A stretch of DNA of 64,000 bases, taken from Hyphomicrobiales bacterium (lineage in GTDB: Bacteria > Pseudomonadota > Alphaproteobacteria > Rhizobiales > Rhizobiaceae). The notes under the pieces are model-generated. The model was not told the origin of the DNA. It ran no database searches and saw only the letters and a program-made list of their open reading frames with translations. Positions 1 to 64,000 of the stretch are shown in pieces. Made by a program: the position numbers and the translations under genes. Numbering within the stretch: the first letter of the stretch is position 1; each line of letters starts with the position of its first letter. The stretch covers positions 62,001 to 126,000 of the forward strand of contig UCKM01000006.1 in assembly GCA_900473175.1 (NCBI GenBank), written 5' to 3'.

Positions 1-734
1 GGTTGGCCGAAGGCAATCTCGGCGAGGACGTCTGGAGCCGGCGTCCGGTGCTGACAATAATCTTCGAAGTGCTGCCCTATACGGTCACGCTGGCGCTTGC
101 GAGCTTTCTATGGGCCGTGACCCTCGGCATTTTCCTTGGTTGCCTCGCTGTGGTTCACCATGGACGCTGGCCTGACTGGCTGATTGGTCTTCTGTCCGTC
201 GGCTTCGTCGCCGTCCCTTCATTTGTCGTCGCGCTTTATTCGCTGCTGATCTTTGCGGTGAGCCTCAACTGGCTGCCGGCAATCGGAGCCGGAGCACCGG
301 GAGATATTGTCGGACAGTTGAAAGCCCTCGTCCTTCCCTCTTTTGCTATCGGGCTCGGCTGGGTTGGCTATGTTGCCCGGCTTGTGCGCGCCGCCATGAT
401 CGAAGCGATGGGCGAGAATTATACGCGTACCCTCCGCTCGTTCGGGGTATCCGAGCGCCGCATTATTTACCGCTATGCGCTGCGGCAGGCGCTGTTGGCT
501 GTTCTTTCGGTCATTGCGATCGGGTTCGGCGGGTTGCTCACCGGATCGGTGTTCGCCGAGATCGTGTTTTCGCGTCCTGGCCTCGGCAAGATGACCTATG
601 ACGCTGTCATGTCGCGCAACTACCCGCTGGTTATGGGGACAGTGCTCGTTACGTCGGCCCTCTATGTTACGTGCATGATCATTGCCGATGTGATTACAGC
701 CTGGATCGATCCCCGCGTCAGGAGCGCGCTCTGA
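1..734 (+). CDS. Oligopeptide/nickel-type ABC transporter permease (DppB-like), 5' end outside window
   Basis: Inner-membrane permease of a family-5 (Dpp/Opp/Nik) importer. The frame is already open at the left edge, so only about 243 residues are present of the roughly 310-330 usual for DppB; the N-terminal helix and part of the first periplasmic loop are missing. Five hydrophobic segments are visible, near residues 23-51, 60-94, 109-130, 166-190 and 210-235 of the visible part. The EAA-type ATPase-docking loop is clear between the third and fourth (sequence AMIEAMGENYTRTLRSFG). The C-terminus ends in the DPRVR motif common to DppB. It is followed after 1 nt by the partner permease. The substrate cannot be read from the permease; the downstream MttB-family enzyme hints at a methylated amine. 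Confidence 0.9.
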   Translation, partial: LAEGNLGEDVWSRRPVLTIIFEVLPYTVTLALASFLWAVTLGIFLGCLAVVHHGRWPDWLIGLLSVGFVAVPSFVVALYSLLIFAVSLNWLPAIGAGAPGDIVGQLKALVLPSFAIGLGWVGYVARLVRAAMIEAMGENYTRTLRSFGVSERRIIYRYALRQALLAVLSVIAIGFGGLLTGSVFAEIVFSRPGLGKMTYDAVMSRNYPLVMGTVLVTSALYVTCMIIADVITAWIDPRVRSAL

Positions 735-735
735 C

Positions 736-1647
736 ATGGTGGTCATGGAGATCAACACCGGTACCAGCATCCGCAACCCCGTCGAACCCGGATTTTTGCG
801 CCGTGCCGGCCGCGTTGCAAGCCAGGTATTCTTCACGCCCCTCGGCGGCATCGGTTGCACGCTGGTGTTGCTGATTTTGGTCATCGCCCTGTTCGCGCCA
901 GCGCTCGCGCCCTATAGTCCAACCGCAATCAACGTCAAGGAACGCCTCGCAGATCCCTCACTTCACCATCTGCTTGGGACTGATCAACTCGGTCGCGATC
1001 TTCTTTCCCGCGTGATGGTCGGGACGCAGACGGCGATGATGGTGGCAATGTCTGCTCTATCGATCGCCCTCCTTGCAGCCTTGCCGCTCGGCCTGATCGC
1101 GGGCTACGGGCCACGCTGGCTGGATGCCTGTCTGATCCTGGTCTTCGACAGCCTGAGTTCGCTACCGATGATCATGCTCGGGCTTGCCATCGTGGTGCTG
1201 CTTGGGCCCGGCATTCCGACAGTTATCCTCGTAATCGTTATCTATTCGGTACCGAGCTATGCGCGCCTTGTGCGCACGCAGACACTCAGCCTCAAATCCC
1301 GCGATTTCATCAAGGCGGAGCAGGCAATGAATGCGAGCACGCCACGCATTCTTTTCGGCCATTTGCTGCCCAATGTCATCGGGCCGCTGCTCATCCTCGC
1401 CTGTCTCGATATCTCGACCGTCATTACGCTGGAGGCTGGCCTTTCCTTCCTTGGTCTCGGCGTCAAACCGCAGGTGCCGAGTTGGGGGAACATCTTGAGC
1501 GACGGCTTTTCCGTCATTCGCTCCACAGCCCTTCCCGTAATCGCCGGTGGCGTACCTCTCATCCTTGCGACAATCGGCTTTACCTTCTTCGGTGAGGCCC
1601 TGCGTGACGCGCTTGATCCGAAGTTGGCACGGGAGCGCAAGCCATGA
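736..1647 (+). CDS. Oligopeptide/nickel-type ABC transporter permease (DppC-like)
   Basis: Second permease subunit of the family-5 importer, 303 residues, normal length for DppC. An N-terminal helix (about residues 34-56) is followed by a periplasmic stretch with the DppC signature HHLLGTDQLGRDLLSRV, where the LGTDxxGRD motif is diagnostic. The transport domain follows, with the EAA loop around KAEQAMNASTPRILFGHLLPN. The C-terminus has the GxxxFGEALRDALDPK ending typical of the family. The start at 736 lies 1 nt after the preceding stop; an in-frame ATG three codons later is an alternative. It overlaps the first ATPase gene by 4 nt, indicating translational coupling. Confidence 0.94.
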   Translation: MVVMEINTGTSIRNPVEPGFLRRAGRVASQVFFTPLGGIGCTLVLLILVIALFAPALAPYSPTAINVKERLADPSLHHLLGTDQLGRDLLSRVMVGTQTAMMVAMSALSIALLAALPLGLIAGYGPRWLDACLILVFDSLSSLPMIMLGLAIVVLLGPGIPTVILVIVIYSVPSYARLVRTQTLSLKSRDFIKAEQAMNASTPRILFGHLLPNVIGPLLILACLDISTVITLEAGLSFLGLGVKPQVPSWGNILSDGFSVIRSTALPVIAGGVPLILATIGFTFFGEALRDALDPKLARERKP

Positions 1648-2627
1648 CGGATCAAATGCCGGTCACATCCCCTGTCCTCGAAATGCGCGATGTTTCGATC
1701 AGCTACAGCGGCATCATTCCCGCTGTCACCGGCGTTGACCTGCTGGTAAGACCCGGCGAGATCGTCGGCATCATCGGCGAAAGCGGCTCCGGCAAATCAA
1801 CCTTGGCCCAGTCGATCCTTGGCCTCCTGCCGGAGACGGTTAAAATCTCGGGTCAGAAGCTGGCGCTGAGCGGCGTCGATCTCCTGGCTGCTTCAGATTC
1901 GACCTTGAGAAATTTGCGCGGTCCCGCCGCCGCAATGATCTTCCAGAATCCGATGACGACGTTCAGCCCCCTGCACACGCTCGGTCGTCAACTCATGGAT
2001 TTGCTCTGGCGGGAACGGCACCTGTCAACATTGGAAAAGCGCCAGATGATTCTTGTGGCGCTGCAGGATGTCGGGCTTCCCGATCCGGCCGCCCGGCTGG
2101 AGGCTTATCCGTTCCAGCTCTCCGGCGGCATGCTGCAGCGCGTCGCCATCGCCGCAGCCCTGCTCATGCGCCCGTCGTTGCTCGTCGCCGACGAACCGAC
2201 CACCGCACTCGATGTAACGATGGAAGCACAGATTCTCCACCTCATGCGCGAAATTCGCAACAAGGCAGGCGTTTCAATCCTGATGATTTCCCACCATCTC
2301 GGCGTGATTGCCGAGCTTTGCGACCGGGTCGCCGTGATGTATGCCGGCCGCATCGTCGAGGAGGGGCCCGTGGAGACGATCTTCGCCGATCCCCGCCATC
2401 CCTATACGAAAGCGCTTTTCGCCTGCGAGCCGGCGCTGATCAGCGATACAGCGATGAGGCTTCCGGTTATCGGTGGTGAGGTGCCAAGGCCCGTTGACGT
2501 GGGCTGCGGCTTTGCCGGGCGCTGCTCGCAGGTGCTGGACTGCTGCAGCGTCCTTAGTCCTCCCTGGGTGGCTGTCCACAACACCGACGCACCCCATCTA
2601 TCCCGCTGCCATCGGAGCGCACCATGA
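1644..2627 (+). CDS. Oligopeptide-type ABC transporter ATPase (DppD-like)
   Basis: Cytoplasmic ATPase, 327 residues. Walker A GESGSGKST is at 45-53, the Q-loop at Q101, the signature LSGGM at 159-163, Walker B with catalytic glutamate at E184 and the H-loop histidine near 217, so it should be catalytically complete. The C-terminal oligopeptide/dipeptide-transporter domain contains clustered cysteines (GCGFAGRCSQVLDC and a final SRCH) of the kind that binds an iron-sulphur cluster in some DppD/DppF proteins. It overlaps both neighbours by 4 nt. It would pair with the next gene product to drive the permease pair. Confidence 0.95.
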   Translation: MTDQMPVTSPVLEMRDVSISYSGIIPAVTGVDLLVRPGEIVGIIGESGSGKSTLAQSILGLLPETVKISGQKLALSGVDLLAASDSTLRNLRGPAAAMIFQNPMTTFSPLHTLGRQLMDLLWRERHLSTLEKRQMILVALQDVGLPDPAARLEAYPFQLSGGMLQRVAIAAALLMRPSLLVADEPTTALDVTMEAQILHLMREIRNKAGVSILMISHHLGVIAELCDRVAVMYAGRIVEEGPVETIFADPRHPYTKALFACEPALISDTAMRLPVIGGEVPRPVDVGCGFAGRCSQVLDCCSVLSPPWVAVHNTDAPHLSRCHRSAP

Positions 2628-3655
2628 CAGCCGGGACGGCCTTGATCGAAGCCAACAACCTTTCGGTTTCCGTGCCGGGATCCGGGCGGTGGTCACTTGC
2701 CAGAAAACCACCTGTCGACATTCTCATCGATGTTTCCGTCGCGGTCCGCCCCGGCGAGATCGTCTGTATGGTCGGTGAAAGCGGGTCAGGAAAGACGACC
2801 TTCGGACGGTCGCTTCTCGGACTGGTCAAACCGTCCGCTGGCCAGATCGTGCTCGACGGCACGCCGCTTCCTGATTTTACCCAGCGCAGCTTCCGCCGGA
2901 TCAGGCGCGAGGCGTCCATGCTGTTTCAGGAGCCGGTTACCTCGTTCGATCCGAGGCAGCGCATCGGATCGATCATTGCCGAACCCCGGCGGATCGCCGG
3001 CTCTGGAAGCCTGCGGAATGAAGATATCGTGGAATTGGCCCGAAAGGCGGACCTCGCCGAGCCCTTGCTGTCGCATTTTCCCCATGCGTTGAGTGGTGGC
3101 CAGGCAAGGCGGGCCGCTGTGGCGCGGTCGCTTTCGGTTGTGCCGCGATTGATCGTTGCCGACGAACCGACGGCGGGCCTCGACGTTTCGGTACAGGGAG
3201 GCGTGCTCAACCTGTTCCTCGACATACGCGAGGAGTTTCAGACAGCATTCCTGCTGATTACGCATAACCTCTCCATCGCCCGGCATGTATCGGATCGAAT
3301 TGTCATCCTTTACCTCGGCCGCGTCCTCGAAAGCGGACCGGCACGCGAGATTTTCCGCGCCCCGCGCCATCCCTACACCCGCGCGCTTCTCGATTCCGAA
3401 CCGGTACCCGATCCCACGAAGCGTCGCACCGCCCCGCCAGTCATCGGCGAGGTGCCAAGCCTCACGGCGAGGCCGAGCGGCTGCGAATTCCACACGCGCT
3501 GCGGTTTCGTGCAGGACAGATGCCGGCACGAGCGGCCCGTTCAATCCACCATTTCGGCGGACCATCAGGTCGCGTGCCACTTTCCACTTTCGCCAAGGCT
3601 GACGGTCGTCGATCAGGGTCCGCGGCTCGTGCCAAGGGCGGCGAATAGAAAATGA
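2624..3655 (+). CDS. Oligopeptide-type ABC transporter ATPase (DppF-like)
   Basis: Second ATPase of the importer, 343 residues. Walker A GESGSGKTT is at 51-59, LSGGQ at 156-160, the Walker B glutamate at E181, and the H-loop follows in LLITHN. The C-terminal domain again has the family cysteine pattern (GCEFHTRC, then C and a final ACHF), so both ATPases keep the putative cluster-binding cysteines. The start ATG overlaps the previous stop by 4 nt. The gene order permease-permease-ATPase-ATPase-binding protein differs from E. coli dpp, where the binding protein is first, but is frequent in rhizobia. Confidence 0.95.
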   Translation: MTAGTALIEANNLSVSVPGSGRWSLARKPPVDILIDVSVAVRPGEIVCMVGESGSGKTTFGRSLLGLVKPSAGQIVLDGTPLPDFTQRSFRRIRREASMLFQEPVTSFDPRQRIGSIIAEPRRIAGSGSLRNEDIVELARKADLAEPLLSHFPHALSGGQARRAAVARSLSVVPRLIVADEPTAGLDVSVQGGVLNLFLDIREEFQTAFLLITHNLSIARHVSDRIVILYLGRVLESGPAREIFRAPRHPYTRALLDSEPVPDPTKRRTAPPVIGEVPSLTARPSGCEFHTRCGFVQDRCRHERPVQSTISADHQVACHFPLSPRLTVVDQGPRLVPRAANRK

Positions 3656-3686
3656 ACAAACAAAAACAACCAGAGGGATCAGAACA

Positions 3687-5246
3687 ATGAATGCAGTCAC
3701 ACTCAACAGACGGCACTTTCTGCTAGGTGCTGCCGCCGGCATGTCGGCGCTGGCCATGCGCCCGGGGCTCTCTTATGCGGTGGAAGGCGACACGCTGGTA
3801 GTGCGCGGCGCCTCCGACATCGAAATCCTCGACCCGGCCTTCCAGAACGGATTGATGGAGGAAGAGATTGGCCGTTGCCTGTTCGTCTCATTGAATCGAC
3901 TTGATGATGTGCGCAACGGGGCAGCCAATTGGACGCTCTACGGGGCGAGCGAACTCAACCAGAAATCACCAACCGAGATCGAGTTCAAGCTGAACGACTG
4001 GCTCGAGTGGACGGGCGATTTTGGGCCGGTCACGGCGGAGGACGTCAAGTTCTCGTTCGAACGCGTCGCTGATCCGGCCAACAAATCCGCCTGGGCCTAT
4101 GCCTTCGACGCACTGGACAAGGTGGAAGTCACCGGAGACCGCTCAGGCATCATTCACCTGAAGTCGCCATCAGCACCCTTCTGGGTTACGACCTTGCCCT
4201 ACTACATGGGCCACATCGTCTGCAAGAAGGCAGTCGAGGCTGCTGGCGGCAAGTTTACGACCGAAGTACCCGCCAGCTCCGGGCCCTATATTATTGAGAA
4301 GTGGGTGCCCAAGCAGAACATCACGCTGGCGCCCAATCCGAAATGGAAGGGTCCGGCCCCGACTTTTCCGAAAATCCGCTTCGAGATCGTAACTGATGAC
4401 GATTCCGCCGCGCTTGCCTATGAATCGAAATCATTGCAGTACACCAAGATTAGCCTCAATACCCTTGCCAACTACCGCGAGAAACTGCCAGCCGACACGC
4501 AGCTTATCCAGATGGACGGCAATCGCTTCGTTTGGTTGACGATCAATCTGGGCAACCCGAAGTTCGCCGACGAAAAGGTGCGCCGGGCCCTTCAATATGC
4601 GCTCGACGTCAACCAGGTCATGGACGGGTCCTATTCGGGTCTCGCCGCTCCCGCGACCGGCGTCGTGCCGCCGACAATGAATGGTCACCGGGAAGCCATC
4701 CTCTATCCGGCCGACGCCGCCAAGGCGCAATCGCTCCTTGAAGAAGCCGGCGTTACCGATCTCAAGATCGAACTCGCCTCGCAGAACGACAAAACCAGCC
4801 AATTGACCTGCCAGATCGTCCAGGCACTTCTGGGTGCCATTGGCGTGACGGTAGACATCAAGACCTATGATGATGGCGTCTACTGGACGCTAGGCGACAA
4901 GAGTTCGGGGGATACGTGGAAGACGCTCGACATGGTACTGATGAGCTTTGCCGGCGGCGTCGACCCCTCAGAAAATCTCACCTGGTTCAGGCCGTCACAG
5001 ATCGGCGTCTACAACTGGTCGCAATTCGACAGTCCCGAATTCGAACAGCTTTATCAGGATGGCATGAAGGAGACCGACAAGACGAAACGCGGCGAAATCT
5101 ACAGGAAGATGCAGGATATCATGGAGCAATCCGGAGGCTTCATTTTTCTCACCCACGAAACGTTTGCGGCGGTTGCCCGCAATGGCCTCAAGCCGTGCAT
5201 CATGGCCGATGGTTATCTTGACGTAACGCGGTTCAACAAAAGCTGA
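3687..5246 (+). CDS. Family-5 ABC transporter substrate-binding protein, Tat-exported
   Basis: Periplasmic binding protein of the DppA/OppA/NikA class, 519 residues, near the usual 500-540. The N-terminus has a twin-arginine signal (NRRHFLLGAAAG) with a cleavage-like region around PGLSYA at residues 26-31, so it is probably exported folded through Tat. The mature part has the SBP_bac_5 hallmarks, including TAEDVKFSFERV near 113 and the long lobe II ending in a QDIMEQSGGFIF region. It lies 31 nt after the second ATPase and 41 nt before the MttB-like gene, so all six are probably one transcript. Ligand unknown; inferred from the neighbour it could be a betaine-like or other N-methylated compound rather than a peptide. 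Confidence 0.93.
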   Translation: MNAVTLNRRHFLLGAAAGMSALAMRPGLSYAVEGDTLVVRGASDIEILDPAFQNGLMEEEIGRCLFVSLNRLDDVRNGAANWTLYGASELNQKSPTEIEFKLNDWLEWTGDFGPVTAEDVKFSFERVADPANKSAWAYAFDALDKVEVTGDRSGIIHLKSPSAPFWVTTLPYYMGHIVCKKAVEAAGGKFTTEVPASSGPYIIEKWVPKQNITLAPNPKWKGPAPTFPKIRFEIVTDDDSAALAYESKSLQYTKISLNTLANYREKLPADTQLIQMDGNRFVWLTINLGNPKFADEKVRRALQYALDVNQVMDGSYSGLAAPATGVVPPTMNGHREAILYPADAAKAQSLLEEAGVTDLKIELASQNDKTSQLTCQIVQALLGAIGVTVDIKTYDDGVYWTLGDKSSGDTWKTLDMVLMSFAGGVDPSENLTWFRPSQIGVYNWSQFDSPEFEQLYQDGMKETDKTKRGEIYRKMQDIMEQSGGFIFLTHETFAAVARNGLKPCIMADGYLDVTRFNKS

Positions 5247-5287
5247 GAAACGCAGCCCTGCGGGGCGAAAGTGGGAAGGAGGCCGTC

Positions 5288-6820
5288 ATGGCCCGGAACA
5301 TGTTGAACAGGCGCGAACGCCGGCTTGCGACAGTGGGGACGGTACGGCAAATGCCATTTGGCAATGTCGTCAATCGTTATACACCGATTGCAATCATGAG
5401 CGCCGATGAAATCGAATCCATTCACCTGGCTTCGCTTCGGCTGCTCGCCGAGATCGGCATCGAGGTCTTGCACGAGGAGAGCCGGAGCCTCTTAAAGAGC
5501 GCCGGGGCGGAGGTCGATGCCAGCAATCTGCGCGTGCGCTTCGATCCTTCCATGGTTGAAGAGAAGATAAGAACGGCACCTTCCCGCTTCACCTTGCAAG
5601 CCCGCAATCCGGCACGCAACCTGACTGTGGGCGACGGCAGCCTGATCTTCGCCTCGACCGGAGGTCCGGCCTTCGTCCATGATATGGATCGCGGCCGGCG
5701 AGCCGGCAATTATGCTGACATGTGTGACTATATCCGGGTTGTTCACCAGCTCAACGTCATCCACCAGGAAGGCGGATGTCCATGCGAGCCGACGGACCTT
5801 CAACCCGATTCACGCCATCTCGATTTCTATCATGCGGCGATCCGGCTGACTGACAAGAACTGGCAATGCTGGGCCTTGGGCGGCTACCGGGTTGAGGACG
5901 CGATCGAAATGCTTTCGATCACGCTCGGACAGACGCGCGAGCAGCTGCGGGAAAATCCTGCGACCCTGACCATCATCAATTCCAACTCGCCCCTGCGGCT
6001 CGATGTTCCGATGGGGGAAGGTCTCTGCGCCATGTCGCGCGCGGGCCAGCCGATCGCGCTGACGCCCTTCACCCTTTCAGGCGCCATGAGTCCGGTCACC
6101 ATCGCCGGCGCGCTGACGCAGCAGAATGCGGAAGCCTTGGCGCTGATCACACTGGCGCAGGTCGTATCGCCCGGAGCGCCGGTCCTTTATGGAGGGTTCA
6201 CCTCGAACGTCGACATGCGCACCGGCTCGCCAGCCTTCGGGACCCCCGAATACGCCAAGGCGCAGATCGCGTCGGGCCAGCTCGCCCGCCGCTACAACAT
6301 TCCGTTCCGCTCTTCGAATGTCACGGCATCGAACGCCGTCGACGTGCAGGCGGCCTATGAGAGCGGCATGTCGCTGTGGAGCACGATCATGGGCGGCGTG
6401 AGCCTGATCGAACATGCCGCGGGATGGCTCGAGGGCGGATTGACCGCTTCGTTCGAAAAGCTGATCCTCGACGCGGAGATGCTGCAGATGATGCGCAGCT
6501 TCCTCGAACCGGTTCGGGTCGATGAAGACAGTCTCGCAGTCGATACGATCAGCGAGGTTGGCCCTGGCGGGCATTTCTTCGGCACGGGTCATACACTTGC
6601 CCGCTTCGAGAATGCCTTTTACGAGCCTATGTTGTCTGATTGGCGGAATTTCGAGAACTGGTCGGAAAGCGGCGCACGCAGCGGCACCGATCGCGCCAAT
6701 GCCATCTGGAAAGACCTGCTCCGGACCTACGAACAACCGCCGCTGGATCCCGGTATCGATGAAGCCCTGTCAGAATATGTGGCGCGCCGGAAGGAGGAGA
6801 TTCATCCGGGTCGGGACTGA
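5288..6820 (+). CDS. Trimethylamine/betaine methyltransferase family protein (MttB superfamily, non-pyrrolysine)
   Basis: A 510-residue member of the MttB superfamily, whose characterised members transfer a methyl group from trimethylamine or glycine betaine to a corrinoid protein. The family core is visible: the N-terminal helix region SADEIESIHLASLRLLAEIG, a central TIM-barrel with LTPFTLSGAMSPVTIAGAL, then GSPAFGTPEYAKAQ and the late VGPGGHFFGTGHT motif. The frame runs through without an in-frame TAG, so it is not a pyrrolysine enzyme and is closer in kind to the MtgB-type betaine enzymes. A good ribosome site (GGAAGGAGG) precedes the ATG. No corrinoid protein or corrinoid-activating ATPase gene is in the window. 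Substrate unknown. Confidence 0.88.
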   Translation: MARNMLNRRERRLATVGTVRQMPFGNVVNRYTPIAIMSADEIESIHLASLRLLAEIGIEVLHEESRSLLKSAGAEVDASNLRVRFDPSMVEEKIRTAPSRFTLQARNPARNLTVGDGSLIFASTGGPAFVHDMDRGRRAGNYADMCDYIRVVHQLNVIHQEGGCPCEPTDLQPDSRHLDFYHAAIRLTDKNWQCWALGGYRVEDAIEMLSITLGQTREQLRENPATLTIINSNSPLRLDVPMGEGLCAMSRAGQPIALTPFTLSGAMSPVTIAGALTQQNAEALALITLAQVVSPGAPVLYGGFTSNVDMRTGSPAFGTPEYAKAQIASGQLARRYNIPFRSSNVTASNAVDVQAAYESGMSLWSTIMGGVSLIEHAAGWLEGGLTASFEKLILDAEMLQMMRSFLEPVRVDEDSLAVDTISEVGPGGHFFGTGHTLARFENAFYEPMLSDWRNFENWSESGARSGTDRANAIWKDLLRTYEQPPLDPGIDEALSEYVARRKEEIHPGRD

Positions 6821-6851
6821 AGGTAGGCCTGTGGAATAGTCCAAAAAACGA

Positions 6852-6873
6852 AACGCGCTCCGAGGAGCGCGTT
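6852..6873. terminator. Perfect GC-rich hairpin after the MttB-like gene
   Basis: AACGCGCTCC and GGAGCGCGTT form a 10-bp inverted repeat separated by 2 nt, 31 nt after the stop codon. No T-run follows on the plus strand, but an A6 run sits just upstream (6843-6848), so the canonical hairpin-plus-U-tract would be read on the minus strand, where no gene enters from the right. It probably ends the upstream operon through the stem alone. Confidence 0.6.
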
Positions 6874-7210
6874 ATAGATGGGCTTTCGCCAGTGTTCTTG
6901 AAATTCTTCTCAAAGACGCCCTGTCAATCCACAGTGCTAAGCCCATATTCTAACGCATCATTCTAAAGAATTTCGGCTCAGGTCCCCCACTGTTGTTCGC
7001 TCGCTGCGCATGCTTGAATGCTTTTTTGTTTTCGTCATGTTCTGCTTGCGATCATGGGATGAAATTATGTTACCCACCGTTACGTCAGCGTGACTCAAAC
7101 CCGATTTCTGGGGCGCTTTTCACCCCTTTTCATAAATTTTTCTTCCCAACCGAATCCCGGCGTTTGACGCTGATGATTTCGTCTGGATATCGTCGAGCGG
7201 TTCCTGGAAA
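6874..7210. other. Intergenic region, no gene recognised
   Basis: About 340 bp, AT-richer than the flanks, between the MttB-like operon and the alpha/beta hydrolase. Short open frames here lack a ribosome site and any recognisable protein pattern. It must contain the promoter of the hydrolase, but I could not pick a convincing -35/-10 pair. Confidence 0.5.
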
Positions 7211-7867
7211 ATGGCAGAGGCTGACATGGTAGCGAGATTTCTTTTCAATGGCGAGGACGATGCACCAATCACGATTCTCCTTGCGCACGGGGCAGGCGCG
7301 CCGATGGATTCTGCATCGATGGAAGCGATTGCCAAAGCGCTCGCCGCGGCCGGTTTTCGCGTTGCCCGCTTCGAGTTCGGCTATATGGCCGCCAGACGCA
7401 CATCCGTAGGCCGCAAGCCGCCGCCCCGCGCCGAAAAACTCGGTCCGGAATATAGGACGGCAATCGAGGAACTCGGAGCAGTCGGCCTGCTCATCATTGG
7501 CGGCAAGTCGATGGGCGGGCGAGTGGCCAGCATGATCGCCGACGATCTCCATGCCGCAGGGAAAATTTCGGGGCTGCTTTGCCTCGGCTATCCGTTTCAC
7601 CCACCCGCCAAGCCGGAGCAGCTGCGAACAAAGCATCTCGCCAATCTCACGACGCCGGCGATGATTTGCCAGGGAACGCGCGATGAGTTTGGCACGAAAG
7701 ACGACGTCTCGGGTTATGCGCTTTCAGACAGTATCAGGATCGTCTGGCTCGAAGACGGTGATCACGACCTCAAACCCCGAAAAAGCGTTTCAGGGTTCTC
7801 AGCCGCCGATCACCTCAAAACCGTGGCCGACGCCGTCAGGGCGTGGGCCGAAGCGCTGGAGCGTTGA
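7211..7867 (+). CDS. Alpha/beta-hydrolase of the KANL3/Tex30 (COG3571) type
   Basis: Predicted cytoplasmic serine hydrolase, 218 residues. The alpha/beta fold order is visible: the HGAGAPMDS oxyanion loop near 26-34, the nucleophile elbow GGKSMGG with Ser100, the acid in GTRDEFG (Asp158) and the histidine in DGDHDL (His185). The FEFGYMAARR stretch between strand 4 and the elbow is typical of this subfamily. The substrate is unknown. The start is uncertain: ATG 7226 (MVARF) has a better-spaced AGAGG than ATG 7211. Convergent to the next gene with only 27 nt between stops. No signal peptide. Confidence 0.88.
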   Translation: MAEADMVARFLFNGEDDAPITILLAHGAGAPMDSASMEAIAKALAAAGFRVARFEFGYMAARRTSVGRKPPPRAEKLGPEYRTAIEELGAVGLLIIGGKSMGGRVASMIADDLHAAGKISGLLCLGYPFHPPAKPEQLRTKHLANLTTPAMICQGTRDEFGTKDDVSGYALSDSIRIVWLEDGDHDLKPRKSVSGFSAADHLKTVADAVRAWAEALER

Positions 7868-7894
7868 TACGACGATCGCGCCGCGATCTCGTTG

Positions 7895-10800
7895 TCAACC
7901 GTCCTTGCACTCATTCGGCCTCGTATGCTTCGGTTCGAGTTCGATCTCGATGTGGATGCGGCGCAGGCGATCGGTATCATCGCAAGGATCATCGTCGCAG
8001 CATTGGTCATGGTTCTCATCCTTCTCACAAGCATCGTCGTGATGGTGGTGATAATGATCGTGACAGCAACAGCAATGTGACGGCGGGCAGCATCGATCAT
8101 CGACGCAAGGTTCGCAGCAACAGTGCTGCGTCGCAGGCTCACAGCAGTCGTGCGGCGATGGGTGGTGCTTGCAGGGGTGTTTGCCATGTTCGTGCGAAGC
8201 GCTGATATTCGTGTCCGGCTCGAAGCTGAGCCCCCCGACCACGATCCCGTTGGCAAGCACCAGGATTGTGATGGTCACATCACCGGCGTCGGCAATTTCG
8301 CCGGCACTGAAGTCCCGGCCACTGATGAGCACTGGCCGGACCTCGCGGGCATCCCGCGGACCAAGCGTAAACGTTCCGCCGCCAGGATTGTTGAACGACA
8401 TCGCCCATCCGCGTGATTCCCAGAACTGCGGGAATACGGCACGAATTTCCATGCGGGCGGTTTTCGCAAACGGGTTCTGCGCCCAGAACTTGCGATTGCA
8501 GAACGCGGCTTCCAGCGCGCAACGCCCACCCGCGCCGGGAACCGGAATGAGCGCCCGCATCGCGATATTGTTATCCGACGGCACGAGACGCCATACCGGG
8601 GTTGGCCCCTTGGCCGCAGGCAGGCCGGTGATGAGATCGCTGTTCGCCCGGTCTCCTCTCGTGCTGACGCTCGCGAACATGCATTCATCGAATGGATGCA
8701 CCGGCATCCATTCGAACGGCCCGACCACCACCTCGCCGCCTGGCGCAATATTGGGGATGGCAAGCGAAGCGGTGGTCATAGGTTCGAAATCGTCCGGCCA
8801 CACCAGCCCGGCGCTCGGCCGGCAGTGATAGGCACTTACCCGTCCGCCCCTAGAGGCATGGGTGCCGCGGTTCTTCACGCGCACATAGGCGTAGTTCTTC
8901 CGGCAAACCAGCGGCGTCTGGTGCCAGCCGCCGCCATCGGGTTCGTGGCGATTCCAGATATCGCTGGTTTCCCAGAACTTGGCGAGGAATGGATATTCGC
9001 CATGACGGCCGTCATCGATATAGAGGTCGACCGGAGGCGGGGCACCTTCGGAGACGACAGGGATCGGCGCACCAAGCGGCTGGTAGAGGCCCTGCTTCTC
9101 GAAGGCCCAGCGTACCACCTTCCAGTATACCCCACCGACTTGATCCTCGCTGGTCCAGTTACCACGCTCGGCGGCAATCATCGCGCTGGCATAACTACCG
9201 GGATTGCTGGGATTGGTAGGCTGCGTGAGCGAACCTACCGTGCGCAGGATGAGGTAGGCCACATACCGCGCCGCGTATTGGCGCCCAGCAATTTCCCCTG
9301 AGTCGCCGCCGATTGATCGATATAAGCGGAAGTGTGTCGTGCAGAGTATCTGCTCGGAGTCGTAACCCCCATTGTCGTTGACGCCATCCCACGCCCAGCC
9401 TGTGGTCACATCACGGTCGTGACGGCGATTGATTATGCTATAGACCCACGGAAAGGTCTGGAAGCGATCGGCCGCGTTCGTCTCCGGGTCGTTGAGAATG
9501 GCTGCGAAACTGTCGCCAGCGCTGTGCGAAAAGCCGAAGTTCGCTGAATTGACGTGATTATACAGGATGCCATGGCCGCCCAGCTCGTGCAGAACCACAC
9601 GCCAGTCGCAGGCGAGGCCCATCGGATTGCCAATATCGGTGAGGTCGGCCAGCATGAACGCGGTGCGCCCGATGCCGAACGTACCGTTGCCCATGCAATA
9701 GGCGTTAATCTCTATGCCTGTCGCGGTGCCAAAGTGGCCACGGTGATCGACTGTGCTTGGAAAGAGTGTCCCGGTGAAATAGGTCGGTAGATCGAAGCCG
9801 AGATCTTCTACCAGTTCGAAAAAGCGGTTGCAGTGATAGTAAGCGTTCACCGCGGCGAAATTGTCAGTGCGCGCGGCGTAATCGAAGGCTGAGCCGGCTG
9901 CCACCGTGGGTGGCGCTGTGTTCGGCACTTCGACATCGGTGACCCGCACGTGATCGCCGGTCAGTGCGAAGATACCGGCCACGGGCGGCGCCACGTCCCC
10001 AAGCAGCACCGACGTTCGCAATGCGTTCAGTGCGGCAGCGCCGGCATTGGGTAGAGGCCCGCCATTGCCTGTCACCGGGTCCTCTTTGAATACAAGGCCA
10101 GTCACATCGTCGATGAAGGCGCGCAAGTAAAGGACAGCCAGCGTTTCGACCTCGATCAGCGCCACCCACGGCAAGTCTTCGATGCCGCCGCAGGTCAGCT
10201 TGAAAGTGACTTCCACCACCACGTAGTGATGGCCTTCCCGTATATCATCGTCGACCGGCGGCAGCGGCAACATGGGATGCGGGAACGGCCGTTGCACGCC
10301 TCCCAACTCGCTCTGTTGTGCATTTGGCGATGGAACGTCGGCGGGGGCAAGGCGTTGCTTCGCGCTGTAGCGGTAAATCATCAACCGCTGCTTGAGTATG
10401 GTCAGTGACTTCACATCACAGTCCTTGGTGTCGGTGATCCTGAGCAACCGGGCCAGCGTGCCAGCGTCGATTTTGCGGCTACCTTGCAACGCCTTTTTGC
10501 CCGGCATCGTCGCGGTGACAGCAACGTGCCGGCTCGATTGGGCACTCAGGACGACGAAGGGTTTTTGCTGCATGTGAACCGAGACGCCCGCTTGCCAGAT
10601 GGGCAGACCCAAGTAGGTTTGGTCAAACACGACCGTGGTCATGTCGAATTGGGGCTTCTCCTGGTTGAACCGATATTCGATGCCGATTTCCCGCGGCGTA
10701 TCCTCGGCACCCAGGCTGAAGTTGGCGAGTTCCGCGGTTTCAATACCCAGCACCGCACCGTACTTTTCAAGATATTCACGCGCCGCCAGTACCGCAGTCC

Positions 10801-10906
10801 CCGCCTTGCTTTCAAAAGGTTCCTCGGTATGCAGGAGGTCTCTAACAGTGCCTTCCGCATCGCGTGTGACATATGCCTTGGATTTGGAATCAAATTCTTC
10901 AGACAT
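7895..10906 (-). CDS. Large metalloprotease-like protein with FTP-type propeptide and Cys/His-rich C-terminus
   Basis: A 1003-residue protein I place near the thermolysin/fungalysin gluzincins. The start ATG 10906 has a GGGGAGAG ribosome site; an in-frame start 25 codons upstream lacks one. The region around residues 50-150 resembles a fungalysin/thermolysin propeptide (QTYLGLPIWQAGVSVH). A protease-like core follows, with HELGGH at 440-445 and, 15 residues on, HSAGDSFAAI (461-470). Its spacing is HExxxH, not the canonical HExxH. Beta-rich segments follow. The last 99 residues (905-1003) contain, by my count, 18 Cys and 17 His, with runs such as CCCCHDHYHHHH and acidic patches, ending in a short charged tail. 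No classical signal peptide is visible. Activity is inferred; it could be an inactive relative or a metal-binding protein. Confidence 0.8.
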   Translation of the reverse strand: MSEEFDSKSKAYVTRDAEGTVRDLLHTEEPFESKAGTAVLAAREYLEKYGAVLGIETAELANFSLGAEDTPREIGIEYRFNQEKPQFDMTTVVFDQTYLGLPIWQAGVSVHMQQKPFVVLSAQSSRHVAVTATMPGKKALQGSRKIDAGTLARLLRITDTKDCDVKSLTILKQRLMIYRYSAKQRLAPADVPSPNAQQSELGGVQRPFPHPMLPLPPVDDDIREGHHYVVVEVTFKLTCGGIEDLPWVALIEVETLAVLYLRAFIDDVTGLVFKEDPVTGNGGPLPNAGAAALNALRTSVLLGDVAPPVAGIFALTGDHVRVTDVEVPNTAPPTVAAGSAFDYAARTDNFAAVNAYYHCNRFFELVEDLGFDLPTYFTGTLFPSTVDHRGHFGTATGIEINAYCMGNGTFGIGRTAFMLADLTDIGNPMGLACDWRVVLHELGGHGILYNHVNSANFGFSHSAGDSFAAILNDPETNAADRFQTFPWVYSIINRRHDRDVTTGWAWDGVNDNGGYDSEQILCTTHFRLYRSIGGDSGEIAGRQYAARYVAYLILRTVGSLTQPTNPSNPGSYASAMIAAERGNWTSEDQVGGVYWKVVRWAFEKQGLYQPLGAPIPVVSEGAPPPVDLYIDDGRHGEYPFLAKFWETSDIWNRHEPDGGGWHQTPLVCRKNYAYVRVKNRGTHASRGGRVSAYHCRPSAGLVWPDDFEPMTTASLAIPNIAPGGEVVVGPFEWMPVHPFDECMFASVSTRGDRANSDLITGLPAAKGPTPVWRLVPSDNNIAMRALIPVPGAGGRCALEAAFCNRKFWAQNPFAKTARMEIRAVFPQFWESRGWAMSFNNPGGGTFTLGPRDAREVRPVLISGRDFSAGEIADAGDVTITILVLANGIVVGGLSFEPDTNISASHEHGKHPCKHHPSPHDCCEPATQHCCCEPCVDDRCCPPSHCCCCHDHYHHHHDDACEKDENHDQCCDDDPCDDTDRLRRIHIEIELEPKHTRPNECKDG

Positions 10907-10954
10907 GATGAACTCTCCCCCTGATGTGACAAGACGTTGATGCGTATTGCGCAT

Positions 10955-10992
10955 GTGCCGCCAGGCCATAAAGATCGGCAAACTGGCGGCAC
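10955..10992. promoter_or_regulatory. 10-bp perfect inverted repeat upstream of the Cys/His-rich protein
   Basis: GTGCCGCCAG (10955-10964) and CTGGCGGCAC (10983-10992) are exact reverse complements separated by 18 nt, about 49 nt upstream of the start codon at 10906. It could be a 5'-leader stem-loop or an operator for a two-fold symmetric regulator. No regulator gene adjoins it. Confidence 0.5.
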
Positions 10993-11397
10993 CCTGATCA
11001 GATGCGCGGCATTATCTCGACGAAAATCGAACCGAGGCTCGTCCGGCGTGCCATTGAAGGTGCGATAGTTATCTGCGGAGGCTGCACGCTTGACGCTAAA
11101 AGCATTCAAACGGCCGGCATTGCCGCATCGTGCGGCGGTACGTCAATCAAGAATTAAGCTGCCGAAGCATTCGACAATTCGTCATGAGATTTTCGAACGA
11201 AGGGTGCAGCTCAAGGTCGCCCCATTGGCTGCCAAGCAAACATCCCCACGTTTGCCTTTCGGGATCAATCGATCGATTACGACTAATCTCTTCTGGTTAT
11301 CAGTGTACCAGAGTATCCGTCTTCAGACTACAGGTTTTGACACTTTCGCAGGACAGGTGCTCTGACGCAGGCCGCACTATCATTCCGGCCCTGCCCG
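10993..11397. other. Intergenic region, no gene recognised
   Basis: About 405 bp between the metalloprotease-like gene and the LacI gene stop. It holds a 12-bp palindrome AATCGATCGATT (11267-11278) and a small dyad TCTGGT/ACCAGA (11292-11312), but no open frame with protein-like composition or a ribosome site. The promoter of the metalloprotease-like gene should lie at its left end. Confidence 0.45.
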
Positions 11398-12456
11398 CTA
11401 TTCGATATCCTTGATCGCGTCGAGCGGACCCTGTAGCGCGGTACGCGGCGGCACAAGTTCCGGCTGGACGACGTGGGTGCGGATAGCCGGCCGGCTCTCC
11501 GACATGAGATCGAAGGCCTTGGTGATCATCCCGTCAACGTCCTGGCGGATCATGATCACAGGGAACGGCAGGAACGACCCGAAAGGATCATAGTCATAAC
11601 AGCCCACGACGATATCTGCGAACATCTCGTTCGGGTGATGCGCCATGAACCGCAACAGCCCCTCGAAGTTGATGGATGAATTGACGAACAGGCCGCGCGG
11701 CAATCTTCCTTCGCGTTCGTAAAATTGCTCGAAAGCAGTTTGCGCCGTTCTTGGCGAATAACCGGTCGGAACGATGCACCGGTCGGCATCTCCATCCATC
11801 AACTCGCGCTTGATGGCACGAAATCCGCGGATGCGTTCACGGCTTGCGTGATCGTCACGCCCACCGAAGAGATAAAGATCATCGGCCTGGAGCGGGTCAT
11901 CGGCATTGAAATGCCGGACAATCGCCTCCGTAAGCAGACGTCCGCCCTGATAATTGTCGCTGATCACGGATGGCGCCTTCGTGCCCGGCAGATCGATATT
12001 GACGAGTTTGATGCCCGATCCCGCGCAAACCTCATAGACGCCATCCGGATCGGTGGCGCCGGCCACGATCAGTTCGTCGATGGAGTAGGCGATCAACTGC
12101 TCGACGGTTTGTCGTTCCTCCTCCGGGTCGCGGCACGCACTGACGACGATGGGGCATTGGCCACGGCCGCGCACATGGGCTTCGAACGTCTGGGCCATCG
12201 ACGAAAAATAGCGGTTGTCGTGAACGGGCAAGAGCAAGGCAACCAGCCCGGATCGAGAGCTGCGCAAGCCGCGCGCCTGGAGATTGGCTGTATACTGGTG
12301 TTCCTCCGCCAGACCGCGGATTAGCTTGGCCGTGCTCTCCTTGATCCGGCGCTTTTGCCACGTGCCGTTCAGCACGGCGCTTACCGTCGACGGCGAACTG
12401 CCGGAAAGGACCGACAGATCATAGATTGTCGCCTTCTTCTTCTGTCGATTTTCCAT
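11398..12456 (-). CDS. LacI-family transcriptional regulator of the adjacent sugar operon
   Basis: A 352-residue LacI/GalR repressor. The N-terminal helix-turn-helix is ATIYDLSVLSGSSPSTVSAVLNG, with a hinge around LQARGLRSSRSGLVALLLP, then a periplasmic-binding-protein-like effector domain to the C-terminus. The ATG has a strong GAGGAG ribosome site. It is divergent from the sugar ABC operon starting at 12690, and two dyad sequences lie between them. By the usual logic of the family it represses that operon until the transported sugar or a catabolite binds. The insertion LNGTWQKRRIKES after the recognition helix is longer than in LacI itself. Confidence 0.9.
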   Translation of the reverse strand: MENRQKKKATIYDLSVLSGSSPSTVSAVLNGTWQKRRIKESTAKLIRGLAEEHQYTANLQARGLRSSRSGLVALLLPVHDNRYFSSMAQTFEAHVRGRGQCPIVVSACRDPEEERQTVEQLIAYSIDELIVAGATDPDGVYEVCAGSGIKLVNIDLPGTKAPSVISDNYQGGRLLTEAIVRHFNADDPLQADDLYLFGGRDDHASRERIRGFRAIKRELMDGDADRCIVPTGYSPRTAQTAFEQFYEREGRLPRGLFVNSSINFEGLLRFMAHHPNEMFADIVVGCYDYDPFGSFLPFPVIMIRQDVDGMITKAFDLMSESRPAIRTHVVQPELVPPRTALQGPLDAIKDIE

Positions 12457-12493
12457 CCTGTTCTCCTCGACTCATCCTAGTTGCAAACGCCGC

Positions 12494-12522
12494 TTGACGA
12501 AAGATCAATTCTGATTGATATT
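12494..12522 (+). promoter_or_regulatory. Candidate sigma-70-type promoter of the sugar ABC operon
   Basis: TTGACG (12494-12499), a 17-nt spacer and GATATT (12517-12522) give five of six and four of six consensus matches. The predicted transcription start near 12529 lies inside the dyad operators, as expected for LacI-type repression. Confidence 0.55.
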
Positions 12523-12523
12523 C

Positions 12524-12565
12524 ATTGCACCATCGATTGTGCAATTTTGCTGCATCGATGGTGCA
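12524..12565. promoter_or_regulatory. Paired LacI-type operator candidates
   Basis: The 12-mer TGCACCATCGAT occurs at 12526-12537 and as its reverse complement at 12554-12565. The left copy is part of a dyad ATTGCAC-N8-GTGCAAT (12524-12545). The right copy sits in a near-palindrome with arms CTGCA and TGCAG (12550-12566). Both lie just downstream of the candidate -10 and between the divergent LacI gene and the binding-protein gene. Confidence 0.65.
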
Positions 12566-12689
12566 GTGGGCATTGCGCGAGGAGGCGCGGTGGCGAAAGT
12601 GGAAATTATTGCCACTTGATATCTGCGGATGCCCGTTTGCCCGTTGAGTGATAAGCTCCCGCGGGGAGCAAAGTGGAGGAGGATTGAGC

Positions 12690-13679
12690 ATGCGAAAATT
12701 TCTGATCGCCACGGTCGCGGCGTCGCTATCCATTGCGGCTTCATTTGCAGCCGTCGCCGCCGATACCGGCAAAGTTGGGGTTGTCGTCAAGATCGGCGGC
12801 ATTCCGTGGTTCAACGCAATGGATGCCGGCATCAAGGAACAGGGCAAGAAACTTGGTGTCGACGCTTTCATGGTCGGTCCGACGAGCGCTGATCCGGCAC
12901 TTCAGGTCCGCGCCATCGAGGATCTGATCGCGCAAGGCGTAAAGGTCATCGGCGTTGTGCCGAACGATGCGAAAGTGCTTGAGCCCGTACTCAGCAAAGC
13001 CAAGGAAAAGGGCATCATCGTCATCACCCATGAATCGCCCAACCAGAAAGGCGCGGATTGGGATTTCGAACTTGCGTCCTCGACCGGCTTCGGCGAAGCG
13101 CATGCGAAGCTGCTGGCAGAAAAGACCGGCGGCAAGGGCGAATATGCAGTGTTCGTCGGCTCGTTGACGGTGCCGCTGCACAATGCATGGGCCGACGCAG
13201 CCATCGCCTATCTCAAGAAGAACTATCCGGACATGAAGTTGGTCGGTGATCGCTACGGCGTTGCCGAGGATGTCGACAAGAGCCGCTCGACCGCACTCGA
13301 CCTCATATCGGCCCATCCGGATCTTAAGGGCTTCCTCGCCTTCGGCAGCCAGGGACCCATCGGCGCCGGACGCGCCGTCGAGGAACGGCGCAAGACCGGC
13401 CAGATCTTCGTGCTCGGACCGTTCTCACCCGGTCAGGGCCAGAAGCTCATCAAGTCGGATGCCATATCCGGCGGCTTCATGTGGAACCCGAAGCAAGCCG
13501 GCGAAGTATTCGTCACATTGGCCGACAAGCTGATGAAGGGCGAAGAGATCAAGGACGGCGAGAAGATCGAAGGGCTTGGTGTAATCCACCCGGATTTCAC
13601 CAACCACAACATCATTGTCGATGAGCTGGTGCCCATCAACAAGGAAACCGTGGGTGATCTGGCCAAAATGGGCCTCTGA
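12690..13679 (+). CDS. Sugar ABC transporter substrate-binding protein (RbsB/LsrB class)
   Basis: Periplasmic binding protein of the pentose/hexose (PBP4) class, 329 residues. I start at ATG 12690 because GGAGGAGG lies 7 nt upstream and a Sec signal peptide follows (MRKFLIATVAASLSIAASFAAVAA, cleavage after about 24); an upstream in-frame start would bury this signal. The mature protein opens with GKVGVVVKIGGIPWFNAMDAGIK, the ribose-binding-protein strand-helix pattern. SSTGFGEAHAKLL and the GPIGAGRAVEE hinge region are near LsrB/AI-2-type and rhamnose-type relatives. Ligand not determinable; a ketose or deoxy sugar is plausible because an epimerase ends the operon. Confidence 0.92.
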   Translation: MRKFLIATVAASLSIAASFAAVAADTGKVGVVVKIGGIPWFNAMDAGIKEQGKKLGVDAFMVGPTSADPALQVRAIEDLIAQGVKVIGVVPNDAKVLEPVLSKAKEKGIIVITHESPNQKGADWDFELASSTGFGEAHAKLLAEKTGGKGEYAVFVGSLTVPLHNAWADAAIAYLKKNYPDMKLVGDRYGVAEDVDKSRSTALDLISAHPDLKGFLAFGSQGPIGAGRAVEERRKTGQIFVLGPFSPGQGQKLIKSDAISGGFMWNPKQAGEVFVTLADKLMKGEEIKDGEKIEGLGVIHPDFTNHNIIVDELVPINKETVGDLAKMGL

Positions 13680-13697
13680 TCACAAAAACAAACCCAA

Positions 13698-13728
13698 GCT
13701 GCCGGACGGCCTCGTCCGGTCCGGCAGC
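13698..13728 (+). terminator. Intra-operon stem-loop after the binding-protein gene
   Basis: GCTGCCGGAC and GTCCGGCAGC form a perfect 10-bp stem with an 11-nt loop, 18 nt after the binding-protein stop, and a short TTTT follows at 13735-13738. This position between binding protein and ATPase fits partial termination or mRNA stabilisation that raises binding-protein expression above the membrane components. Confidence 0.65.
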
Positions 13729-13756
13729 GTCACGTTTTGTCTGACAGGCACCTACC

Positions 13757-15271
13757 ATGGCTGAGATCAAGAATCCAGAAAGTGGCGTGACGCCGCTGCT
13801 GTCGTTGCGCAACATCAATATGACCTTTGGCGGCATCAAGGCGCTCAAGAATGTGAGCTTTGACGTGCGGCCGGGCGAGGTCCACTGTCTTGCCGGCGAG
13901 AATGGATCCGGCAAGAGCACGCTGATCAAGATCATCACTGGTGTCTACCGTCCGGAAGCGGGCGCGGTCATCGACTATGACGGGCAGACCCACTCCCATA
14001 TGTCGCCGGTAACGGCGCAGGCCGGCGGCATCCAGGTGATCTGGCAGGACCTGGCGCTCTTCCCTGAAATGACCGTTGCCGAAAATATCGCTTTTCACAG
14101 CCTCGTCGGCCGTACCCCACGTCTCGTCAATTACGGCCAAATGCGCGAAGTCGCGATCAAGGCACTGCAGCGCCTTGGCGTCACGCTCGATGTCGATGCG
14201 CCCTTGAAGGACTATTCGATCGCACAGCGGCAGATCGTGGCCATTGCCCGCGCTTTGATCGGCGAAGCCAAGATCGTTTTCATGGACGAGCCAACCGCCT
14301 CGCTGACACAGTCGGAAACCGATCATCTGATCGGCATTGTCCGTTCCCTTTCGGCATCGGGCGTCGCGGTTGTCTTCGTCAGCCATCGCCTGGCGGAGGT
14401 GCTTGAAATTTCCAACAGGCTTACCGTCCTGCGGGATGGTGCACTGGTGGGCGTCTATCCGGTAGAAGGCATGACGCAGTCACGCATCACGGAATTGATG
14501 ACCGGCAAGTCATTCGACCAGCAGGTGCGCGCCAAACCGGTCGAAGGCAATCCGGTCGTGCTTGAGGTCAAGGGGCTGACACGGCCGGGGCAATTCGAGG
14601 ACATCTCGTTCACCGTCCGGCGCGGCGAAACGCTGGGTATTACCGGCCTCCTTGGCGCCGGCCGTACGGAACTCGCCCTGTCGTTGTTCGGCATGCTGAA
14701 ACCCCGTTCGGGCAGTGTGACGCTGGAGGGAAAGCCCGTCCGCTTCTCGTCAAATCGCGACGCCATCAAAGCCGGCATAGCCTATTTGTCGGAAGATCGG
14801 CTCTCGCTTGGGCTGATCCAGCCGCAGTCGATCGCTGACAATCTGGCGATTGCATCGCTTGACCGCATCAAGAGTGGCGGATTTCTCTCGGATGAGCGCA
14901 AGCGGCGACTGGTGGCACACTGGATCACAGAGCTTGGCGTGAAGATCGGCAGGCAAAGCGATGCGGTGTCCACCCTGTCCGGCGGTAACCAGCAGCGCAT
15001 TGCGATCGCAAAATGGCTGGCTACCGATCCCAAGCTTCTCATTCTCGATGCCCCGACGGTCGGCGTTGATGTCGGTGCCCGCGCCGGCATCTTCGAGATT
15101 GTGGCCAGGCTTGCAGAAAGCGGCCTCGCGATCATCCTGATCTCGGACGAAGTGCCGGAAGTATATTTCAACGCCGATCGCGTGCTGCACATGGCTCAGG
15201 GTCAAATGGCCGGATGGTTTGACCCGCGCAGATCCACCCTTCAGGAAATCGAGGCTGCAGTCTATGCGTAA
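13757..15271 (+). CDS. Sugar ABC transporter ATPase, two fused nucleotide-binding domains (RbsA/MglA class)
   Basis: A 504-residue ATPase with tandem domains. Domain 1 has Walker A GENGSGKST (47-55), a divergent signature YSIAQRQ (153-159) and Walker B with catalytic Glu178. Domain 2 has a degenerate Walker A (GLLGAGRTE, about 297-305), a canonical LSGGNQQ (407-413) and LLILDAPTVGVDVG, where Ala432 replaces the catalytic glutamate. Asymmetric sites are known in this class; the loss of the second glutamate appears to be a feature of one subfamily. One composite site (Walker A/B of domain 1 with LSGGN of domain 2) remains complete. Its 3' end overlaps the first permease by 8 nt. Confidence 0.95.
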   Translation: MAEIKNPESGVTPLLSLRNINMTFGGIKALKNVSFDVRPGEVHCLAGENGSGKSTLIKIITGVYRPEAGAVIDYDGQTHSHMSPVTAQAGGIQVIWQDLALFPEMTVAENIAFHSLVGRTPRLVNYGQMREVAIKALQRLGVTLDVDAPLKDYSIAQRQIVAIARALIGEAKIVFMDEPTASLTQSETDHLIGIVRSLSASGVAVVFVSHRLAEVLEISNRLTVLRDGALVGVYPVEGMTQSRITELMTGKSFDQQVRAKPVEGNPVVLEVKGLTRPGQFEDISFTVRRGETLGITGLLGAGRTELALSLFGMLKPRSGSVTLEGKPVRFSSNRDAIKAGIAYLSEDRLSLGLIQPQSIADNLAIASLDRIKSGGFLSDERKRRLVAHWITELGVKIGRQSDAVSTLSGGNQQRIAIAKWLATDPKLLILDAPTVGVDVGARAGIFEIVARLAESGLAIILISDEVPEVYFNADRVLHMAQGQMAGWFDPRRSTLQEIEAAVYA

Positions 15272-16265
15272 GCTCGTTCAATCCCATGCCACGGAATTTG
15301 CCCTCTTGGCCGTGATGGCGGTCATATGCGTTTTCCTTTCCTTCGCGACGCCCAACTTCTTTTCGCTTGGCAACGCGTTCGACCTTCTCAATACGAGTTC
15401 CGTCAACATCATATTTGCAGTGGGGCTTCTGGTCGTCCTCATTGCAGGTGGCATCGACATCTCCTTTGCCGTCGCTGCATCGGTGGTCCAGTATTGCGCG
15501 GCGCTGATCCTCGGATGGATAGGCGGAGGTGGATGGATAAGCGGGTTGCTGATCGCGGGCGGCCTCGGCATTCTTCTCGGCTCTTTCAACGCCTTTCTGA
15601 TCCACCGGTTCAAGATCATCTCGATCGTCGCGACCATTGCCACGTTCAACATCTATTTCGGACTGCTGATGTTCTTCACGCAAGGCGTGTCGATCTACGA
15701 CCTGCCGGAGTGGCTGACCGACCGCGTCGTCCTCTTCGAACACCAGATGCCGGATGGCACCTGGGCGGAAATCACCCTGCCTGTGCTGGTCATGGCGATC
15801 TGCGTGCTTGCGACCTGGCTACTGATCACCCGCACGACCATTGGCCGCCAGCTCTATGCCTTTGGCGACAATCCGGAGGGCGCGCGCCGTTTCGGCATCG
15901 ATATCGGCGCCATGCAGTTCATTGCCTTTGGCTGGCTCGGGATGATGGCGGGCATCGGCGGCCTTATCCAGGCCCATTATGCTCAGGAAGTGGTGCCCAA
16001 CGCGCTTTACGGCCGCGAGCTCGACGTTCTTGCAGCGGTTGTACTCGGCGGTGCGCGCCTTGGCGGGGGCAAGGGATCGGTGCTTGGCTGCGTGCTCGGC
16101 GTCCTGCTCATTTCCATTACGCAAAATGGGCTCAACCTGATGGGCGTCTCGCCATTCGCGTTCAAGATGATCATCGGGGCGATCATCCTTGCGGCCATCA
16201 CACTGTCGAATACGAGCCTTGAAAAGCTCCTGCCATTCATGCGGACGCAGGGAGGCCGCCAATGA
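15264..16265 (+). CDS. Sugar ABC transporter permease 1 (RbsC/BPD_transp_2 class)
   Basis: Inner-membrane permease, 333 residues from ATG 15264, which overlaps the ATPase stop; a longer in-frame start 15 codons upstream lies inside the ATPase gene and is not needed. About eight to ten hydrophobic segments are present. Family marks include ALLAVMAVICVFLSFATPNFFSLGNAFDLL at the start, the LIAGGIDISFAVAASV segment (the GGIDLS-like motif of RbsC), the cytoplasmic GDNPEGARRFGIDIGAMQ loop and the LAAVVLGGARLGGGKGSVLG motif. The two permeases together are likely to form a heterodimer. Confidence 0.94.
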   Translation: MRKLVQSHATEFALLAVMAVICVFLSFATPNFFSLGNAFDLLNTSSVNIIFAVGLLVVLIAGGIDISFAVAASVVQYCAALILGWIGGGGWISGLLIAGGLGILLGSFNAFLIHRFKIISIVATIATFNIYFGLLMFFTQGVSIYDLPEWLTDRVVLFEHQMPDGTWAEITLPVLVMAICVLATWLLITRTTIGRQLYAFGDNPEGARRFGIDIGAMQFIAFGWLGMMAGIGGLIQAHYAQEVVPNALYGRELDVLAAVVLGGARLGGGKGSVLGCVLGVLLISITQNGLNLMGVSPFAFKMIIGAIILAAITLSNTSLEKLLPFMRTQGGRQ

Positions 16266-17257
16266 CCGGCATCACGGCACGCATCAGGAATCTGTTCGGT
16301 CCGGAGATGGCCGGGCCGGGTTTCGCCTTTCTCGCAGTCATGCTGTTCTTCGGCATCGCCTCGCCGCAATTCCTGAGTGGCGCGACATTCGGATCGGTGG
16401 CCTTTCAGCTTCCCGAACTCGGGCTTCTTACCCTTGCCATGCTGCTGCCGGTGCTGACCGGCGGCCTCAACCTCGCCATCACCTTCACCGCCAACCTGGC
16501 CGGCCTGACGGTTGCCTGGGTGCTCCAGGCCAATGGCGGTGTCGATGCCGGCATTGGCGCCTTCCTTCTCGGCTGCGTCCTCGCCATCGCAGTTGGCGCG
16601 GCGACTGGCGTGGTAATGGGGCTGGTGATCGCCTATACGCGCGCCCACCCGATCCTCGTTTCGCTGTCGATGATGATCTTCGTACGCGGCCTCGGCGAGT
16701 TCCTGACCCGCGGCGGAGATGTTTCCGGCTTTCCCGCCTTCCTGCAGCCGATAGGCCACGGCAGCTTCCTCGGGATACCCATCCCGCTATTGATCTTCAT
16801 CGCCTGCGTGCTGCTCTGGCACGTGCTCCTCACGCGCTTCAAGCTCGGCTTCAACACGTATATGATCGGCTCCAACATCGAGGCGGCACGCTACTCCGGT
16901 GTCAACACGCGCAAGGTGATCGTGCTTGTCTATACGCTCTCGGGTGCGATGTGTGCGGTCGCCGGCATCATCATGCTGGCCCGTTTCAACTCCGTCCGCG
17001 TCGGCCATGGCGAATCCTACCTGCTGATCACCGTGCTCGCCTGCTTTCTCGGCGGCGTCAATCCGTTCGGCGGCTTCGGGCGTGTCATTCCGGTCTTCGT
17101 CGCCCTCGTCGTTCTTCAGCTTCTCTCGTCGGGGCTCAATCTCATGGGCGCCAACCAGCATCTGGCAACTGCGGTATGGGGCATTCTGCTCCTCGCGGTA
17201 ATGATCCTGCGCTGGCTCGCCGCTCAACTTATGATTTTCAATCGCAGGAAAGGATAG
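16262..17257 (+). CDS. Sugar ABC transporter permease 2 (RbsC class)
   Basis: Second permease, 331 residues, with its start overlapping the previous stop by 4 nt and a GGGAGG ribosome site. It carries the same architecture as its neighbour: PVLTGGLNLAITFTANLAGL corresponds to the GGIDLS segment, GSNIEAARYSGVNTRKVIV to the cytoplasmic coupling loop, and LLITVLACFLGGVNPFGGFGRV to the GGxxxxGG segment. Two distinct permeases in the operon suggest a heterodimeric channel rather than the RbsC homodimer. Confidence 0.94.
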   Translation: MTGITARIRNLFGPEMAGPGFAFLAVMLFFGIASPQFLSGATFGSVAFQLPELGLLTLAMLLPVLTGGLNLAITFTANLAGLTVAWVLQANGGVDAGIGAFLLGCVLAIAVGAATGVVMGLVIAYTRAHPILVSLSMMIFVRGLGEFLTRGGDVSGFPAFLQPIGHGSFLGIPIPLLIFIACVLLWHVLLTRFKLGFNTYMIGSNIEAARYSGVNTRKVIVLVYTLSGAMCAVAGIIMLARFNSVRVGHGESYLLITVLACFLGGVNPFGGFGRVIPVFVALVVLQLLSSGLNLMGANQHLATAVWGILLLAVMILRWLAAQLMIFNRRKG

Positions 17258-17261
17258 GACA

Positions 17262-18116
17262 ATGTCTGTTCAGGGATTTGGCGTTCACACCAGCATGTGG
17301 ACAATGAACTGGGACCGCGCCGGGGCCGAGAAGGCCATCGCGGCCGCAGTCAAATACAAAATGGATTTCATCGAGATCGCACTCCTCAACGCGCCGGCAG
17401 TCGATGCCGCCCATACGCGTGCCCTTCTCGAAAAGCATAACTTGCCAGCGGTCTGTTCGCTGGGCTTGCCGGAACGCGCATGGGCCTCCGTACGCCCGGA
17501 GGCGGCGATCGAACATCTGAAGGTTGCCATCGACAAGACCGCCGAAATGGGGGCCGTGGCTCTGTCCGGCGTCATCTATGGCGGCATCGGCGAGCGCACC
17601 GGCGTGCCGCCGACCGAAGCGGAATACGACAACATCGCCCGGGTTCTGACCGCAGCGGCCAAGTACGCCAAGCCGCTCGGCATCGAGCTTGGAGTCGAAG
17701 CAGTCAACCGCTACGAAAACCATCTGATCAACACGGGTTGGCAGGCGGTGAACATGATCGAACGCGTCGGCGCCGACAACGTCTTCGTCCATCTCGATAC
17801 CTACCACATGAATATCGAGGAGAAGGGCGCGGCCAACGGCATCCTCGACGCCCGCGAACACCTGAAATACATCCATCTGTCGGAAAGCGACCGGGGAACG
17901 CCGGGCTATGGCAACTGCCCCTGGGATGAAATCTACGCCGCGCTTGCAGCTATCGGATTCAAGGGCGGCCTTGCTATGGAGAGCTTCATCAATATGCCGG
18001 CAGAAGTTGCCTACGGACTGGCCGTATGGCGCCCGGTGGCCAAGGACGAAGCGGAGGTCATGGGCAATGGCCTGCCCTTCCTGCGCAACAAGGCCGCGCA
18101 ATACGGCCTGATTTGA
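17262..18116 (+). CDS. Sugar 3-epimerase-like TIM-barrel enzyme (D-tagatose/D-psicose 3-epimerase family)
   Basis: A 284-residue AP-endonuclease-type TIM barrel. The metal and catalytic residues of ketose 3-epimerases are in place: Glu146 in GVEAVNRYE, Asp179 in LDTYHMNIEE, His205 in YIHLSESDR, and Glu240 in AMESF. The NRYENH and DTYHMNIEE motifs are specific to the tagatose/psicose 3-epimerase group rather than to xylose isomerase or IolE. It is the last gene of the sugar ABC operon, 4 nt after the second permease, with a GGAAAGGA ribosome site. It likely converts the imported ketose to its C3 epimer; no kinase is in this operon, so downstream steps must be elsewhere. Confidence 0.88.
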   Translation: MSVQGFGVHTSMWTMNWDRAGAEKAIAAAVKYKMDFIEIALLNAPAVDAAHTRALLEKHNLPAVCSLGLPERAWASVRPEAAIEHLKVAIDKTAEMGAVALSGVIYGGIGERTGVPPTEAEYDNIARVLTAAAKYAKPLGIELGVEAVNRYENHLINTGWQAVNMIERVGADNVFVHLDTYHMNIEEKGAANGILDAREHLKYIHLSESDRGTPGYGNCPWDEIYAALAAIGFKGGLAMESFINMPAEVAYGLAVWRPVAKDEAEVMGNGLPFLRNKAAQYGLI

Positions 18117-18130
18117 TCGATACGGCAGCA

Positions 18131-18157
18131 CCTCTTCCGCAGAATAAGCGGAAGAGG
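18131..18157 (+). terminator. Stem-loop ending the sugar ABC operon
   Basis: CCTCTTCCGC and GCGGAAGAGG form a perfect 10-bp stem with a 7-nt loop 14 nt after the epimerase stop. There is no T-run, as is common for rhizobial terminator-like stems. Confidence 0.65.
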
Positions 18158-18333
18158 ACTGGCCTCGGCGACTGCGGTAAATCGCCCATTCAGGCGACCT
18201 GTTCCCCGTTTCAAATCGTGTATATAGTCTCAAAATGTCTTGTGGGACCGACGTCGGCTGCCAGTACCGCAGTCACAAAAGTTTTGCCACGGGCTGGTAG
18301 TTAGCGACTTCTCATTAAACCGGATTGACCCGC

Positions 18334-19512
18334 ATGACCGTCAATCGCCCGCCAAAGAAAAAGACCCACCATACGAGCAAGCGCCCGCCCTTCGAGCGGA
18401 TCGCGCTGCTTTTGCAGGGCGGCGGAGCGCTCGGCTCCTATCAGGCTGGTGTCTACCAGGCGCTTGCCGAGTCCGACCTGCATCCCGACTGGGTAGCTGG
18501 GATTTCAATCGGCGCGATCAACTCTGCCTTGATTGCCGGGAATGCGGCTCACAAGCGCGTCGACGCGCTGCGTGCTTTCTGGGAGACAATCACCGAGCCG
18601 CCATTTGGCCTCGCCTCGCTCGCCTCTGATCTCCTTGGCAGACTTGCTGCAAGAGGTGATGTGGCGCACGGTTTCGTCAATCAGGCGCAGGCGTTTGCAA
18701 CCATGGTAAACGGGGCGCCGGGCTTTTTTGTACCGCGTCCGCTGCCGCCTTTCATCTCGCCGGCTGGAAGCATGGAGGCTGAGAGCTACTACGACGTTGC
18801 CCCGCTAAAGGCGACGCTTGAGCAATTGGTCGATTTCGACCGCATCAATTCCGGGCCGATGCGGTTCAGCGTTGGGGCAGTAAATGTTCGCTCCGGCAAT
18901 TTCGAATATTTCGACAGCACGACGACCCAAATAACGCCCGAACACATCATGGCCAGTGGCGCTTTGCCACCCGGGTTCCCGGCGACAAGGATCGAGGGCG
19001 AATACTATTGGGATGGCGGGCTGATCTCCAACACGCCGTTGCAATGGGTACTGGAAAGCTTTCCACGCAAGGACACGCTGGCATTCCAGGTGGATCTGTG
19101 GAACGCTAGGGGCGAGTTCCCCCGCGATCTGATTGGCATTGATCTGCGTCAGAAGGAAATCCGGTTCTCGAGCCGCACCCGTGCTGCCACCGACCAGTTC
19201 AAACGGGCGCAGCGCTTGCGCCGTGCGCTCAACCATCTGCTGAAGATGGTGCCGAAGGAGACGCTCGCAGCGGCAGACGACGAGACAAAGCTCCTGATCG
19301 AGCAGGCCGATGAAACTGTCTACAACATTGTTCAACTGATCTACCGTGCCAAATCCTACGAAGGGACGTCCAAAGACTATGAGTTTTCCCGTCTGACGAT
19401 GGAGGAGCACTGGGCCTCGGGATATAACGACGCGGTTCGCACATTGCGCCATCCTGAAGTACTGGAGCGCCCCAATACGCCGGATGGGGTTGCAACTTTT
19501 GACTTGGCCTAA
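18334..19512 (+). CDS. Patatin-like phospholipase (with DUF3734 C-terminus)
   Basis: A 392-residue patatin-family lipid acyl hydrolase. The oxyanion hole GGGALG is at 29-34, the nucleophile GISIG at 56-60 (Ser58), and the dyad aspartate in WDGG in the second half. The C-terminal part with YNIVQLIYRAKSYEGTSKDYEFSR matches the DUF3734 extension that many alphaproteobacterial patatins carry. The basic N-terminus (NRPPKKKTHHTSKRPP) is not a signal peptide. I use ATG 18334; a TTG three codons upstream is possible. It heads a three-gene unit with acetoacetate decarboxylase and 3-hydroxybutyrate dehydrogenase, which suggests a role in lipid or polyhydroxybutyrate turnover (inference). Confidence 0.92.
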   Translation: MTVNRPPKKKTHHTSKRPPFERIALLLQGGGALGSYQAGVYQALAESDLHPDWVAGISIGAINSALIAGNAAHKRVDALRAFWETITEPPFGLASLASDLLGRLAARGDVAHGFVNQAQAFATMVNGAPGFFVPRPLPPFISPAGSMEAESYYDVAPLKATLEQLVDFDRINSGPMRFSVGAVNVRSGNFEYFDSTTTQITPEHIMASGALPPGFPATRIEGEYYWDGGLISNTPLQWVLESFPRKDTLAFQVDLWNARGEFPRDLIGIDLRQKEIRFSSRTRAATDQFKRAQRLRRALNHLLKMVPKETLAAADDETKLLIEQADETVYNIVQLIYRAKSYEGTSKDYEFSRLTMEEHWASGYNDAVRTLRHPEVLERPNTPDGVATFDLA

Positions 19513-19539
19513 TCACTCCAACCGAGCAGCGAGCACGCC

Positions 19540-20298
19540 ATGAACATAGAAGATGTCCGCGCCAAAGCTTTCGCCATGCCGCTGAATGACCCGGCATATC
19601 CGAAGCCGCCTTATAAATTCTACAACCGCGAATACGTCGTCATCAATTACCGGACCGATCCGTCAGCACTTCGCGCCGTCGTGCCCGAGCCCCTCGAAGT
19701 GATCGGTGATACTGTCGCCTATGAATTTATCCGGATGCCGGATTCCACGGGGTTCGGCGATTATACCGAGACCGGCCAGGTGATACCCGTTCGCTTCAGG
19801 ACGCGTTCCGGCGAAATCCAGGAAGGCGGTTATGTCCATGCCATGTATCTTGATGATAACTCGCCCATTGCAGGCGGGCGCGAGATTTGGGGCTTTCCGA
19901 AGAAGCTTGCGACACCAAAGATCAAACATGAACAGGAGACCATCGTCGGCACGCTGCACTACGGAGACGTGCTGTGCGCGACCGCGACGATGGGATACAA
20001 ACATCGCGAGCTTGACTTCGGACCTCTGGCGAAAGCCATGGCGAAGCCGGCTTTCATGATCAAGATCATTCCGCATGTCGATTGTACGCCGCGCATTTGC
20101 GAACTCGTGCGCTATTACCTTGAGGACGTCACGGTAAAGGGAGCGTGGTCGGGTCCGGCGGCGCTGCAACTGTTTGAACACGCCATGTGCGACGTGGCTC
20201 GCTTGCCCGTGCGGGAAGTGATCTCGGCCAGTCATTACGTCGCCGATCTCACACTCGGGCTCGGCGAAGTCGTGTTCGACTATCTGAAACAGGATTGA
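19540..20298 (+). CDS. adc: Acetoacetate decarboxylase
   Basis: A 252-residue enzyme converting acetoacetate to acetone and CO2 through a Schiff base. The reactive lysine pair is at Lys121/Lys122 in [10 protein letters not shown], matching Lys115/Lys116 of the clostridial enzyme, and the acidic residue of the active site is near Glu77 in DYTETGQ. Length is close to the clostridial protein (244). It sits 27 nt after the patatin gene and 27 nt before 3-hydroxybutyrate dehydrogenase. Together they would interconvert 3-hydroxybutyrate, acetoacetate and acetone. Confidence 0.94.
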
Positions 20299-20325
20299 TT
20301 TTTATAACACTCGAAGAGGTGCAGA

Positions 20326-21108
20326 ATGTCTCGTTTTACAGGAAGAGTTGCTGTCATTACCGGAGCGGCCAGCGGCATCGGCAAGGAAATAGCCCTGCGC
20401 TTTGCCGCTGAAGGCGGTGTTCCCGTGATTGCTGATCTCAATATTGACGCCGCCAACGCGGCAGCCGAGGAATTCAAGTCCAATGGCGGCGATGCATTCG
20501 CTGTCGCGATGAACGTGACTGAAGAGGCCGAGGTCGAGAAAGGCGTTGCCGACGTTATCGCCAAATACGGAAAGATCGACATTCTGGTCAGTAATGCGGG
20601 TATCCAGATCGTCAAGCCGCTGGTCGATTTTCCCTTTGCCGACTGGAAGAAGCTTATCTCTATCCATCTCGATGGCGCGTTCCTGACAACGAAGGCCTGC
20701 CTCAAGCACATGTACGCCGCCAATTACGGCCGCATCATCTACATGGGTTCGGTACACTCCAAAGAAGCATCGAAACTCAAGGCTCCATACGTGACCGCCA
20801 AGCACGGGCTGATCGGCCTCGCCAAGGTGGTGGCGAAAGAGGGCGCCGAGCACAATGTTTCCGCCAATGTCGTTTGCCCGGGCTTCGTTCGCACCCCTCT
20901 GGTCGACAAGCAGATTCCGGAGCAGGCCAAGGAACTCGGCATCACCGAAGACCAGGTGATCAAGACCGTGATGCTGAAGGATACCGTAGACGGCGAGTTC
21001 ACCACCACTGACGACGTGGCGGATGCGGTGCTGTATTTTGCCGCTTCAAAGACCAACGCGTTGACCGGTCAGTCTTTGGTCGTGAGCCACGGCTGGTATA
21101 TGCAATAG
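20326..21108 (+). CDS. bdhA: D-3-hydroxybutyrate dehydrogenase
   Basis: A 260-residue NAD-dependent SDR that oxidises D-3-hydroxybutyrate to acetoacetate. The cofactor motif TGAASGIGK is at 12-20, NAG at 90-92, and the catalytic triad Ser142, Tyr155, Lys159. The NVVCPGFVRTPLVDKQIPEQAKELGI stretch and the C-terminal LTGQSLVVSHGWYMQ are characteristic of bacterial BdhA. A GAAGAGG ribosome site precedes the ATG. Third gene of the ketone-body unit. Confidence 0.95.
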   Translation: MSRFTGRVAVITGAASGIGKEIALRFAAEGGVPVIADLNIDAANAAAEEFKSNGGDAFAVAMNVTEEAEVEKGVADVIAKYGKIDILVSNAGIQIVKPLVDFPFADWKKLISIHLDGAFLTTKACLKHMYAANYGRIIYMGSVHSKEASKLKAPYVTAKHGLIGLAKVVAKEGAEHNVSANVVCPGFVRTPLVDKQIPEQAKELGITEDQVIKTVMLKDTVDGEFTTTDDVADAVLYFAASKTNALTGQSLVVSHGWYMQ

Positions 21109-21122
21109 TCTGTCCGCTGAAA

Positions 21123-21145
21123 GGCCGCGTCTGAACCACGTGGCC
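21123..21145. terminator. Bidirectional stem-loop between convergent genes
   Basis: GGCCGCGT and ACGTGGCC pair over 8 bp with one G-U and a 7-nt loop, centred in the 47-bp gap between the bdhA stop and the lysozyme-inhibitor stop. There is no T-run. Confidence 0.5.
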
Positions 21146-21155
21146 CCTTCAAGAA

Positions 21156-21464
21156 CTACTCGACTTCGCAAGTCGTGCTGGCGCCGTTTCGGGTGAGCTT
21201 TGCGCTTTTGCCGGTAACCCAGAACTCGGTATTTTCATCCGCATACCGGCCACCATCGGCCGATAGCGCTTGAGGCAGGGTATATTTGTCGCCGCTGTCG
21301 GCGAATACGAGGTCGGCGATACCAAAACCATCGCCGGGCGGCGTGAAGGTGACGGTCAATCTTGATCCATCAGCGCATTTGTACTTCACGTCCTTGGCCA
21401 ACGCCGCGGCCGGGGCACATATAAGCACAATACTGCTCATCCACACGATCAATTTGCGCGTCAT
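21156..21464 (-). CDS. MliC/PliC-family C-type lysozyme inhibitor, periplasmic
   Basis: A 102-residue exported protein. A Sec signal peptide (MTRKLIVWMSSIVLICAPAAALA, about 23 residues) precedes the MliC core: VKYKCADGSRLTVTF, LPQALSADGGRYADENTEFWVTGKSAKLTR, and a final Cys that can pair with the first (KC...TTCEVE). The cysteine inside the signal does not sit in a proper lipobox, so it is the soluble periplasmic (PliC-like) form rather than the outer-membrane lipoprotein. Known members protect peptidoglycan from host lysozyme. It starts 2 nt after the DUF1810 gene ends, so the two are probably co-transcribed. Confidence 0.9.
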   Translation of the reverse strand: MTRKLIVWMSSIVLICAPAAALAKDVKYKCADGSRLTVTFTPPGDGFGIADLVFADSGDKYTLPQALSADGGRYADENTEFWVTGKSAKLTRNGASTTCEVE

Positions 21465-21466
21465 GG

Positions 21467-21910
21467 TCAGTCTCTCCCTTGTGAGATCAATGCGAGTGTC
21501 CGTTCATCGGGCATGCCGCCGCACCAGCGCTCCAGCGCCTGACGGTATGGACTGTCTGTTTCGTCCGCCACCCTTCCAAACAATGTCATGGATGAGCGGA
21601 ATTTCATGTCGTCGGGAGAACCAAAGATCGCGTGCAACGAATGAGCGTTCGCCCGCAGGACGATCCTCGTACATTCATCAAGCCGGAGGCCGAGAACGGG
21701 ATGGGCAAGATAGGCGCGCGCCTCGTCCAGCGAGACGATGCCATAGAACTCCGCGGTAGACGATCTTCCAAGACCTCGCAATTGCGGGAACACAAACCAC
21801 ATCCAGTGGCTTTGCTTGCGCCCGGCCCGCAATTCTTCCAGCACGTCCTGGTAGAGGTGTGCCTGTGCCATCACAAACCGCTTGAGGTCAAAAGGATCGT
21901 CCGGCGGCAT
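21467..21910 (-). CDS. DUF1810 family protein
   Basis: A 147-residue cytoplasmic protein with the DUF1810 pattern: DPFDLKRFVMAQ at the N-terminus, ELRAGRKQSHWMWFVFPQLRGLGRS, then YLAHPVLGLRLDECTRIVL and FGSPDDMKFRSSMTLF. The strongly conserved HWMWFVFPQ segment makes the assignment safe; function is unknown. The AAGGAGG ribosome site is well placed. It is divergent from the DUF2721 gene and upstream of the lysozyme inhibitor in the same transcript. Confidence 0.9.
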   Translation of the reverse strand: MPPDDPFDLKRFVMAQAHLYQDVLEELRAGRKQSHWMWFVFPQLRGLGRSSTAEFYGIVSLDEARAYLAHPVLGLRLDECTRIVLRANAHSLHAIFGSPDDMKFRSSMTLFGRVADETDSPYRQALERWCGGMPDERTLALISQGRD

Positions 21911-22064
21911 GTCCGCCTCCTTGCATCCACAGGTTGTTGCTGCGCAAAGCTCTTTTCAGCACGGACAATGTATGTTGTGACAGCGATGTTGTACATATTT
22001 GTCATCGCGGGCCAGGGCCGCGACAGGGGCTGGCTCGACGCAGCGTGCCAATGGAGGATGATTT

Positions 22065-22538
22065 ATGGTTGATGCAACAACATCACCGGTCATTGTTTCG
22101 ATCGTCAACACACTCGAGACAGCGCTGACCCCTGTCTTCCTGCTCGCCGGCACCGCCGGATTTCTCAATGCCTTCATCGCCCGGCTGGCCCGCGTCTCCG
22201 ACCGGGTCAATGCGATCTCAGATCTTATTGAGGCGGACCGCGAACTTAACGCCGCGCGCCTTTCGCAACTGAGCTATCTGCGTTTCAGGACCCTGGCCTT
22301 GGAGATTGCCGTATTGTTTGGCACCTGTGCTGGCGTTTTGACCTGCCTTGCAATTATCTCACTGCTGGGAGGCGCCATCGGCCGCGAGAACTTTCGCGAA
22401 TATATTCTTTACTGGCTCTTCGCCGGCGCTGTCTTTGCACTGGTAGGCTCGCTCGTCGCCTTTCTGTGTGAAATGCTGGCTGCAAGCCAGAGCATGTTGC
22501 GCCAGATATCCAGGGATCAGCGTACAAGACGAAAATGA
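22065..22538 (+). CDS. DUF2721 family membrane protein
   Basis: A 157-residue integral membrane protein. Hydrophobic segments lie around residues 15-40, 75-103 and 115-140, and the DUF2721 core LLAGTAGFLNAFIARLARVSDRV joins the first helix to an amphipathic stretch with the invariant RxxRVxDR-like pattern. A GGAGGA ribosome site precedes the start. Function unknown. No operon partner on this strand. Confidence 0.88.
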   Translation: MVDATTSPVIVSIVNTLETALTPVFLLAGTAGFLNAFIARLARVSDRVNAISDLIEADRELNAARLSQLSYLRFRTLALEIAVLFGTCAGVLTCLAIISLLGGAIGRENFREYILYWLFAGAVFALVGSLVAFLCEMLAASQSMLRQISRDQRTRRK

Positions 22539-22770
22539 ATGGGGCTATGTGCCCTTGACAGTGCAATTGCCGCCAGGCCAGTTGGAATTGAGCACAACGT
22601 TCGGTTGCACAAGCGGGGGAAAGAGAAAGATCGGAACGTGCGGCCAGTTATTCAGATCGACCCAAACTGACCGGACTCTACCTCCGACTAAGAAATTATA
22701 GCGAGCCCACGGTTGATTGAAGGTCTGGCTCTATACGTGCACACTGTCGAGGCTGATTGACCCCAGCAGG
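22539..22770. other. Intergenic region, nothing recognised
   Basis: Together with the following terminator this makes 302 bp between DUF2721 and the small membrane gene. No frame with a ribosome site and protein-like composition is present, and no RNA gene is recognisable. Confidence 0.45.
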
Positions 22771-22818
22771 GGCCCGGCTATCCCATACCACCCACCAAGC
22801 CCGGCCGGGCCTTTTTTT
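22771..22818 (+). terminator. Rho-independent terminator with T7 tract
   Basis: GGCCCGGC (22771-22778) pairs with GCCGGGCC (22804-22811), and seven T residues follow immediately (22812-22818). A compact alternative hairpin GCCC-GGCC-GGGC (22799-22810) also sits next to the T-run. This is the clearest intrinsic terminator in the window. It ends only 22 nt before the start codon of the next small gene. Confidence 0.75.
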
Positions 22819-22840
22819 AACTTTCCTGGTATTAACGAAG

Positions 22841-22978
22841 ATGAACCCAGACGAAACCAATTCGCCTTCGCCAAAAGCGGAATATGAACCGTACCTCACG
22901 CCGGTTTTGCCCTACGTCATCACCTTCATAGCCATTTCCATCATCGTTATCCTCGTCGGATGGATGTCTCATCGATAG
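22841..22978 (+). CDS. Small single-pass membrane peptide (45 residues)
   Basis: Open frame from ATG 22841: an acidic, proline-rich N-terminal half (MNPDETNSPSPKAEYEPYL) followed by one hydrophobic helix (PVLPYVITFIAISIIVILVGWM) and a short SHR end. The composition is typical of a real small membrane protein, but the ribosome site is poor and an intrinsic terminator lies directly upstream. A longer in-frame start at 22757 would run through the terminator hairpin. No family recognised. Confidence 0.45.
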   Translation: MNPDETNSPSPKAEYEPYLTPVLPYVITFIAISIIVILVGWMSHR

Positions 22979-23089
22979 GAATGCCTGAAGTATTGTTTCG
23001 GCGCTTTGAGATGCAATATTCCGTGGTGTACCCTATTATTCCATTTCGGGAGTATGCAGGGCCCTGCCGGGGGTTGGGAGAACGGCGTG

Positions 23090-23758
23090 ATGCGCAAATT
23101 TTTGCTGGTCTTGTCTGCTGGCTGGTGCATGGCCACCATTGCCACAACCTCGGGCTTCGCTGAAGGAACGGAGATGGAGCTCACGGGCAAGGGCCTCGGT
23201 CCTCCAGCTTTTCGTGCCTTTTGCGGGCAATATCCGAGCCTCTGCAATACGCGTACCGGAGCCAAGGTTGTGCAATTGACGGAGGAAAGGCGTAAGCAGC
23301 TTCAGTCCGTCAATTTGAGCGTCAACGCGGCCATCAGGCAGCAAAGCGACATGCAGACGAATGGCGTTGAAGATCTCTGGACGATCCCGACAAAGGCCGG
23401 CGACTGCGAGGATTTTGCCATTCTGAAGAAACGCGAACTGATGCGGCGCGGCTGGCCTGCGGCATCCCTCCTGCTCACCGTGGCGCGCCTGCCCTTCAGC
23501 AATGAAGGACATGTCGTTCTAACAGCGCGGACTTCGGACGGGGATCTCATCCTCGACAGCCGCAGCAGTTCCATCAAGGACTGGTCGGATACCTACTATC
23601 GCTATTATGCGCGTCAATCCCAGTATTCCGCCGGCTGGGAGCGTATCGGCAAGGCTATTCCGGTCAGCAGCACCGCAAAGCTGAAGGCCGCTCGTGCCCA
23701 TACGGCCAGCATCAGATTGCAGGACCTGGGGCTGATTGAAGTATCTGCACCCCGTTGA
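23090..23758 (+). CDS. Transglutaminase-like cysteine peptidase (BTLCP family), exported
   Basis: A 222-residue protein of the bacterial transglutaminase-like cysteine proteinase family, the group that includes LapG. I start at ATG 23090 because a GGGAG ribosome site and a Sec signal peptide follow (MRKFLLVLSAGWCMATIATTSGFA). The catalytic residues are Cys106 in AGDCEDFA, His141 in EGHVVL and Asp156 in LILDSR. Unlike LapG, no LapD or adhesin gene is nearby. Its last 47 bp overlap the 3' end of the DUF4864 gene on the other strand. Confidence 0.88.
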   Translation: MRKFLLVLSAGWCMATIATTSGFAEGTEMELTGKGLGPPAFRAFCGQYPSLCNTRTGAKVVQLTEERRKQLQSVNLSVNAAIRQQSDMQTNGVEDLWTIPTKAGDCEDFAILKKRELMRRGWPAASLLLTVARLPFSNEGHVVLTARTSDGDLILDSRSSSIKDWSDTYYRYYARQSQYSAGWERIGKAIPVSSTAKLKAARAHTASIRLQDLGLIEVSAPR

Positions 23759-24134
23759 TCCTGTAGAAGCCATCCGGCTGTCTTACCATCTGATAGATAG
23801 CAGTCCAATCTTTGCCGTCCGGTCCGGTAATCAGCACTTCCTGGATGACCAGATCGCCGACGACTTTGCTGCGACCAAACGCAAAGTTCCCGGGCCGGAA
23901 GACCGGCTGGTAGGTGCGCTTGACCATGTCGAAGAAGAGGTTCTGGTTGAGGAATTTTTCCTGTATTGCCGGCGATGCGAAGGAATAGGCCGCCGCAGCA
24001 TCGTTGTTAAGGAAGGCTGCGATCTGGTTCCTGATAATGAGCTGCGCGGAATCCACCGGCTCCTCGGCACGCACGATCCCCGCAGCGACCAACAATAGGC
24101 ACGCCGCCAATCCGCAGGAAGATACTCTGATCAT
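23712..24134 (-). CDS. DUF4864 family exported protein
   Basis: A 140-residue protein starting at ATG 24134, which has an AAGGAGGA ribosome site and a signal peptide (MIRVSSCGLAACLLLVAAGIVRA). The mature part fits DUF4864: IIRNQIAAFLNNDAAAAYSFASPAIQEKF, then VFRPGNFAFGRS and QMVRQPDGFYRINGVQI, an NTF2-like alpha+beta fold by appearance. Function unknown. The stop codon lies inside the convergent peptidase gene. Confidence 0.85.
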   Translation of the reverse strand: MIRVSSCGLAACLLLVAAGIVRAEEPVDSAQLIIRNQIAAFLNNDAAAAYSFASPAIQEKFLNQNLFFDMVKRTYQPVFRPGNFAFGRSKVVGDLVIQEVLITGPDGKDWTAIYQMVRQPDGFYRINGVQILQSAPGPAI

Positions 24135-24241
24135 CCCGTCCTCCTTGCACACCTCGAGCCCCTGATACCCTGCTTGCGATTGCTCGGGACGAGCCTTGCG
24201 ACTCGTTGCCCTTGCGGCAAGCCGAGATTTGCTATTGGTGC

Positions 24242-24265
24242 GTACAGGTGGAAAAATACCTGTAC
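24242..24265. promoter_or_regulatory. Perfect dyad in the DUF4864/MFS divergent promoter region
   Basis: GTACAGGT and ACCTGTAC are exact reverse complements separated by 8 nt, 95 bp upstream of the MFS start and 107 bp upstream of the DUF4864 start. The 24-bp length and symmetry fit an operator for a dimeric regulator; none is encoded next to it. Confidence 0.5.
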
Positions 24266-24359
24266 ATTCTCGCTCTTGCAATGAGAGGCGCGCCGGTCCT
24301 CGATGCGGACACCTGTTTTCCATGACCAATGACGATCAAGGCGAGGGCCCGGTGCCATC

Positions 24360-25577
24360 ATGAATGACGCACATCAAACTGAAGGCGCCGTTGAATCGCC
24401 CTATTGGCGGCAAAACCTGATCGTGTGCCTGCTCGGCTCGTTCACGACGATCGTCGCCATGACGCTGATCCTTCCCTTCCTTCCGCTTTATGTCGAACAA
24501 CTGGGCGTCAGTGATCACGCCGCCATCGTGCAATGGTCAGGCGTGGCCTATGGCGCCACATTCTTCACCGCCGCACTCGTCGCGCCCCTGTGGGGCCGGC
24601 TGGCGGACCTCTACGGGCGCAAACTCATGCTCATCCGCGCCAGCCTTGGTATGGCAATCGCCATGTCGCTGATCGGCATGGCGACCGACGTCTATCAACT
24701 CGTGTTCTTGCGTCTTCTGACGGGGCTGCTCGGTGGTTATGCCTCGGGGTCCACTGTGCTTGTAGCAACCCAGACACCGAAAGCCCGCACCGGCTGGGCG
24801 CTTGGGACCCTCGCCTCGGGAATCATGGCGGGAAATCTCGTTGGTCCGTTGATCGGCGGTGCTCTTCCGCCCTTGATCGGCATTCGCTGGACATTCTGGC
24901 TCGCAGGTGCGGTTATTTTCGTCACCTTCCTGGCGACAAGCTTTTTCATCAGGGAAGAATGGCGTGCGCCCAAGACGAAGGCCGAGAAGCGGCAGGTCGG
25001 TTGGGCGGCGATTCCGGACAAACGGCCGGTCATGGTCATGCTGCTCGCCGGCATGCTGTTGATGCTGGCCAACATGTCGATCGAGCCGATCATCACTGTC
25101 TATGTCGCCCAGCTCGTCAATGATCCGGCGCGGGTGACCATCGTAGCCGGGCTGGTTATGTCGGCGGCGGCGCTCGGCAGCATCCTCTCTGCATCCCGGT
25201 TGGGGAATCTCGCTGATCGCGTCGGCCATTGGAATGTCATCGTCGCGGCACTTGGCGTTTCCGCACTCCTGCTCATCCCGCAGGCATTCGTGACGCAGGG
25301 CTGGCAATTGATTGTGCTTCGCTTTCTGATGGGCCTGTCGCTCGGCGGACTCCTGCCCTGCATCACCGCCGTGATCCGTCACAACGTCCCGGACAATGCT
25401 GCTGGAACCGTGCTTGGATATGCCACCTCGTCGCAATATGTCGGTCAAGTCGTGGGGCCGCTCGCCGGCGGCTTTGCAGGTGGGCATTTCGGCATGCGCG
25501 CCGTATTCCTTGGTACCAGTATCCTGCTGGCGGGCGCCGCCCTTTACGGCTGGTTGGTACGCCCACGGGATAAGTGA
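24360..25577 (+). CDS. MFS multidrug-type efflux transporter (DHA1 family)
   Basis: A 405-residue major facilitator with 12 predicted helices in two halves. Motif A is clear in the loop between helices 2 and 3 (GRLADLYGRKLMLI), and the drug-antiporter motif C-like glycine-rich segment is in helix 5 (GIMAGNLVGPLIGGALPP). A central cytoplasmic loop (REEWRAPKTKAEKRQVG) separates the halves, and a weaker motif A repeats as SRLGNLADRVG. Substrate unknown; the closest known relatives export drugs or small metabolites. The ribosome site is weak. Confidence 0.9.
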   Translation: MNDAHQTEGAVESPYWRQNLIVCLLGSFTTIVAMTLILPFLPLYVEQLGVSDHAAIVQWSGVAYGATFFTAALVAPLWGRLADLYGRKLMLIRASLGMAIAMSLIGMATDVYQLVFLRLLTGLLGGYASGSTVLVATQTPKARTGWALGTLASGIMAGNLVGPLIGGALPPLIGIRWTFWLAGAVIFVTFLATSFFIREEWRAPKTKAEKRQVGWAAIPDKRPVMVMLLAGMLLMLANMSIEPIITVYVAQLVNDPARVTIVAGLVMSAAALGSILSASRLGNLADRVGHWNVIVAALGVSALLLIPQAFVTQGWQLIVLRFLMGLSLGGLLPCITAVIRHNVPDNAAGTVLGYATSSQYVGQVVGPLAGGFAGGHFGMRAVFLGTSILLAGAALYGWLVRPRDK

Positions 25578-25729
25578 TAGGCTCAACGAGTCGCGTGTGA
25601 TTCGCCGCGATATCTAGCAAGCAGATTTCGCCCAATTGTCATGGAACCAGACTAACTCCGACGCATTAACGTGATTGCTTCAGGACGCAACCAATTGCAA
25701 CCTGACGATCCGACTTCATGGAGGAAGTA

Positions 25730-25987
25730 ATGAACGACAAGCGTTTTCCCCTACCGGTTATGGTTACTCTTGGCGCCGCAGGTCAGCGAGCGGTTTGCAC
25801 GGTTTGGGAAGCGGTAGAATGCCTGCGAACATACTGGCCCTCCAAAAAGGGTCCGAGCTACAGGCGGGCACTGCAAGCCTGCCTTGATGCACTTGACGGC
25901 TGGAAACCCGCGCATAAGGCGCGGCATGCCTTCATCAGTGCCGCGCGCGAGGCGGGCATATTCCTCGACACCCGGTTGCATCAGTAA
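25730..25987 (+). CDS. DUF982 family small protein
   Basis: An 85-residue protein from ATG 25730, chosen over a start four codons upstream because GGAGGAAG precedes it. The DUF982 core VWEAVECLRTYWPSKKGPSYRRALQACLDALDG is intact. This family is largely confined to rhizobia and relatives and usually occurs as many paralogues; function unknown. It is followed by a strong terminator shared with the convergent GMC gene. Confidence 0.88.
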   Translation: MNDKRFPLPVMVTLGAAGQRAVCTVWEAVECLRTYWPSKKGPSYRRALQACLDALDGWKPAHKARHAFISAAREAGIFLDTRLHQ

Positions 25988-25994
25988 TATCCAT

Positions 25995-26016
25995 CGGGGC
26001 GGCATCAGCCGCCCCG
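25995..26016. terminator. Bidirectional terminator between DUF982 and the catabolic operon
   Basis: CGGGGCGGC and GCCGCCCCG form a 9-bp GC stem with the loop ATCA, 7 nt after the DUF982 stop and 11 nt from the stop of the convergent GMC gene. The downstream plus-strand sequence is T-rich (TTCATTTCCC). Confidence 0.7.
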
Positions 26017-26027
26017 TTCATTTCCCG

Positions 26028-27683
26028 TCAGCGTATATTGGCTCGAGCGCGCGGGCGCCGTTCATTCATTTCATGGCTGAAGATTGTCGGCGGCAGCGGA
26101 GCCCGCTCGCGAATGATGTCAGCCCCCTTTTCGCCCATCATGATCGTCGGCGCATTGGTATTGCATGAGGGAACGCGCGGCATGACTGAACTGTCGCATA
26201 CGCGCAGACCTTCGATACCCCGGACTTTAAGCTCAAGATCGACGACGGCCATGGTGTCAGTCCCCATCTTGCAGGTGCCAACCGGGTGGTGGTCGGTCTT
26301 GGCATTGGCGCAGCCATAGTCGAACAATTCCTCGTCAGAGTTGTATTTCGGCCCGGGCAGGCGCTCGGCCATGACAAACGGTTTCAGCGCTGCCTGGCTC
26401 ATGATTTCCCGGGCGATTTTCAGCCCCTCTATCGACATCTTGCGATCATGCGGATCGCTCCAGTAATTGGGGTCGATCAAGGGTGCCGCAGCGGGGTCGT
26501 TCGATTGTAAACGCACCGTGCCGCGCGAGCGCGGATGCAGATAGGCCGAATTCAAGGTTACGCCTGCATTCTTCAGTCGTTCCACGCCTGCCTCGATACC
26601 GGAACCGAGTCCCAGGTGAAACTGGATGTCGGGAGAGCGCGCCTCCGGATCCGCATACCAGAAGCCACCCGTTTCAAACAGGCTCGACGCCACGGGGCCG
26701 GTGCGGAAGAGAACATATTGCAGCCCGGCCCACAGGGTGCGGTGCAGTTTGGCAACCCCGTCATACGTATGGTCGCCCGTGCATTCGCAAATGACGAAGA
26801 GGTCGAGGTGATCCTGCATGTTCTCACCGACGCCGGGCAGATCGTGCGCGACCGGCACGCCAACATCCTTGAGATGATCAGCGGGACCGATGCCTGATTG
26901 AAGCAACAGTTTTGGCGATCCGATCGCGCCGGAACTCACCAGAACTTCGCTGTCTGCCCGCACGATCTCGCGCGCATTGCCGTTGATGATTTCAACACCG
27001 GCGGCACGGCCTTTTTCGACTACGATCCTGGATACCTGTGCACCCATGCGGACAGTCAGGTTCTTGCGATCGCGGATAGGCGCAAGGTAGGCCATGGATG
27101 CTGACGAGCGGCGGTGATCGCGCTGTGTCAGCTGGTAAAAACCCACACCGGCCTGCTGCTGGCCGTTAAAGTCGTGATTATAGGGGATGCCGAGTTCCTG
27201 CCCTGCCCTGATATAGGCATCGCAGATCGGCAATGTGGCCGCTGGCATCGAAACGCCAAGCGGTCCGCCATAATCGTGATAGTCGTCAGCGAAACGCTGG
27301 TTATCCTCGGCACGTTTGAAATAAGGGAGCACATCGCGATAACTCCAACCGGTGCACCCATCTTCCCGCGCCCACAGATCGTAGTCAGTTGCATTTCCAC
27401 GCGTGTAGAGCTGCGCGTTGATGCTTGACCCGCCGCCGATCACCTTGGCCTGCGTATAGCGCAGAACGCGGTTGTTCATATGTTTCTGCGGAACGGTGGA
27501 CCAGCCCCAGCTGGCAACGCCCTTGGTCATCTTGGCAAAGCCGGCCGGCATATGGAACAGCGGGTTCCAATCACCGCCGCCTGCTTCGAGCAACAATACG
27601 GAAACGCCAGGATCTTCGCTCAGTCGGTTTGCGAGTACGCAGCCGGCCGGTCCGGCACCGGTGATAATATAATCGTACGTCAT
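26028..27683 (-). CDS. GMC oxidoreductase, choline/alcohol dehydrogenase type
   Basis: A 551-residue FAD enzyme, the normal size for choline dehydrogenase-like proteins. The FAD-binding GAGPAG is at 9-14, GGSSINAQLYTRG (GMC signature 1) near 84-96, VLVSSGAIGSPKLLLQSGIG (signature 2) near 248-267, and the active-site pair is His in DHHPVGTCKMG and Asn in SCNTNAPTIMMGE. It oxidises a primary or secondary alcohol; the substrate is not identifiable, and betaine synthesis is unlikely because no betaine genes adjoin. It is the last gene of the twelve-gene operon, 1 nt after the SDR. Confidence 0.92.
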   Translation of the reverse strand: MTYDYIITGAGPAGCVLANRLSEDPGVSVLLLEAGGGDWNPLFHMPAGFAKMTKGVASWGWSTVPQKHMNNRVLRYTQAKVIGGGSSINAQLYTRGNATDYDLWAREDGCTGWSYRDVLPYFKRAEDNQRFADDYHDYGGPLGVSMPAATLPICDAYIRAGQELGIPYNHDFNGQQQAGVGFYQLTQRDHRRSSASMAYLAPIRDRKNLTVRMGAQVSRIVVEKGRAAGVEIINGNAREIVRADSEVLVSSGAIGSPKLLLQSGIGPADHLKDVGVPVAHDLPGVGENMQDHLDLFVICECTGDHTYDGVAKLHRTLWAGLQYVLFRTGPVASSLFETGGFWYADPEARSPDIQFHLGLGSGIEAGVERLKNAGVTLNSAYLHPRSRGTVRLQSNDPAAAPLIDPNYWSDPHDRKMSIEGLKIAREIMSQAALKPFVMAERLPGPKYNSDEELFDYGCANAKTDHHPVGTCKMGTDTMAVVDLELKVRGIEGLRVCDSSVMPRVPSCNTNAPTIMMGEKGADIIRERAPLPPTIFSHEMNERRPRARANIR

Positions 27684-27684
27684 T

Positions 27685-28449
27685 CTAGAGCCTGCTTATT
27701 GAAAGGGCGCCATCGGCATTGATGACCGAGCCCGTGGCAAAGTTGAAATCACCGCTGGCGAGCGCAGCAACGATGCGGCCAAGATCGTCGGGTTCGCCCC
27801 AGCGTTTCATTGGCACGAGGCCTTCAGCGATAAGTTTGTCGTACTTGGCGGCAGCAACCGACGTCATGTCGGAGCGGATAATTCCGGGACGCACATCGAA
27901 TACACTGATTCCCTGATCAGCCAGCCGCAGCGCGAGTCCCTGCGTGAACGCGGCGAGCGCCGCCTTGGTCATGCAGTAGTCGAGTCTTTCTGGCGATGTC
28001 ATCTCGGCGGAGACCGAGGTAACATTGATCACTGTGCGTACTACCTGCGCATCCGCGTTTGCCAGCATGGCGCGCAACACAGCCTGTGTGAAGAATACAG
28101 TGCCACGTAAATTGATCGCGAAAATCGCATCATAATTAGCCGGCTCAAGATCAAGAAAATCACCGCGGACCTTCGAACCGATTCCGGCGTTGTTGACGAG
28201 GCAATCGATCCGGCCATGTTTGTCCAGAACGCGATTCACTGTGGTGGCGTGGCCTCCAAGATCGGCAATATCGGCTTCAATGAATACAACCTTGGCACCC
28301 AGCCTCTCCAGCGCCAATACAGCTCCCCGGCTGGTTTCGTCATTGACAATGTCAGTGATTGCCAGGTCGAAACCCTTGGCGGCGAGGGCCTTTGCAATGC
28401 CAAGGCCGATGCCGCGCCTGGCGCCGGTAACGAGTGCGACCGGCTTCAT
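27685..28449 (-). CDS. Short-chain dehydrogenase/reductase
   Basis: A 254-residue classical SDR. The start is ATG 28449, which overlaps the preceding GMC stop by 4 nt and has AAGGA 9 nt upstream; the frame stays open far upstream inside the GMC gene but that extension is not protein-like. TGARRGIG is at 8-15, NNAG at 86-89, the catalytic Ser145 or Ser147, Tyr158, Lys162. It probably oxidises or reduces a keto/hydroxy intermediate between the two GMC steps. Confidence 0.92.
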   Translation of the reverse strand: MKPVALVTGARRGIGLGIAKALAAKGFDLAITDIVNDETSRGAVLALERLGAKVVFIEADIADLGGHATTVNRVLDKHGRIDCLVNNAGIGSKVRGDFLDLEPANYDAIFAINLRGTVFFTQAVLRAMLANADAQVVRTVINVTSVSAEMTSPERLDYCMTKAALAAFTQGLALRLADQGISVFDVRPGIIRSDMTSVAAAKYDKLIAEGLVPMKRWGEPDDLGRIVAALASGDFNFATGSVINADGALSISRL

Positions 28450-29972
28450 TGGGCAAGGTCCTTCGATACGATATGATCGGCAACACGCAGCGCCTGTGCC
28501 GCGATCGTCAGCGCCGGGTTGACCGCCGCAGAGGTCGGCAGGAAGGCGGCATCGACAACGAACAGGTTGGGATGATCGAAGGCGCGGCAATAGACATCGA
28601 GCGGGGCCGTTGCCGGATCCGTGCCCATGCGAATGGTCCCACACTGGTGCGATGGCGTCTTGCGGTCGAACGCCTTGGACAGAACCAGCGGAAATCCAGC
28701 AGCGCGCAAAACCGTCTTGATCTGCGCGACCAACTTCTGATGCGCCGGCCAGTTGCTGCGTATCCATTCGAGGATGATCTTGTCGCCATCAATGCGCACC
28801 CGGCTCTCGGGTTTCGGCACATCCTCGCTCATGGCGAGAAAATCCACCGTGTGCGCGCAGAATCGGTCGAGCGCCCACTCAGGAACCAGCTTCAGATCGG
28901 ATTTCAGAACCGGGCCGCTGATCCGTCCCAGCAGCTGCACATTACCAAGCGGCGCGCCGCCATTTCCATCGGACAGATAGAAATCATTGAAGCCGAAGGT
29001 TTTTTGATAAACCGAGTCGTTCTTGAAACGCGGATCGAAGCCGATTACCGCCGAAAGGTTGTGATTCATGAAATTGCGTCCGACCTGATCTGAGCGATTG
29101 GCGATCCCTGCCGGATTTGCGTCATTGGCCGAACGCAGCAACAGAACGGCAGACTGCACTGCGCCCGCGGAAAGAATGACAAGCTTCGGTCTGATGACCA
29201 AACTCGAACCGTCTTCCTCGTAGTGCACCGTGGTGATGGTCTTGCCATCCGGCGTTGTTTCGAGCCGTGTCACGCGGGCCTTGGTTTCCAGCCGCACATT
29301 CTCATGTGCCAGCGCCGCGGCGAGTGCCGTTGTCTCGGCATCCATCTTGCCATTGAAGCTATTGGGATGCGCGTCCCAGGGCGTCTTGCCATGGGCAAGC
29401 CAGGTATCGATATCGACGCCGAGCGGCAAGGAAGCCGGGTGCACGCCGACGGCTTTCAACCGTTTACGCAGAGCTGCTATCGGTGCTTCATCAGGTACTG
29501 CCGGAAAATCATAGGGCGCCGAGTGATGCGGTTCGGTGGGATCCTCGCCCAATGTTCCGCGAACCTGAAACAGCGCTTCCGCCTTGCTATACCAGGGCTC
29601 AAGTTCTTCGTAGGCAAAAGGCCAGGCCGGTGAGACACCCTCGAGGTGTTGCATTTCCTCGAAATCCTCGGCGCGATACCGCGTCAGCACGGCTCCGTAA
29701 AATTTCGAATTGCCTCCAACATTGTAGTAGTTGCCGGGGTTGAATGGCTTCCCGGCCTCGTCATACCAGTTTTCCTTGGGACGAAAGAACCCCTTTTGAA
29801 AAATTGCGCGTGGATCACGGTTCTCCGGCCGATCGGCAAGGTGGTCACCGGCTTCGAGGATGACGATCTCCACCCCGGAACCGGCCAGCCCCGCCGCTAT
29901 TGTCGATCCGCCTATACCAGAGCCGATAATGACAATATCTGGAGTTGGTCCCGGTTGCAGCTTGGAGTTCAT
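28446..29972 (-). CDS. GMC oxidoreductase of the pyranose/glucoside-oxidising type
   Basis: A 508-residue flavoprotein clearly different from the other GMC enzyme of this operon. FAD motif GSGIGGS is at 17-23, the substrate-binding region has YYNVGGNSKFYGAVLTRYRAEDF, and the active-site pair is His in SHQCGTIRMG and Asn in AAVNPALT. The layout resembles the fructose/gluconate/pyranose-dehydrogenase branch, so a sugar or sugar derivative is the likely substrate (inference). The lack of a Tat signal argues for a cytoplasmic enzyme. It starts 12 nt after the ATPase gene. Confidence 0.88.
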   Translation of the reverse strand: MNSKLQPGPTPDIVIIGSGIGGSTIAAGLAGSGVEIVILEAGDHLADRPENRDPRAIFQKGFFRPKENWYDEAGKPFNPGNYYNVGGNSKFYGAVLTRYRAEDFEEMQHLEGVSPAWPFAYEELEPWYSKAEALFQVRGTLGEDPTEPHHSAPYDFPAVPDEAPIAALRKRLKAVGVHPASLPLGVDIDTWLAHGKTPWDAHPNSFNGKMDAETTALAAALAHENVRLETKARVTRLETTPDGKTITTVHYEEDGSSLVIRPKLVILSAGAVQSAVLLLRSANDANPAGIANRSDQVGRNFMNHNLSAVIGFDPRFKNDSVYQKTFGFNDFYLSDGNGGAPLGNVQLLGRISGPVLKSDLKLVPEWALDRFCAHTVDFLAMSEDVPKPESRVRIDGDKIILEWIRSNWPAHQKLVAQIKTVLRAAGFPLVLSKAFDRKTPSHQCGTIRMGTDPATAPLDVYCRAFDHPNLFVVDAAFLPTSAAVNPALTIAAQALRVADHIVSKDLAQ

Positions 29973-29984
29973 GTCAATCAGTCG

Positions 29985-31103
29985 TCAGGCGCCAATGCGC
30001 AATTGCGATTGTGGATCGAAGAAGACCGCCTTGTCGAGATTGAACGCCAGCGCCGTCTTCTGCCCCGCGACGATGGGAGCGTCCGCCCGCAGACGCGCGA
30101 CGACTTCCTTGCCGCCGAGTTTCGTGACCGCGAATGTGTCGGAACCCGCCGGCTCCACCACCTCGATCAGGCATTCGCCCTCGACGAGCGATCCCGCGTT
30201 GCGATCAGCGCCGTCGGGGTCAGTCAGGGCTTCGGGGCGAATACCGAAGATAACGTCCTTGCCCGCAAAACTGACGAGGCCGCTATTGGTCTTCTTGATC
30301 GGCAGCCGCAGCGGGGTGGCGTCAGGACGGTCAAGTACGACATGCAGGTCGGAGGCACTGCCTTCGATCTTGGCCTTGAGCAGGTTCATCGCCGGTGATC
30401 CCATGAAGTCGGCAACGAACAGATTGGTCGGATTGTTATAGATCTCGGCAGGCGTGCCAAACTGCTGCAGAACGCCGTCCTTGAGCACGGCAATCTTCGT
30501 CGCCAGCGTCATCGCTTCGATCTGGTCGTGCGTAACATAGACGATCGTGGTCTTCATGCGCTGATGGAGGCGCTTGATCTCGGTCCGCATATCCACGCGC
30601 AGCTTGGCGTCGAGATTGGAAAGCGGCTCGTCGAACAGGAACACTTGCGGGTTGCGCACAAGGGCACGGCCCATGGCGACGCGCTGGCGCTGGCCACCGG
30701 AAAGCTGGCTCGGCTTGCGGTCGAGCAGATGGCCGATCTGCAGCATGTCCGCGACCTTTTTGATCGCCTTTTCCCGCTCGGCCTTGGCAATGCCGCGGAT
30801 CTCCATGCCGAACGCGATGTTTCCGGCAACGGTCATATTGGGATAAAGCGCATAGGACTGGAAGACCATGGCGATATCGCGCTTGGACGGGTGCAGCCCG
30901 CTGATCGACTTGCCTTTGATCGAAATGTCGCCGGAGGTAATCGGTTCGAGGCCGGCAATGGTGTTAAGCAGCGTGGACTTGCCGCAGCCCGACGGGCCGA
31001 CGAGCACGAGGAACCCGCCCTCGTCGATCTCGATGTTGATATCCTTGAGGATCGGCACATTGCCGTAGGATTTATGCAGGTCTTTGATCTGGAGAAATGA
31101 CAT
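29985..31103 (-). CDS. Carbohydrate ABC transporter ATPase (UgpC/MalK/MsmK class)
   Basis: A 372-residue ATPase with a complete domain: Walker [10 protein letters not shown] near 37-45, Q-loop in [18 protein letters not shown] near 134, Walker [12 protein letters not shown] and the H-loop YVTHDQIEA. The C-terminal TOBE region (FGIRPEAL onwards) is full length, so it can serve as a regulatory domain as in MalK. It is the energy subunit for the two permeases immediately upstream in the operon. Confidence 0.95.
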   Translation of the reverse strand: MSFLQIKDLHKSYGNVPILKDINIEIDEGGFLVLVGPSGCGKSTLLNTIAGLEPITSGDISIKGKSISGLHPSKRDIAMVFQSYALYPNMTVAGNIAFGMEIRGIAKAEREKAIKKVADMLQIGHLLDRKPSQLSGGQRQRVAMGRALVRNPQVFLFDEPLSNLDAKLRVDMRTEIKRLHQRMKTTIVYVTHDQIEAMTLATKIAVLKDGVLQQFGTPAEIYNNPTNLFVADFMGSPAMNLLKAKIEGSASDLHVVLDRPDATPLRLPIKKTNSGLVSFAGKDVIFGIRPEALTDPDGADRNAGSLVEGECLIEVVEPAGSDTFAVTKLGGKEVVARLRADAPIVAGQKTALAFNLDKAVFFDPQSQLRIGA

Positions 31104-31107
31104 TGAT

Positions 31108-31989
31108 TTATCCCTTCACGGCGCCGGACATGAGGCCGCGGACGAAGTACCGTCCGGAAACGATGTAGACGATGAGCGTTGGCAGCGCGGCAAGTATCGC
31201 GCCGGCGAAATGCACGTTGTATTCCTTCACACCCGTCGACGAGTTGACAAGGTTGTTGAGCGCGACCGTCATGGGCGTGCTGCTGAAGCCGGAGAAAGAA
31301 GCACCGAACAGGAAGTCGTTCCAGATGTTGGTGAACTGCCAGATAACCGAAACGACAATGATGGGCCCCGACGACGGCAGTAGAATGCGGCGGAATATCT
31401 GGAAGAAGCTCGCGCCATCGATCTGCGCAGCACGGACCAGTTCCGTCGGGAACGCTTCATAATAATTGCGAAAATAGAGCGTGGTGAAACCGAGACCATA
31501 GATGATGTGAACGAAGATCAGGCCCTGGATGGTTCCTGCCATGCCGAGCAGTCCGAGCATGCGTGCCATCGGGATCAGCACGATCTGGAATGGAATGAAA
31601 CAGCCCAGCAGCAGCATGCCGAACATGACATTGGACCCGCGAAACTTCCACTTGGTCAGAACGTAGCCGTTGAGCGCGCCGACGACAGTCGAGATGGCGA
31701 CGGCAGGGATCACCATCAGGATGGAATTGATGAAATAGGGCCGCAGGCCGGTTGGCTGAACACCGATCTGCGCGGTGGACCAGGCGGAAAGCCAGGGCTC
31801 GATGGTCCATTCGTGGGGCGGCGACAGCATGCCCCCCTGGCGGATTTCATCCAGCGTCTTCAGCGAATTGACCACCATCACGTAGAGTGGCAACAGGTAG
31901 TAGAACGCGAAGATCAAAAGCGCGGTATAGATCAGGACACGCGTGAGCTTGCCGCTTGAGATCGCATTGTCTGGGCTCGGAGCGCTCAT
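31108..31989 (-). CDS. Carbohydrate ABC transporter permease (MalG class)
   Basis: Inner-membrane permease, 293 residues, six hydrophobic segments. The EAA motif is YYEAFPTELVRAAQIDGASFFQIFRRILLP, with the invariant EAA-DG spacing. It ends in SGRYFVRGLMSGAVKG, the usual MalG-type C-terminus. Its start overlaps the stop of the other permease by 4 nt. Closest in pattern to glucose/mannose-type importers. Confidence 0.94.
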   Translation of the reverse strand: MSAPSPDNAISSGKLTRVLIYTALLIFAFYYLLPLYVMVVNSLKTLDEIRQGGMLSPPHEWTIEPWLSAWSTAQIGVQPTGLRPYFINSILMVIPAVAISTVVGALNGYVLTKWKFRGSNVMFGMLLLGCFIPFQIVLIPMARMLGLLGMAGTIQGLIFVHIIYGLGFTTLYFRNYYEAFPTELVRAAQIDGASFFQIFRRILLPSSGPIIVVSVIWQFTNIWNDFLFGASFSGFSSTPMTVALNNLVNSSTGVKEYNVHFAGAILAALPTLIVYIVSGRYFVRGLMSGAVKG

Positions 31990-32864
31990 TTGCTGCCTCC
32001 CCTGATTTCAGAATAGAGATAGGGAATGATGATCGAGAAGATCATCATCAGCATGATGATGGCTGACGAGGCACCGATACCCATTGAATTGCGTGTGAAC
32101 GTATAGGAGTACATGAATGTCGCGGGCAGTTCGGTCGCCTGACCGGGACCGCCGCCGGTCAATGCAATCACAAGGTCATAGGCCTTGATGGCAAGGTGCG
32201 CGAGCACGACGAAGGCTGAGAGGAACACCGGGCGCATCAGCGGAATGATGATGCGGCGGTAGATCATGCCAGTCGACGCGCCATCGATCTGCGCCGCCTT
32301 GATGATTTCATTGTCGACGCCGCGCAGGCCGGCCAAAAACATGGCCATGACGAAGCCCGAGGACTGCCAGACGGCGGCGATCACAACCGTGTAGATCGCC
32401 ATTTTGGAGTCCTTGATCCAGTTGAAGGCAAAGCTCGTCCAGCCCCACTGATGCATGGTGTTTTCAAGGCCGATGCCTGGATCGAGGAACCATTTCCAGG
32501 CAACGCCGGTCACGATGAACGACAATGCCATCGGATAGAGATAGATCGGCCGCAGGAAGCCCTCGATACGGATTTTCTGGTCGAGCAGAATGGCAAGGCC
32601 AAGGCCGATAATCGTGCAGATGATGATGTAAAGCGAAGCAAATATGCCGAGATTGGTTATGGCACGCCACCAATGCGGCAGAGCCCAGAGCTTGCGATAG
32701 TTCTCCAGGCCGACAAAGCCATAGGATGGCAGCATCTTGCTATCGGTCAGGGACAAGATCCCAGTATAAGCGATGAAGCCGTAGACAAAGATCAGCACGA
32801 TTAAAAAACTCGGGCCCAACACCAGCTTGGGTATAAGGTCCTGTATGCGGCTGCGGGTATCCAT
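31986..32864 (-). CDS. Carbohydrate ABC transporter permease (MalF class)
   Basis: A 292-residue permease without the long periplasmic insert of E. coli MalF. Six hydrophobic segments, a periplasmic loop after TM1 (SLTDSKMLPSYGFVGLENYRKLW), and the EAA loop GLRGVDNEIIKAAQIDGASTGMIYRRIIIPLMRP. It follows the binding-protein gene after a 96-bp gap that holds a strong stem-loop. Confidence 0.94.
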   Translation of the reverse strand: MDTRSRIQDLIPKLVLGPSFLIVLIFVYGFIAYTGILSLTDSKMLPSYGFVGLENYRKLWALPHWWRAITNLGIFASLYIIICTIIGLGLAILLDQKIRIEGFLRPIYLYPMALSFIVTGVAWKWFLDPGIGLENTMHQWGWTSFAFNWIKDSKMAIYTVVIAAVWQSSGFVMAMFLAGLRGVDNEIIKAAQIDGASTGMIYRRIIIPLMRPVFLSAFVVLAHLAIKAYDLVIALTGGGPGQATELPATFMYSYTFTRNSMGIGASSAIIMLMMIFSIIIPYLYSEIRGGSK

Positions 32865-32922
32865 AGCCTCACCTCTTAATTCTATTTCGAATTTTTATCA
32901 TTGCCGCGAAAGCCGCGGGAAA

Positions 32923-32952
32923 TCTGTCCGGGGCGACGACGCCCCGGACAGA
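32923..32952 (-). terminator. Very stable stem-loop between binding-protein and permease genes
   Basis: TCTGTCCGGGGCG and CGCCCCGGACAGA form a perfect 13-bp stem with a 4-nt loop, just after the binding-protein stop (32961) and before the permease start (32864). A short TTT follows on the minus strand. It probably causes partial termination or protects the binding-protein message. Confidence 0.7.
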
Positions 32953-32960
32953 AAGCTGGA

Positions 32961-34208
32961 TTACTTCGCAGCATCCACGGCGGAAACAAGTTCCTTGACC
33001 GCTTGGTCCGAGGTCAGATCACCGTTGAACTCGCGGGTGACGACGTCATAGATCGCGTTCTTCACGGAAGCCGGAACTGCATAGCCATGGGCCATGGAGC
33101 CATAGAGCGTGCCGCCCTTGCTTGCTTCGGCAAGATCCTTGATGGCCTTCTTGCCGCAAGCATCGAATGCAGTATCCGGAACATCGGTGCGAGCCGGAGC
33201 AGAGCCCTTGACCACGTTGAAGGCCGACTGGAAGGTCGGGCTTTCAATAGCGGACGCCATGATCAGCTGGTTCTTGTGTTCCGCATCGCTCTTCTTGAAG
33301 AACAGGAACTGGTCGGAGTTGAAGGTTACCGAGCCCTGTGTACCTGGGAAACGCATGCACACGAAGTCCTTGCCGGGTTCCTTCTTGGCCTTGACGAATT
33401 CGCCCTTGGCCCAGTCGCCCATGAACTGCATGCCGGCCTTGCCTTCGATGACCATCGTGGAAGCAAGGTTCCAGTCGCGACCGGAGAAATTGTCATCCAC
33501 GTAGCTGCGCAGCTTGGTCATGCGGTCGAAAGCTTCCTTCATCTTGTCGCCGCCCAAAGCCTGGGGATCGAGATCGATGAAAGCTGCCTTGTAGAAGTCG
33601 TTGCCGAGGGAAAGAACGACCGCGTCGAAGATCGTCGCATCCTGCCAGGGCTGGCCGCCATGGGCGATCGGCGTGATCCCCTGTTCCTTGAACTTGTCGA
33701 GAAGAGCGATCAGCTCATCCCAGTTTGCGGGCTCCTTGCCGCCTGCCTTGTCGAGGGCGGCCTTGTTGATCCAGATCCAGTTGGTCGAGTGAACGTTGAC
33801 CGGTGCAGCGATCCAGTGGCCGTCATATTTGGAGAATTTCTGCAAGGCTTCAGGAATGACGTCGCCCCACTTTTCCTTCTCCGCAACGTCATCGACGTTA
33901 GTAAGCGCGCCCTGCTTTGCCCAGTCGGTGATGTCGAAACCAAGCGACTGCACGGACGTTGGCGGATTGCCCGCCGTAACGCGAGCGCGCAGAACGGTCA
34001 TCGCTTCCGAACCGCCACCGCCGGCAACCGGCATGTCCGACCAGGTGATGCCCTTGGTTTCAAGATCCTTCTTCAGAACTTCCAGCGCGGTTGCTTCGCC
34101 GCCGGATGTCCACCAATGCAGGACTTCGACGTTTTCGGCTGCGCGAGCCACCGTTGCCGTGCCGAGCAGCATGGCTGCTGCAGCGACCGTATTCATCCAC
34201 TTTTTCAT
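32961..34208 (-). CDS. Carbohydrate ABC transporter substrate-binding protein (glucose/mannose type)
   Basis: A 415-residue family-1 binding protein. I start at ATG 34208, which has GGGAGG 8 nt upstream and a Sec signal peptide ([23 protein letters not shown]). The mature N-terminus [24 protein letters not shown] and [29 protein letters not shown] is the pattern of glucose/mannose-binding proteins of the Pseudomonas GtsA and Thermus type. Predicted ligand: glucose or a glucose-like pyranose or glycoside. Its operon partners (GMC oxidoreductases, CoA enzymes) are unusual for a plain glucose importer. Confidence 0.92.
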
Positions 34209-34320
34209 TTCAGGCCTCCCACGTGAAAAAACGAGAAAATATTCGACAAATTCCGACTGAGACTTCCTCAAGTCCGGAGCATTCTTACAATAGGCGCACG
34301 GCCAATTACAATCGATTTAA

Positions 34321-35826
34321 TCAGCTCGCCCATACGACTTTCCTCCTCCCCATGTGCATGTTGAGAGTCTTGGTTTCGGTGTAGTCCTCCACCGCATGTC
34401 GGCCGAGTTCGCGGCCAAGTCCGGACTGCTTGTAGCCGCCGAATGGCAGTTCGGAAGCACCGTCCATGAAGGTATTCATCCATATCGTTCCGGCGCGCAC
34501 CCTGCGGCCGACGGTGAGGCAGGTATCAAAGTCGCGGCTCCAGACCCCGGCCGACAATCCGTAGTCGATTGAATTGGCAATTCCAATGGCATCCTCCAGT
34601 GTCTCGAATGTTAGCACAGAGAGGACCGGACCGAACACCTCTTCGCGTGCCACTGCCATGTCTGGCTGGACGGACGAAAGGATGGTCGGCGCCATGAATT
34701 GTCCCATCCCCAGATCGAGCGGTTCGCCGCCGTGACTGAGATTGGCGCCAGCCGAGGCAGCGTTGCGCACATATCCGTCGATCTTGCCAAGGTGCTCGGG
34801 CGTGATGATCGCGCCGACCTTGGTCTGCGGGTCGAGCGGATCGCCCACCTTGACCTTTGCGGCGTGTGCCGCAATGCGGGCGATAACGTCTTCGGCAATG
34901 TCGCGATGAACGATGAGCCGCGATCCTGCATTGCAGCATTCGCCCGCATTGAAATAGGCGCCGAAGACCGCGGCATCGATGAAGTCGTCGAGCTCAGCGT
35001 CCGGGAAGACGATTTGCGGATTCTTGCCGCCCAGCTCCAGCGACACTTTCTTGAGCGTCTGTGCAGCATTGGCCATGGTCAGCTTACCGACGAGCGTCGA
35101 GCCGGTGAAGGACACCATATCGACATCGGGATGGGTCGTCATGGGTGCGCCGACTTCGGCGCCCGTACCAACAATGATATTGACCACGCCAGATGGAACG
35201 CCGGCTTCAATCAGAATCTCGCCGAGCACGAGAGTGGAGCCAGAGGTGAGTTCTGATGGCTTGACCACGGCGGTGCAGCCGGCGGCCAATGCGAAGGGCA
35301 GCTTCTGACTGACGATGAGGAAGGGGAAGTTCCAGGGCGTGATGATCGAGATGACGCCGATCGCCTCACGCAGGACCACGCCGAGCGTTCCGTCCCCGAG
35401 CGTATTATAGCTTTCGCCATGCAAATCACGTCCGAGTGCCGCAGCATAGCGCCAGATATCGACGGCGCCGCCAAGTTCCGCCTTGGCCTGGCTGATGGGC
35501 TTGCCGGACTCGATGCAGTCGAGATAGGCGAGTTCATCGGAGCGAGCCGCGATGAGATCGGCCGCCTTGAGGAGAATGTTGGAGCGTTCCGCGCCAGTCA
35601 TGCGCGGCCAGGGCCCGAGATCGAAGGCCCGGCGCGCCGCGGCGATTGCACGCTCCGCGTCGACTTTCGTTCCAGCCTGATAGCGCGACACGACAACACC
35701 GTGTCCGGGGCTCTTGCGTTCGATAACGCCGTCTTCCGCACCATTCGTCCATTTGCCGTCGATCAGCATCTGGAATTCGCGTATTTTGAAATTGTCGAGC
35801 GCCTGCGGGCGCACCAGAATCGTCAT
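34321..35826 (-). CDS. NAD(P)-dependent aldehyde dehydrogenase
   Basis: A 501-residue ALDH. The start is ATG 35826, which shares one base with the preceding TAA and has GGGAG 7 nt upstream; an ATG two codons earlier has no spacing to a ribosome site. The catalytic cysteine is the second of the pair in FNAGECCNAGSR (about Cys298), the general base Glu265 is in LELGGK, and the cofactor loop is SFTGSTLVGK. It oxidises an aldehyde, perhaps one made by the GMC enzymes, to the acid that the CoA-transferase could activate (inference). Confidence 0.93.
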   Translation of the reverse strand: MTILVRPQALDNFKIREFQMLIDGKWTNGAEDGVIERKSPGHGVVVSRYQAGTKVDAERAIAAARRAFDLGPWPRMTGAERSNILLKAADLIAARSDELAYLDCIESGKPISQAKAELGGAVDIWRYAAALGRDLHGESYNTLGDGTLGVVLREAIGVISIITPWNFPFLIVSQKLPFALAAGCTAVVKPSELTSGSTLVLGEILIEAGVPSGVVNIIVGTGAEVGAPMTTHPDVDMVSFTGSTLVGKLTMANAAQTLKKVSLELGGKNPQIVFPDAELDDFIDAAVFGAYFNAGECCNAGSRLIVHRDIAEDVIARIAAHAAKVKVGDPLDPQTKVGAIITPEHLGKIDGYVRNAASAGANLSHGGEPLDLGMGQFMAPTILSSVQPDMAVAREEVFGPVLSVLTFETLEDAIGIANSIDYGLSAGVWSRDFDTCLTVGRRVRAGTIWMNTFMDGASELPFGGYKQSGLGRELGRHAVEDYTETKTLNMHMGRRKVVWAS

Positions 35827-36605
35827 TACCATTCTCCCTTGAACACGGGCTCGCGCTTTTCAGCAAAGGCCGAAACACCTTCTTTCAGGTCCGCTGTCTT
35901 TGCGACGAGGATCGAGCCCAAGGCTTCGACCGCCGTTCCATTGTCTTCGCCATTGGCCGAGGCGATCATCAGTTTTGCAACCTCAACCGCAGCCGGTCCG
36001 CGCTTGGCGATGCGCTCGGCATAGCCTTGCGCCGTCGATAGTGCCGCCCCGGTTTCGACCACATGATCGACGAGCCCGAGGCCCAAACCATCGCTGGCGC
36101 TGAATATCTCACCGCCAAGCGCCATGCGGCGAACGATCTGTGCGCCAAAGCGTCGGACGAGACGCTGCGTTCCCGACCAGCCCGGCACCATGCCAAGGCC
36201 GGTTTCCGGCAGGCCAAGCTTGATCTGCGTTTCGGCGATGCGGATATCGGCGGCGGCGGCAAGTTCCAGACCACCGCCAAGCGCATGGCCGTTAAGGGCC
36301 GCGATAAGTGGCACTCGCAACGTTGCCAAACGTTCGAACACCCGGTGACCGAACCGCACCCAGGCGTGGCCGAATTCATTCGGCGTCATTGCCGCCCAGG
36401 CCTTGATATCGCCTCCGGCAGAAAAAGCCTTGCCGGCGCCGGTGAGGATTGCAACACGGACCTCCGCGTTGGCTTCGACGGCATCACAGGCAGCGCCGAG
36501 ATCCTTGAGCATGTCGAGATCGAACGCGTTGAGCTTTTCCGGCCGCGACACGGTGATCGTGGCGACATGCCCGGCGAAGGTCACGATGATGCGCGGATCA
36601 GCCAT
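35826..36605 (-). CDS. Enoyl-CoA hydratase/isomerase family protein
   Basis: A 259-residue crotonase. ATG 36605 has AAAGGA 10 nt upstream and overlaps the CoA-transferase end by 8 nt. The oxyanion-hole region is FSAGGDIKAW near 61-70 and HALGGGLELAAAADIRIAE. Both catalytic glutamates of true hydratases are in place (Glu114 and Glu134, 20 apart as in rat crotonase), followed by GMVPGWSGTQRL. It therefore probably hydrates an enoyl-CoA, though other crotonase reactions cannot be excluded. It marks a CoA-ester branch in the operon. Confidence 0.92.
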   Translation of the reverse strand: MADPRIIVTFAGHVATITVSRPEKLNAFDLDMLKDLGAACDAVEANAEVRVAILTGAGKAFSAGGDIKAWAAMTPNEFGHAWVRFGHRVFERLATLRVPLIAALNGHALGGGLELAAAADIRIAETQIKLGLPETGLGMVPGWSGTQRLVRRFGAQIVRRMALGGEIFSASDGLGLGLVDHVVETGAALSTAQGYAERIAKRGPAAVEVAKLMIASANGEDNGTAVEALGSILVAKTADLKEGVSAFAEKREPVFKGEW

Positions 36606-38202
36606 GGTTGAGCGTCCTTTGCGGCTTGCGCGGCAGTTCCAGACCAAATGGCGGCGGCTGGAACAGATGCGCATCCATCAGTTTCAGGTCACGCGCCACC
36701 ACCAACGGGAATTCCGACTGGTCGAGAATATGTGTTTGCAGATCAGCGCCTGGCGCAATTTCTGTCAGCACCATCCCTTCTGGGCGCAAGACCATGACGC
36801 AGCGTTCCGTCACATAGGTGATGTCCTGGCCCTGCTCGACGGCGCGGCGCCCCGAGAAAGTCACATGCTCGACCTCATTGACGAGCTTCTTGAGCTTGCC
36901 TTCTTTCTCGATCACCAGCTTGCCGTCCTCTATGTGCACTTTGGCCCCGGCGTTGAACATGCCAGAGAAGACGATCTTGCGGGCGCGGGCCGTGATATCG
37001 ACAAAGCCGCCAGCACCCGCCGTGACATGGGGGCGGAAGCTCAGCTTCGACACATTGACCGATCCGGTCCGGTCGATTTCGAGGAAAGACAAGAGCGAGG
37101 CATCGAAGCCTGCGCCCTGGAAGTAGGTGAACTGGTGCGGCGACGGCACGAATGCCTCCGCATTGGAAGCGCAGCCAAAGGCGAAATCGAGGAGTGGAAT
37201 ACCGCCGACAGGTCCCTGCTCGATCACCCAGGTAACCGCGCCGTGCAGACCTTCCTCAAGTAGAATGCGCGGTACATTCGCCGAGATGCCAAAGCCGAGA
37301 TTGACGGCACTGCCAGCCTCGAGTTCCGTCGCGACGCGGCGGGCAATCACCTTCTGGATATTGAAGTCCGGGAGAGCGAAGTCCTCTAGCGGGTGGAAGA
37401 TTTCGCCAGAAATCGCAGGATCGTAGAGCGTCTGTGTCGTCTGCTTCTGATCGGGATCGACGACGACATAGTCGATGAGAATGCCGGGCACCCGCACGTC
37501 GTGCGGCTTCATTGAGCCGCTTTTGGTGATGCGCTTGACCTGGGCAATGACAATGCCGCCATTGTTGCGGACGGCCAGGGCCTGGTCGAAACCACCGAGA
37601 TAAGCACCCTCGTGTTCATAGGTGAGGTTACCGCGCTCATCGGCGGTGGTGGCCCGAATGATGGCCACCTGCGGCACGATGGGCTTGAAGAACAGCCATT
37701 CCTCGCCGTCGAATTCGATCTTGCGGACGACCGGCTCCATGGCCGCCGAGGCGTTCATGGCGCAACCCTGCCGGTCCGGATCGACAAACGTGTCTAGACC
37801 GACCTTGGTGAAGACACCCAGCCGCTTCGCCGCCGCCTCGCGGTGCATGTCGAAGAGAATGCCTGAGGGGATATTGTAGGCGGCAACCTCGTCATTACCG
37901 ATCATCTGCCAGATCAGGGGCGGCTCTGCCGTGGACGGACCGGACGGATAGGAACCGCCGATGATCTTCTTCAACAGGCCCTTTTTGGCGATGTAGTCGA
38001 TACCTTTGATCCCGCTCATGTCGCCGGCAGCGATTGGATGCAGCGTCGTCAGTTCGCGCGGATGCCCGGTCGCATCGAAGCGCTCGCCGATCGCTTTGAG
38101 CATCCGATCCGGGCAGCCAAGGCCGCTCGACGAGGAGACCGATACGATCGCTCCGTCAGGGATCAGGCTTGCGGCGGCTTCAAGGGTGATGTGCTTGTTC
38201 AT
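36598..38202 (-). CDS. Family I CoA-transferase, fused alpha-beta (YdiF/propionate CoA-transferase type)
   Basis: A 534-residue enzyme with both CoA-transferase halves in one chain. The catalytic glutamate is Glu328 in WVIEQGPVGG, and the oxyanion-type region is GFGISANVPR near 303-312. The N-terminal half has GSYPSGPSTAEPPLIWQMI. Such enzymes move CoA from acetyl-CoA or another donor to a short-chain or hydroxy acid. It would activate the acid made by the aldehyde dehydrogenase. It starts 18 nt after the oxidoreductase gene with a weak ribosome site. Confidence 0.92.
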   Translation of the reverse strand: MNKHITLEAAASLIPDGAIVSVSSSSGLGCPDRMLKAIGERFDATGHPRELTTLHPIAAGDMSGIKGIDYIAKKGLLKKIIGGSYPSGPSTAEPPLIWQMIGNDEVAAYNIPSGILFDMHREAAAKRLGVFTKVGLDTFVDPDRQGCAMNASAAMEPVVRKIEFDGEEWLFFKPIVPQVAIIRATTADERGNLTYEHEGAYLGGFDQALAVRNNGGIVIAQVKRITKSGSMKPHDVRVPGILIDYVVVDPDQKQTTQTLYDPAISGEIFHPLEDFALPDFNIQKVIARRVATELEAGSAVNLGFGISANVPRILLEEGLHGAVTWVIEQGPVGGIPLLDFAFGCASNAEAFVPSPHQFTYFQGAGFDASLLSFLEIDRTGSVNVSKLSFRPHVTAGAGGFVDITARARKIVFSGMFNAGAKVHIEDGKLVIEKEGKLKKLVNEVEHVTFSGRRAVEQGQDITYVTERCVMVLRPEGMVLTEIAPGADLQTHILDQSEFPLVVARDLKLMDAHLFQPPPFGLELPRKPQRTLNHG

Positions 38203-38220
38203 GCTTCTGTTTCTTGCTTT

Positions 38221-40256
<2,036 letters not shown>

Positions 40257-40288
40257 AATGAAAACCTCCCAGTCGCCGCCTAATTAAT

Positions 40289-40302
40289 TGGAACGTTCCA
40301 AA
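40289..40302. promoter_or_regulatory. LacI-type operator, lacI-side copy
   Basis: The 14-bp palindrome TTGGAACGTTCCAA lies 33 bp upstream of the LacI start codon. Its core GGAACGTTCC is identical to that of the larger palindrome 155 bp away, so the same dimer should bind both, perhaps with looping. Confidence 0.75.
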
Positions 40303-40437
40303 TTAGTCAAGCAATTTCTTTTTGGAGGCGTAATAGCTTGAAATTTGAGAGTATTCGTTAAATTTACCCGGCTGTGTTCGGCAAATGTGCTGCATTTTTC
40401 ACGGAGTTCCGGCATTTCTTCGCGAACTTTTGTTTAA

Positions 40438-40473
40438 ACACTTGTAATTTGGAACGTTCCAAATTACAAGTGT
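40438..40473. promoter_or_regulatory. 36-bp perfect palindrome, operator upstream of the DUF993 gene
   Basis: The sequence is exactly symmetric over 36 bp about position 40455.5; the central 20 bp are AATTTGGAACGTTCCAAATT, and the outer arms are ACACTTGT and ACAAGTGT. It ends 24 bp before the DUF993 start. LacI-family sites are normally 14-20 bp, so the extra arms are unusual. It could also form a stem-loop in a DUF993 leader if transcription starts upstream of it. Confidence 0.8.
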
Positions 40474-40497
40474 GCGATCGATTTGGGAGCGATGCGA

Positions 40498-41661
40498 ATG
40501 ACCCTTACCCTCAGATTGCCACACGCAAACGGCACAACCTCTGATTATCAGCTTCGGGGCGAACCCCTCACCAGACCGTCTTCACCACCCTCGTTCAATC
40601 GCATCGCCTATGCCGCCGCGCACGTCGTTTCCGACCCGCTACGCGATGCCAATCCCTGGACGGCGCCCGCCATCGACTGGGACGCCACGATGGCTTTCCG
40701 CCATCACCTCTGGTCGCTTGGCTTCAAGATCGCCGAGGCGATGGATACGGCCCAGCGCGGCATGGGCGTCGACTGGGCCGGGGCGCGCGAACTGATCCGG
40801 CGCTCCCTGACCGAAGCCAGAACGGTTATAGGTGCCGATCTGGCCTGCGGCGCTGGAACCGATCAACTTTCCCCCGACGACGCCCGAAACCTGCAGGACG
40901 TGATCGACGCCTACGAAACCCAGATCGGTTTCGTCGAGGGCGAAGGCGGGCGCGCCGTGATGATGGCTAGCCGCGCGCTCGCCCGCGTTGCCCGCTCCGC
41001 CGACGACTATCGGGCCGTCTACGGCACCATTCTCGGCCAGACCCGCGAGAAGGTCATTCTCCATTGGCTCGGCGACATGTTCGATCCGCAGCTTACCGGC
41101 TACTGGGGCTCAAATTCCTTTGAAACCGCGCTCGAAACCGTCCTCGGAATCATCGACGACAACAAGGCCAAGGTCGAAGGCATCAAAATCTCGTTGCTCG
41201 ACAATGCGAAGGAAGTGGAGCTGCGCAAGCGGCTGCCGGAAGGCGTCCTTTGCTTTACCGGCGACGATTTCAACTATGCTGAACTGATCGAAGGCGACGG
41301 CGAGCGTTACAGCCACGCCTTGCTTGGCATCTTCGACGCGGTGGCGCCTTCCGCGTCCAAGGCGCTGGCACATCTCGCCAAAGGCGAAACCGCTGCCTTC
41401 CGCGCGACGATCGAGCCTACGGTTCCGCTGTCGCGCAAGATTTTTGAAGCACCGACGCAGCACTACAAGGCGGGTGTCGTATTTCTTGCCTGGCTCAATG
41501 GCCATCAAGACCACTTCATCATGCCGGCGGGGATGCAGTCGGCACGTGGCATCCTTCACTATGCCGATATCTTCCGCCTCGCAGACCAAGCGAACGTTCT
41601 GGACAGGCCCGAACTTGCAGTGACGCGGATGAACAGCCTGTTGCGCGTCTACGGCTTCTGA
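40498..41661 (+). CDS. DUF993 family protein (predicted DapA-like TIM barrel)
   Basis: A 387-residue protein of the DUF993 family. The most diagnostic stretch is PAIDWDATMAFRHHLWSLGFKIAEAMDTAQRGMGVDW near residues 55-92; YDxQIGFVEGEGG-like and GDMFDPQLTGYWGS segments follow. The family is predicted to be related to dihydrodipicolinate synthase/aldolases, but the reaction is not established. I prefer ATG 40498 because GGGAG lies 8 nt upstream; ATG 40492 is too close to it. It is divergent from the LacI-headed operon and shares its operator sequences, so it should take part in the same pathway, possibly as an aldolase cleaving a keto-acid. Confidence 0.88.
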   Translation: MTLTLRLPHANGTTSDYQLRGEPLTRPSSPPSFNRIAYAAAHVVSDPLRDANPWTAPAIDWDATMAFRHHLWSLGFKIAEAMDTAQRGMGVDWAGARELIRRSLTEARTVIGADLACGAGTDQLSPDDARNLQDVIDAYETQIGFVEGEGGRAVMMASRALARVARSADDYRAVYGTILGQTREKVILHWLGDMFDPQLTGYWGSNSFETALETVLGIIDDNKAKVEGIKISLLDNAKEVELRKRLPEGVLCFTGDDFNYAELIEGDGERYSHALLGIFDAVAPSASKALAHLAKGETAAFRATIEPTVPLSRKIFEAPTQHYKAGVVFLAWLNGHQDHFIMPAGMQSARGILHYADIFRLADQANVLDRPELAVTRMNSLLRVYGF

Positions 41662-41666
41662 TAAAA

Positions 41667-41692
41667 AAGGGCAGCGCCGAAACGCTGCCCTT
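41667..41692. terminator. Bidirectional rho-independent terminator
   Basis: AAGGGCAGCG and CGCTGCCCTT form a 10-bp stem with a 6-nt loop, between the stops of DUF993 (41661) and glpV (41715). On the minus strand the stem is followed by six T residues, giving a canonical terminator for the glycerol operon; the plus-strand side is weaker. Confidence 0.8.
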
Positions 41693-41714
41693 CCTACTCA
41701 TAATCCGATGACGC

Positions 41715-43439
41715 TCACTTGTTCCAGCTCTTGACCAACTCGTCGTAGTTGATGGTCTGCGGCTTTTCCTTTTCGTTCTCGATCTTCAACTGAGGCGCAA
41801 GATTGCCTTTCTTGACCGCGTCAGCGTTCCAATAGGCAAGATCGTGTTCTTCAGCGAGTTTCGGACCGATATCGCCCTGCACGCCTGACTTCTCGATGCG
41901 TCCCATGACCTTTTCCTGCGCTTCGCAGAGCGAGTCCATGGCTCCCTGCGCGGTCTTTGCGCCGGAGGATGCATCGCCAACCGCCTGCCACCAGAGCTGA
42001 GCCAGCTTCGGATAGTCAGGAACGTTGGTTCCGGTCGGCGACCATTGGACACGAGCCGGCGAGCGATAGAACTCGATCAGACCGCCGAGTTCTGGCGCAC
42101 GTTTGGTGAAGCTCTTGTCCTGGATGGTCGATTCACGGATGAAGGTCAGACCGACATGGCTCTTCTTCACGTCGACCGTCTTCGATGTGACGAACTGCGC
42201 ATAGAGCCAGGCCGCCTTGGCACGGTCTTCTGGTGTGGATTTCATCAAGGTCCATGAACCCACGTCCTGGTAGCCGAGCTTCATGCCGTCCTTCCAGTAG
42301 ACGCCATGGGGCGAAGGAGCCATGCGCCACTTCGGCGTTCCATCAGCGTTGACGACCGGAAGGCCCGGCTTCACCATGTCGGCGGTAAAGGCGGTATACC
42401 AGAAGATCTGCTGGGCGATATTGCCTTGAGCCGGCACAGGACCGGACTCTGAGAAGGTCATGCCCTGGGCTTCCGGCGGTGCGTATGCCTTCAGCCAATC
42501 GAGGTACTTCTGGATCGAATACACCCCAGCAGGTCCGTTGGTGTCACCACCGCGGGCGACGCACGAGCCGACCGGACGAGAGTTCTCGTCAACCTTGATA
42601 CCCCATTCGTCGACCGGAAGACCGTTGGGCAGGCCCTTGTCGCCGTTGCCGGCCATCGAAAGCCAGGCATCGGTGAAGCGCCAGCCAAGCGAAGGATCTT
42701 TCTTGCCATAATCCATATGGCCGAAGACCTTCTTGCCGTCGATCTCGCGACCGTTGAAGAACGCGGCAATATCTTCGTAGGCCGACCAATTGACCGGCAC
42801 GCCGAGATCATAGCCGTATTTGGCTTTGAAGTCGGCTTTGTTTTTCTCGTCGTTGAACCAGTCGTACCGGAACCAGTAGAGGTTGGCGAACTGCTGGTCG
42901 GGAAGCTGGTAGAGCTTCTTGTCCGGAGCGGTCGTGAACTTGGTGCCGATGAAGTCGTTGACGTCAAGCCCAGGATTGGTGACGTCCTTGCCTTCGTTGG
43001 CCATCCAGTCGGTCAGGTTGCGGACCTGCTGGTAGCGCCAATGGGTACCAATCAGATCCGAATCGTTGACCCACGCGTCGTACAGATTCTGCCCCGTCTG
43101 CATCTGCGTCTGGATCTTTTCGACCACGTCACCTTCCTGGATGATGTCGTGGGTTACCTTGATGCCGGTGATCGCCGCAAAGGCCGGAGCCAGCGTCTGC
43201 GATTCATAGCTGTGGGTCGTCAGTGACTCCGACACAACCTTGATTTCCATGCCCGAGAAGGGCTTGGCGGCATCAATGAACCACTGCATCTCCTTTTCCT
43301 GAGCAGCGCGATCAAGGGTCGACATGTCGCCGATTTCCTTGTCGAGGAATGCCTTGGCCTCATCCATACCGGCCCAGGCACTGCCTGCACCGAACAACAG
43401 CACCATCGCTGTCGTTGTCGTCAATAATCGCGTTCGCAT
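41715..43439 (-). CDS. glpV: Glycerol ABC transporter substrate-binding protein GlpV
   Basis: A 574-residue periplasmic protein, larger than usual family-1 binding proteins and matching the rhizobial GlpV. A Sec signal (MRTRLLTTTTAMVLLFGAGSAWA) follows a GGGAGGA ribosome site. The mature protein starts with the MDEAKAFLDKEIGDMSTLDRAAQEKEMQWFI region peculiar to this group, then EIKVVSESLTTHSYESQTLAPAF. Assignment rests on sequence pattern together with its place as last gene of glpD-glpSTPQUV, the glycerol importer described in Rhizobium leguminosarum. Confidence 0.92.
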   Translation of the reverse strand: MRTRLLTTTTAMVLLFGAGSAWAGMDEAKAFLDKEIGDMSTLDRAAQEKEMQWFIDAAKPFSGMEIKVVSESLTTHSYESQTLAPAFAAITGIKVTHDIIQEGDVVEKIQTQMQTGQNLYDAWVNDSDLIGTHWRYQQVRNLTDWMANEGKDVTNPGLDVNDFIGTKFTTAPDKKLYQLPDQQFANLYWFRYDWFNDEKNKADFKAKYGYDLGVPVNWSAYEDIAAFFNGREIDGKKVFGHMDYGKKDPSLGWRFTDAWLSMAGNGDKGLPNGLPVDEWGIKVDENSRPVGSCVARGGDTNGPAGVYSIQKYLDWLKAYAPPEAQGMTFSESGPVPAQGNIAQQIFWYTAFTADMVKPGLPVVNADGTPKWRMAPSPHGVYWKDGMKLGYQDVGSWTLMKSTPEDRAKAAWLYAQFVTSKTVDVKKSHVGLTFIRESTIQDKSFTKRAPELGGLIEFYRSPARVQWSPTGTNVPDYPKLAQLWWQAVGDASSGAKTAQGAMDSLCEAQEKVMGRIEKSGVQGDIGPKLAEEHDLAYWNADAVKKGNLAPQLKIENEKEKPQTINYDELVKSWNK

Positions 43440-43474
43440 AGTTGTCCTCCCAGAGTTGCTGCGATTGCATCGTC

Positions 43475-43499
43475 GGGACAGGGCGGAATGCCCTGGCCC
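43475..43499 (-). terminator. Small stem-loop between glpU and glpV
   Basis: CAGGGC and GCCCTG pair over a 5-nt loop, extended by GGG/CCC after one mismatch, in the 73-bp gap in front of glpV. It may adjust glpV level relative to the membrane genes. Confidence 0.4.
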
Positions 43500-43512
43500 A
43501 ATTTGTGAAGTG

Positions 43513-43794
43513 TCAGACGAAGCGGAACACGCCTATGGCGTAGACCACCGAGATTGCCAGAGCCCACCAGAGGTTCGGACCAACAAGTCCAAGCCAGGCG
43601 AGATGAATATAGGCCGCACCGAGCAGCGACACGAACAGCCGGTCGCCTCGTGTCGTTTCGAAACGCAATATGCCAATCCGCGGATTGCCGCCCGGTGAAA
43701 AATATTCCCACACCGCCACGCCAACCAGCAGAAGGAAAATGGTCATGAAGAACAGCGCTGTCGGCAGTGTCCATGCCATCCATGAAAGGTCCAT
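43513..43794 (-). CDS. glpU: Small membrane component GlpU of the glycerol transporter (DUF2160)
   Basis: A 93-residue membrane protein with two to three hydrophobic segments (WTLPTALFFMTIFLLLVGVAVWEYF, then RLFVSLLGAAYIHLAWLGLVG and WWALAISVVYAIGVFRFV). The conserved motif GGNPRIGILRFETTRGDRLF in the loop is the DUF2160 hallmark. In Rhizobium this small protein belongs to the glpSTPQUV transporter; its exact role is unclear. AGGAGG ribosome site; between glpQ and glpV. Confidence 0.9.
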   Translation of the reverse strand: MDLSWMAWTLPTALFFMTIFLLLVGVAVWEYFSPGGNPRIGILRFETTRGDRLFVSLLGAAYIHLAWLGLVGPNLWWALAISVVYAIGVFRFV

Positions 43795-43806
43795 GAACCG
43801 TTCCTC

Positions 43807-44712
43807 CTATACGCGTCCGAGGGCAAAGCCCTTGGCGATGTAGTTGCGGACAAAATAAATGACGATGGCGCCGGGGATCAGCGTCAGCACGCCAGCGGCG
43901 GCGAGAAGTCCCCAATCCATGCCGGAGGCGGAGACAGTGCGCGTCATCGTGGCTGCGATGGGCTTTGCGTCGGTGGTCGTCAGGGTGCGGGCAATCAAGA
44001 GTTCGACCCACGAGAACATGAAGCAGAAGAATGCGGCGACACCGATACCGCTCGCAATCAGCGGAATGAATATCTTTACGAAGAAGCGTGGGAACGAGTA
44101 GCCGTCGATATAGGCGGTTTCGTCGATCTCCTTGGGCACACCCGACATGAAACCTTCAAGGATCCAGACCGCCAGCGGCACGTTGAACAGGCAGTGCGCG
44201 AGCGCGACTGCGATGTGCGTATCGATCAGGCCGAAGGCGGAATAGAGCTGGAAGAACGGCAGGGCAAAGACGGCGGGCGGCGCCATGCGGTTGGTCAGGA
44301 GCCAGAAGAACAGGTGCTTGTCCCCCAGGAAGCGATAGCGCGAGAACGCATAGGCGGCCGGCAGTGCTACCAGCACGGAAATCACCATGTTCATGACGAC
44401 ATAAATGATCGAATTGATATAGCCGCGGTACCAGGACGGATCGGTGAAGATCACTGCGTAGTTGTGGAGTGTCGGATTTTGCGGCCAGAGCGTGAAGGTG
44501 GTCAGAATCTCCTGGTTGGTCTTGAAGCTCATATTGACGAGCCAATAAATCGGCAGGAGGAGGAAGATGATATAGAGCGTCGGAATCAGCCACCAAAACT
44601 TCGATTCGTCGCCGCGTCTGCGCATCTTGCGGGCAAGCGCCTTGTCGATCTGGCGTTGTTCGGCTGCCGGTCGTTCGCTCGTGCGTGCGAGGGTTTCATT
44701 TTGCACCGACAT
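43807..44712 (-). CDS. glpQ: Glycerol ABC transporter permease GlpQ
   Basis: A 301-residue MalG-class permease. I use ATG 44712, which has GGAG 8 nt upstream, rather than an ATG five codons earlier inside glpP. A basic, polar N-terminal tail of about 35 residues precedes TM1, and the EAA loop is GFMSGVPKEIDETAYIDGYSFPRFFVKIFIPL. It ends with FVRNYIAKGFALGRV. One nucleotide separates it from glpP. Confidence 0.92.
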   Translation of the reverse strand: MSVQNETLARTSERPAAEQRQIDKALARKMRRRGDESKFWWLIPTLYIIFLLLPIYWLVNMSFKTNQEILTTFTLWPQNPTLHNYAVIFTDPSWYRGYINSIIYVVMNMVISVLVALPAAYAFSRYRFLGDKHLFFWLLTNRMAPPAVFALPFFQLYSAFGLIDTHIAVALAHCLFNVPLAVWILEGFMSGVPKEIDETAYIDGYSFPRFFVKIFIPLIASGIGVAAFFCFMFSWVELLIARTLTTTDAKPIAATMTRTVSASGMDWGLLAAAGVLTLIPGAIVIYFVRNYIAKGFALGRV

Positions 44713-44713
44713 A

Positions 44714-45580
44714 TCAGCGCTCCGCATCGTAGTTGGTCATGACCGTATAGAAGACCCATGACAGGAGAAGAATGATAAGGAAGTAGATGATCGACATGGC
44801 GGCCGCCGGTCCAAGATCAAACTGGCCGATGGCGATTTTGACGAGATCGATCGACAGGAACGTCGTCGAGTTGCCGGGTCCGCCGCCGGTGACGACGAAA
44901 GGCTCCGTATAAATCATGAAACTGTCCATGAAGCGAAGAAGGACGGCGATGAGAAGTACGCGATTCATCTTCGGTAGCTGGATGTAGCGGAAAACGGCCC
45001 AGCGCGACGCGCCATCGATCTTGGCCGCCTGATAGAAGGCATCCGGGATCGAGACAAGGCCGGCATAGCAAAGCAGAACGACGAGGCTCGTCCAATGCCA
45101 GACATCCATGATGATGACCGTAAACCATGCGTGCATCGGGTTTTGCACGTAGTTATAGTTGATGCCGAGTTGTTCTAGCGTGTGACCAAGCAGGCCGATA
45201 TCGACCCGGCCAAACACCTGCCAGATCGTACCGACGACATTCCAGGGAATAAGCAGCGGCAATGCCATCAACACCAGGCAGACGGGAACACCCCATCCCT
45301 TGCGCGGCATGTTGAGCGCAATCACGATGCCGAGAGGCACCTCGATCGCCAGGATGATGAAAGAGAAGACCAGATTGCGGCCGAGCGCCGAATGGAACCG
45401 TTCGGAGTGCAGGATTTCCTCGAACCATTCTGTTCCGGCCCAGAAGAACTGGTTGTTGCCGAATGTGTCCTGCACGGAATAGTTGACCACGGTCATCAAC
45501 GGGATGACTGCCGAGAACGCCACCAGAAGCAGCACCGGCAGAACCATGAACCAGGCCTTGTTGTTCCAGGTTTTTTCCAT
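44714..45580 (-). CDS. glpP: Glycerol ABC transporter permease GlpP
   Basis: A 288-residue MalF-class permease without a large periplasmic insert; six hydrophobic segments starting MVLPVLLLVAFSAVIPLMTVVNYSVQD. The EAA loop is GLVSIPDAFYQAAKIDGASRWAVFRYIQLPKM. GGGAGGA ribosome site. It forms the channel with GlpQ and sits 2 nt after glpT. Confidence 0.93.
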   Translation of the reverse strand: MEKTWNNKAWFMVLPVLLLVAFSAVIPLMTVVNYSVQDTFGNNQFFWAGTEWFEEILHSERFHSALGRNLVFSFIILAIEVPLGIVIALNMPRKGWGVPVCLVLMALPLLIPWNVVGTIWQVFGRVDIGLLGHTLEQLGINYNYVQNPMHAWFTVIIMDVWHWTSLVVLLCYAGLVSIPDAFYQAAKIDGASRWAVFRYIQLPKMNRVLLIAVLLRFMDSFMIYTEPFVVTGGGPGNSTTFLSIDLVKIAIGQFDLGPAAAMSIIYFLIILLLSWVFYTVMTNYDAER

Positions 45581-45582
45581 GG

Positions 45583-46650
45583 CTACAGTCCTCCCACCCG
45601 CCAGGAATCGGCGTAGATATTGATGCCCTTCGGATCGAAAGCGATATGCGGATCGGTCGGAATCTCCTGGCCTTCGCCGACGATCACAGCAATCTCCTGA
45701 TCCTCGAGGCGGGTCCGAACGATCTTGAGCCGACCGATATCCTCGACTTTGGCAATCTTCACCGGCATGCCGAGGCGACCGAGCCGCACATATTCCGGAC
45801 GGATGCCGAGTTCGACCTTGCCGGAGACAGCGGGCATGGACGGCGACGGCAGCTGGATCTGGTGACGGCCGACCTGCGCCATGCCGCCCGATAGCTGCAC
45901 GGGCATGACATTCATCCCGGGCGATCCGATGAAGTAGCCGACGAATGTATGCTTGGGCCGCTCGAACAATTCTTCAGGGGTGCCGATCTGTACGATTTCG
46001 CCGTCATACATGACGACGACCTTCTGGGCGAAGGTCAGGGCTTCCGTCTGATCGTGGGTCACGTAGACCATGGTATAGCCGAAGCGCTGGTGCAATTGCT
46101 TCAGCTGCGAGCGAAGCACCCATTTCATGTGCGGATCGATGACCGTCAGCGGCTCATCGAAGAGGATGGCGTTGACATCGGAGCGAACAAGCCCGCGGCC
46201 GAGCGAGATCTTCTGCTTCTGGTCGGCGGTGAGGCCCCGCGCCTTCTTCTTGGCCCAACTGCCAAGATCAATCATCTCAAGCGTTTCACGCACCTTGCGA
46301 TCGATTTCCGCTTCCGGAACGCCGCGATTGCGCAGGGGAAAGGCCAGATTGTCGTACACCGTCATCGTGTCGTAGATGACCGGAAACTGGAACACCTGGG
46401 CGATGTTGCGCTCCTGGGTGGAGAGGTTGGTCACATCCTGGCCGTCGAACAAGAGCTGCCCGTGTGAAGGATGGATGAGACCCGAGATAATGTTAAGCAA
46501 CGTGGTCTTGCCGCAACCGGAAGGCCCGAGCAACGCATAGGCGCCGCCATCCTCCCAGCTGTGATGCACTTCCTTGAGCGCATAGTCCTTGTCCGACTTG
46601 GGGTTGGGAACGTAGGCGTGGCGGATGTGGTTGAGGTCGATGCGTGCCAT
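45583..46650 (-). CDS. glpT: Glycerol ABC transporter ATPase GlpT (divergent signature motif)
   Basis: A 355-residue MalK-class ATPase. Walker A GPSGCGKTT (42-50), Q88, Walker B with Glu166 and the H-loop His199 (YVTHDQTEA) are canonical, but the ABC signature reads LTADQ (140-144) instead of LSGGQ. The TOBE region near the C-terminus is present. It should pair with GlpS, which has the opposite pattern of conserved motifs, leaving one complete composite ATP site. Not to be confused with E. coli GlpT, the glycerol-3-phosphate antiporter. A GGGGGAA site precedes its ATG. Confidence 0.92.
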   Translation of the reverse strand: MARIDLNHIRHAYVPNPKSDKDYALKEVHHSWEDGGAYALLGPSGCGKTTLLNIISGLIHPSHGQLLFDGQDVTNLSTQERNIAQVFQFPVIYDTMTVYDNLAFPLRNRGVPEAEIDRKVRETLEMIDLGSWAKKKARGLTADQKQKISLGRGLVRSDVNAILFDEPLTVIDPHMKWVLRSQLKQLHQRFGYTMVYVTHDQTEALTFAQKVVVMYDGEIVQIGTPEELFERPKHTFVGYFIGSPGMNVMPVQLSGGMAQVGRHQIQLPSPSMPAVSGKVELGIRPEYVRLGRLGMPVKIAKVEDIGRLKIVRTRLEDQEIAVIVGEGQEIPTDPHIAFDPKGINIYADSWRVGGL

Positions 46651-46658
46651 GGTTCCCC

Positions 46659-47741
46659 CTAAGCTGCCAGCTGCTGGCGACGGGTGACGGAATTGCCGCT
46701 CGCGTCGAAAATCATGAGGTTGCGCGGATCGATGAAAATCTCAACCTGTTCATCGGGCGAATAGATATGAATGCCATGCGCAAGCATGGTCCAACGCGCA
46801 TCTGCAAATGAAAGGTGTACGAAGCTTTCCGAACCGGTGATCTCCGTTGCCGTAACTGTCGCCTTCAGACCGATCTCGTCGGCATTGCTTCGTGTTGTGT
46901 TCACATGATGCGGTTGGAAACCGATCGTATAGGTGCCGTCGGCAAAATCGGCGAGATGGGTGGGGACGGGCAGCGTGACGCCGCCTTCCAGCTGGAATGC
47001 CTTGCCGAACTTTGCCAGCGCGATCGTGTTGAGCGGCGGGTCGGCAAAGGTTTGCGCCGTGATCAGATCGTCGGGCCGGCGGAAGACGTCGATGGTAGGG
47101 CCAAACTGGGTAATGCGGCCTTCGGATAAGGTTGCCGTATTGCCGCCGAGCAGCAGCGCTTCATGCGGTTCAGTTGTGGCATAGACGAAGATCGTGCCGG
47201 ATTCGGCAAAAATGCGCGGCAGTTCCTGGCGCAGCTCCTCGCGCAGCTTGTAGTCGAGATTGGCGAGCGGTTCATCCAGCAGCACCAGCTTGGCATTCTT
47301 GACGATGGCGCGGGCAAGCGCCGTGCGCTGCTGCTGACCGCCGGAAAGATTGAGCGGGGTGCGGTCGAGATAGGGCGTCAGCTTCAGGAGTTCCGCGGCC
47401 TTGCGCACTTCACGGTCAACCGTTGCCTTGTCAGCGCCGGCAACGCGCATCGGCGAGGCAATGTTCTCGTAAACCGTGAAGGCCGGATAATTGATGAACT
47501 GTTGATAGACCATGGCGACCGAGCGTTTCTGCACTGGCACGCCGGTCACATCCTTGCCATCGAACCAGATCGAACCCGAGGTGGGAACATCGAGACCCGC
47601 CATGATGCGCATGAGGCTAGTCTTGCCGGAGAGGGTGGGCCCCAGCAGGACGTTCAGCGTGGCATGCTCCAAAGTCAGCGAAATATCGCTGAGATGGGGC
47701 TTGCCCCCCACCACCTTGGATACATTGCGCAGTTCAAGCAT
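46659..47741 (-). CDS. glpS: Glycerol ABC transporter ATPase GlpS (H-loop histidine missing)
   Basis: A 360-residue MalK-class ATPase from ATG 47741 (GGGAGGA site; a longer in-frame start lacks homology-like sequence). Walker A GPTLSGKT (34-41), Q80, a canonical signature LSGGQ (132-136) and Walker B Glu157 are present. The H-loop reads VYATTEPHEA, so Thr190 stands where the catalytic-switch histidine should be. In a GlpS-GlpT heterodimer its LSGGQ would complete the competent site of GlpT, while its own nucleotide site would be degenerate. Confidence 0.92.
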   Translation of the reverse strand: MLELRNVSKVVGGKPHLSDISLTLEHATLNVLLGPTLSGKTSLMRIMAGLDVPTSGSIWFDGKDVTGVPVQKRSVAMVYQQFINYPAFTVYENIASPMRVAGADKATVDREVRKAAELLKLTPYLDRTPLNLSGGQQQRTALARAIVKNAKLVLLDEPLANLDYKLREELRQELPRIFAESGTIFVYATTEPHEALLLGGNTATLSEGRITQFGPTIDVFRRPDDLITAQTFADPPLNTIALAKFGKAFQLEGGVTLPVPTHLADFADGTYTIGFQPHHVNTTRSNADEIGLKATVTATEITGSESFVHLSFADARWTMLAHGIHIYSPDEQVEIFIDPRNLMIFDASGNSVTRRQQLAA

Positions 47742-47825
47742 TCTCAGTCCTCCCTTGAGGTGGCCCTTGAGCCGCCCCCTATGGCGATGCGGACCCTCCG
47801 TCCCCATCGCCTGATTTCATTCAGC

Positions 47826-49352
47826 CTATTCCGCCGCGAGCCTGCGCCGGCGGTCAACCGCATCTTCCATGAAGCGATCAAGCGCGATTGCTTCGTCCGC
47901 GGTCAAATGCAGACCCTTTTTCGTGCGGCGCCATAAAACATCCTGTGCCGTTACAGCCCATTCATGCGCGATCTGGTAGCGCACCTCCGCCTCATAAAGA
48001 TCGGAGCCGAAATGCTTGCCGAGATCATCGATCGACGCCGCCTTGCCGAGCAGGATACGTGACTTCGTGCCGTAAAGACGAAACAGCCGGTGCGCGTGCG
48101 CAGCATCAAGAAATGGATAGTCGGCTTTCAATCTTTGCAGCTCCGCATCGAATGCCGTCACCGCGAAATCGCCCCCGGGCAAAGTTCCGCCCGCTGTCCA
48201 GGGCTTGCCGCGCTTGCCGAGAAAGGCCTCAATCTTCTCCAGCATATGTTCGGACAGCCGCCGGTAGGTGGTGATCTTGCCGCCAAAGATGTTGAGGAGC
48301 GGCGCCTGCCCGTCAGGTGCATCGGCTTTCAGCACGTAGTCGCGCGTCGCTTCCTGCGCCTTCGAGGCCCCATCATCGTAAAGCGGCCGCACACCGGAAT
48401 AGGTCCAGACGACATGCTCGCGCTTGACCGGCTCGACAAAGTACTCGCTCGCAGCAGCGCAAAGATAGTCGATCTCGGCATCGCTGATTTTCACCTCGGC
48501 AGGATTGCCGTGATAGTCCTGGTCCGTCGTGCCGATGAGGGTGAAATCCTGCTCGTAGGGAATGGCGAAAATGATGCGGCCATCGGTGTTCTGGAAGAAA
48601 TAGGCTCGCGGATCGTCGAACTTCTTGCGAACGACGATATGGCTGCCCTGCACCAGACGGACATTGTGGGCATTGTTGCTGTCGACGACGCCGGTCAGCA
48701 CCTCATCCACCCACGGGCCGGCCGCGTTGACGACGAGCCGCGAGCGAACTTCTTCAGTGGCGCCGGTCAAACCATCCTTCAGGGTCAGCGTCCAGACATT
48801 GGCATCACGGCGGGCGCTGACGACTTTGGTGCGCGTGCGAATGACCGCACCGCGATCGGCGGCATCACGGGCATTGAGCGCCACGAAGCGGGCGTCATTG
48901 ACCCAGCAGTCGGAATATTCGAAAGCCTTGGTATAGAGCGATTTCAGCGGTTTTGCCGCCGGGTCCCGGGTCATGTCGAGCGTGCGGGTCGCCGGGAGCT
49001 TCTTGCGCCCACCGATGTGGTCATAAAGGAACAGCCCAAGCCGCAAGAGCCAGGCCGGGCGCAGGCCCGCATGATGCGGCAGAACAAAGCGCATCGGCCA
49101 GATGATATGCGGTGCATTGGCCCAGAGCACCTCGCGTTCCATCAGGGATTCCCGCACCAGGCGGAACTCGTAATATTCCAGATAGCGCAGGCCGCCATGG
49201 ATGAGCTTGGTGGAACCTGAAGATGTGCCGCTGGCAAGATCGTTCATCTCAGCGAGAAAGACCGAATAGCCACGGCCGACGGCGTCTCGCGCGATGCCGC
49301 ATCCATTGATGCCACCGCCGATGACGAAGATGTCGTAGACCTGTTCAGCCAA
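47826..49352 (-). CDS. glpD: Glycerol-3-phosphate dehydrogenase (FAD-dependent)
   Basis: A 508-residue membrane-associated flavoenzyme that oxidises glycerol-3-phosphate to dihydroxyacetone phosphate and feeds the quinone pool. The FAD motif GGGINGCGIARDAVGRG follows the start directly; LASGTSSGSTKLIHGGLRYLEYYEFRLVRE is the GlpD signature. I set the start at TTG 49352 because AAGGA lies 9 nt upstream and the FAD motif then begins at the usual distance; an upstream ATG at 49418 lies in the operator region. First gene of the glpDSTPQUV operon. Confidence 0.93.
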   Translation of the reverse strand: MAEQVYDIFVIGGGINGCGIARDAVGRGYSVFLAEMNDLASGTSSGSTKLIHGGLRYLEYYEFRLVRESLMEREVLWANAPHIIWPMRFVLPHHAGLRPAWLLRLGLFLYDHIGGRKKLPATRTLDMTRDPAAKPLKSLYTKAFEYSDCWVNDARFVALNARDAADRGAVIRTRTKVVSARRDANVWTLTLKDGLTGATEEVRSRLVVNAAGPWVDEVLTGVVDSNNAHNVRLVQGSHIVVRKKFDDPRAYFFQNTDGRIIFAIPYEQDFTLIGTTDQDYHGNPAEVKISDAEIDYLCAAASEYFVEPVKREHVVWTYSGVRPLYDDGASKAQEATRDYVLKADAPDGQAPLLNIFGGKITTYRRLSEHMLEKIEAFLGKRGKPWTAGGTLPGGDFAVTAFDAELQRLKADYPFLDAAHAHRLFRLYGTKSRILLGKAASIDDLGKHFGSDLYEAEVRYQIAHEWAVTAQDVLWRRTKKGLHLTADEAIALDRFMEDAVDRRRRLAAE

Positions 49353-49395
49353 TCCCGGCAATCCTTGCGCTCCCCCATTTCGCAACGCACCATGC

Positions 49396-49444
49396 TTTCG
49401 CAAATGCGAAAGATACACAATACAATTACGAAAGCAATACGAAA
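49396..49444. promoter_or_regulatory. Phased TTTCG repeats, candidate GlpR operator
   Basis: On the minus strand TTTCG occurs three times in the same orientation (CGAAA at 49440-49444, 49429-49433 and 49407-49411 on the plus strand), spaced 11 and 22 bp, i.e. one and two helical turns. The last copy is also half of the dyad CTTTCGCA-AA-TGCGAAAG (49395-49412). DeoR-type regulators commonly bind such repeats. They lie just downstream of the candidate glpD -10. Confidence 0.65.
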
Positions 49445-49453
49445 CTTAAATGA

Positions 49454-49482
49454 ACTATACCGCGCAACTTCTACCTGCACAA
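49454..49482 (-). promoter_or_regulatory. Candidate glpD operon promoter
   Basis: Read on the minus strand: TTGTGC (49482-49477), a 17-nt spacer and TATAGT (49459-49454). The predicted start of transcription is near 49447, directly on the TTTCG repeats, consistent with repression by GlpR. Confidence 0.6.
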
Positions 49483-49490
49483 GAGGCCAG

Positions 49491-50255
49491 TCACACCGAG
49501 GTTTCGATGAGCCTCACGTCGGCGTCCGCACAGATCCGGCGGATTGCCTCACTTTCGCAGCGGTCGGTGATAAACGTATGAACCTGGGAAAGATGGCCGA
49601 TGCGCACGGGCGCGGTGCGCTCGAATTTGGTCGAATCGGAAACCAGAATCACATGCCGTGCATTGGCCATGATGGCCTGCGCCACCTTGACCTCCCGAAA
49701 ATCGAAATCGAGTAGCGCCCCGTCACTGTCGATAGCGGACGTTCCGATCACGGCGAAATCCACTTTGAACTGGCGAATGAAATCGACGGCCGCTTCGCCG
49801 ACAATCCCGCCATCGGAACCGCGCACAACGCCACCGGCAATGACCACCTCAAGGTCCGGGTATACACGTAACTTGTTGGCTACATTGATATTATTTGTTA
49901 TGATCATCAACCCCTTGCGGTCAAGTAGCGCCTGACCGACAGCCTCGGTCGTGGTGCCGATATTGACAAAGAGCGAGGCATTGTCCGGGATGAGATTGGC
50001 GGCGGCGCGGCCGATCGCTTCCTTCTCGGTAGCGGCGATGAGCCGGCGGGCTTCATATTCGAGGTTCTGAATGCCGGAGGGATAAAGAGCACCACCGTGA
50101 ATACGGTTGAGCAGGCGCTGGTCGCACAGATCGTTAAGATCCTTGCGGATGGTCTGCGGGGTCACGTTGAAATGAACAGCCAGATCGTCTACCAGGACCC
50201 GGCCATGCTCCTTGGCCATTTCCATTATTTCGGCGTGTCGCGGTGGAAGGAACAT
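49491..50255 (-). CDS. glpR: DeoR-family repressor of the glycerol operon
   Basis: A DeoR/GlpR regulator of about 254 residues. The helix-turn-helix is HGRVLVDDLAVHFNVTPQTIRKDLNDLCDQRLLNRIHGGALYPSG, followed by the sugar-phosphate-sensing domain with NIGTTTEAVGQALL and the DFAVIGTSAIDSDGALLDFDFREVKVAQAI core. The likely effector is glycerol-3-phosphate. Starts at 50255 (MFLPPRH), 50270 and 50291 are all in frame with no good ribosome site; I chose the one where family similarity begins. An AT-rich dyad covers the two upstream starts. Same orientation as and just upstream of glpD. Confidence 0.9.
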   Translation of the reverse strand: MFLPPRHAEIMEMAKEHGRVLVDDLAVHFNVTPQTIRKDLNDLCDQRLLNRIHGGALYPSGIQNLEYEARRLIAATEKEAIGRAAANLIPDNASLFVNIGTTTEAVGQALLDRKGLMIITNNINVANKLRVYPDLEVVIAGGVVRGSDGGIVGEAAVDFIRQFKVDFAVIGTSAIDSDGALLDFDFREVKVAQAIMANARHVILVSDSTKFERTAPVRIGHLSQVHTFITDRCESEAIRRICADADVRLIETSV

Positions 50256-50267
50256 GACGGGGGCTTT

Positions 50268-50306
50268 CATTTTCGTTTTTTCGGCGGCCATTCGAAAACG
50301 AAAATG
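50268..50306. promoter_or_regulatory. Inverted repeat at the glpR start, possible autoregulatory site
   Basis: CATTTTCGTTTT (50268-50279) and AAAACGAAAATG (50295-50306) are exact reverse complements separated by 15 nt. Each arm contains the TTTCG element seen in front of glpD, so GlpR may bind here too. The arms overlap the upstream candidate start codons, which supports the downstream start for glpR. Confidence 0.5.
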
Positions 50307-50348
50307 CCTTTATGTCAATCGTCCGCAAAGCGAAACCGGCTCCCTTAG

Positions 50349-51374
50349 CTAAGCTGTGGCGCCCTCGATGATCTCGAAGCCGGTATTGATGATGGTCTTT
50401 TCCTGAGGCCGTTCGCGGCTTTCCAGCAGTTTCTCGGCTGCCGTCTTGCCGATGAGAAACCGCTTGGAAAGTATCGTCGACAGCGGCATCGGCATTGCCT
50501 GGCCGATATCGAGCCCATTGAAGCCGAATATGCCGAGTCTCTCGCGGACACTGATCCCGGCGTGCATGCAATGGAAAATCCCGCCCATGGCCATATCGTC
50601 ATTGGGAAAGACGACGACATCGAGCGAAGGTTCGGCGACGAGAAGTATCTGAAGGGAATCCCGTCCCGCCTTGGTCGAACTCGCGCCTTGATGCCTATGC
50701 TCTGCAATCAGTGACAGCCCTGCTTCTCGCAGCGAGGTGCAAAGCCCCTCGTAGCGGGCGCTGGCACGGTCGTCGGTGACCACATTGTGCCCGGCATAAC
50801 CAAAACGGCGATAGCCACGCTGCACGAGGTGCCTGCCCGTCTCATAACCGGCCTGCCGGTGCGACATGCCGACCGCGATATCCACCGGGTCGCCGTCGAT
50901 ATCCATCAGTTCGGCAACCCGAAACCGCCCGTGCTCCAGATGGCGGCGTGCCGTGGGCGTGTGATGAAGACCGGCAAGGATAACCGCTGCGGGTTGCCAG
51001 GCGAGGAAGGAGACAAGGATCCGCTCTTCGATCAAGGGATCGTAGTCCGTCACACCAATGACCGGTTGGAACGGGGTCTCCCTGAGAGCCGTGTGGATAC
51101 CGCGCAGAACATCCGGAAAGACGATGTTGGACAAGGATGGAAGAAGCACACTCATCAATGTCGACTCGGCTGACGCGAGGCTGCCGGCCGCACGGTTCGG
51201 AATATAGCCAAGTTCGGCAATGGCTGCGAGCACACGCGTACGGGTTGCATCGGCAATTGGTCCCTGGGCACGGACAACACGCGATGCCGTAATTTCGCTG
51301 ACGCCTGCCAGTCGCGCCACATCAGCCAACGTCGGCGTGTCGGGACTTCGATGAGCGTTGCGTTTGCGCGGCAT
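50349..51374 (-). CDS. LacI/GntR-type regulator of the sugar-acid operon
   Basis: A 341-residue LacI-family protein from ATG 51374 (a TTG eight codons upstream is possible). The helix-turn-helix is PTLADVARLAGVSEITASRVVRAQG; the VSxITxSRV recognition helix is that of the gluconate-repressor (GntR) branch of LacI proteins, which sense gluconate-like sugar acids. The effector domain has NIVFPDVLRGIHTALRE and VVFPNDDMAMGGIFHC. It is divergent from the operon starting at 51532, with two identical-core operator copies between them. Predicted effector: an aldonic acid or its derivative. Confidence 0.9.
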   Translation of the reverse strand: MPRKRNAHRSPDTPTLADVARLAGVSEITASRVVRAQGPIADATRTRVLAAIAELGYIPNRAAGSLASAESTLMSVLLPSLSNIVFPDVLRGIHTALRETPFQPVIGVTDYDPLIEERILVSFLAWQPAAVILAGLHHTPTARRHLEHGRFRVAELMDIDGDPVDIAVGMSHRQAGYETGRHLVQRGYRRFGYAGHNVVTDDRASARYEGLCTSLREAGLSLIAEHRHQGASSTKAGRDSLQILLVAEPSLDVVVFPNDDMAMGGIFHCMHAGISVRERLGIFGFNGLDIGQAMPMPLSTILSKRFLIGKTAAEKLLESRERPQEKTIINTGFEIIEGATA

Positions 51375-51401
51375 GGGCCAATCCAGAGCGGCTGACAAGA
51401 A

Positions 51402-51419
51402 TTATGACAGCGCTACCAT
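51402..51419. promoter_or_regulatory. Operator copy 1 (TTATGACAGCGCTACCAT)
   Basis: An 18-bp element matching copy 2 at 17 of 18 positions in direct orientation. The AGCGCT centre flanked by TGAC/TACC resembles operators of GntR-type LacI proteins. It lies upstream of the candidate -35 and close to the regulator's own start. Confidence 0.65.
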
Positions 51420-51426
51420 AAAAGGC

Positions 51427-51454
51427 TTGATGAATGCTAGTCAGTGTGCATAAC
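51427..51454 (+). promoter_or_regulatory. Candidate promoter of the sugar-acid operon
   Basis: TTGATG (51427-51432), a 16-nt spacer and CATAAC (51449-51454) lie between the two operator copies. The match is modest, but the position is right for repression by looping or by blocking at copy 2. Confidence 0.35.
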
Positions 51455-51455
51455 T

Positions 51456-51473
51456 TTATGACAGCGCTAACAT
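51456..51473. promoter_or_regulatory. Operator copy 2 (TTATGACAGCGCTAACAT)
   Basis: Second copy of the 18-bp element, 54 bp (about five helical turns) from copy 1, immediately downstream of the candidate -10. The half TGTTAGCGCT, read on the minus strand, is close to the common TGTTAGCGCTAACA consensus of LacI-family proteins. Confidence 0.7.
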
Positions 51474-51531
51474 CTACACGTGCCAAGTTGTATCCGAGCC
51501 CGGGAGAGGCTCGATGGGAGGACTCTCGCCT

Positions 51532-52515
51532 ATGCATGTACTGGTCATCGGTGCAGCCGGAATGGTTGGCCGCAAGTTGCTTGACAAGATTGCCTCGGAG
51601 CCCGGCGCGCTGGGCCAGGACATCGACAGGTTGACGCTGATTGATGTCATCGAACCGGTTGCGCCCGCATCCCTTGCCGAGATATCTGCAACCAGGGCGG
51701 CGGACCTTTCCGATTCCGGTGTTGCCGAATCCCTGATCGCAACGCGCCCTGATCTCATCTTCCATCTGGCTGCCATCGTCTCCGGCGAGGCGGAAGCCGA
51801 TTTCGAGAAGGGTTACAAGGTCAACCTCGACGGTACGCGGCAACTGTTCGAAGCTATCCGCCTCGAAGGCAAGAAGGCGCCCTACCGGCCGCGGTTGGTT
51901 TTTGCTTCATCAATCGCAGTCTTCGGACAGCCCTTCCCTGAAAAGATTGGTGATGAGTTCTTCACAACACCGCTGACCAGTTACGGCACGCAGAAGGCGA
52001 TCTCCGAACTGCTGCTTTCCGATTATAGCCGCCGCGGCTTCTTCGACGGGATCGGCATACGCCTGCCGACGATCTGCATTCGGCCGGGCAAGCCCAACAA
52101 GGCGGCTTCAGGCTTCTTCTCCAACATTCTGCGTGAGCCCCTTGTCGGTCAGGAGGCCATATTGCCGGTCGATGAGAACGTGCGGCACTGGTTTGCGAGC
52201 CCGCGTTCGGCTGTCGGGTTCTTCATTCACGCCGCCAGTCTCGATTTGGCCAGGGTGGGTGACCGCCGCAACCTCTCAATGCCAGGTCTTTCGGCTTTGG
52301 TCGGCGAGGAAATCGCAGCATTGAGGCGCGTCGCCGGCGAAAAGGCGGTACGATTGATCCGACATGAGCCGGACGCCACAATCAAGAAGATCGTTGCGGG
52401 TTGGGCCACTGATTTCGATACGAAACGGGCGACGGCGCTTGGCTTCAAAGCCGAAGCGGCTTTCGATGATATCATCAAGGCGCATATAGAAGACGAACTC
52501 GGCGGAAGCTTATAA
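51532..52515 (+). CDS. NAD-dependent epimerase/dehydratase family protein, D-erythronate dehydrogenase-like (DenD)
   Basis: A 327-residue extended SDR. ATG 51532 is chosen because GGGAGGA lies 9 nt upstream and the Rossmann motif HVLVIGAAGMVGRKL starts at once. The pattern LTLIDVIEP, FHLAAIVSGEAEADFEKGYKVNLDGTRQL, the SYGTQKAISELLL YxxxK site and RLPTICIRPGKPNKAASGFFSNI are those of the DenD group, which oxidises C2-hydroxyl groups of D-erythronate and related four-carbon acids. In an operon with a sugar-acid dehydratase, a larger aldonate could be the real substrate. Confidence 0.85.
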   Translation: MHVLVIGAAGMVGRKLLDKIASEPGALGQDIDRLTLIDVIEPVAPASLAEISATRAADLSDSGVAESLIATRPDLIFHLAAIVSGEAEADFEKGYKVNLDGTRQLFEAIRLEGKKAPYRPRLVFASSIAVFGQPFPEKIGDEFFTTPLTSYGTQKAISELLLSDYSRRGFFDGIGIRLPTICIRPGKPNKAASGFFSNILREPLVGQEAILPVDENVRHWFASPRSAVGFFIHAASLDLARVGDRRNLSMPGLSALVGEEIAALRRVAGEKAVRLIRHEPDATIKKIVAGWATDFDTKRATALGFKAEAAFDDIIKAHIEDELGGSL

Positions 52516-52518
52516 GTC

Positions 52519-53295
52519 ATGGTGAACAGAGCGGATTCGGGCAAAGGCAAAATTGCTCTTGTTACAGGTGGTGGCACCGGAGTCGGCAAGGCCATTTCCG
52601 CAGCACTGCTGGACGCTGGTTATACGGTCATTATCTCCGGCCGGCGCACGCACGTGCTTGACGAGGCGGCCAAGGCGCTTGCCGCCGAGACGAATGGCAC
52701 GGTCAAGCCAATTGCGGCTGATGTGAGCGATCCAAGGTCGGTCGCCGCGCTGTTCGATGCGATCAAAGCCGAATTCGGCCGGCTCGATCTCCTCGTCAAC
52801 AATGCCGGCGTGAACGTGCCCAACATTCCCATGGAAGAGCTTACATTCGACCATTGGAACGCCATTGTCGGCGCCAACTTGACCGGCGTATTCCTTTGCA
52901 CGCAACAGGCGATGAAACTGATGAAGGCGCAGTCGCCACGTGGCGGCCGTATCATCAACAACGGCTCGATATCAGCGCAGACGCCGCGTCCGAATTCTGC
53001 ACCCTACACGGCGACCAAACATGCGGTCACCGGCCTTACCAAGGCGACAGCACTCGATGGGCGTCCCTTCGATATCGCCTGTGGTCAGATCGACATCGGC
53101 AATGCTTCCACCGAGATGACGTCGAAGATGGCAAGCGGTGTATTGCAGGCCAATGGAGAAACGGCAAGCGAGCCCACCATTCCTGCTCATTACATTGGCG
53201 ATGCGGTGGTGCACATGGCCGGCCTGCCGCTCGAAGCCAACGTGCTGACCATGACAATCATGGCGACAAAGATGCCGCTCGTGGGACGCGGCTAG
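52519..53295 (+). CDS. Short-chain dehydrogenase/reductase
   Basis: A 258-residue classical [12 protein letters not shown] near residues 16-24, NNAG in [11 protein letters not shown], and the Ser-Tyr-Lys site in [23 protein letters not shown]. The C-terminal part ([19 protein letters not shown]) is typical of the SDR group annotated as sugar or glucose/ribitol dehydrogenases. It starts 3 nt after the DenD-like gene. Probably acts on the imported sugar or its keto-acid product; substrate not determinable. Confidence 0.9.
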
Positions 53296-53358
53296 GCAGA
53301 TCGACGACGGCGATTTCCAGAGAATCGCAGTCTCAAGAAACATTTTGGAGGAGAAGGC

Positions 53359-54423
53359 ATGGCATCGGTTGAATTCGCCAATGTACGAAAATCATTCGGG
53401 ACGCATCCGGTCATCAAGGGCGTTGATATCGAGATTGCCGATGGCGAATTTGTAATTCTTGTCGGTCCTTCCGGCTGTGGCAAGTCCACGCTGCTGCGCA
53501 TGCTGGCCGGCCTCGAAAATATTTCGGCTGGAGAGATTCGCATCGGCGGCCAAGTGGTCAATGGTCTTGCGCCCAAAGAGCGTGACATCGCCATGGTGTT
53601 CCAGAACTATGCACTCTATCCACACATGACCGTCGCTGACAACATGGCCTTTTCGCTGAAGCTTAAGGGCGCGCCCAAATCCGAAATCGACAAGCGCGTG
53701 AAACCCGCCGCAGAAATTCTCGGCCTTGCCCCCCTCCTCGACCGGTTTCCACGACAGCTTTCCGGTGGCCAGCGCCAGCGCGTCGCCATGGGCCGTGCCA
53801 TCGTACGCGATCCTCAGGTTTTCCTGTTCGATGAACCGCTGTCGAATCTTGATGCCAAGCTGCGTGTGGCGATGCGGGCAGAGATAAAGGAACTGCACCA
53901 GCGGCTGAAGACCACCACTGTCTACGTCACCCACGATCAGATCGAAGCCATGACCATGGCCGACAAGATCGTGGTGATGCATGATGGCATTGTCGAGCAG
54001 ATCGGCGCACCGCTCGAACTCTATGATCAGCCGGCTAACCTCTTTGTCGCAAGCTTCATCGGATCGCCAGCGATGAACATGATCAAAGGCAAGCTCGACC
54101 CCAGCGATACGGAAAAATTCATCACTGACAAGGGTGTCGTCCTGCCGGTCGCCAAAGCGCCGGACAGCGCCAAAGGGCGCGCGCTAATTTATGGGCTGAG
54201 ACCCGAACACATGACCATCGCCAATGGAGGCATTCCCGCCGAAGTGGTGGTCATCGAGCCAACCGGCTCTGAAACCCAAATGATCATGCGCGTCGGTGGC
54301 GACGATATTACCGGCGTCTTCCATCAGCGCATCGCTGCGCGGCCGGGCGAAATTGTCGGCTTATCGATCCATGCGGAAGCCACTTACCTGTTCGATGCGG
54401 AGACGGGCACGCGCCTGGTCTGA
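53359..54423 (+). CDS. Carbohydrate ABC transporter ATPase (UgpC/MalK class)
   Basis: A 354-residue ATPase with complete motifs: GPSGCGKST near 36-44, [15 protein letters not shown]-loop, LSGGQRQR near 134, [12 protein letters not shown] and [11 protein letters not shown]. The C-terminal TOBE domain follows. GGAGGAGA ribosome site 63 bp after the SDR. It serves the binding protein and permeases that follow. Confidence 0.95.
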
Positions 54424-54545
54424 GAGATACACCAGCGGCACCTGCCAGTCGGGGTAGCAGATGCCGGTCAAGACGCCCCCGAAAAACAGTTGCCCAAAAC
54501 GTGGGAGCGTTTTTGCCCAGACCCGAAACCCAAGGAGGAGCATCA

Positions 54546-55859
54546 ATGACCATCAATAGAAGACATCTTCTCGGCGCGTCTGCCGGGCTTGTTGCCGCCG
54601 CCGGATTGAACCAGTTCGGCATCAATCCGGCATTTGCCCAATCGGCCCCCGCCTATAAGCCGGAAGACGGCGCAACCCTACGGCTCCTGCGCTGGGTGCC
54701 GTTCGTTCCGGCGGAAGAGGCCGCATGGCTCGAGAACACCAAGAAGTTCACTGAGGCAACTGGCGTTCAGGTGCGGATAGACAAGGAAAGCTGGGAAGAC
54801 GTCCGCCCGAAAGCGGCTGTCGCCGCCAACGTCGGCTCGGGACCCGACATGGTCATGAGCTGGTTCGACGATCCGCAGCAATATCCCGACAAACTGGTCG
54901 AAGTGACCGAGCTCGGCGAATATCTCGGTAAGGCGCACGGCGGCTGGTACCCCGGCCTTGAAGGCTATGCCAAGCGCGACGGCAAGTTCATCGCTCTACC
55001 CCTTTGTGCCATCGGCAATGCGGTTGTCTATCGCGACAGCCATGTGAAGGCAGCAGGCTTCAGCGAATTCCCGAAGGACACGGCCGGTTTCCTTGAACTC
55101 TGCAAGGCGATGCATGCCAAGGGAACACCTGCTGGCTTCCCGCATGGCAAGGCGGTCGGCGACGGCAACAATTACGCGCACTGGCTGCTCTGGAGCCATG
55201 GCGGCAAGATGGTCGACGAGAGCGGCAAGGTGGTGATCAACAGCCCCGAAACGCTGGCCTCGGTCAAATATGCTCAGGAACTCTACAAGACCTTTATTCC
55301 GGGCACGGAAAGCTGGCAGGACGTCAACAACAATCGCGCTTTCCTTGCCGGGCAGGTGTCGCTGACGGCCAACGGCGTGTCTGTCTACTATGCCGCGGTC
55401 AAGGACCCGGCGATGAAAGCCATCGCCGACGACATGCGCTCGACCAACCTGCCGATCGGACCCGTGGGTCAATCGGTCGAATTGCACCAGACGTCGACGA
55501 TCTCGATCTTCAAGCACACAAAATATCCGGAGGCTGCCAAGGCCTACCTGCAGTTCATGTATCAAGCCGACAACATGAATGCCTGGATCACCGGTGCCAG
55601 CGCCTATTGCTGCCAGCCGCTCAAGGAATTTGCAGCTAACCCGGTCTGGACTTCCAACCCCATCCACGCCGCCTATGCCAAGGCATCGGGAACCTTGCGG
55701 CCGAACGGCTATGCGGGTCCGCTCGGCACGGCATCCGCCGGTGTGATGGCTGACTACGTGCTTGTCGACATGTACGCGACCGCAGTGACCGGACAGATGA
55801 CGCCGGAGGATGCAATCGCGCAGGCCGAAAAGCGGGCCAACCGCTACTACAACGTCTAG
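54546..55859 (+). CDS. Carbohydrate ABC transporter substrate-binding protein, Tat-exported
   Basis: A 437-residue family-1 binding protein. ATG 54546 has AAGGAGGAG 5 nt upstream. The N-terminus is a twin-arginine signal (NRRHLLGASAG) with cleavage expected after GINPAFA. The mature start LRLLRWVPFVPAEEAAWLENTKKFTEATGVQVRID and the LPLCAIGNAVVYR segment fit sugar-binding proteins. Ligand unknown; the operon content suggests an aldose, aldonate or small glycoside. Confidence 0.92.
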   Translation: MTINRRHLLGASAGLVAAAGLNQFGINPAFAQSAPAYKPEDGATLRLLRWVPFVPAEEAAWLENTKKFTEATGVQVRIDKESWEDVRPKAAVAANVGSGPDMVMSWFDDPQQYPDKLVEVTELGEYLGKAHGGWYPGLEGYAKRDGKFIALPLCAIGNAVVYRDSHVKAAGFSEFPKDTAGFLELCKAMHAKGTPAGFPHGKAVGDGNNYAHWLLWSHGGKMVDESGKVVINSPETLASVKYAQELYKTFIPGTESWQDVNNNRAFLAGQVSLTANGVSVYYAAVKDPAMKAIADDMRSTNLPIGPVGQSVELHQTSTISIFKHTKYPEAAKAYLQFMYQADNMNAWITGASAYCCQPLKEFAANPVWTSNPIHAAYAKASGTLRPNGYAGPLGTASAGVMADYVLVDMYATAVTGQMTPEDAIAQAEKRANRYYNV

Positions 55860-55874
55860 CACCAGTACGACCAG

Positions 55875-55896
55875 CCCTCGCCGTACGCGGCGGGGG
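55875..55896 (+). terminator. Stem-loop between binding-protein and permease genes
   Basis: CCCTCGCCG and CGGCGGGGG pair over 9 bp (one U-G) with the stable loop TACG, 15 nt after the binding-protein stop. No T-run. Equivalent in position to the stem-loops at 13698-13728 and 32923-32952. Confidence 0.6.
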
Positions 55897-55934
55897 TACC
55901 CCTGAGGGCACAAACGAGAAACCGGAGACATCCG

Positions 55935-56867
55935 ATGACAATGACACAAACCGCCAGGCGGGAATCAGCTTTCGGCACCTTCGCCCGGAGCAATACCGCA
56001 ATCGGCGCACTGTTCATGCTGCCTGCTGCAGCGTTCTTGTTGTGCTTTTTGACCTATCCTCTTGGTCTCGGCGTCTGGCTCGGTTTCACCGATGCGAAAA
56101 TCGGGCGCGACGGTATTTTCATCGGCCTTGAGAATTACCAGGCTCTTGCCCGTGATTCCGTGTTCTGGATGGCCGTGTCGAATACGGTGCTCTACACCTT
56201 CGTCGCGTCGATCCTCAAGTTCATCTTCGGTCTGTGGCTGGCACTAATCCTCAACGAACATCTGCCGTTCAAGTCGTTCTTCCGCGCCGTCATCCTTTTG
56301 CCCTGGGTGGTGCCGACCGTCCTTTCAGCCCTTGCCTTCTGGTGGATCTACGATGCGCAGTTTTCGATCATTTCCTGGTCGCTGATCCGGCTCGGCTGGA
56401 TCGATACTCCGATCAATTTCCTTGGCGACCCGAACAATGCGCGCGCTTCGGTCATTGCCGCCAATGTCTGGCGCGGCATTCCTTTCGTTGCCATTTCGCT
56501 GCTTGCCGGCCTGCAGACCATTCCACAATCGCTGCACGAGGCGGCCTCGCTTGATGGTGCGACCAGCTGGCAGCGTTTCCGCTTCATCACCCTGCCGATG
56601 CTGACCCCCATCATTGCCGTAGTGATGACGTTTTCGGTGCTGTTTACCTTCACCGATTTCCAGTTGATCTATGTTCTGACCAAGGGCGGGCCGGTCAACG
56701 CCACCCACCTCATGGCGACATTGTCGTTCCAGCGCGGCATTCCCGGTGGCCAACTTGGGGAAGGCGCCGCCATCGCAGTCGCCATGATCCCATTCCTGCT
56801 TGCTTCAATCCTGTTCTCGTTTTTCGGCCTTCAGCGCCGCAAATGGCAGCAGGGCGGACAGGACTAG
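55935..56867 (+). CDS. Carbohydrate ABC transporter permease (MalF class)
   Basis: A 310-residue permease with six hydrophobic segments and no large periplasmic insert. TM1 is ALFMLPAAAFLLCFLTYPLGLGVWLGFTD; the EAA loop is GLQTIPQSLHEAASLDGATSWQRFRFITLPML. CGGAGA ribosome site. It is 24 bp upstream of its partner. Confidence 0.94.
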   Translation: MTMTQTARRESAFGTFARSNTAIGALFMLPAAAFLLCFLTYPLGLGVWLGFTDAKIGRDGIFIGLENYQALARDSVFWMAVSNTVLYTFVASILKFIFGLWLALILNEHLPFKSFFRAVILLPWVVPTVLSALAFWWIYDAQFSIISWSLIRLGWIDTPINFLGDPNNARASVIAANVWRGIPFVAISLLAGLQTIPQSLHEAASLDGATSWQRFRFITLPMLTPIIAVVMTFSVLFTFTDFQLIYVLTKGGPVNATHLMATLSFQRGIPGGQLGEGAAIAVAMIPFLLASILFSFFGLQRRKWQQGGQD

Positions 56868-56891
56868 AGCGCGGCAAGGAGGAGAAGAGCC

Positions 56892-57791
56892 ATGAGCATA
56901 TCCGAACAGACCAACATCCAGCCGCTCACCGACGATGCGCAGGGCATGAGCTATCTGAACCGCCTGCCAAGGCGGATCGTCGTGCTGTATCTGCCGCTCG
57001 CCGTATTCCTGTTCGTTTTGCTGTTTCCGTTCTATTGGATGGCGATCACGGCGATAAAACCCAATTCCCAGTTGACGGATTACAATCATTACAGCCCGTT
57101 CTGGGTTGTCGCCCCGACGCTTGATCATATCAAATATCTGCTGTTCGAGACTTCCTATCCGGGCTGGCTGTGGAACACGCTCGTCGTATCGACCTGCGCG
57201 ACGGTATTGTCGCTGGCTGCGTCGGTCTTTGCCGCCTATGCCATCGAACGCGTCCGCTTTACCGGGTCGCGGTCAGTCGGCCTGATGATTTTCCTCGCCT
57301 ACCTCGTGCCGCCGTCGATCCTGTTCATACCGCTCGCGGTGATCGTGTTCAAATTCGGCATCTATGATACCAAGCTCGCCTTGATCTTCACTTATCCAAC
57401 ATTCCTCATTCCGTTCTGCACCTGGCTGCTGATGGGCTATTTCCGCTCGATCCCGTTCGAACTTGAGGAAAGTGCCCTTGTCGATGGCGCATCCCGCTGG
57501 CAAATCCTCATCAGGGTCATATTGCCGCTGGCGGTGCCGGGGCTGATCTCGGCGGGTATTTTTGCCTTCACTTTGTCGTGGAATGAGTTCATCTATGCAC
57601 TCACCTTCATCCAATCCTCGGAAAACAAAACTGTCCCGGTTGGTGTCCTAACGGAACTGGTGCGAGGGGATGTTTTCGAGTGGGGCTCACTGATGGCAGG
57701 CGCACTGTTCGGGTCGCTGCCGGTCGTCATTCTCTACTCGTTCTTCGTTGATTATTACGTTTCCTCCATGACCGGCGCGGTCAAGGAGTGA
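56892..57791 (+). CDS. Carbohydrate ABC transporter permease (MalG class)
   Basis: A 299-residue permease. A cytoplasmic tail of about 30 residues precedes TM1 (IVVLYLPLAVFLFVLLFPFYWMAITAIKP), and the EAA loop is GYFRSIPFELEESALVDGASRWQILIRVILPL. The C-terminus FVDYYVSSMTGAVKE is standard for MalG-type subunits. AAGGAGGAGAAGAG precedes the ATG. Confidence 0.94.
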   Translation: MSISEQTNIQPLTDDAQGMSYLNRLPRRIVVLYLPLAVFLFVLLFPFYWMAITAIKPNSQLTDYNHYSPFWVVAPTLDHIKYLLFETSYPGWLWNTLVVSTCATVLSLAASVFAAYAIERVRFTGSRSVGLMIFLAYLVPPSILFIPLAVIVFKFGIYDTKLALIFTYPTFLIPFCTWLLMGYFRSIPFELEESALVDGASRWQILIRVILPLAVPGLISAGIFAFTLSWNEFIYALTFIQSSENKTVPVGVLTELVRGDVFEWGSLMAGALFGSLPVVILYSFFVDYYVSSMTGAVKE

Positions 57792-57812
57792 CCCACTTTA
57801 GGAGTTCCTGCC

Positions 57813-59615
57813 ATGACGTCTTCCCATAACCCGAAAAAGCTCCGTTCGCAGGAATGGTGGGATAATCCTGACAATCCGGGGATGACGGCGCTCTATCTCG
57901 AGCGCTACCTGAACTACGGCCTGACCCGTGAGGAACTGCAATCCGGCAAGCCGATCATCGGCATCGCCCAGACCGGCTCGGATCTGTCGCCGTGCAATCG
58001 CCATCACATCGAACTCGCCAAGCGGGTGCGAGACGGCATCATTGCCGCAGGCGGCATTCCCTTCGAATTTCCGGTCCATCCGATCCAGGAAACCGGCAAG
58101 CGTCCCGGCGCTGCGCTTGACCGGAACCTCGCCTATCTCGGGCTGGTCGAAGTGCTGTTCGGCTATCCGCTCGATGGCGTCGTCCTGACCATTGGCTGCG
58201 ACAAGACAACGCCCGCCATGCTGATGGGCGCGGCGACGGTCAACATTCCGGCGATCGCCCTTTCGGTTGGACCCATGCTCAATGGCTGGCACCGTGGCGA
58301 GCGCACAGGCTCGGGCACGATCGTATGGAAATCGCGCGAGAAGCTCGCTGAGGGCGAGATCGACTACAACGAGTTCATGGACATCGTTGCCTCTTCGGCA
58401 CCCTCGGTTGGCTATTGCAACACGATGGGCACTGCAACGACGATGAATTCACTCGCCGAAGCGCTCGGCATGGAATTGCCGGGCGGCGCCGCGATCCCCG
58501 CACCCTATCGCGAACGCGGCCAGACCGCCTATGACACGGGCAAGCGCATCGTCGACATGGTGCGCGAAGACTTGAAACCGTCGGATATCATGACGCGGCA
58601 GGCCTTCGAGAACGCGATCGTGATCAACTCGGCCATCGGTGGCTCGACCAATGCCCCCATCCATCTCAATGCTATTGCCCGCCATCTCGACATTCCGCTC
58701 GACAATGATGACTGGCAGGCGATCGGCCACGACGTGCCGCTGCTGGTCAATCTGCAGCCGGCGGGCGAATATCTCGGCGAGGACTACCACCGCGCGGGCG
58801 GCGTTCCGGCAGTGGTTGCCGAGCTTTTGAAGGTAGGCAAGCTGCCGCATCCGGGAGCCCTGACGGTAAACGGCAAGAGTATCGGCGCCAATTGCGAGAA
58901 CGCTGAAAACCTCAACACCGACGTGATCAAGCCTTATGACGCGCCGCTGAAGAAACGGGCCGGGTTCATCAACCTCAAGGGCAATCTGTTCGACAGCGCC
59001 ATCATGAAGACCAGCGTGATTTCCGAAGAGTTCCGCGAGCGCTATCTCTCCAATCCGGACGATCCGGAAGCCTTCGAGGGCATCGCAGAGGTGTTCGATG
59101 GTCCCGAGGACTATCATCACCGCATCGACGATCCGAAACTGGCCCTGAACGAGCACAGCATCCTGATCATGCGCGGCACGGGTCCGATCGGTTATCCGGG
59201 TGCGGCGGAAGTCGTCAACATGCAGCCGCCAGCCTATCTCCTGAAGAAAGGCATTCACGCGCTGCCCTGCCTTGGCGATGGCCGCCAGTCCGGCACGTCG
59301 GGTTCACCTTCGATCCTCAACGCCTCGCCGGAAGCGGCAGTCAATGGCGGCCTGGCGCTGGTGCGTTCCGGCGACCACCTGCGCATCGATCTCAACAAGG
59401 GAACGGCCAATATCCTCATCGACGACGAGGAATTGCAGAAGCGCAAGGACGATCTCGTGGCGGCGGGCGGCTACAAGTATCCGGCCAGCCAGACGCCGTG
59501 GCAAGAAATCCAGCGAGGCATGGTCGGGCAGCTCGATGAGGGCATGGTCCTGAAACCGGCGGTCAACTACCAGCGTATCGCCCAGACCAAGGGATTGCCG
59601 CGCGACAATCACTAA
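57813..59615 (+). CDS. IlvD/Edd-family sugar-acid dehydratase (xylonate/arabinonate type)
   Basis: A 600-residue iron-sulphur dehydratase converting an aldonic acid to its 2-keto-3-deoxy acid. The three cluster cysteines are Cys61 ([10 protein letters not shown]), Cys129 ([10 protein letters not shown]) and Cys202 (VGYCNTMG), and Lys131 matches the metal-ligand lysine. [27 protein letters not shown] is the hallmark of pentonate/hexonate dehydratases rather than of IlvD or phosphogluconate dehydratase. Best guess D-xylonate, L-arabinonate or a hexonate (inference). It starts 21 nt after the permease gene, so uptake and dehydration are co-expressed. Confidence 0.92.
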
Positions 59616-59639
59616 GCGCAAGCGAGGAGCTTTTGCAGC

Positions 59640-60392
59640 ATGGCAAATTCCATCAGGCGCTATGAGGGGCGGCACGCGGTTATTACCGGTGGCGCCTCGG
59701 GCATTGGGTTTGCGGCCGCAGCACGGATAGCGTCGGAGGGTGGCACTGTCAGCCTCTGGGATGTCGACGCAGGCAAGATCGGGGAAGCGAAAGCTGCGCT
59801 TGGCGCGTCGGCCCATGGCTTCACGCTCGACGTATCCGATCCCGATCAGGTGGAACAGGCAGCAGCCGAGACCGCAAAGGTCTTCGGCAAGATCGACGTG
59901 TTGATCTGTTCGGCGGGCATTACAGGACCAAACGCCAAGGTTGCCGATTACCCGATCGATGCCTGGAAGCGTGTCCTCGATATCAACCTGAACGGCCTGT
60001 TCTATTGCAACCGGTTTGTTGTTCCGATCATGCAGAAGAACAACTATGGGCGCATAGTCAACGTTGCATCAATTGCCGGCAAGGAAGGAAACCCCAATGC
60101 TTCTGCCTATAGCGCCTCCAAGGCAGCCGTGATCGGACTGACCAAATCGCTCGGCAAAGAACTTGTCCATGACGGGATCACCGTCAACGCGATCACGCCG
60201 GCAACAGTCGAGACGCCCATCCTCAAACAGATGCAGCAATTCCATATTGACTACATGCTCTCGAAGATCCCCATGCAGCGCTTTGGCAAGATCGAAGAGC
60301 TGGCATCGTTGATCACCTGGATCGCCAGCGAGGAATGCTCCTTCACGACCGGTGCCGTCTTCGACATTTCCGGTGGCCGCGCCACCTATTGA
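59640..60392 (+). CDS. SDR, FabG-like; probable dehydrogenase of the sugar-acid pathway
   Basis: A 250-residue classical SDR: TGGASGIGF near 16-24, CSAG replacing NNAG (LICSAGITGP), catalytic SIAGKEGNPNASAYSASK. It resembles 3-oxoacyl-ACP reductases, but in this operon it more likely oxidises a sugar or a 2-keto-3-deoxy acid, as in L-rhamnose and L-fucose oxidative routes (inference). GAGGAG ribosome site; 24 nt after the dehydratase. Last gene of the operon. Confidence 0.9.
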   Translation: MANSIRRYEGRHAVITGGASGIGFAAAARIASEGGTVSLWDVDAGKIGEAKAALGASAHGFTLDVSDPDQVEQAAAETAKVFGKIDVLICSAGITGPNAKVADYPIDAWKRVLDINLNGLFYCNRFVVPIMQKNNYGRIVNVASIAGKEGNPNASAYSASKAAVIGLTKSLGKELVHDGITVNAITPATVETPILKQMQQFHIDYMLSKIPMQRFGKIEELASLITWIASEECSFTTGAVFDISGGRATY

Positions 60393-60404
60393 AGGCAGGA
60401 TGGG

Positions 60405-60421
60405 CGGCTGCAAAGCAGCCG
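60405..60421. terminator. Hairpin between the sugar-acid operon and tamB
   Basis: CGGCTGC and GCAGCCG form a 7-bp stem with loop AAA, 12 nt after the last stop of the plus-strand operon; a short TTTT follows at 60431-60434. It can serve both convergent transcripts. Confidence 0.55.
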
Positions 60422-60473
60422 GGAGAGGAATTTTGGGGACGGTTTTGAACTGTCTCAGCCTACCGAGTTGCTC

Positions 60474-63400
60474 TCAATAATCCTTTTCGTAGAACAGGCC
60501 GGCGCCGGAATCACCATCGGCGCCGACAGAACCCTTGGCTTTGAGGTTGGGCGTGATATCGAGATTGATCGTGCCTTTGGTGGATCCAGCGGAGCCTGCT
60601 TCCACACCCAGATAGACGTTGTCCCGGATATATCGGCCGGCGCGCACGCCGGTATTGCCCTTCGCATCCGTAACGATGTCGAGATCGTCGAGGCCGGTGT
60701 TCTTGCGCAGGCTGTCGAGCAGCGACGAATTCGAACCACCTGCAAGTTCTGCGGCAGCGGCGGCCAGGCGCGCGACCTGCAGCGGCGACAATTCGCCGAT
60801 CGAGCGCTTGAAGATCAGGCGGGCGAGAACCTCGTCCTGCGGCAATTCCGGCTGCGACGAGAAGGTGATCTGCAAGTCCGAAACGCGGCCTCTGACATTG
60901 ACGCTCACAGTAATATCCGCCCCTTGTGTCGTGGCCACGAAATTCAGTTCAGGGTCGAAGTCACCGACCAGTGTCACCTGTCCCTCCGTGAAGGTGATGC
61001 GCTGGCCAAGAATGCCGAGACGGCCACGGATAAGGTTGAATGCGCCGACCGGCTGGATATCCGTTGCGGGACCGGTAAGCCTTACAGAACCGCCAATTTC
61101 AGCATCGAGGCCGCGGCCGCGAATGAAGATCTTGCTGGGTGCGGTAACGTTGATGTCAAGCCGCACGACGCTTGGGCGGGCGGTGGACGCCGCCGCGCTC
61201 GGCAGATCGGCCCTGGCGCGCCTCAAGGTTTGCGCGACGGCCTTCGACGGGTCCTTGTGCTTGACGTCGATCATGGCGGAGGCCCCGCCGAAAGTCTCCG
61301 GCACCGTGATTTCAGCCCGGTCGACATTGATGTTGCCTGAGATGACGGGATCGCGCGTCAAAGGCCCCCTGACGGCGAGCGCACCGGTGACCGTTGCGAC
61401 GAGAAGATCGTCATCGACATAACGCGCCTTGTCGAGCTTGATGTCTATATTCGCCGGGAAATTAGCCGCTGCGTCCGTTGAGATCGTCCCGGTTGCACTG
61501 ATCGTGCCGCCGGTGGCGAGCGCGGCATTCAGCGTGCGGATTGTAACGGTCGTGCCTTCCATGCTGCCGAGCAAGGTGATGCGCTGCAGCCGGACGTTGG
61601 ACTGGGGATCGATGAACTCCGCCCCATTGGCCGAGAACGTGCCGCGGATCTGCGGTTGCCGGAAGCTCCCGCTCACGGACGCGGACAATTCGACGGTGCC
61701 CTTGGCTTGCGCGCCACGATCGGCGAGGGAGCGGTTGGCAAGCGCCAGCGGAATATTGCCGGTGACGTCGATGCCAAGCCCCGATCCCGAGAGCGGAACG
61801 GTGCCGTTCGCCGAAACGGTGAAACCTTGCGGACCGTCCGCCTTGGCGGAGGATAGGCTCAGCGTGTTGTCGGCAAAACGCCCTGTTGCCGCCAGCTGCA
61901 ATGGCGCAAGACCTATCTCCTGCAGTGGCCGGGCTGTCAGCCCTGTCCCTCTGAGGTCGAACTGGGCATTGGGCTTTTGCAACGTGCCGGTGACACGACC
62001 GCTAGCTGTAAGGTTGCCGCCAAGGTTCTGATCCTTGACCACGCCATTGAGGATGGTGAGCGGAAAGCTCTTCAGGTCGAAATCGATCGCAAGCTGACCC
62101 TGCGCAAGCGGTATCGAACCTCGTACCGAAGCATCAAGACCGCTCCCCCCGGTCACGTGGGCATCCACGTTGAGCTGGTCGGTGGTCGATGTGCCTTTGG
62201 CATCGAGATTGACCGCATTCACGCCGGCCTGTTTCAATGCCGCGGCCGTGACCCCGTGCGCCTGCAGGTCGAAATTGACATCTGGCTTCTGGCGCGTGCC
62301 GCCAACTCTCGCCGTCCCGTTGATTTCGCCGCCAAGCCCAAGATCCGGTTTGATCGTGTTGGCGATATCGAGCGGCAGTTTCTGGATTGCGACCGTAAGA
62401 TTGAGCACTTCGGCAACTTCACCGCTGACCGTTACCTTGCCGTCACCCACGTTCAGGAGAATATCGCCAAAGGATATACTGCTCCCGGCCACATTGATCG
62501 CGGCAGGCTGCACCAACCTCGCGGCCAGTGCGCCACGAGTCAGCTCCGCCTTGGCGAGCGACAGGAGATACCCCTTTTCCGTTGGCTGGAGGGCGCCGGT
62601 AACCGATGCATGCGCGCTGTTCTTCAGGCCGGCCCCCAACACGAAATTGGTTGTATTGCCAGACTGCATCGCGCGGGCATCCAGGACGGTGATATCGATG
62701 CCCGCTGCCGAAACGTCTGAGGCCGTTATCATGCCATTGGCGGCAGGCACCTTGAACACATCCTGGGCTGTGACCGCCACTGCGGCCTTGCCGACATGAA
62801 TGTCATTGGCTTGCAACCCGTCGATCCTGCCCTTGATATCGACGTTCTGCTTTTCATCCTCATGGGAAAGCGCGATGGTGGCATCGGCCTTGCCGGTGGC
62901 CTCAACGAGGAAGAGGGCTGCAGCGGTGGACAGATCGCTCGACGCGAGTGTCAGATTGCCTTGCAGCAGCCCCTTTTTATCCTGGGTGACGTCGCCGCGC
63001 AGCCGTGTGCCACCCGCGATAAACTGGATATTGCTGAGGCGCTTTTCATCATTGCGCAGCGCGATCTCGGTGCTGAGATCAGCGCGCTTGCCGTCGAGGA
63101 AGGCAAGGCCGGAGACCCTGCCGTCCACGATGCTTTTGAACAGTGTACCGTTGAAGGTGAGGCTACCCTCTGTCAGTTTGCGCCCAGAGAGCGCCCCTTC
63201 CGGGACGCCTGCATTGAAGGCAAGTGCAATGATATTGTCCTGGCCGCGCGCGCTGCCCTTCACCTTCAGCGCGCCTTGCGCCTTGTCCGAAAGCAATGCG
63301 AGGTTGGTAAGGTCGAGGCCGAAATCGAAATTCGCCGCGCCGCTGGCGAAGGTTCCATTGGCGCTTACCCGGGTCTGCGGGTTCTCAATCTTGAAATCCT

Positions 63401-64000
63401 TGGCGCTGAAGCCATTTTCGCCGCGCGCCAGACCGCCGGTAATACGGGTTTCGCCGGCGAGCACTTTGTCGGCCGCATCGATGCCGAGCTTCATTCCGGT
63501 CGTGCGCCCGTCGAGCAAAAGGTCGAAACCGCCCTTCAGCATTTCCACAAGGCCATTGGCCCTCAAATCAATGGAACCGGCGATATCGCGCCCGGCCAGT
63601 CCAGAGAATGGAGCAAGGCTCGACGCCTTGATGAGGATATCACCGCGATAGGCGAAGTCCTGGATCGTTCCTTGAAGGGCTGCACTGAAGCCATTGGCGG
63701 CGATCAGCGCCTGCTTGAGGTTGACCGGCGTTCCGGCCTTCCAGTCGCCATTGATCTTGAGGTTGATGATATCGCCAAGGGCTTCGGCGACATCCGCCCG
63801 CTTGGCGGTGATGCCCGATACGTCGCCGGTCACGTCATAGGTCAGCGACCGCGCCGTGGGATTGTCGAGATTTTCAGCCAGACCCTTGCCGGTAAGATTG
63901 ACCGATTTCGCAGCGAAGCTGTCGGTCGTGAGATTGGTAACCTCGATGCTGCTGGTCCAGTCATTGTTGGCGCTGGCGCCAAACGATACGGCAAGCACGG
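60474..64000 (-). CDS. tamB: Translocation and assembly module protein TamB, C-terminal part (runs off window)
   Basis: About 1175 residues of the C-terminal part; the N-terminus lies beyond the right edge. TamB is an inner-membrane-anchored periplasmic AsmA/VPS13-like protein that works with TamA in outer-membrane biogenesis and lipid transport. The visible chain is a long series of beta-strand repeats rich in alternating hydrophobic residues and GT/AG turns. The conserved C-terminal domain has PQDEVLARLIFKRSIGELSPLQVARLAAA and a last strand ending LFYEKDY, as in the TamA-contacting end. tamA would be expected upstream on the minus strand, outside this window. Confidence 0.93.
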   Translation of the reverse strand, partial: VLAVSFGASANNDWTSSIEVTNLTTDSFAAKSVNLTGKGLAENLDNPTARSLTYDVTGDVSGITAKRADVAEALGDIINLKINGDWKAGTPVNLKQALIAANGFSAALQGTIQDFAYRGDILIKASSLAPFSGLAGRDIAGSIDLRANGLVEMLKGGFDLLLDGRTTGMKLGIDAADKVLAGETRITGGLARGENGFSAKDFKIENPQTRVSANGTFASGAANFDFGLDLTNLALLSDKAQGALKVKGSARGQDNIIALAFNAGVPEGALSGRKLTEGSLTFNGTLFKSIVDGRVSGLAFLDGKRADLSTEIALRNDEKRLSNIQFIAGGTRLRGDVTQDKKGLLQGNLTLASSDLSTAAALFLVEATGKADATIALSHEDEKQNVDIKGRIDGLQANDIHVGKAAVAVTAQDVFKVPAANGMITASDVSAAGIDITVLDARAMQSGNTTNFVLGAGLKNSAHASVTGALQPTEKGYLLSLAKAELTRGALAARLVQPAAINVAGSSISFGDILLNVGDGKVTVSGEVAEVLNLTVAIQKLPLDIANTIKPDLGLGGEINGTARVGGTRQKPDVNFDLQAHGVTAAALKQAGVNAVNLDAKGTSTTDQLNVDAHVTGGSGLDASVRGSIPLAQGQLAIDFDLKSFPLTILNGVVKDQNLGGNLTASGRVTGTLQKPNAQFDLRGTGLTARPLQEIGLAPLQLAATGRFADNTLSLSSAKADGPQGFTVSANGTVPLSGSGLGIDVTGNIPLALANRSLADRGAQAKGTVELSASVSGSFRQPQIRGTFSANGAEFIDPQSNVRLQRITLLGSMEGTTVTIRTLNAALATGGTISATGTISTDAAANFPANIDIKLDKARYVDDDLLVATVTGALAVRGPLTRDPVISGNINVDRAEITVPETFGGASAMIDVKHKDPSKAVAQTLRRARADLPSAAASTARPSVVRLDINVTAPSKIFIRGRGLDAEIGGSVRLTGPATDIQPVGAFNLIRGRLGILGQRITFTEGQVTLVGDFDPELNFVATTQGADITVSVNVRGRVSDLQITFSSQPELPQDEVLARLIFKRSIGELSPLQVARLAAAAAELAGGSNSSLLDSLRKNTGLDDLDIVTDAKGNTGVRAGRYIRDNVYLGVEAGSAGSTKGTINLDITPNLKAKGSVGADGDSGAGLFYEKDY

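Follow-up and report, generated by a model that had tools for sequence, protein, structure and literature searches.

What does a C-terminus that is extremely rich in cysteine and histidine do on a 1003-residue protein with a peptidase-like body, and is it a genuine part of that protein? The question arises from a gene within a window of 64,000 nucleotides (the whole stretch of DNA that was analysed) from a soil bacterium with a genome of 4.88 Mb in 45 contigs. The original prediction had pointed to this C-terminus and had counted correctly, as the last 99 residues contain 18 Cys and 17 His. The gene and the relevant parts of its tail are located as follows:

7895..10906, minus strand: whole gene, 1003 residues with ATG start, from the reading of the open reading frame and the similar N-termini of relatives
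7898..8221, minus strand: tail rich in Cys, His and Asp, residues 896-1003 (18 Cys, 17 His), recognised by composition
8090..8116, minus strand: CEPCVDDRC, the conserved core of the tail, residues 931-939, shared with relatives and recovered by pattern search
7934..7966, minus strand: LRRIHIEIELE, residues 981-991, with a weak likeness to the ends of Paracoccus-type tails

The gene and its Cys-rich tail

The frame has its stop at 7895 and its ATG at 10906 of the minus strand, and a TTG further upstream would give a protein of 1028 residues. In favour of the ATG as start are a GGGGGAG stretch directly 5' of it and the similar N-termini of relatives (MTQEFD, MNQQFD, MTQEFN, MSQEFN). Inspection by eye showed neither a signal peptide nor a hydrophobic N-terminus in the window protein or in five relatives (L003, L002, L033, L007 and L011), which rules out the Sec route and no other. 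For three sequences, AlphaFold2 reached a mean pLDDT of 29.9, and the model was kept out of every inference.

Besides Cys and His, the last 99 residues hold 15 Asp, 9 Glu (24 acidic residues together) and 10 Pro, and they include CCCCHDHYHHHH, while the remaining 904 residues have 11 Cys and 22 His. When all stop-free 60-residue stretches in the six frames of the 64-kb window were scanned in steps of 20 residues, Cys and His together peaked at 28 in the tail, versus 13 in the best non-overlapping stretch. Since there is no tandem repeat with a score of at least 30 in the DNA from 7700 to 8400, and since the codon usage of the tail is mixed (13 TGC and 5 TGT for Cys, 11 CAC and 6 CAT for His), an expansion of triplet repeats is ruled out as its origin. 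The tail DNA also had no match among plasmid sequences.

The original prediction had looked to homologues for the fate of the tail, and there its two components part company. The core CEPC[VI]D[DE]RC is present in six of the 13 family C-termini that were read (window, L003, L019, L020, L033, L035), which come from the window, from a Methylibium MAG (L003) and from the Rhizobacter group; the corresponding tails are HCCCEPCVDDRCCPP in the window protein, RCCCEPCIDDRCCPP in L019, PCRCEPCIDERCRPC in L003 and CCEPCIDDRCCPP in L020, L033 and L035. L019 and L002 come from the same Rhizobacter MAG, and L019, located where a contig ends, is very likely the missing end of the L002 protein. Eight other family tails, those with the core included, have only 0-3 His each, and His runs are seen in the window copy only. 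The conserved feature of the tail is thus the Cys core and not the His runs. A second type of tail, found in four of the 13 C-termini (L007, L034, L022, L024), has the motifs LL[DE]CL and S[ILV]DIE[LM] and a terminal Cys. The resemblance of LRRIHIEIELE to these Paracoccus-type ends is weak, with scores that were reached by 11-28 of 2000 shuffles, as compared to 99 of 2000 for L008 and 1116 of 2000 for the L011 control. L011 combines the same body with a Lys-rich tail without Cys, and in L008 the tail is charged and no Cys follows the last domain; the family can therefore dispense with a Cys tail. A relative from the same bacterial family (L004:168-3650) has a different, Gly/Cys-rich end that follows Ig-like domains, which are HYDIN/DUF1573-like.

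In a search of nine genomes, the core pattern occurred once each in seven and the reversed-pattern control in none. As six of the seven occurrences are inside the peptidase-like gene, a role of the core as a shared tag on other proteins was rejected for these nine genomes. The seventh (G1448; left part of L047) belongs to a 74-base tail stretch without body that is 90.5% identical to L019 and ends at a run of N; its two adjoining ORFs, which resemble yciH and a rhomboid gene, are also found near the gene end in G1046, another genome of the Rhizobacter group, and the stretch may be a lost gene copy or an assembly break. Two other gene copies (L021/L024 and L035/L036) are split over two frames, by sequencing errors or because the genes are decaying.

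To what extent the tail is under selection can be read from the ratios of nonsynonymous to synonymous substitution rates (dN/dS), which were calculated according to Nei and Gojobori with our own script for the tail and for the 104 codons that precede it. The values for tail versus preceding codons were 0.14 versus 0.11 for L020-L033, 0.134 versus 0.099 for L020-L035 and 0.154 versus 0.212 for L033-L035, L035 being part of a gene that is split over two frames, and they were 0.188 versus 0.215 for L019-L035 and 0.241 versus 0.241 for L019-L033. Purifying selection therefore acts on the tail among the three Rhizobacter-group copies (L020, L033, L035). For pairs with the window copy, in which synonymous sites are near saturation, we obtained 0.282 versus 0.115 (L019), 0.264 versus 0.123 (L035) and 0.448 versus 0.324 (L003), and the window tail outside the core has diverged faster than the window body. 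With an aligner that itself favours the matching of Cys, identity in Cys columns versus other columns was 11/12 versus 46/53 (L020-L033), 12/12 versus 47/53 (L020-L035), 11/12 versus 44/53 (L033-L035), 8/11 versus 33/46 (both L019-L035 and L019-L020), 12/17 versus 17/52 (window-L019), 8/13 versus 12/39 (window-L003) and 8/11 versus 13/37 (window-L033); Cys is better kept than the other columns in the far pairs, and about equally kept in the two L019 pairs. Both the Cys core, which relatives in distant bacteria keep, and the dN/dS values mark the tail as a genuine part of the protein that is under selection in the Rhizobacter group. The initially considered frameshift artefact, or a frame that is not read past residue 900, is contradicted by the conservation of the core and the dN/dS values of the tail, as far as sequences can tell.

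A peptidase-like body with an enlarged zinc motif

The N-terminal and central parts of the protein raise the question of which kind of enzyme carries this tail. The features of the body are:

10571..10642, minus strand: weak match to the fungalysin/thermolysin propeptide FTP (PF07504), residues 89-112
9572..9589, minus strand: HELGGH (HExxxH), putative zinc-binding and catalytic motif, residues 440-445, from alignment
9512..9526, minus strand: HSAGD, with putative roles of His461 as third ligand and of Asp465 as supporting residue, residues 461-465, from alignment
8222..9031, minus strand: CARDB-like region, about residues 626-895 (boundaries estimated), with a partial S8 subtilase match

No Pfam or NCBIfam family matched the body above cut-off, and the catalytic-domain models PF01447 and PF02128 matched neither the window protein (E<=1) nor 11 family members (E<=0.1). 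The PF07504 match of the window protein is sub-threshold (E 0.014; 15.7 bits versus a cut-off of 21), and FTP was matched at E<=0.1 by seven of the 11 members. A profile comparison with hhalign, in which the 11 family sequences were set against only two M4-type sequences and diversity was low, gave 99.5% over residues 18-538; these two references, L014 and L015, match FTP and M4 above and M36 below cut-off. The comparison pairs HELGGHG with HELGHG, leaving one residue in excess, and HSAGD with the EGTGD of a SEGTGD stretch. The thermolysin/fungalysin likeness that had been proposed originally thus stands at the level of hhalign profiles only, whereas it does not extend to the zinc motif, which is HExxxH, nor to the third-ligand Glu, which is replaced by His. 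By its sequence characteristics, the body differs from standard thermolysins and fungalysins and belongs to a rare, unnamed family that is distantly related to the M4/M36 gluzincins.

H440, E441, H445, H461, S462, G464 and D465 are invariant in the 11 rows of the family alignment, and the invariant His440, Glu441, His445, His461 and Asp465 would fit a working metal site. The 16 members whose zinc motif was read have either HExxxH (11/16) or HEFGH, i.e. HExxH (5/16), and all 16 have HS.GD, with His at the position where the alignment would place the third-ligand Glu. A tree built without the extra motif residue groups the five HExxH members in one clade (98/96), while leaving six of its 15 inner branches open; a single insertion likely lies behind the difference between the two motifs, and the direction of this change rests on the distant outgroup, which reads HELGH. 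A Cys-bearing tail is found in ten of the 11 HExxxH members (the exception is L011) versus none of the five HExxH members, with L002 counted via L019 and L021 via L024, both on separate pieces, and with four of the HExxH members (L005, L006, L013, L023) ending earlier than the tail and the fifth, L008, having no Cys after its last domain. As the five HExxH members form one clade, this association of tail and motif is not an independent one.

In the C-terminal region, profile positions 658-862 match the S8 subtilase L012, and CARDB was matched below cut-off, with E 0.043 on L008 and 0.0051 on L012. Part of the S8 subtilase (L012:1-2463) is related to the family's C-terminal region, which therefore may be a module common to two kinds of proteases. 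A search of solved structures gave three matches with E 0.25-0.69, which we took as chance, and a second search gave none; no chain of the solved DPP III was among the PDB matches to the window protein.

Distribution, origin and neighbourhood

The peptidase-like gene is rare among the genomes sampled. Within the genus, only the own genome of 20 has it. In overlapping samples of larger groups, matches were obtained in four of 297 genomes of the family (the own genome, G104, and G241 and G181 with distant HExxH members), three of 397 of the order (own, G651, and G359, which has only an S8 subtilase with the shared C-terminal region), two of 385 of the class (own and G791), four of 398 of the phylum (own, the distant G791, and G978 and G1044 with the M4-type outgroup) and six of 399 of the family of a Rhizobacter MAG (including the distant G1189 and a C-terminal fragment in G1439). 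In the genus of the Rhizobacter MAG, five of 11 genomes matched. Contig searches found a copy in a Rhizobacter MAG (71%), which breaks off ahead of the tail, and a complete one in a Methylibium MAG (66%); among plasmids, the matches were Paracoccus sp. AK26 (40%) and Mesorhizobium onobrychidis (38%). As the Methylibium and Rhizobacter copies are nearest to the window copy on the tree, a gene transfer between alpha- and betaproteobacteria is likely, although this fork of the tree is open. A phage or viral origin was rejected: phages gave no match, and of 32 pattern matches in viral contigs none was confirmed.

The gene is flanked on one side by an alpha/beta hydrolase gene (7211-7867, PF20408) and on the other by the gene of a LacI-type regulator, which is accompanied by its sugar ABC operon, and an MttB-type methyltransferase gene (PF06253) is at 5288-6820. 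The LacI gene is present in nine of 19 genomes of the genus, own included, and seven of the eight other flanks were compared. In all seven, DNA similarity starts at 11393-11405, i.e. at the LacI gene end, and the left 11 kb of the window are absent from the ~10 kb taken beside the LacI gene, which fits the idea that the left part of the window is an accessory segment. Positions 1-11393 hold an ABC transporter, the MttB-type methyltransferase, the hydrolase and the peptidase-like gene.

No recurrent operon partner was found among the best 120 neighbour pairs, as shared neighbours were seen only in L026, L037 and L039, and the few neighbourhoods viewed show no recurring gene for metal handling. 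The operon negative is weak, since neighbouring ORFs came from a simple gene caller that often chooses the wrong strand in GC-rich loci, and since the Pfam scan covered only ten neighbouring ORFs. In the Paracoccus record (L007), the next annotated gene to the peptidase-like copy encodes an RTX-type protein with calcium-binding repeats (PF00353, L007:3955-5304), and a heavy-metal P-type ATPase gene follows it, two genes away from the peptidase-like copy.

Possible functions of the tail and comparison with known systems

The sequence divides the protein into an N-terminus with weak propeptide likeness, a catalytic region bearing HExxxH and HSxGD, a C-terminal region of CARDB-like type and a tail that has the conserved Cys core. 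The likeliest reading, to which we give about even confidence, is that of a leaderless, probably active metallopeptidase with a flexible SlyD-like tail that would bind soft metals and serve as metal store or loader; a disulfide-linked or anchoring tail ranks next, and a redox or metal switch thereafter. Metal binding by the tail as such is probable, judged by its composition. Mechanistically, the body would hold one zinc (or copper) via His440, His445 and His461, with Glu441 as base, and the tail would use its thiolates and imidazoles to collect Zn, Cu or Ni inside the reducing cytoplasm, in the manner of SlyD and its His/Cys tail. The metal held by the tail might then load the catalytic site, be buffered, or switch the activity, and the His/Asp runs of the window copy may widen the range or capacity for metals.

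How else could the tail be explained? It could be an extracellular tail that is linked by disulfides or serves as an anchor, with the protein being exported by a non-Sec route and the cysteines crosslinking it to itself or to the surface, which we consider possible but rather unlikely. FTP-type proteases are usually secreted, both sequence types of the tail end in Cys-rich stretches, and the betaproteobacterial tails are Pro-rich. The neighbour of the Paracoccus copy is an RTX-type protein, a calcium-binding kind that usually leaves the cell independently of a Sec signal, which makes export conceivable. Export would turn the tail cysteines into disulfides, which would count against soft-metal binding. 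However, no leader is seen by eye in six proteins (which bears on the Sec route only), the neighbourhoods viewed contain no recognisable secretion operon (a weak negative), and the acidic His runs of the window copy fit metal binding better. Lower in probability is a tail that senses redox state or metal and thereby switches the peptidase, such that reduced thiols would hold zinc, oxidised thiols would release it, and activity would change. The closely spaced and conserved cysteines of the core would suit such a switch, and so would the lowering of E. coli SlyD activity by Ni binding to its tail, as described in PMC7840056, but the tail differs between subfamilies.

A functionless low-complexity extension that drifts freely is improbable. 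The length and composition of the tail do vary widely, with His runs in the window copy alone and with L011 and L008 lacking tail Cys, and tail dN/dS reaches up to 0.28 (L019), 0.26 (L035) and 0.45 (L003) in the near-saturated window pairs. Yet the Cys core is common to alpha- and betaproteobacteria, the three close pairs have tail dN/dS values of 0.13-0.15 and two pairs with L019 have 0.19-0.24, and the core pattern recurs singly in seven of nine genomes at a reversed-pattern background of zero. Conservation and dN/dS thus largely refute free drift for the Cys core, and the His runs are not covered by this argument. Least probable of all is a RiPP-like peptide substrate that becomes post-translationally modified. 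Cys-rich precursor peptides are short and Cys-dense, and the tail is short, Cys-dense and C-terminal as well, but no modifying enzyme recurs beside the gene in the neighbourhoods compared, which is a weak negative. Methyltransferase-domain genes are located near two copies (L027 and L037), an observation that touches on this possibility.

Should the tail supply or control the enzyme's metal, as the metal store or loader reading implies, the protein would be a peptidase that carries its own metal store. In addition, natural HExxH and HExxxH members within one family make the effect of one residue on metal choice testable. Such a one-residue change of the zinc motif has reportedly been engineered in thermolysin by Menach and others in 2013. 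It has been engineered also in DPP III, where the Cu(II) enzyme is fully active with HExxxH and loses activity with Cu when the motif is cut to HExxH, according to PMC3268031. On this basis one may speculate that the gain of HExxxH in a thermolysin-like fold, together with an own thiolate/imidazole tail for metal loading, yielded a copper-tolerant or copper-using peptidase with a metallothionein-like arm, which we regard as doubtful, more so than the redox or metal switch. The combination of such a tail with an HExxxH peptidase-like body was absent from the Pfam and NCBIfam scans of the window protein and its relatives and was not found among the literature matches listed from open-licence papers; the string HELGGH was not found in such papers, and the listed matches for CCEPC look unrelated by title.

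How does the protein compare to known systems? With M4 thermolysins and M36 fungalysins it shares a profile match over propeptide and catalytic region and the same order of HE..H and ..GD, but it differs in the one extra residue of its motif (HELGGH instead of HExxH), in having His461 for the third-ligand Glu (on alignment), in the lack of a catalytic-domain Pfam match and in showing no signal peptide by eye. The HExxxH motif is known from DPP III (PMC3268031) and the tubulin carboxypeptidase TMCP1 (PMC10499314), and the window protein shares this motif with the M49 peptidase DPP III and with TMCP1. In DPP III, the third ligand is a Glu 52 residues further on, as stated in PMC3268031, whereas the window protein has a His 15 residues after the motif. 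The tail, for which metal binding is predicted here, is closest to the metal-binding extensions of SlyD and HspA, which PMC7840056 and PMC7055735 describe: E. coli SlyD has a C-terminal extension with 13 His and 6 Cys that binds up to 7 Ni, and HspA of H. pylori has a His/Cys-rich extension. As in the window protein, these C-terminal extensions are unstructured, rich in His, Cys, Asp and Glu, and variable between homologues, but the window tail has 17 His and 18 Cys and a conserved Cys core. In H. pylori SlyD, the C-terminal domain is dispensable for the role in nickel uptake, again according to PMC7840056, and such metal tails can therefore be dispensable. The bodies are clearly distinct, as SlyD and HspA are an FKBP isomerase and a GroES co-chaperonin, respectively, whereas the window protein is peptidase-like and has neither domain. 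The type of tail is known in principle; its placement on an HExxxH peptidase-like body together with a conserved Cys core was seen neither in the family libraries scanned nor among the papers listed.
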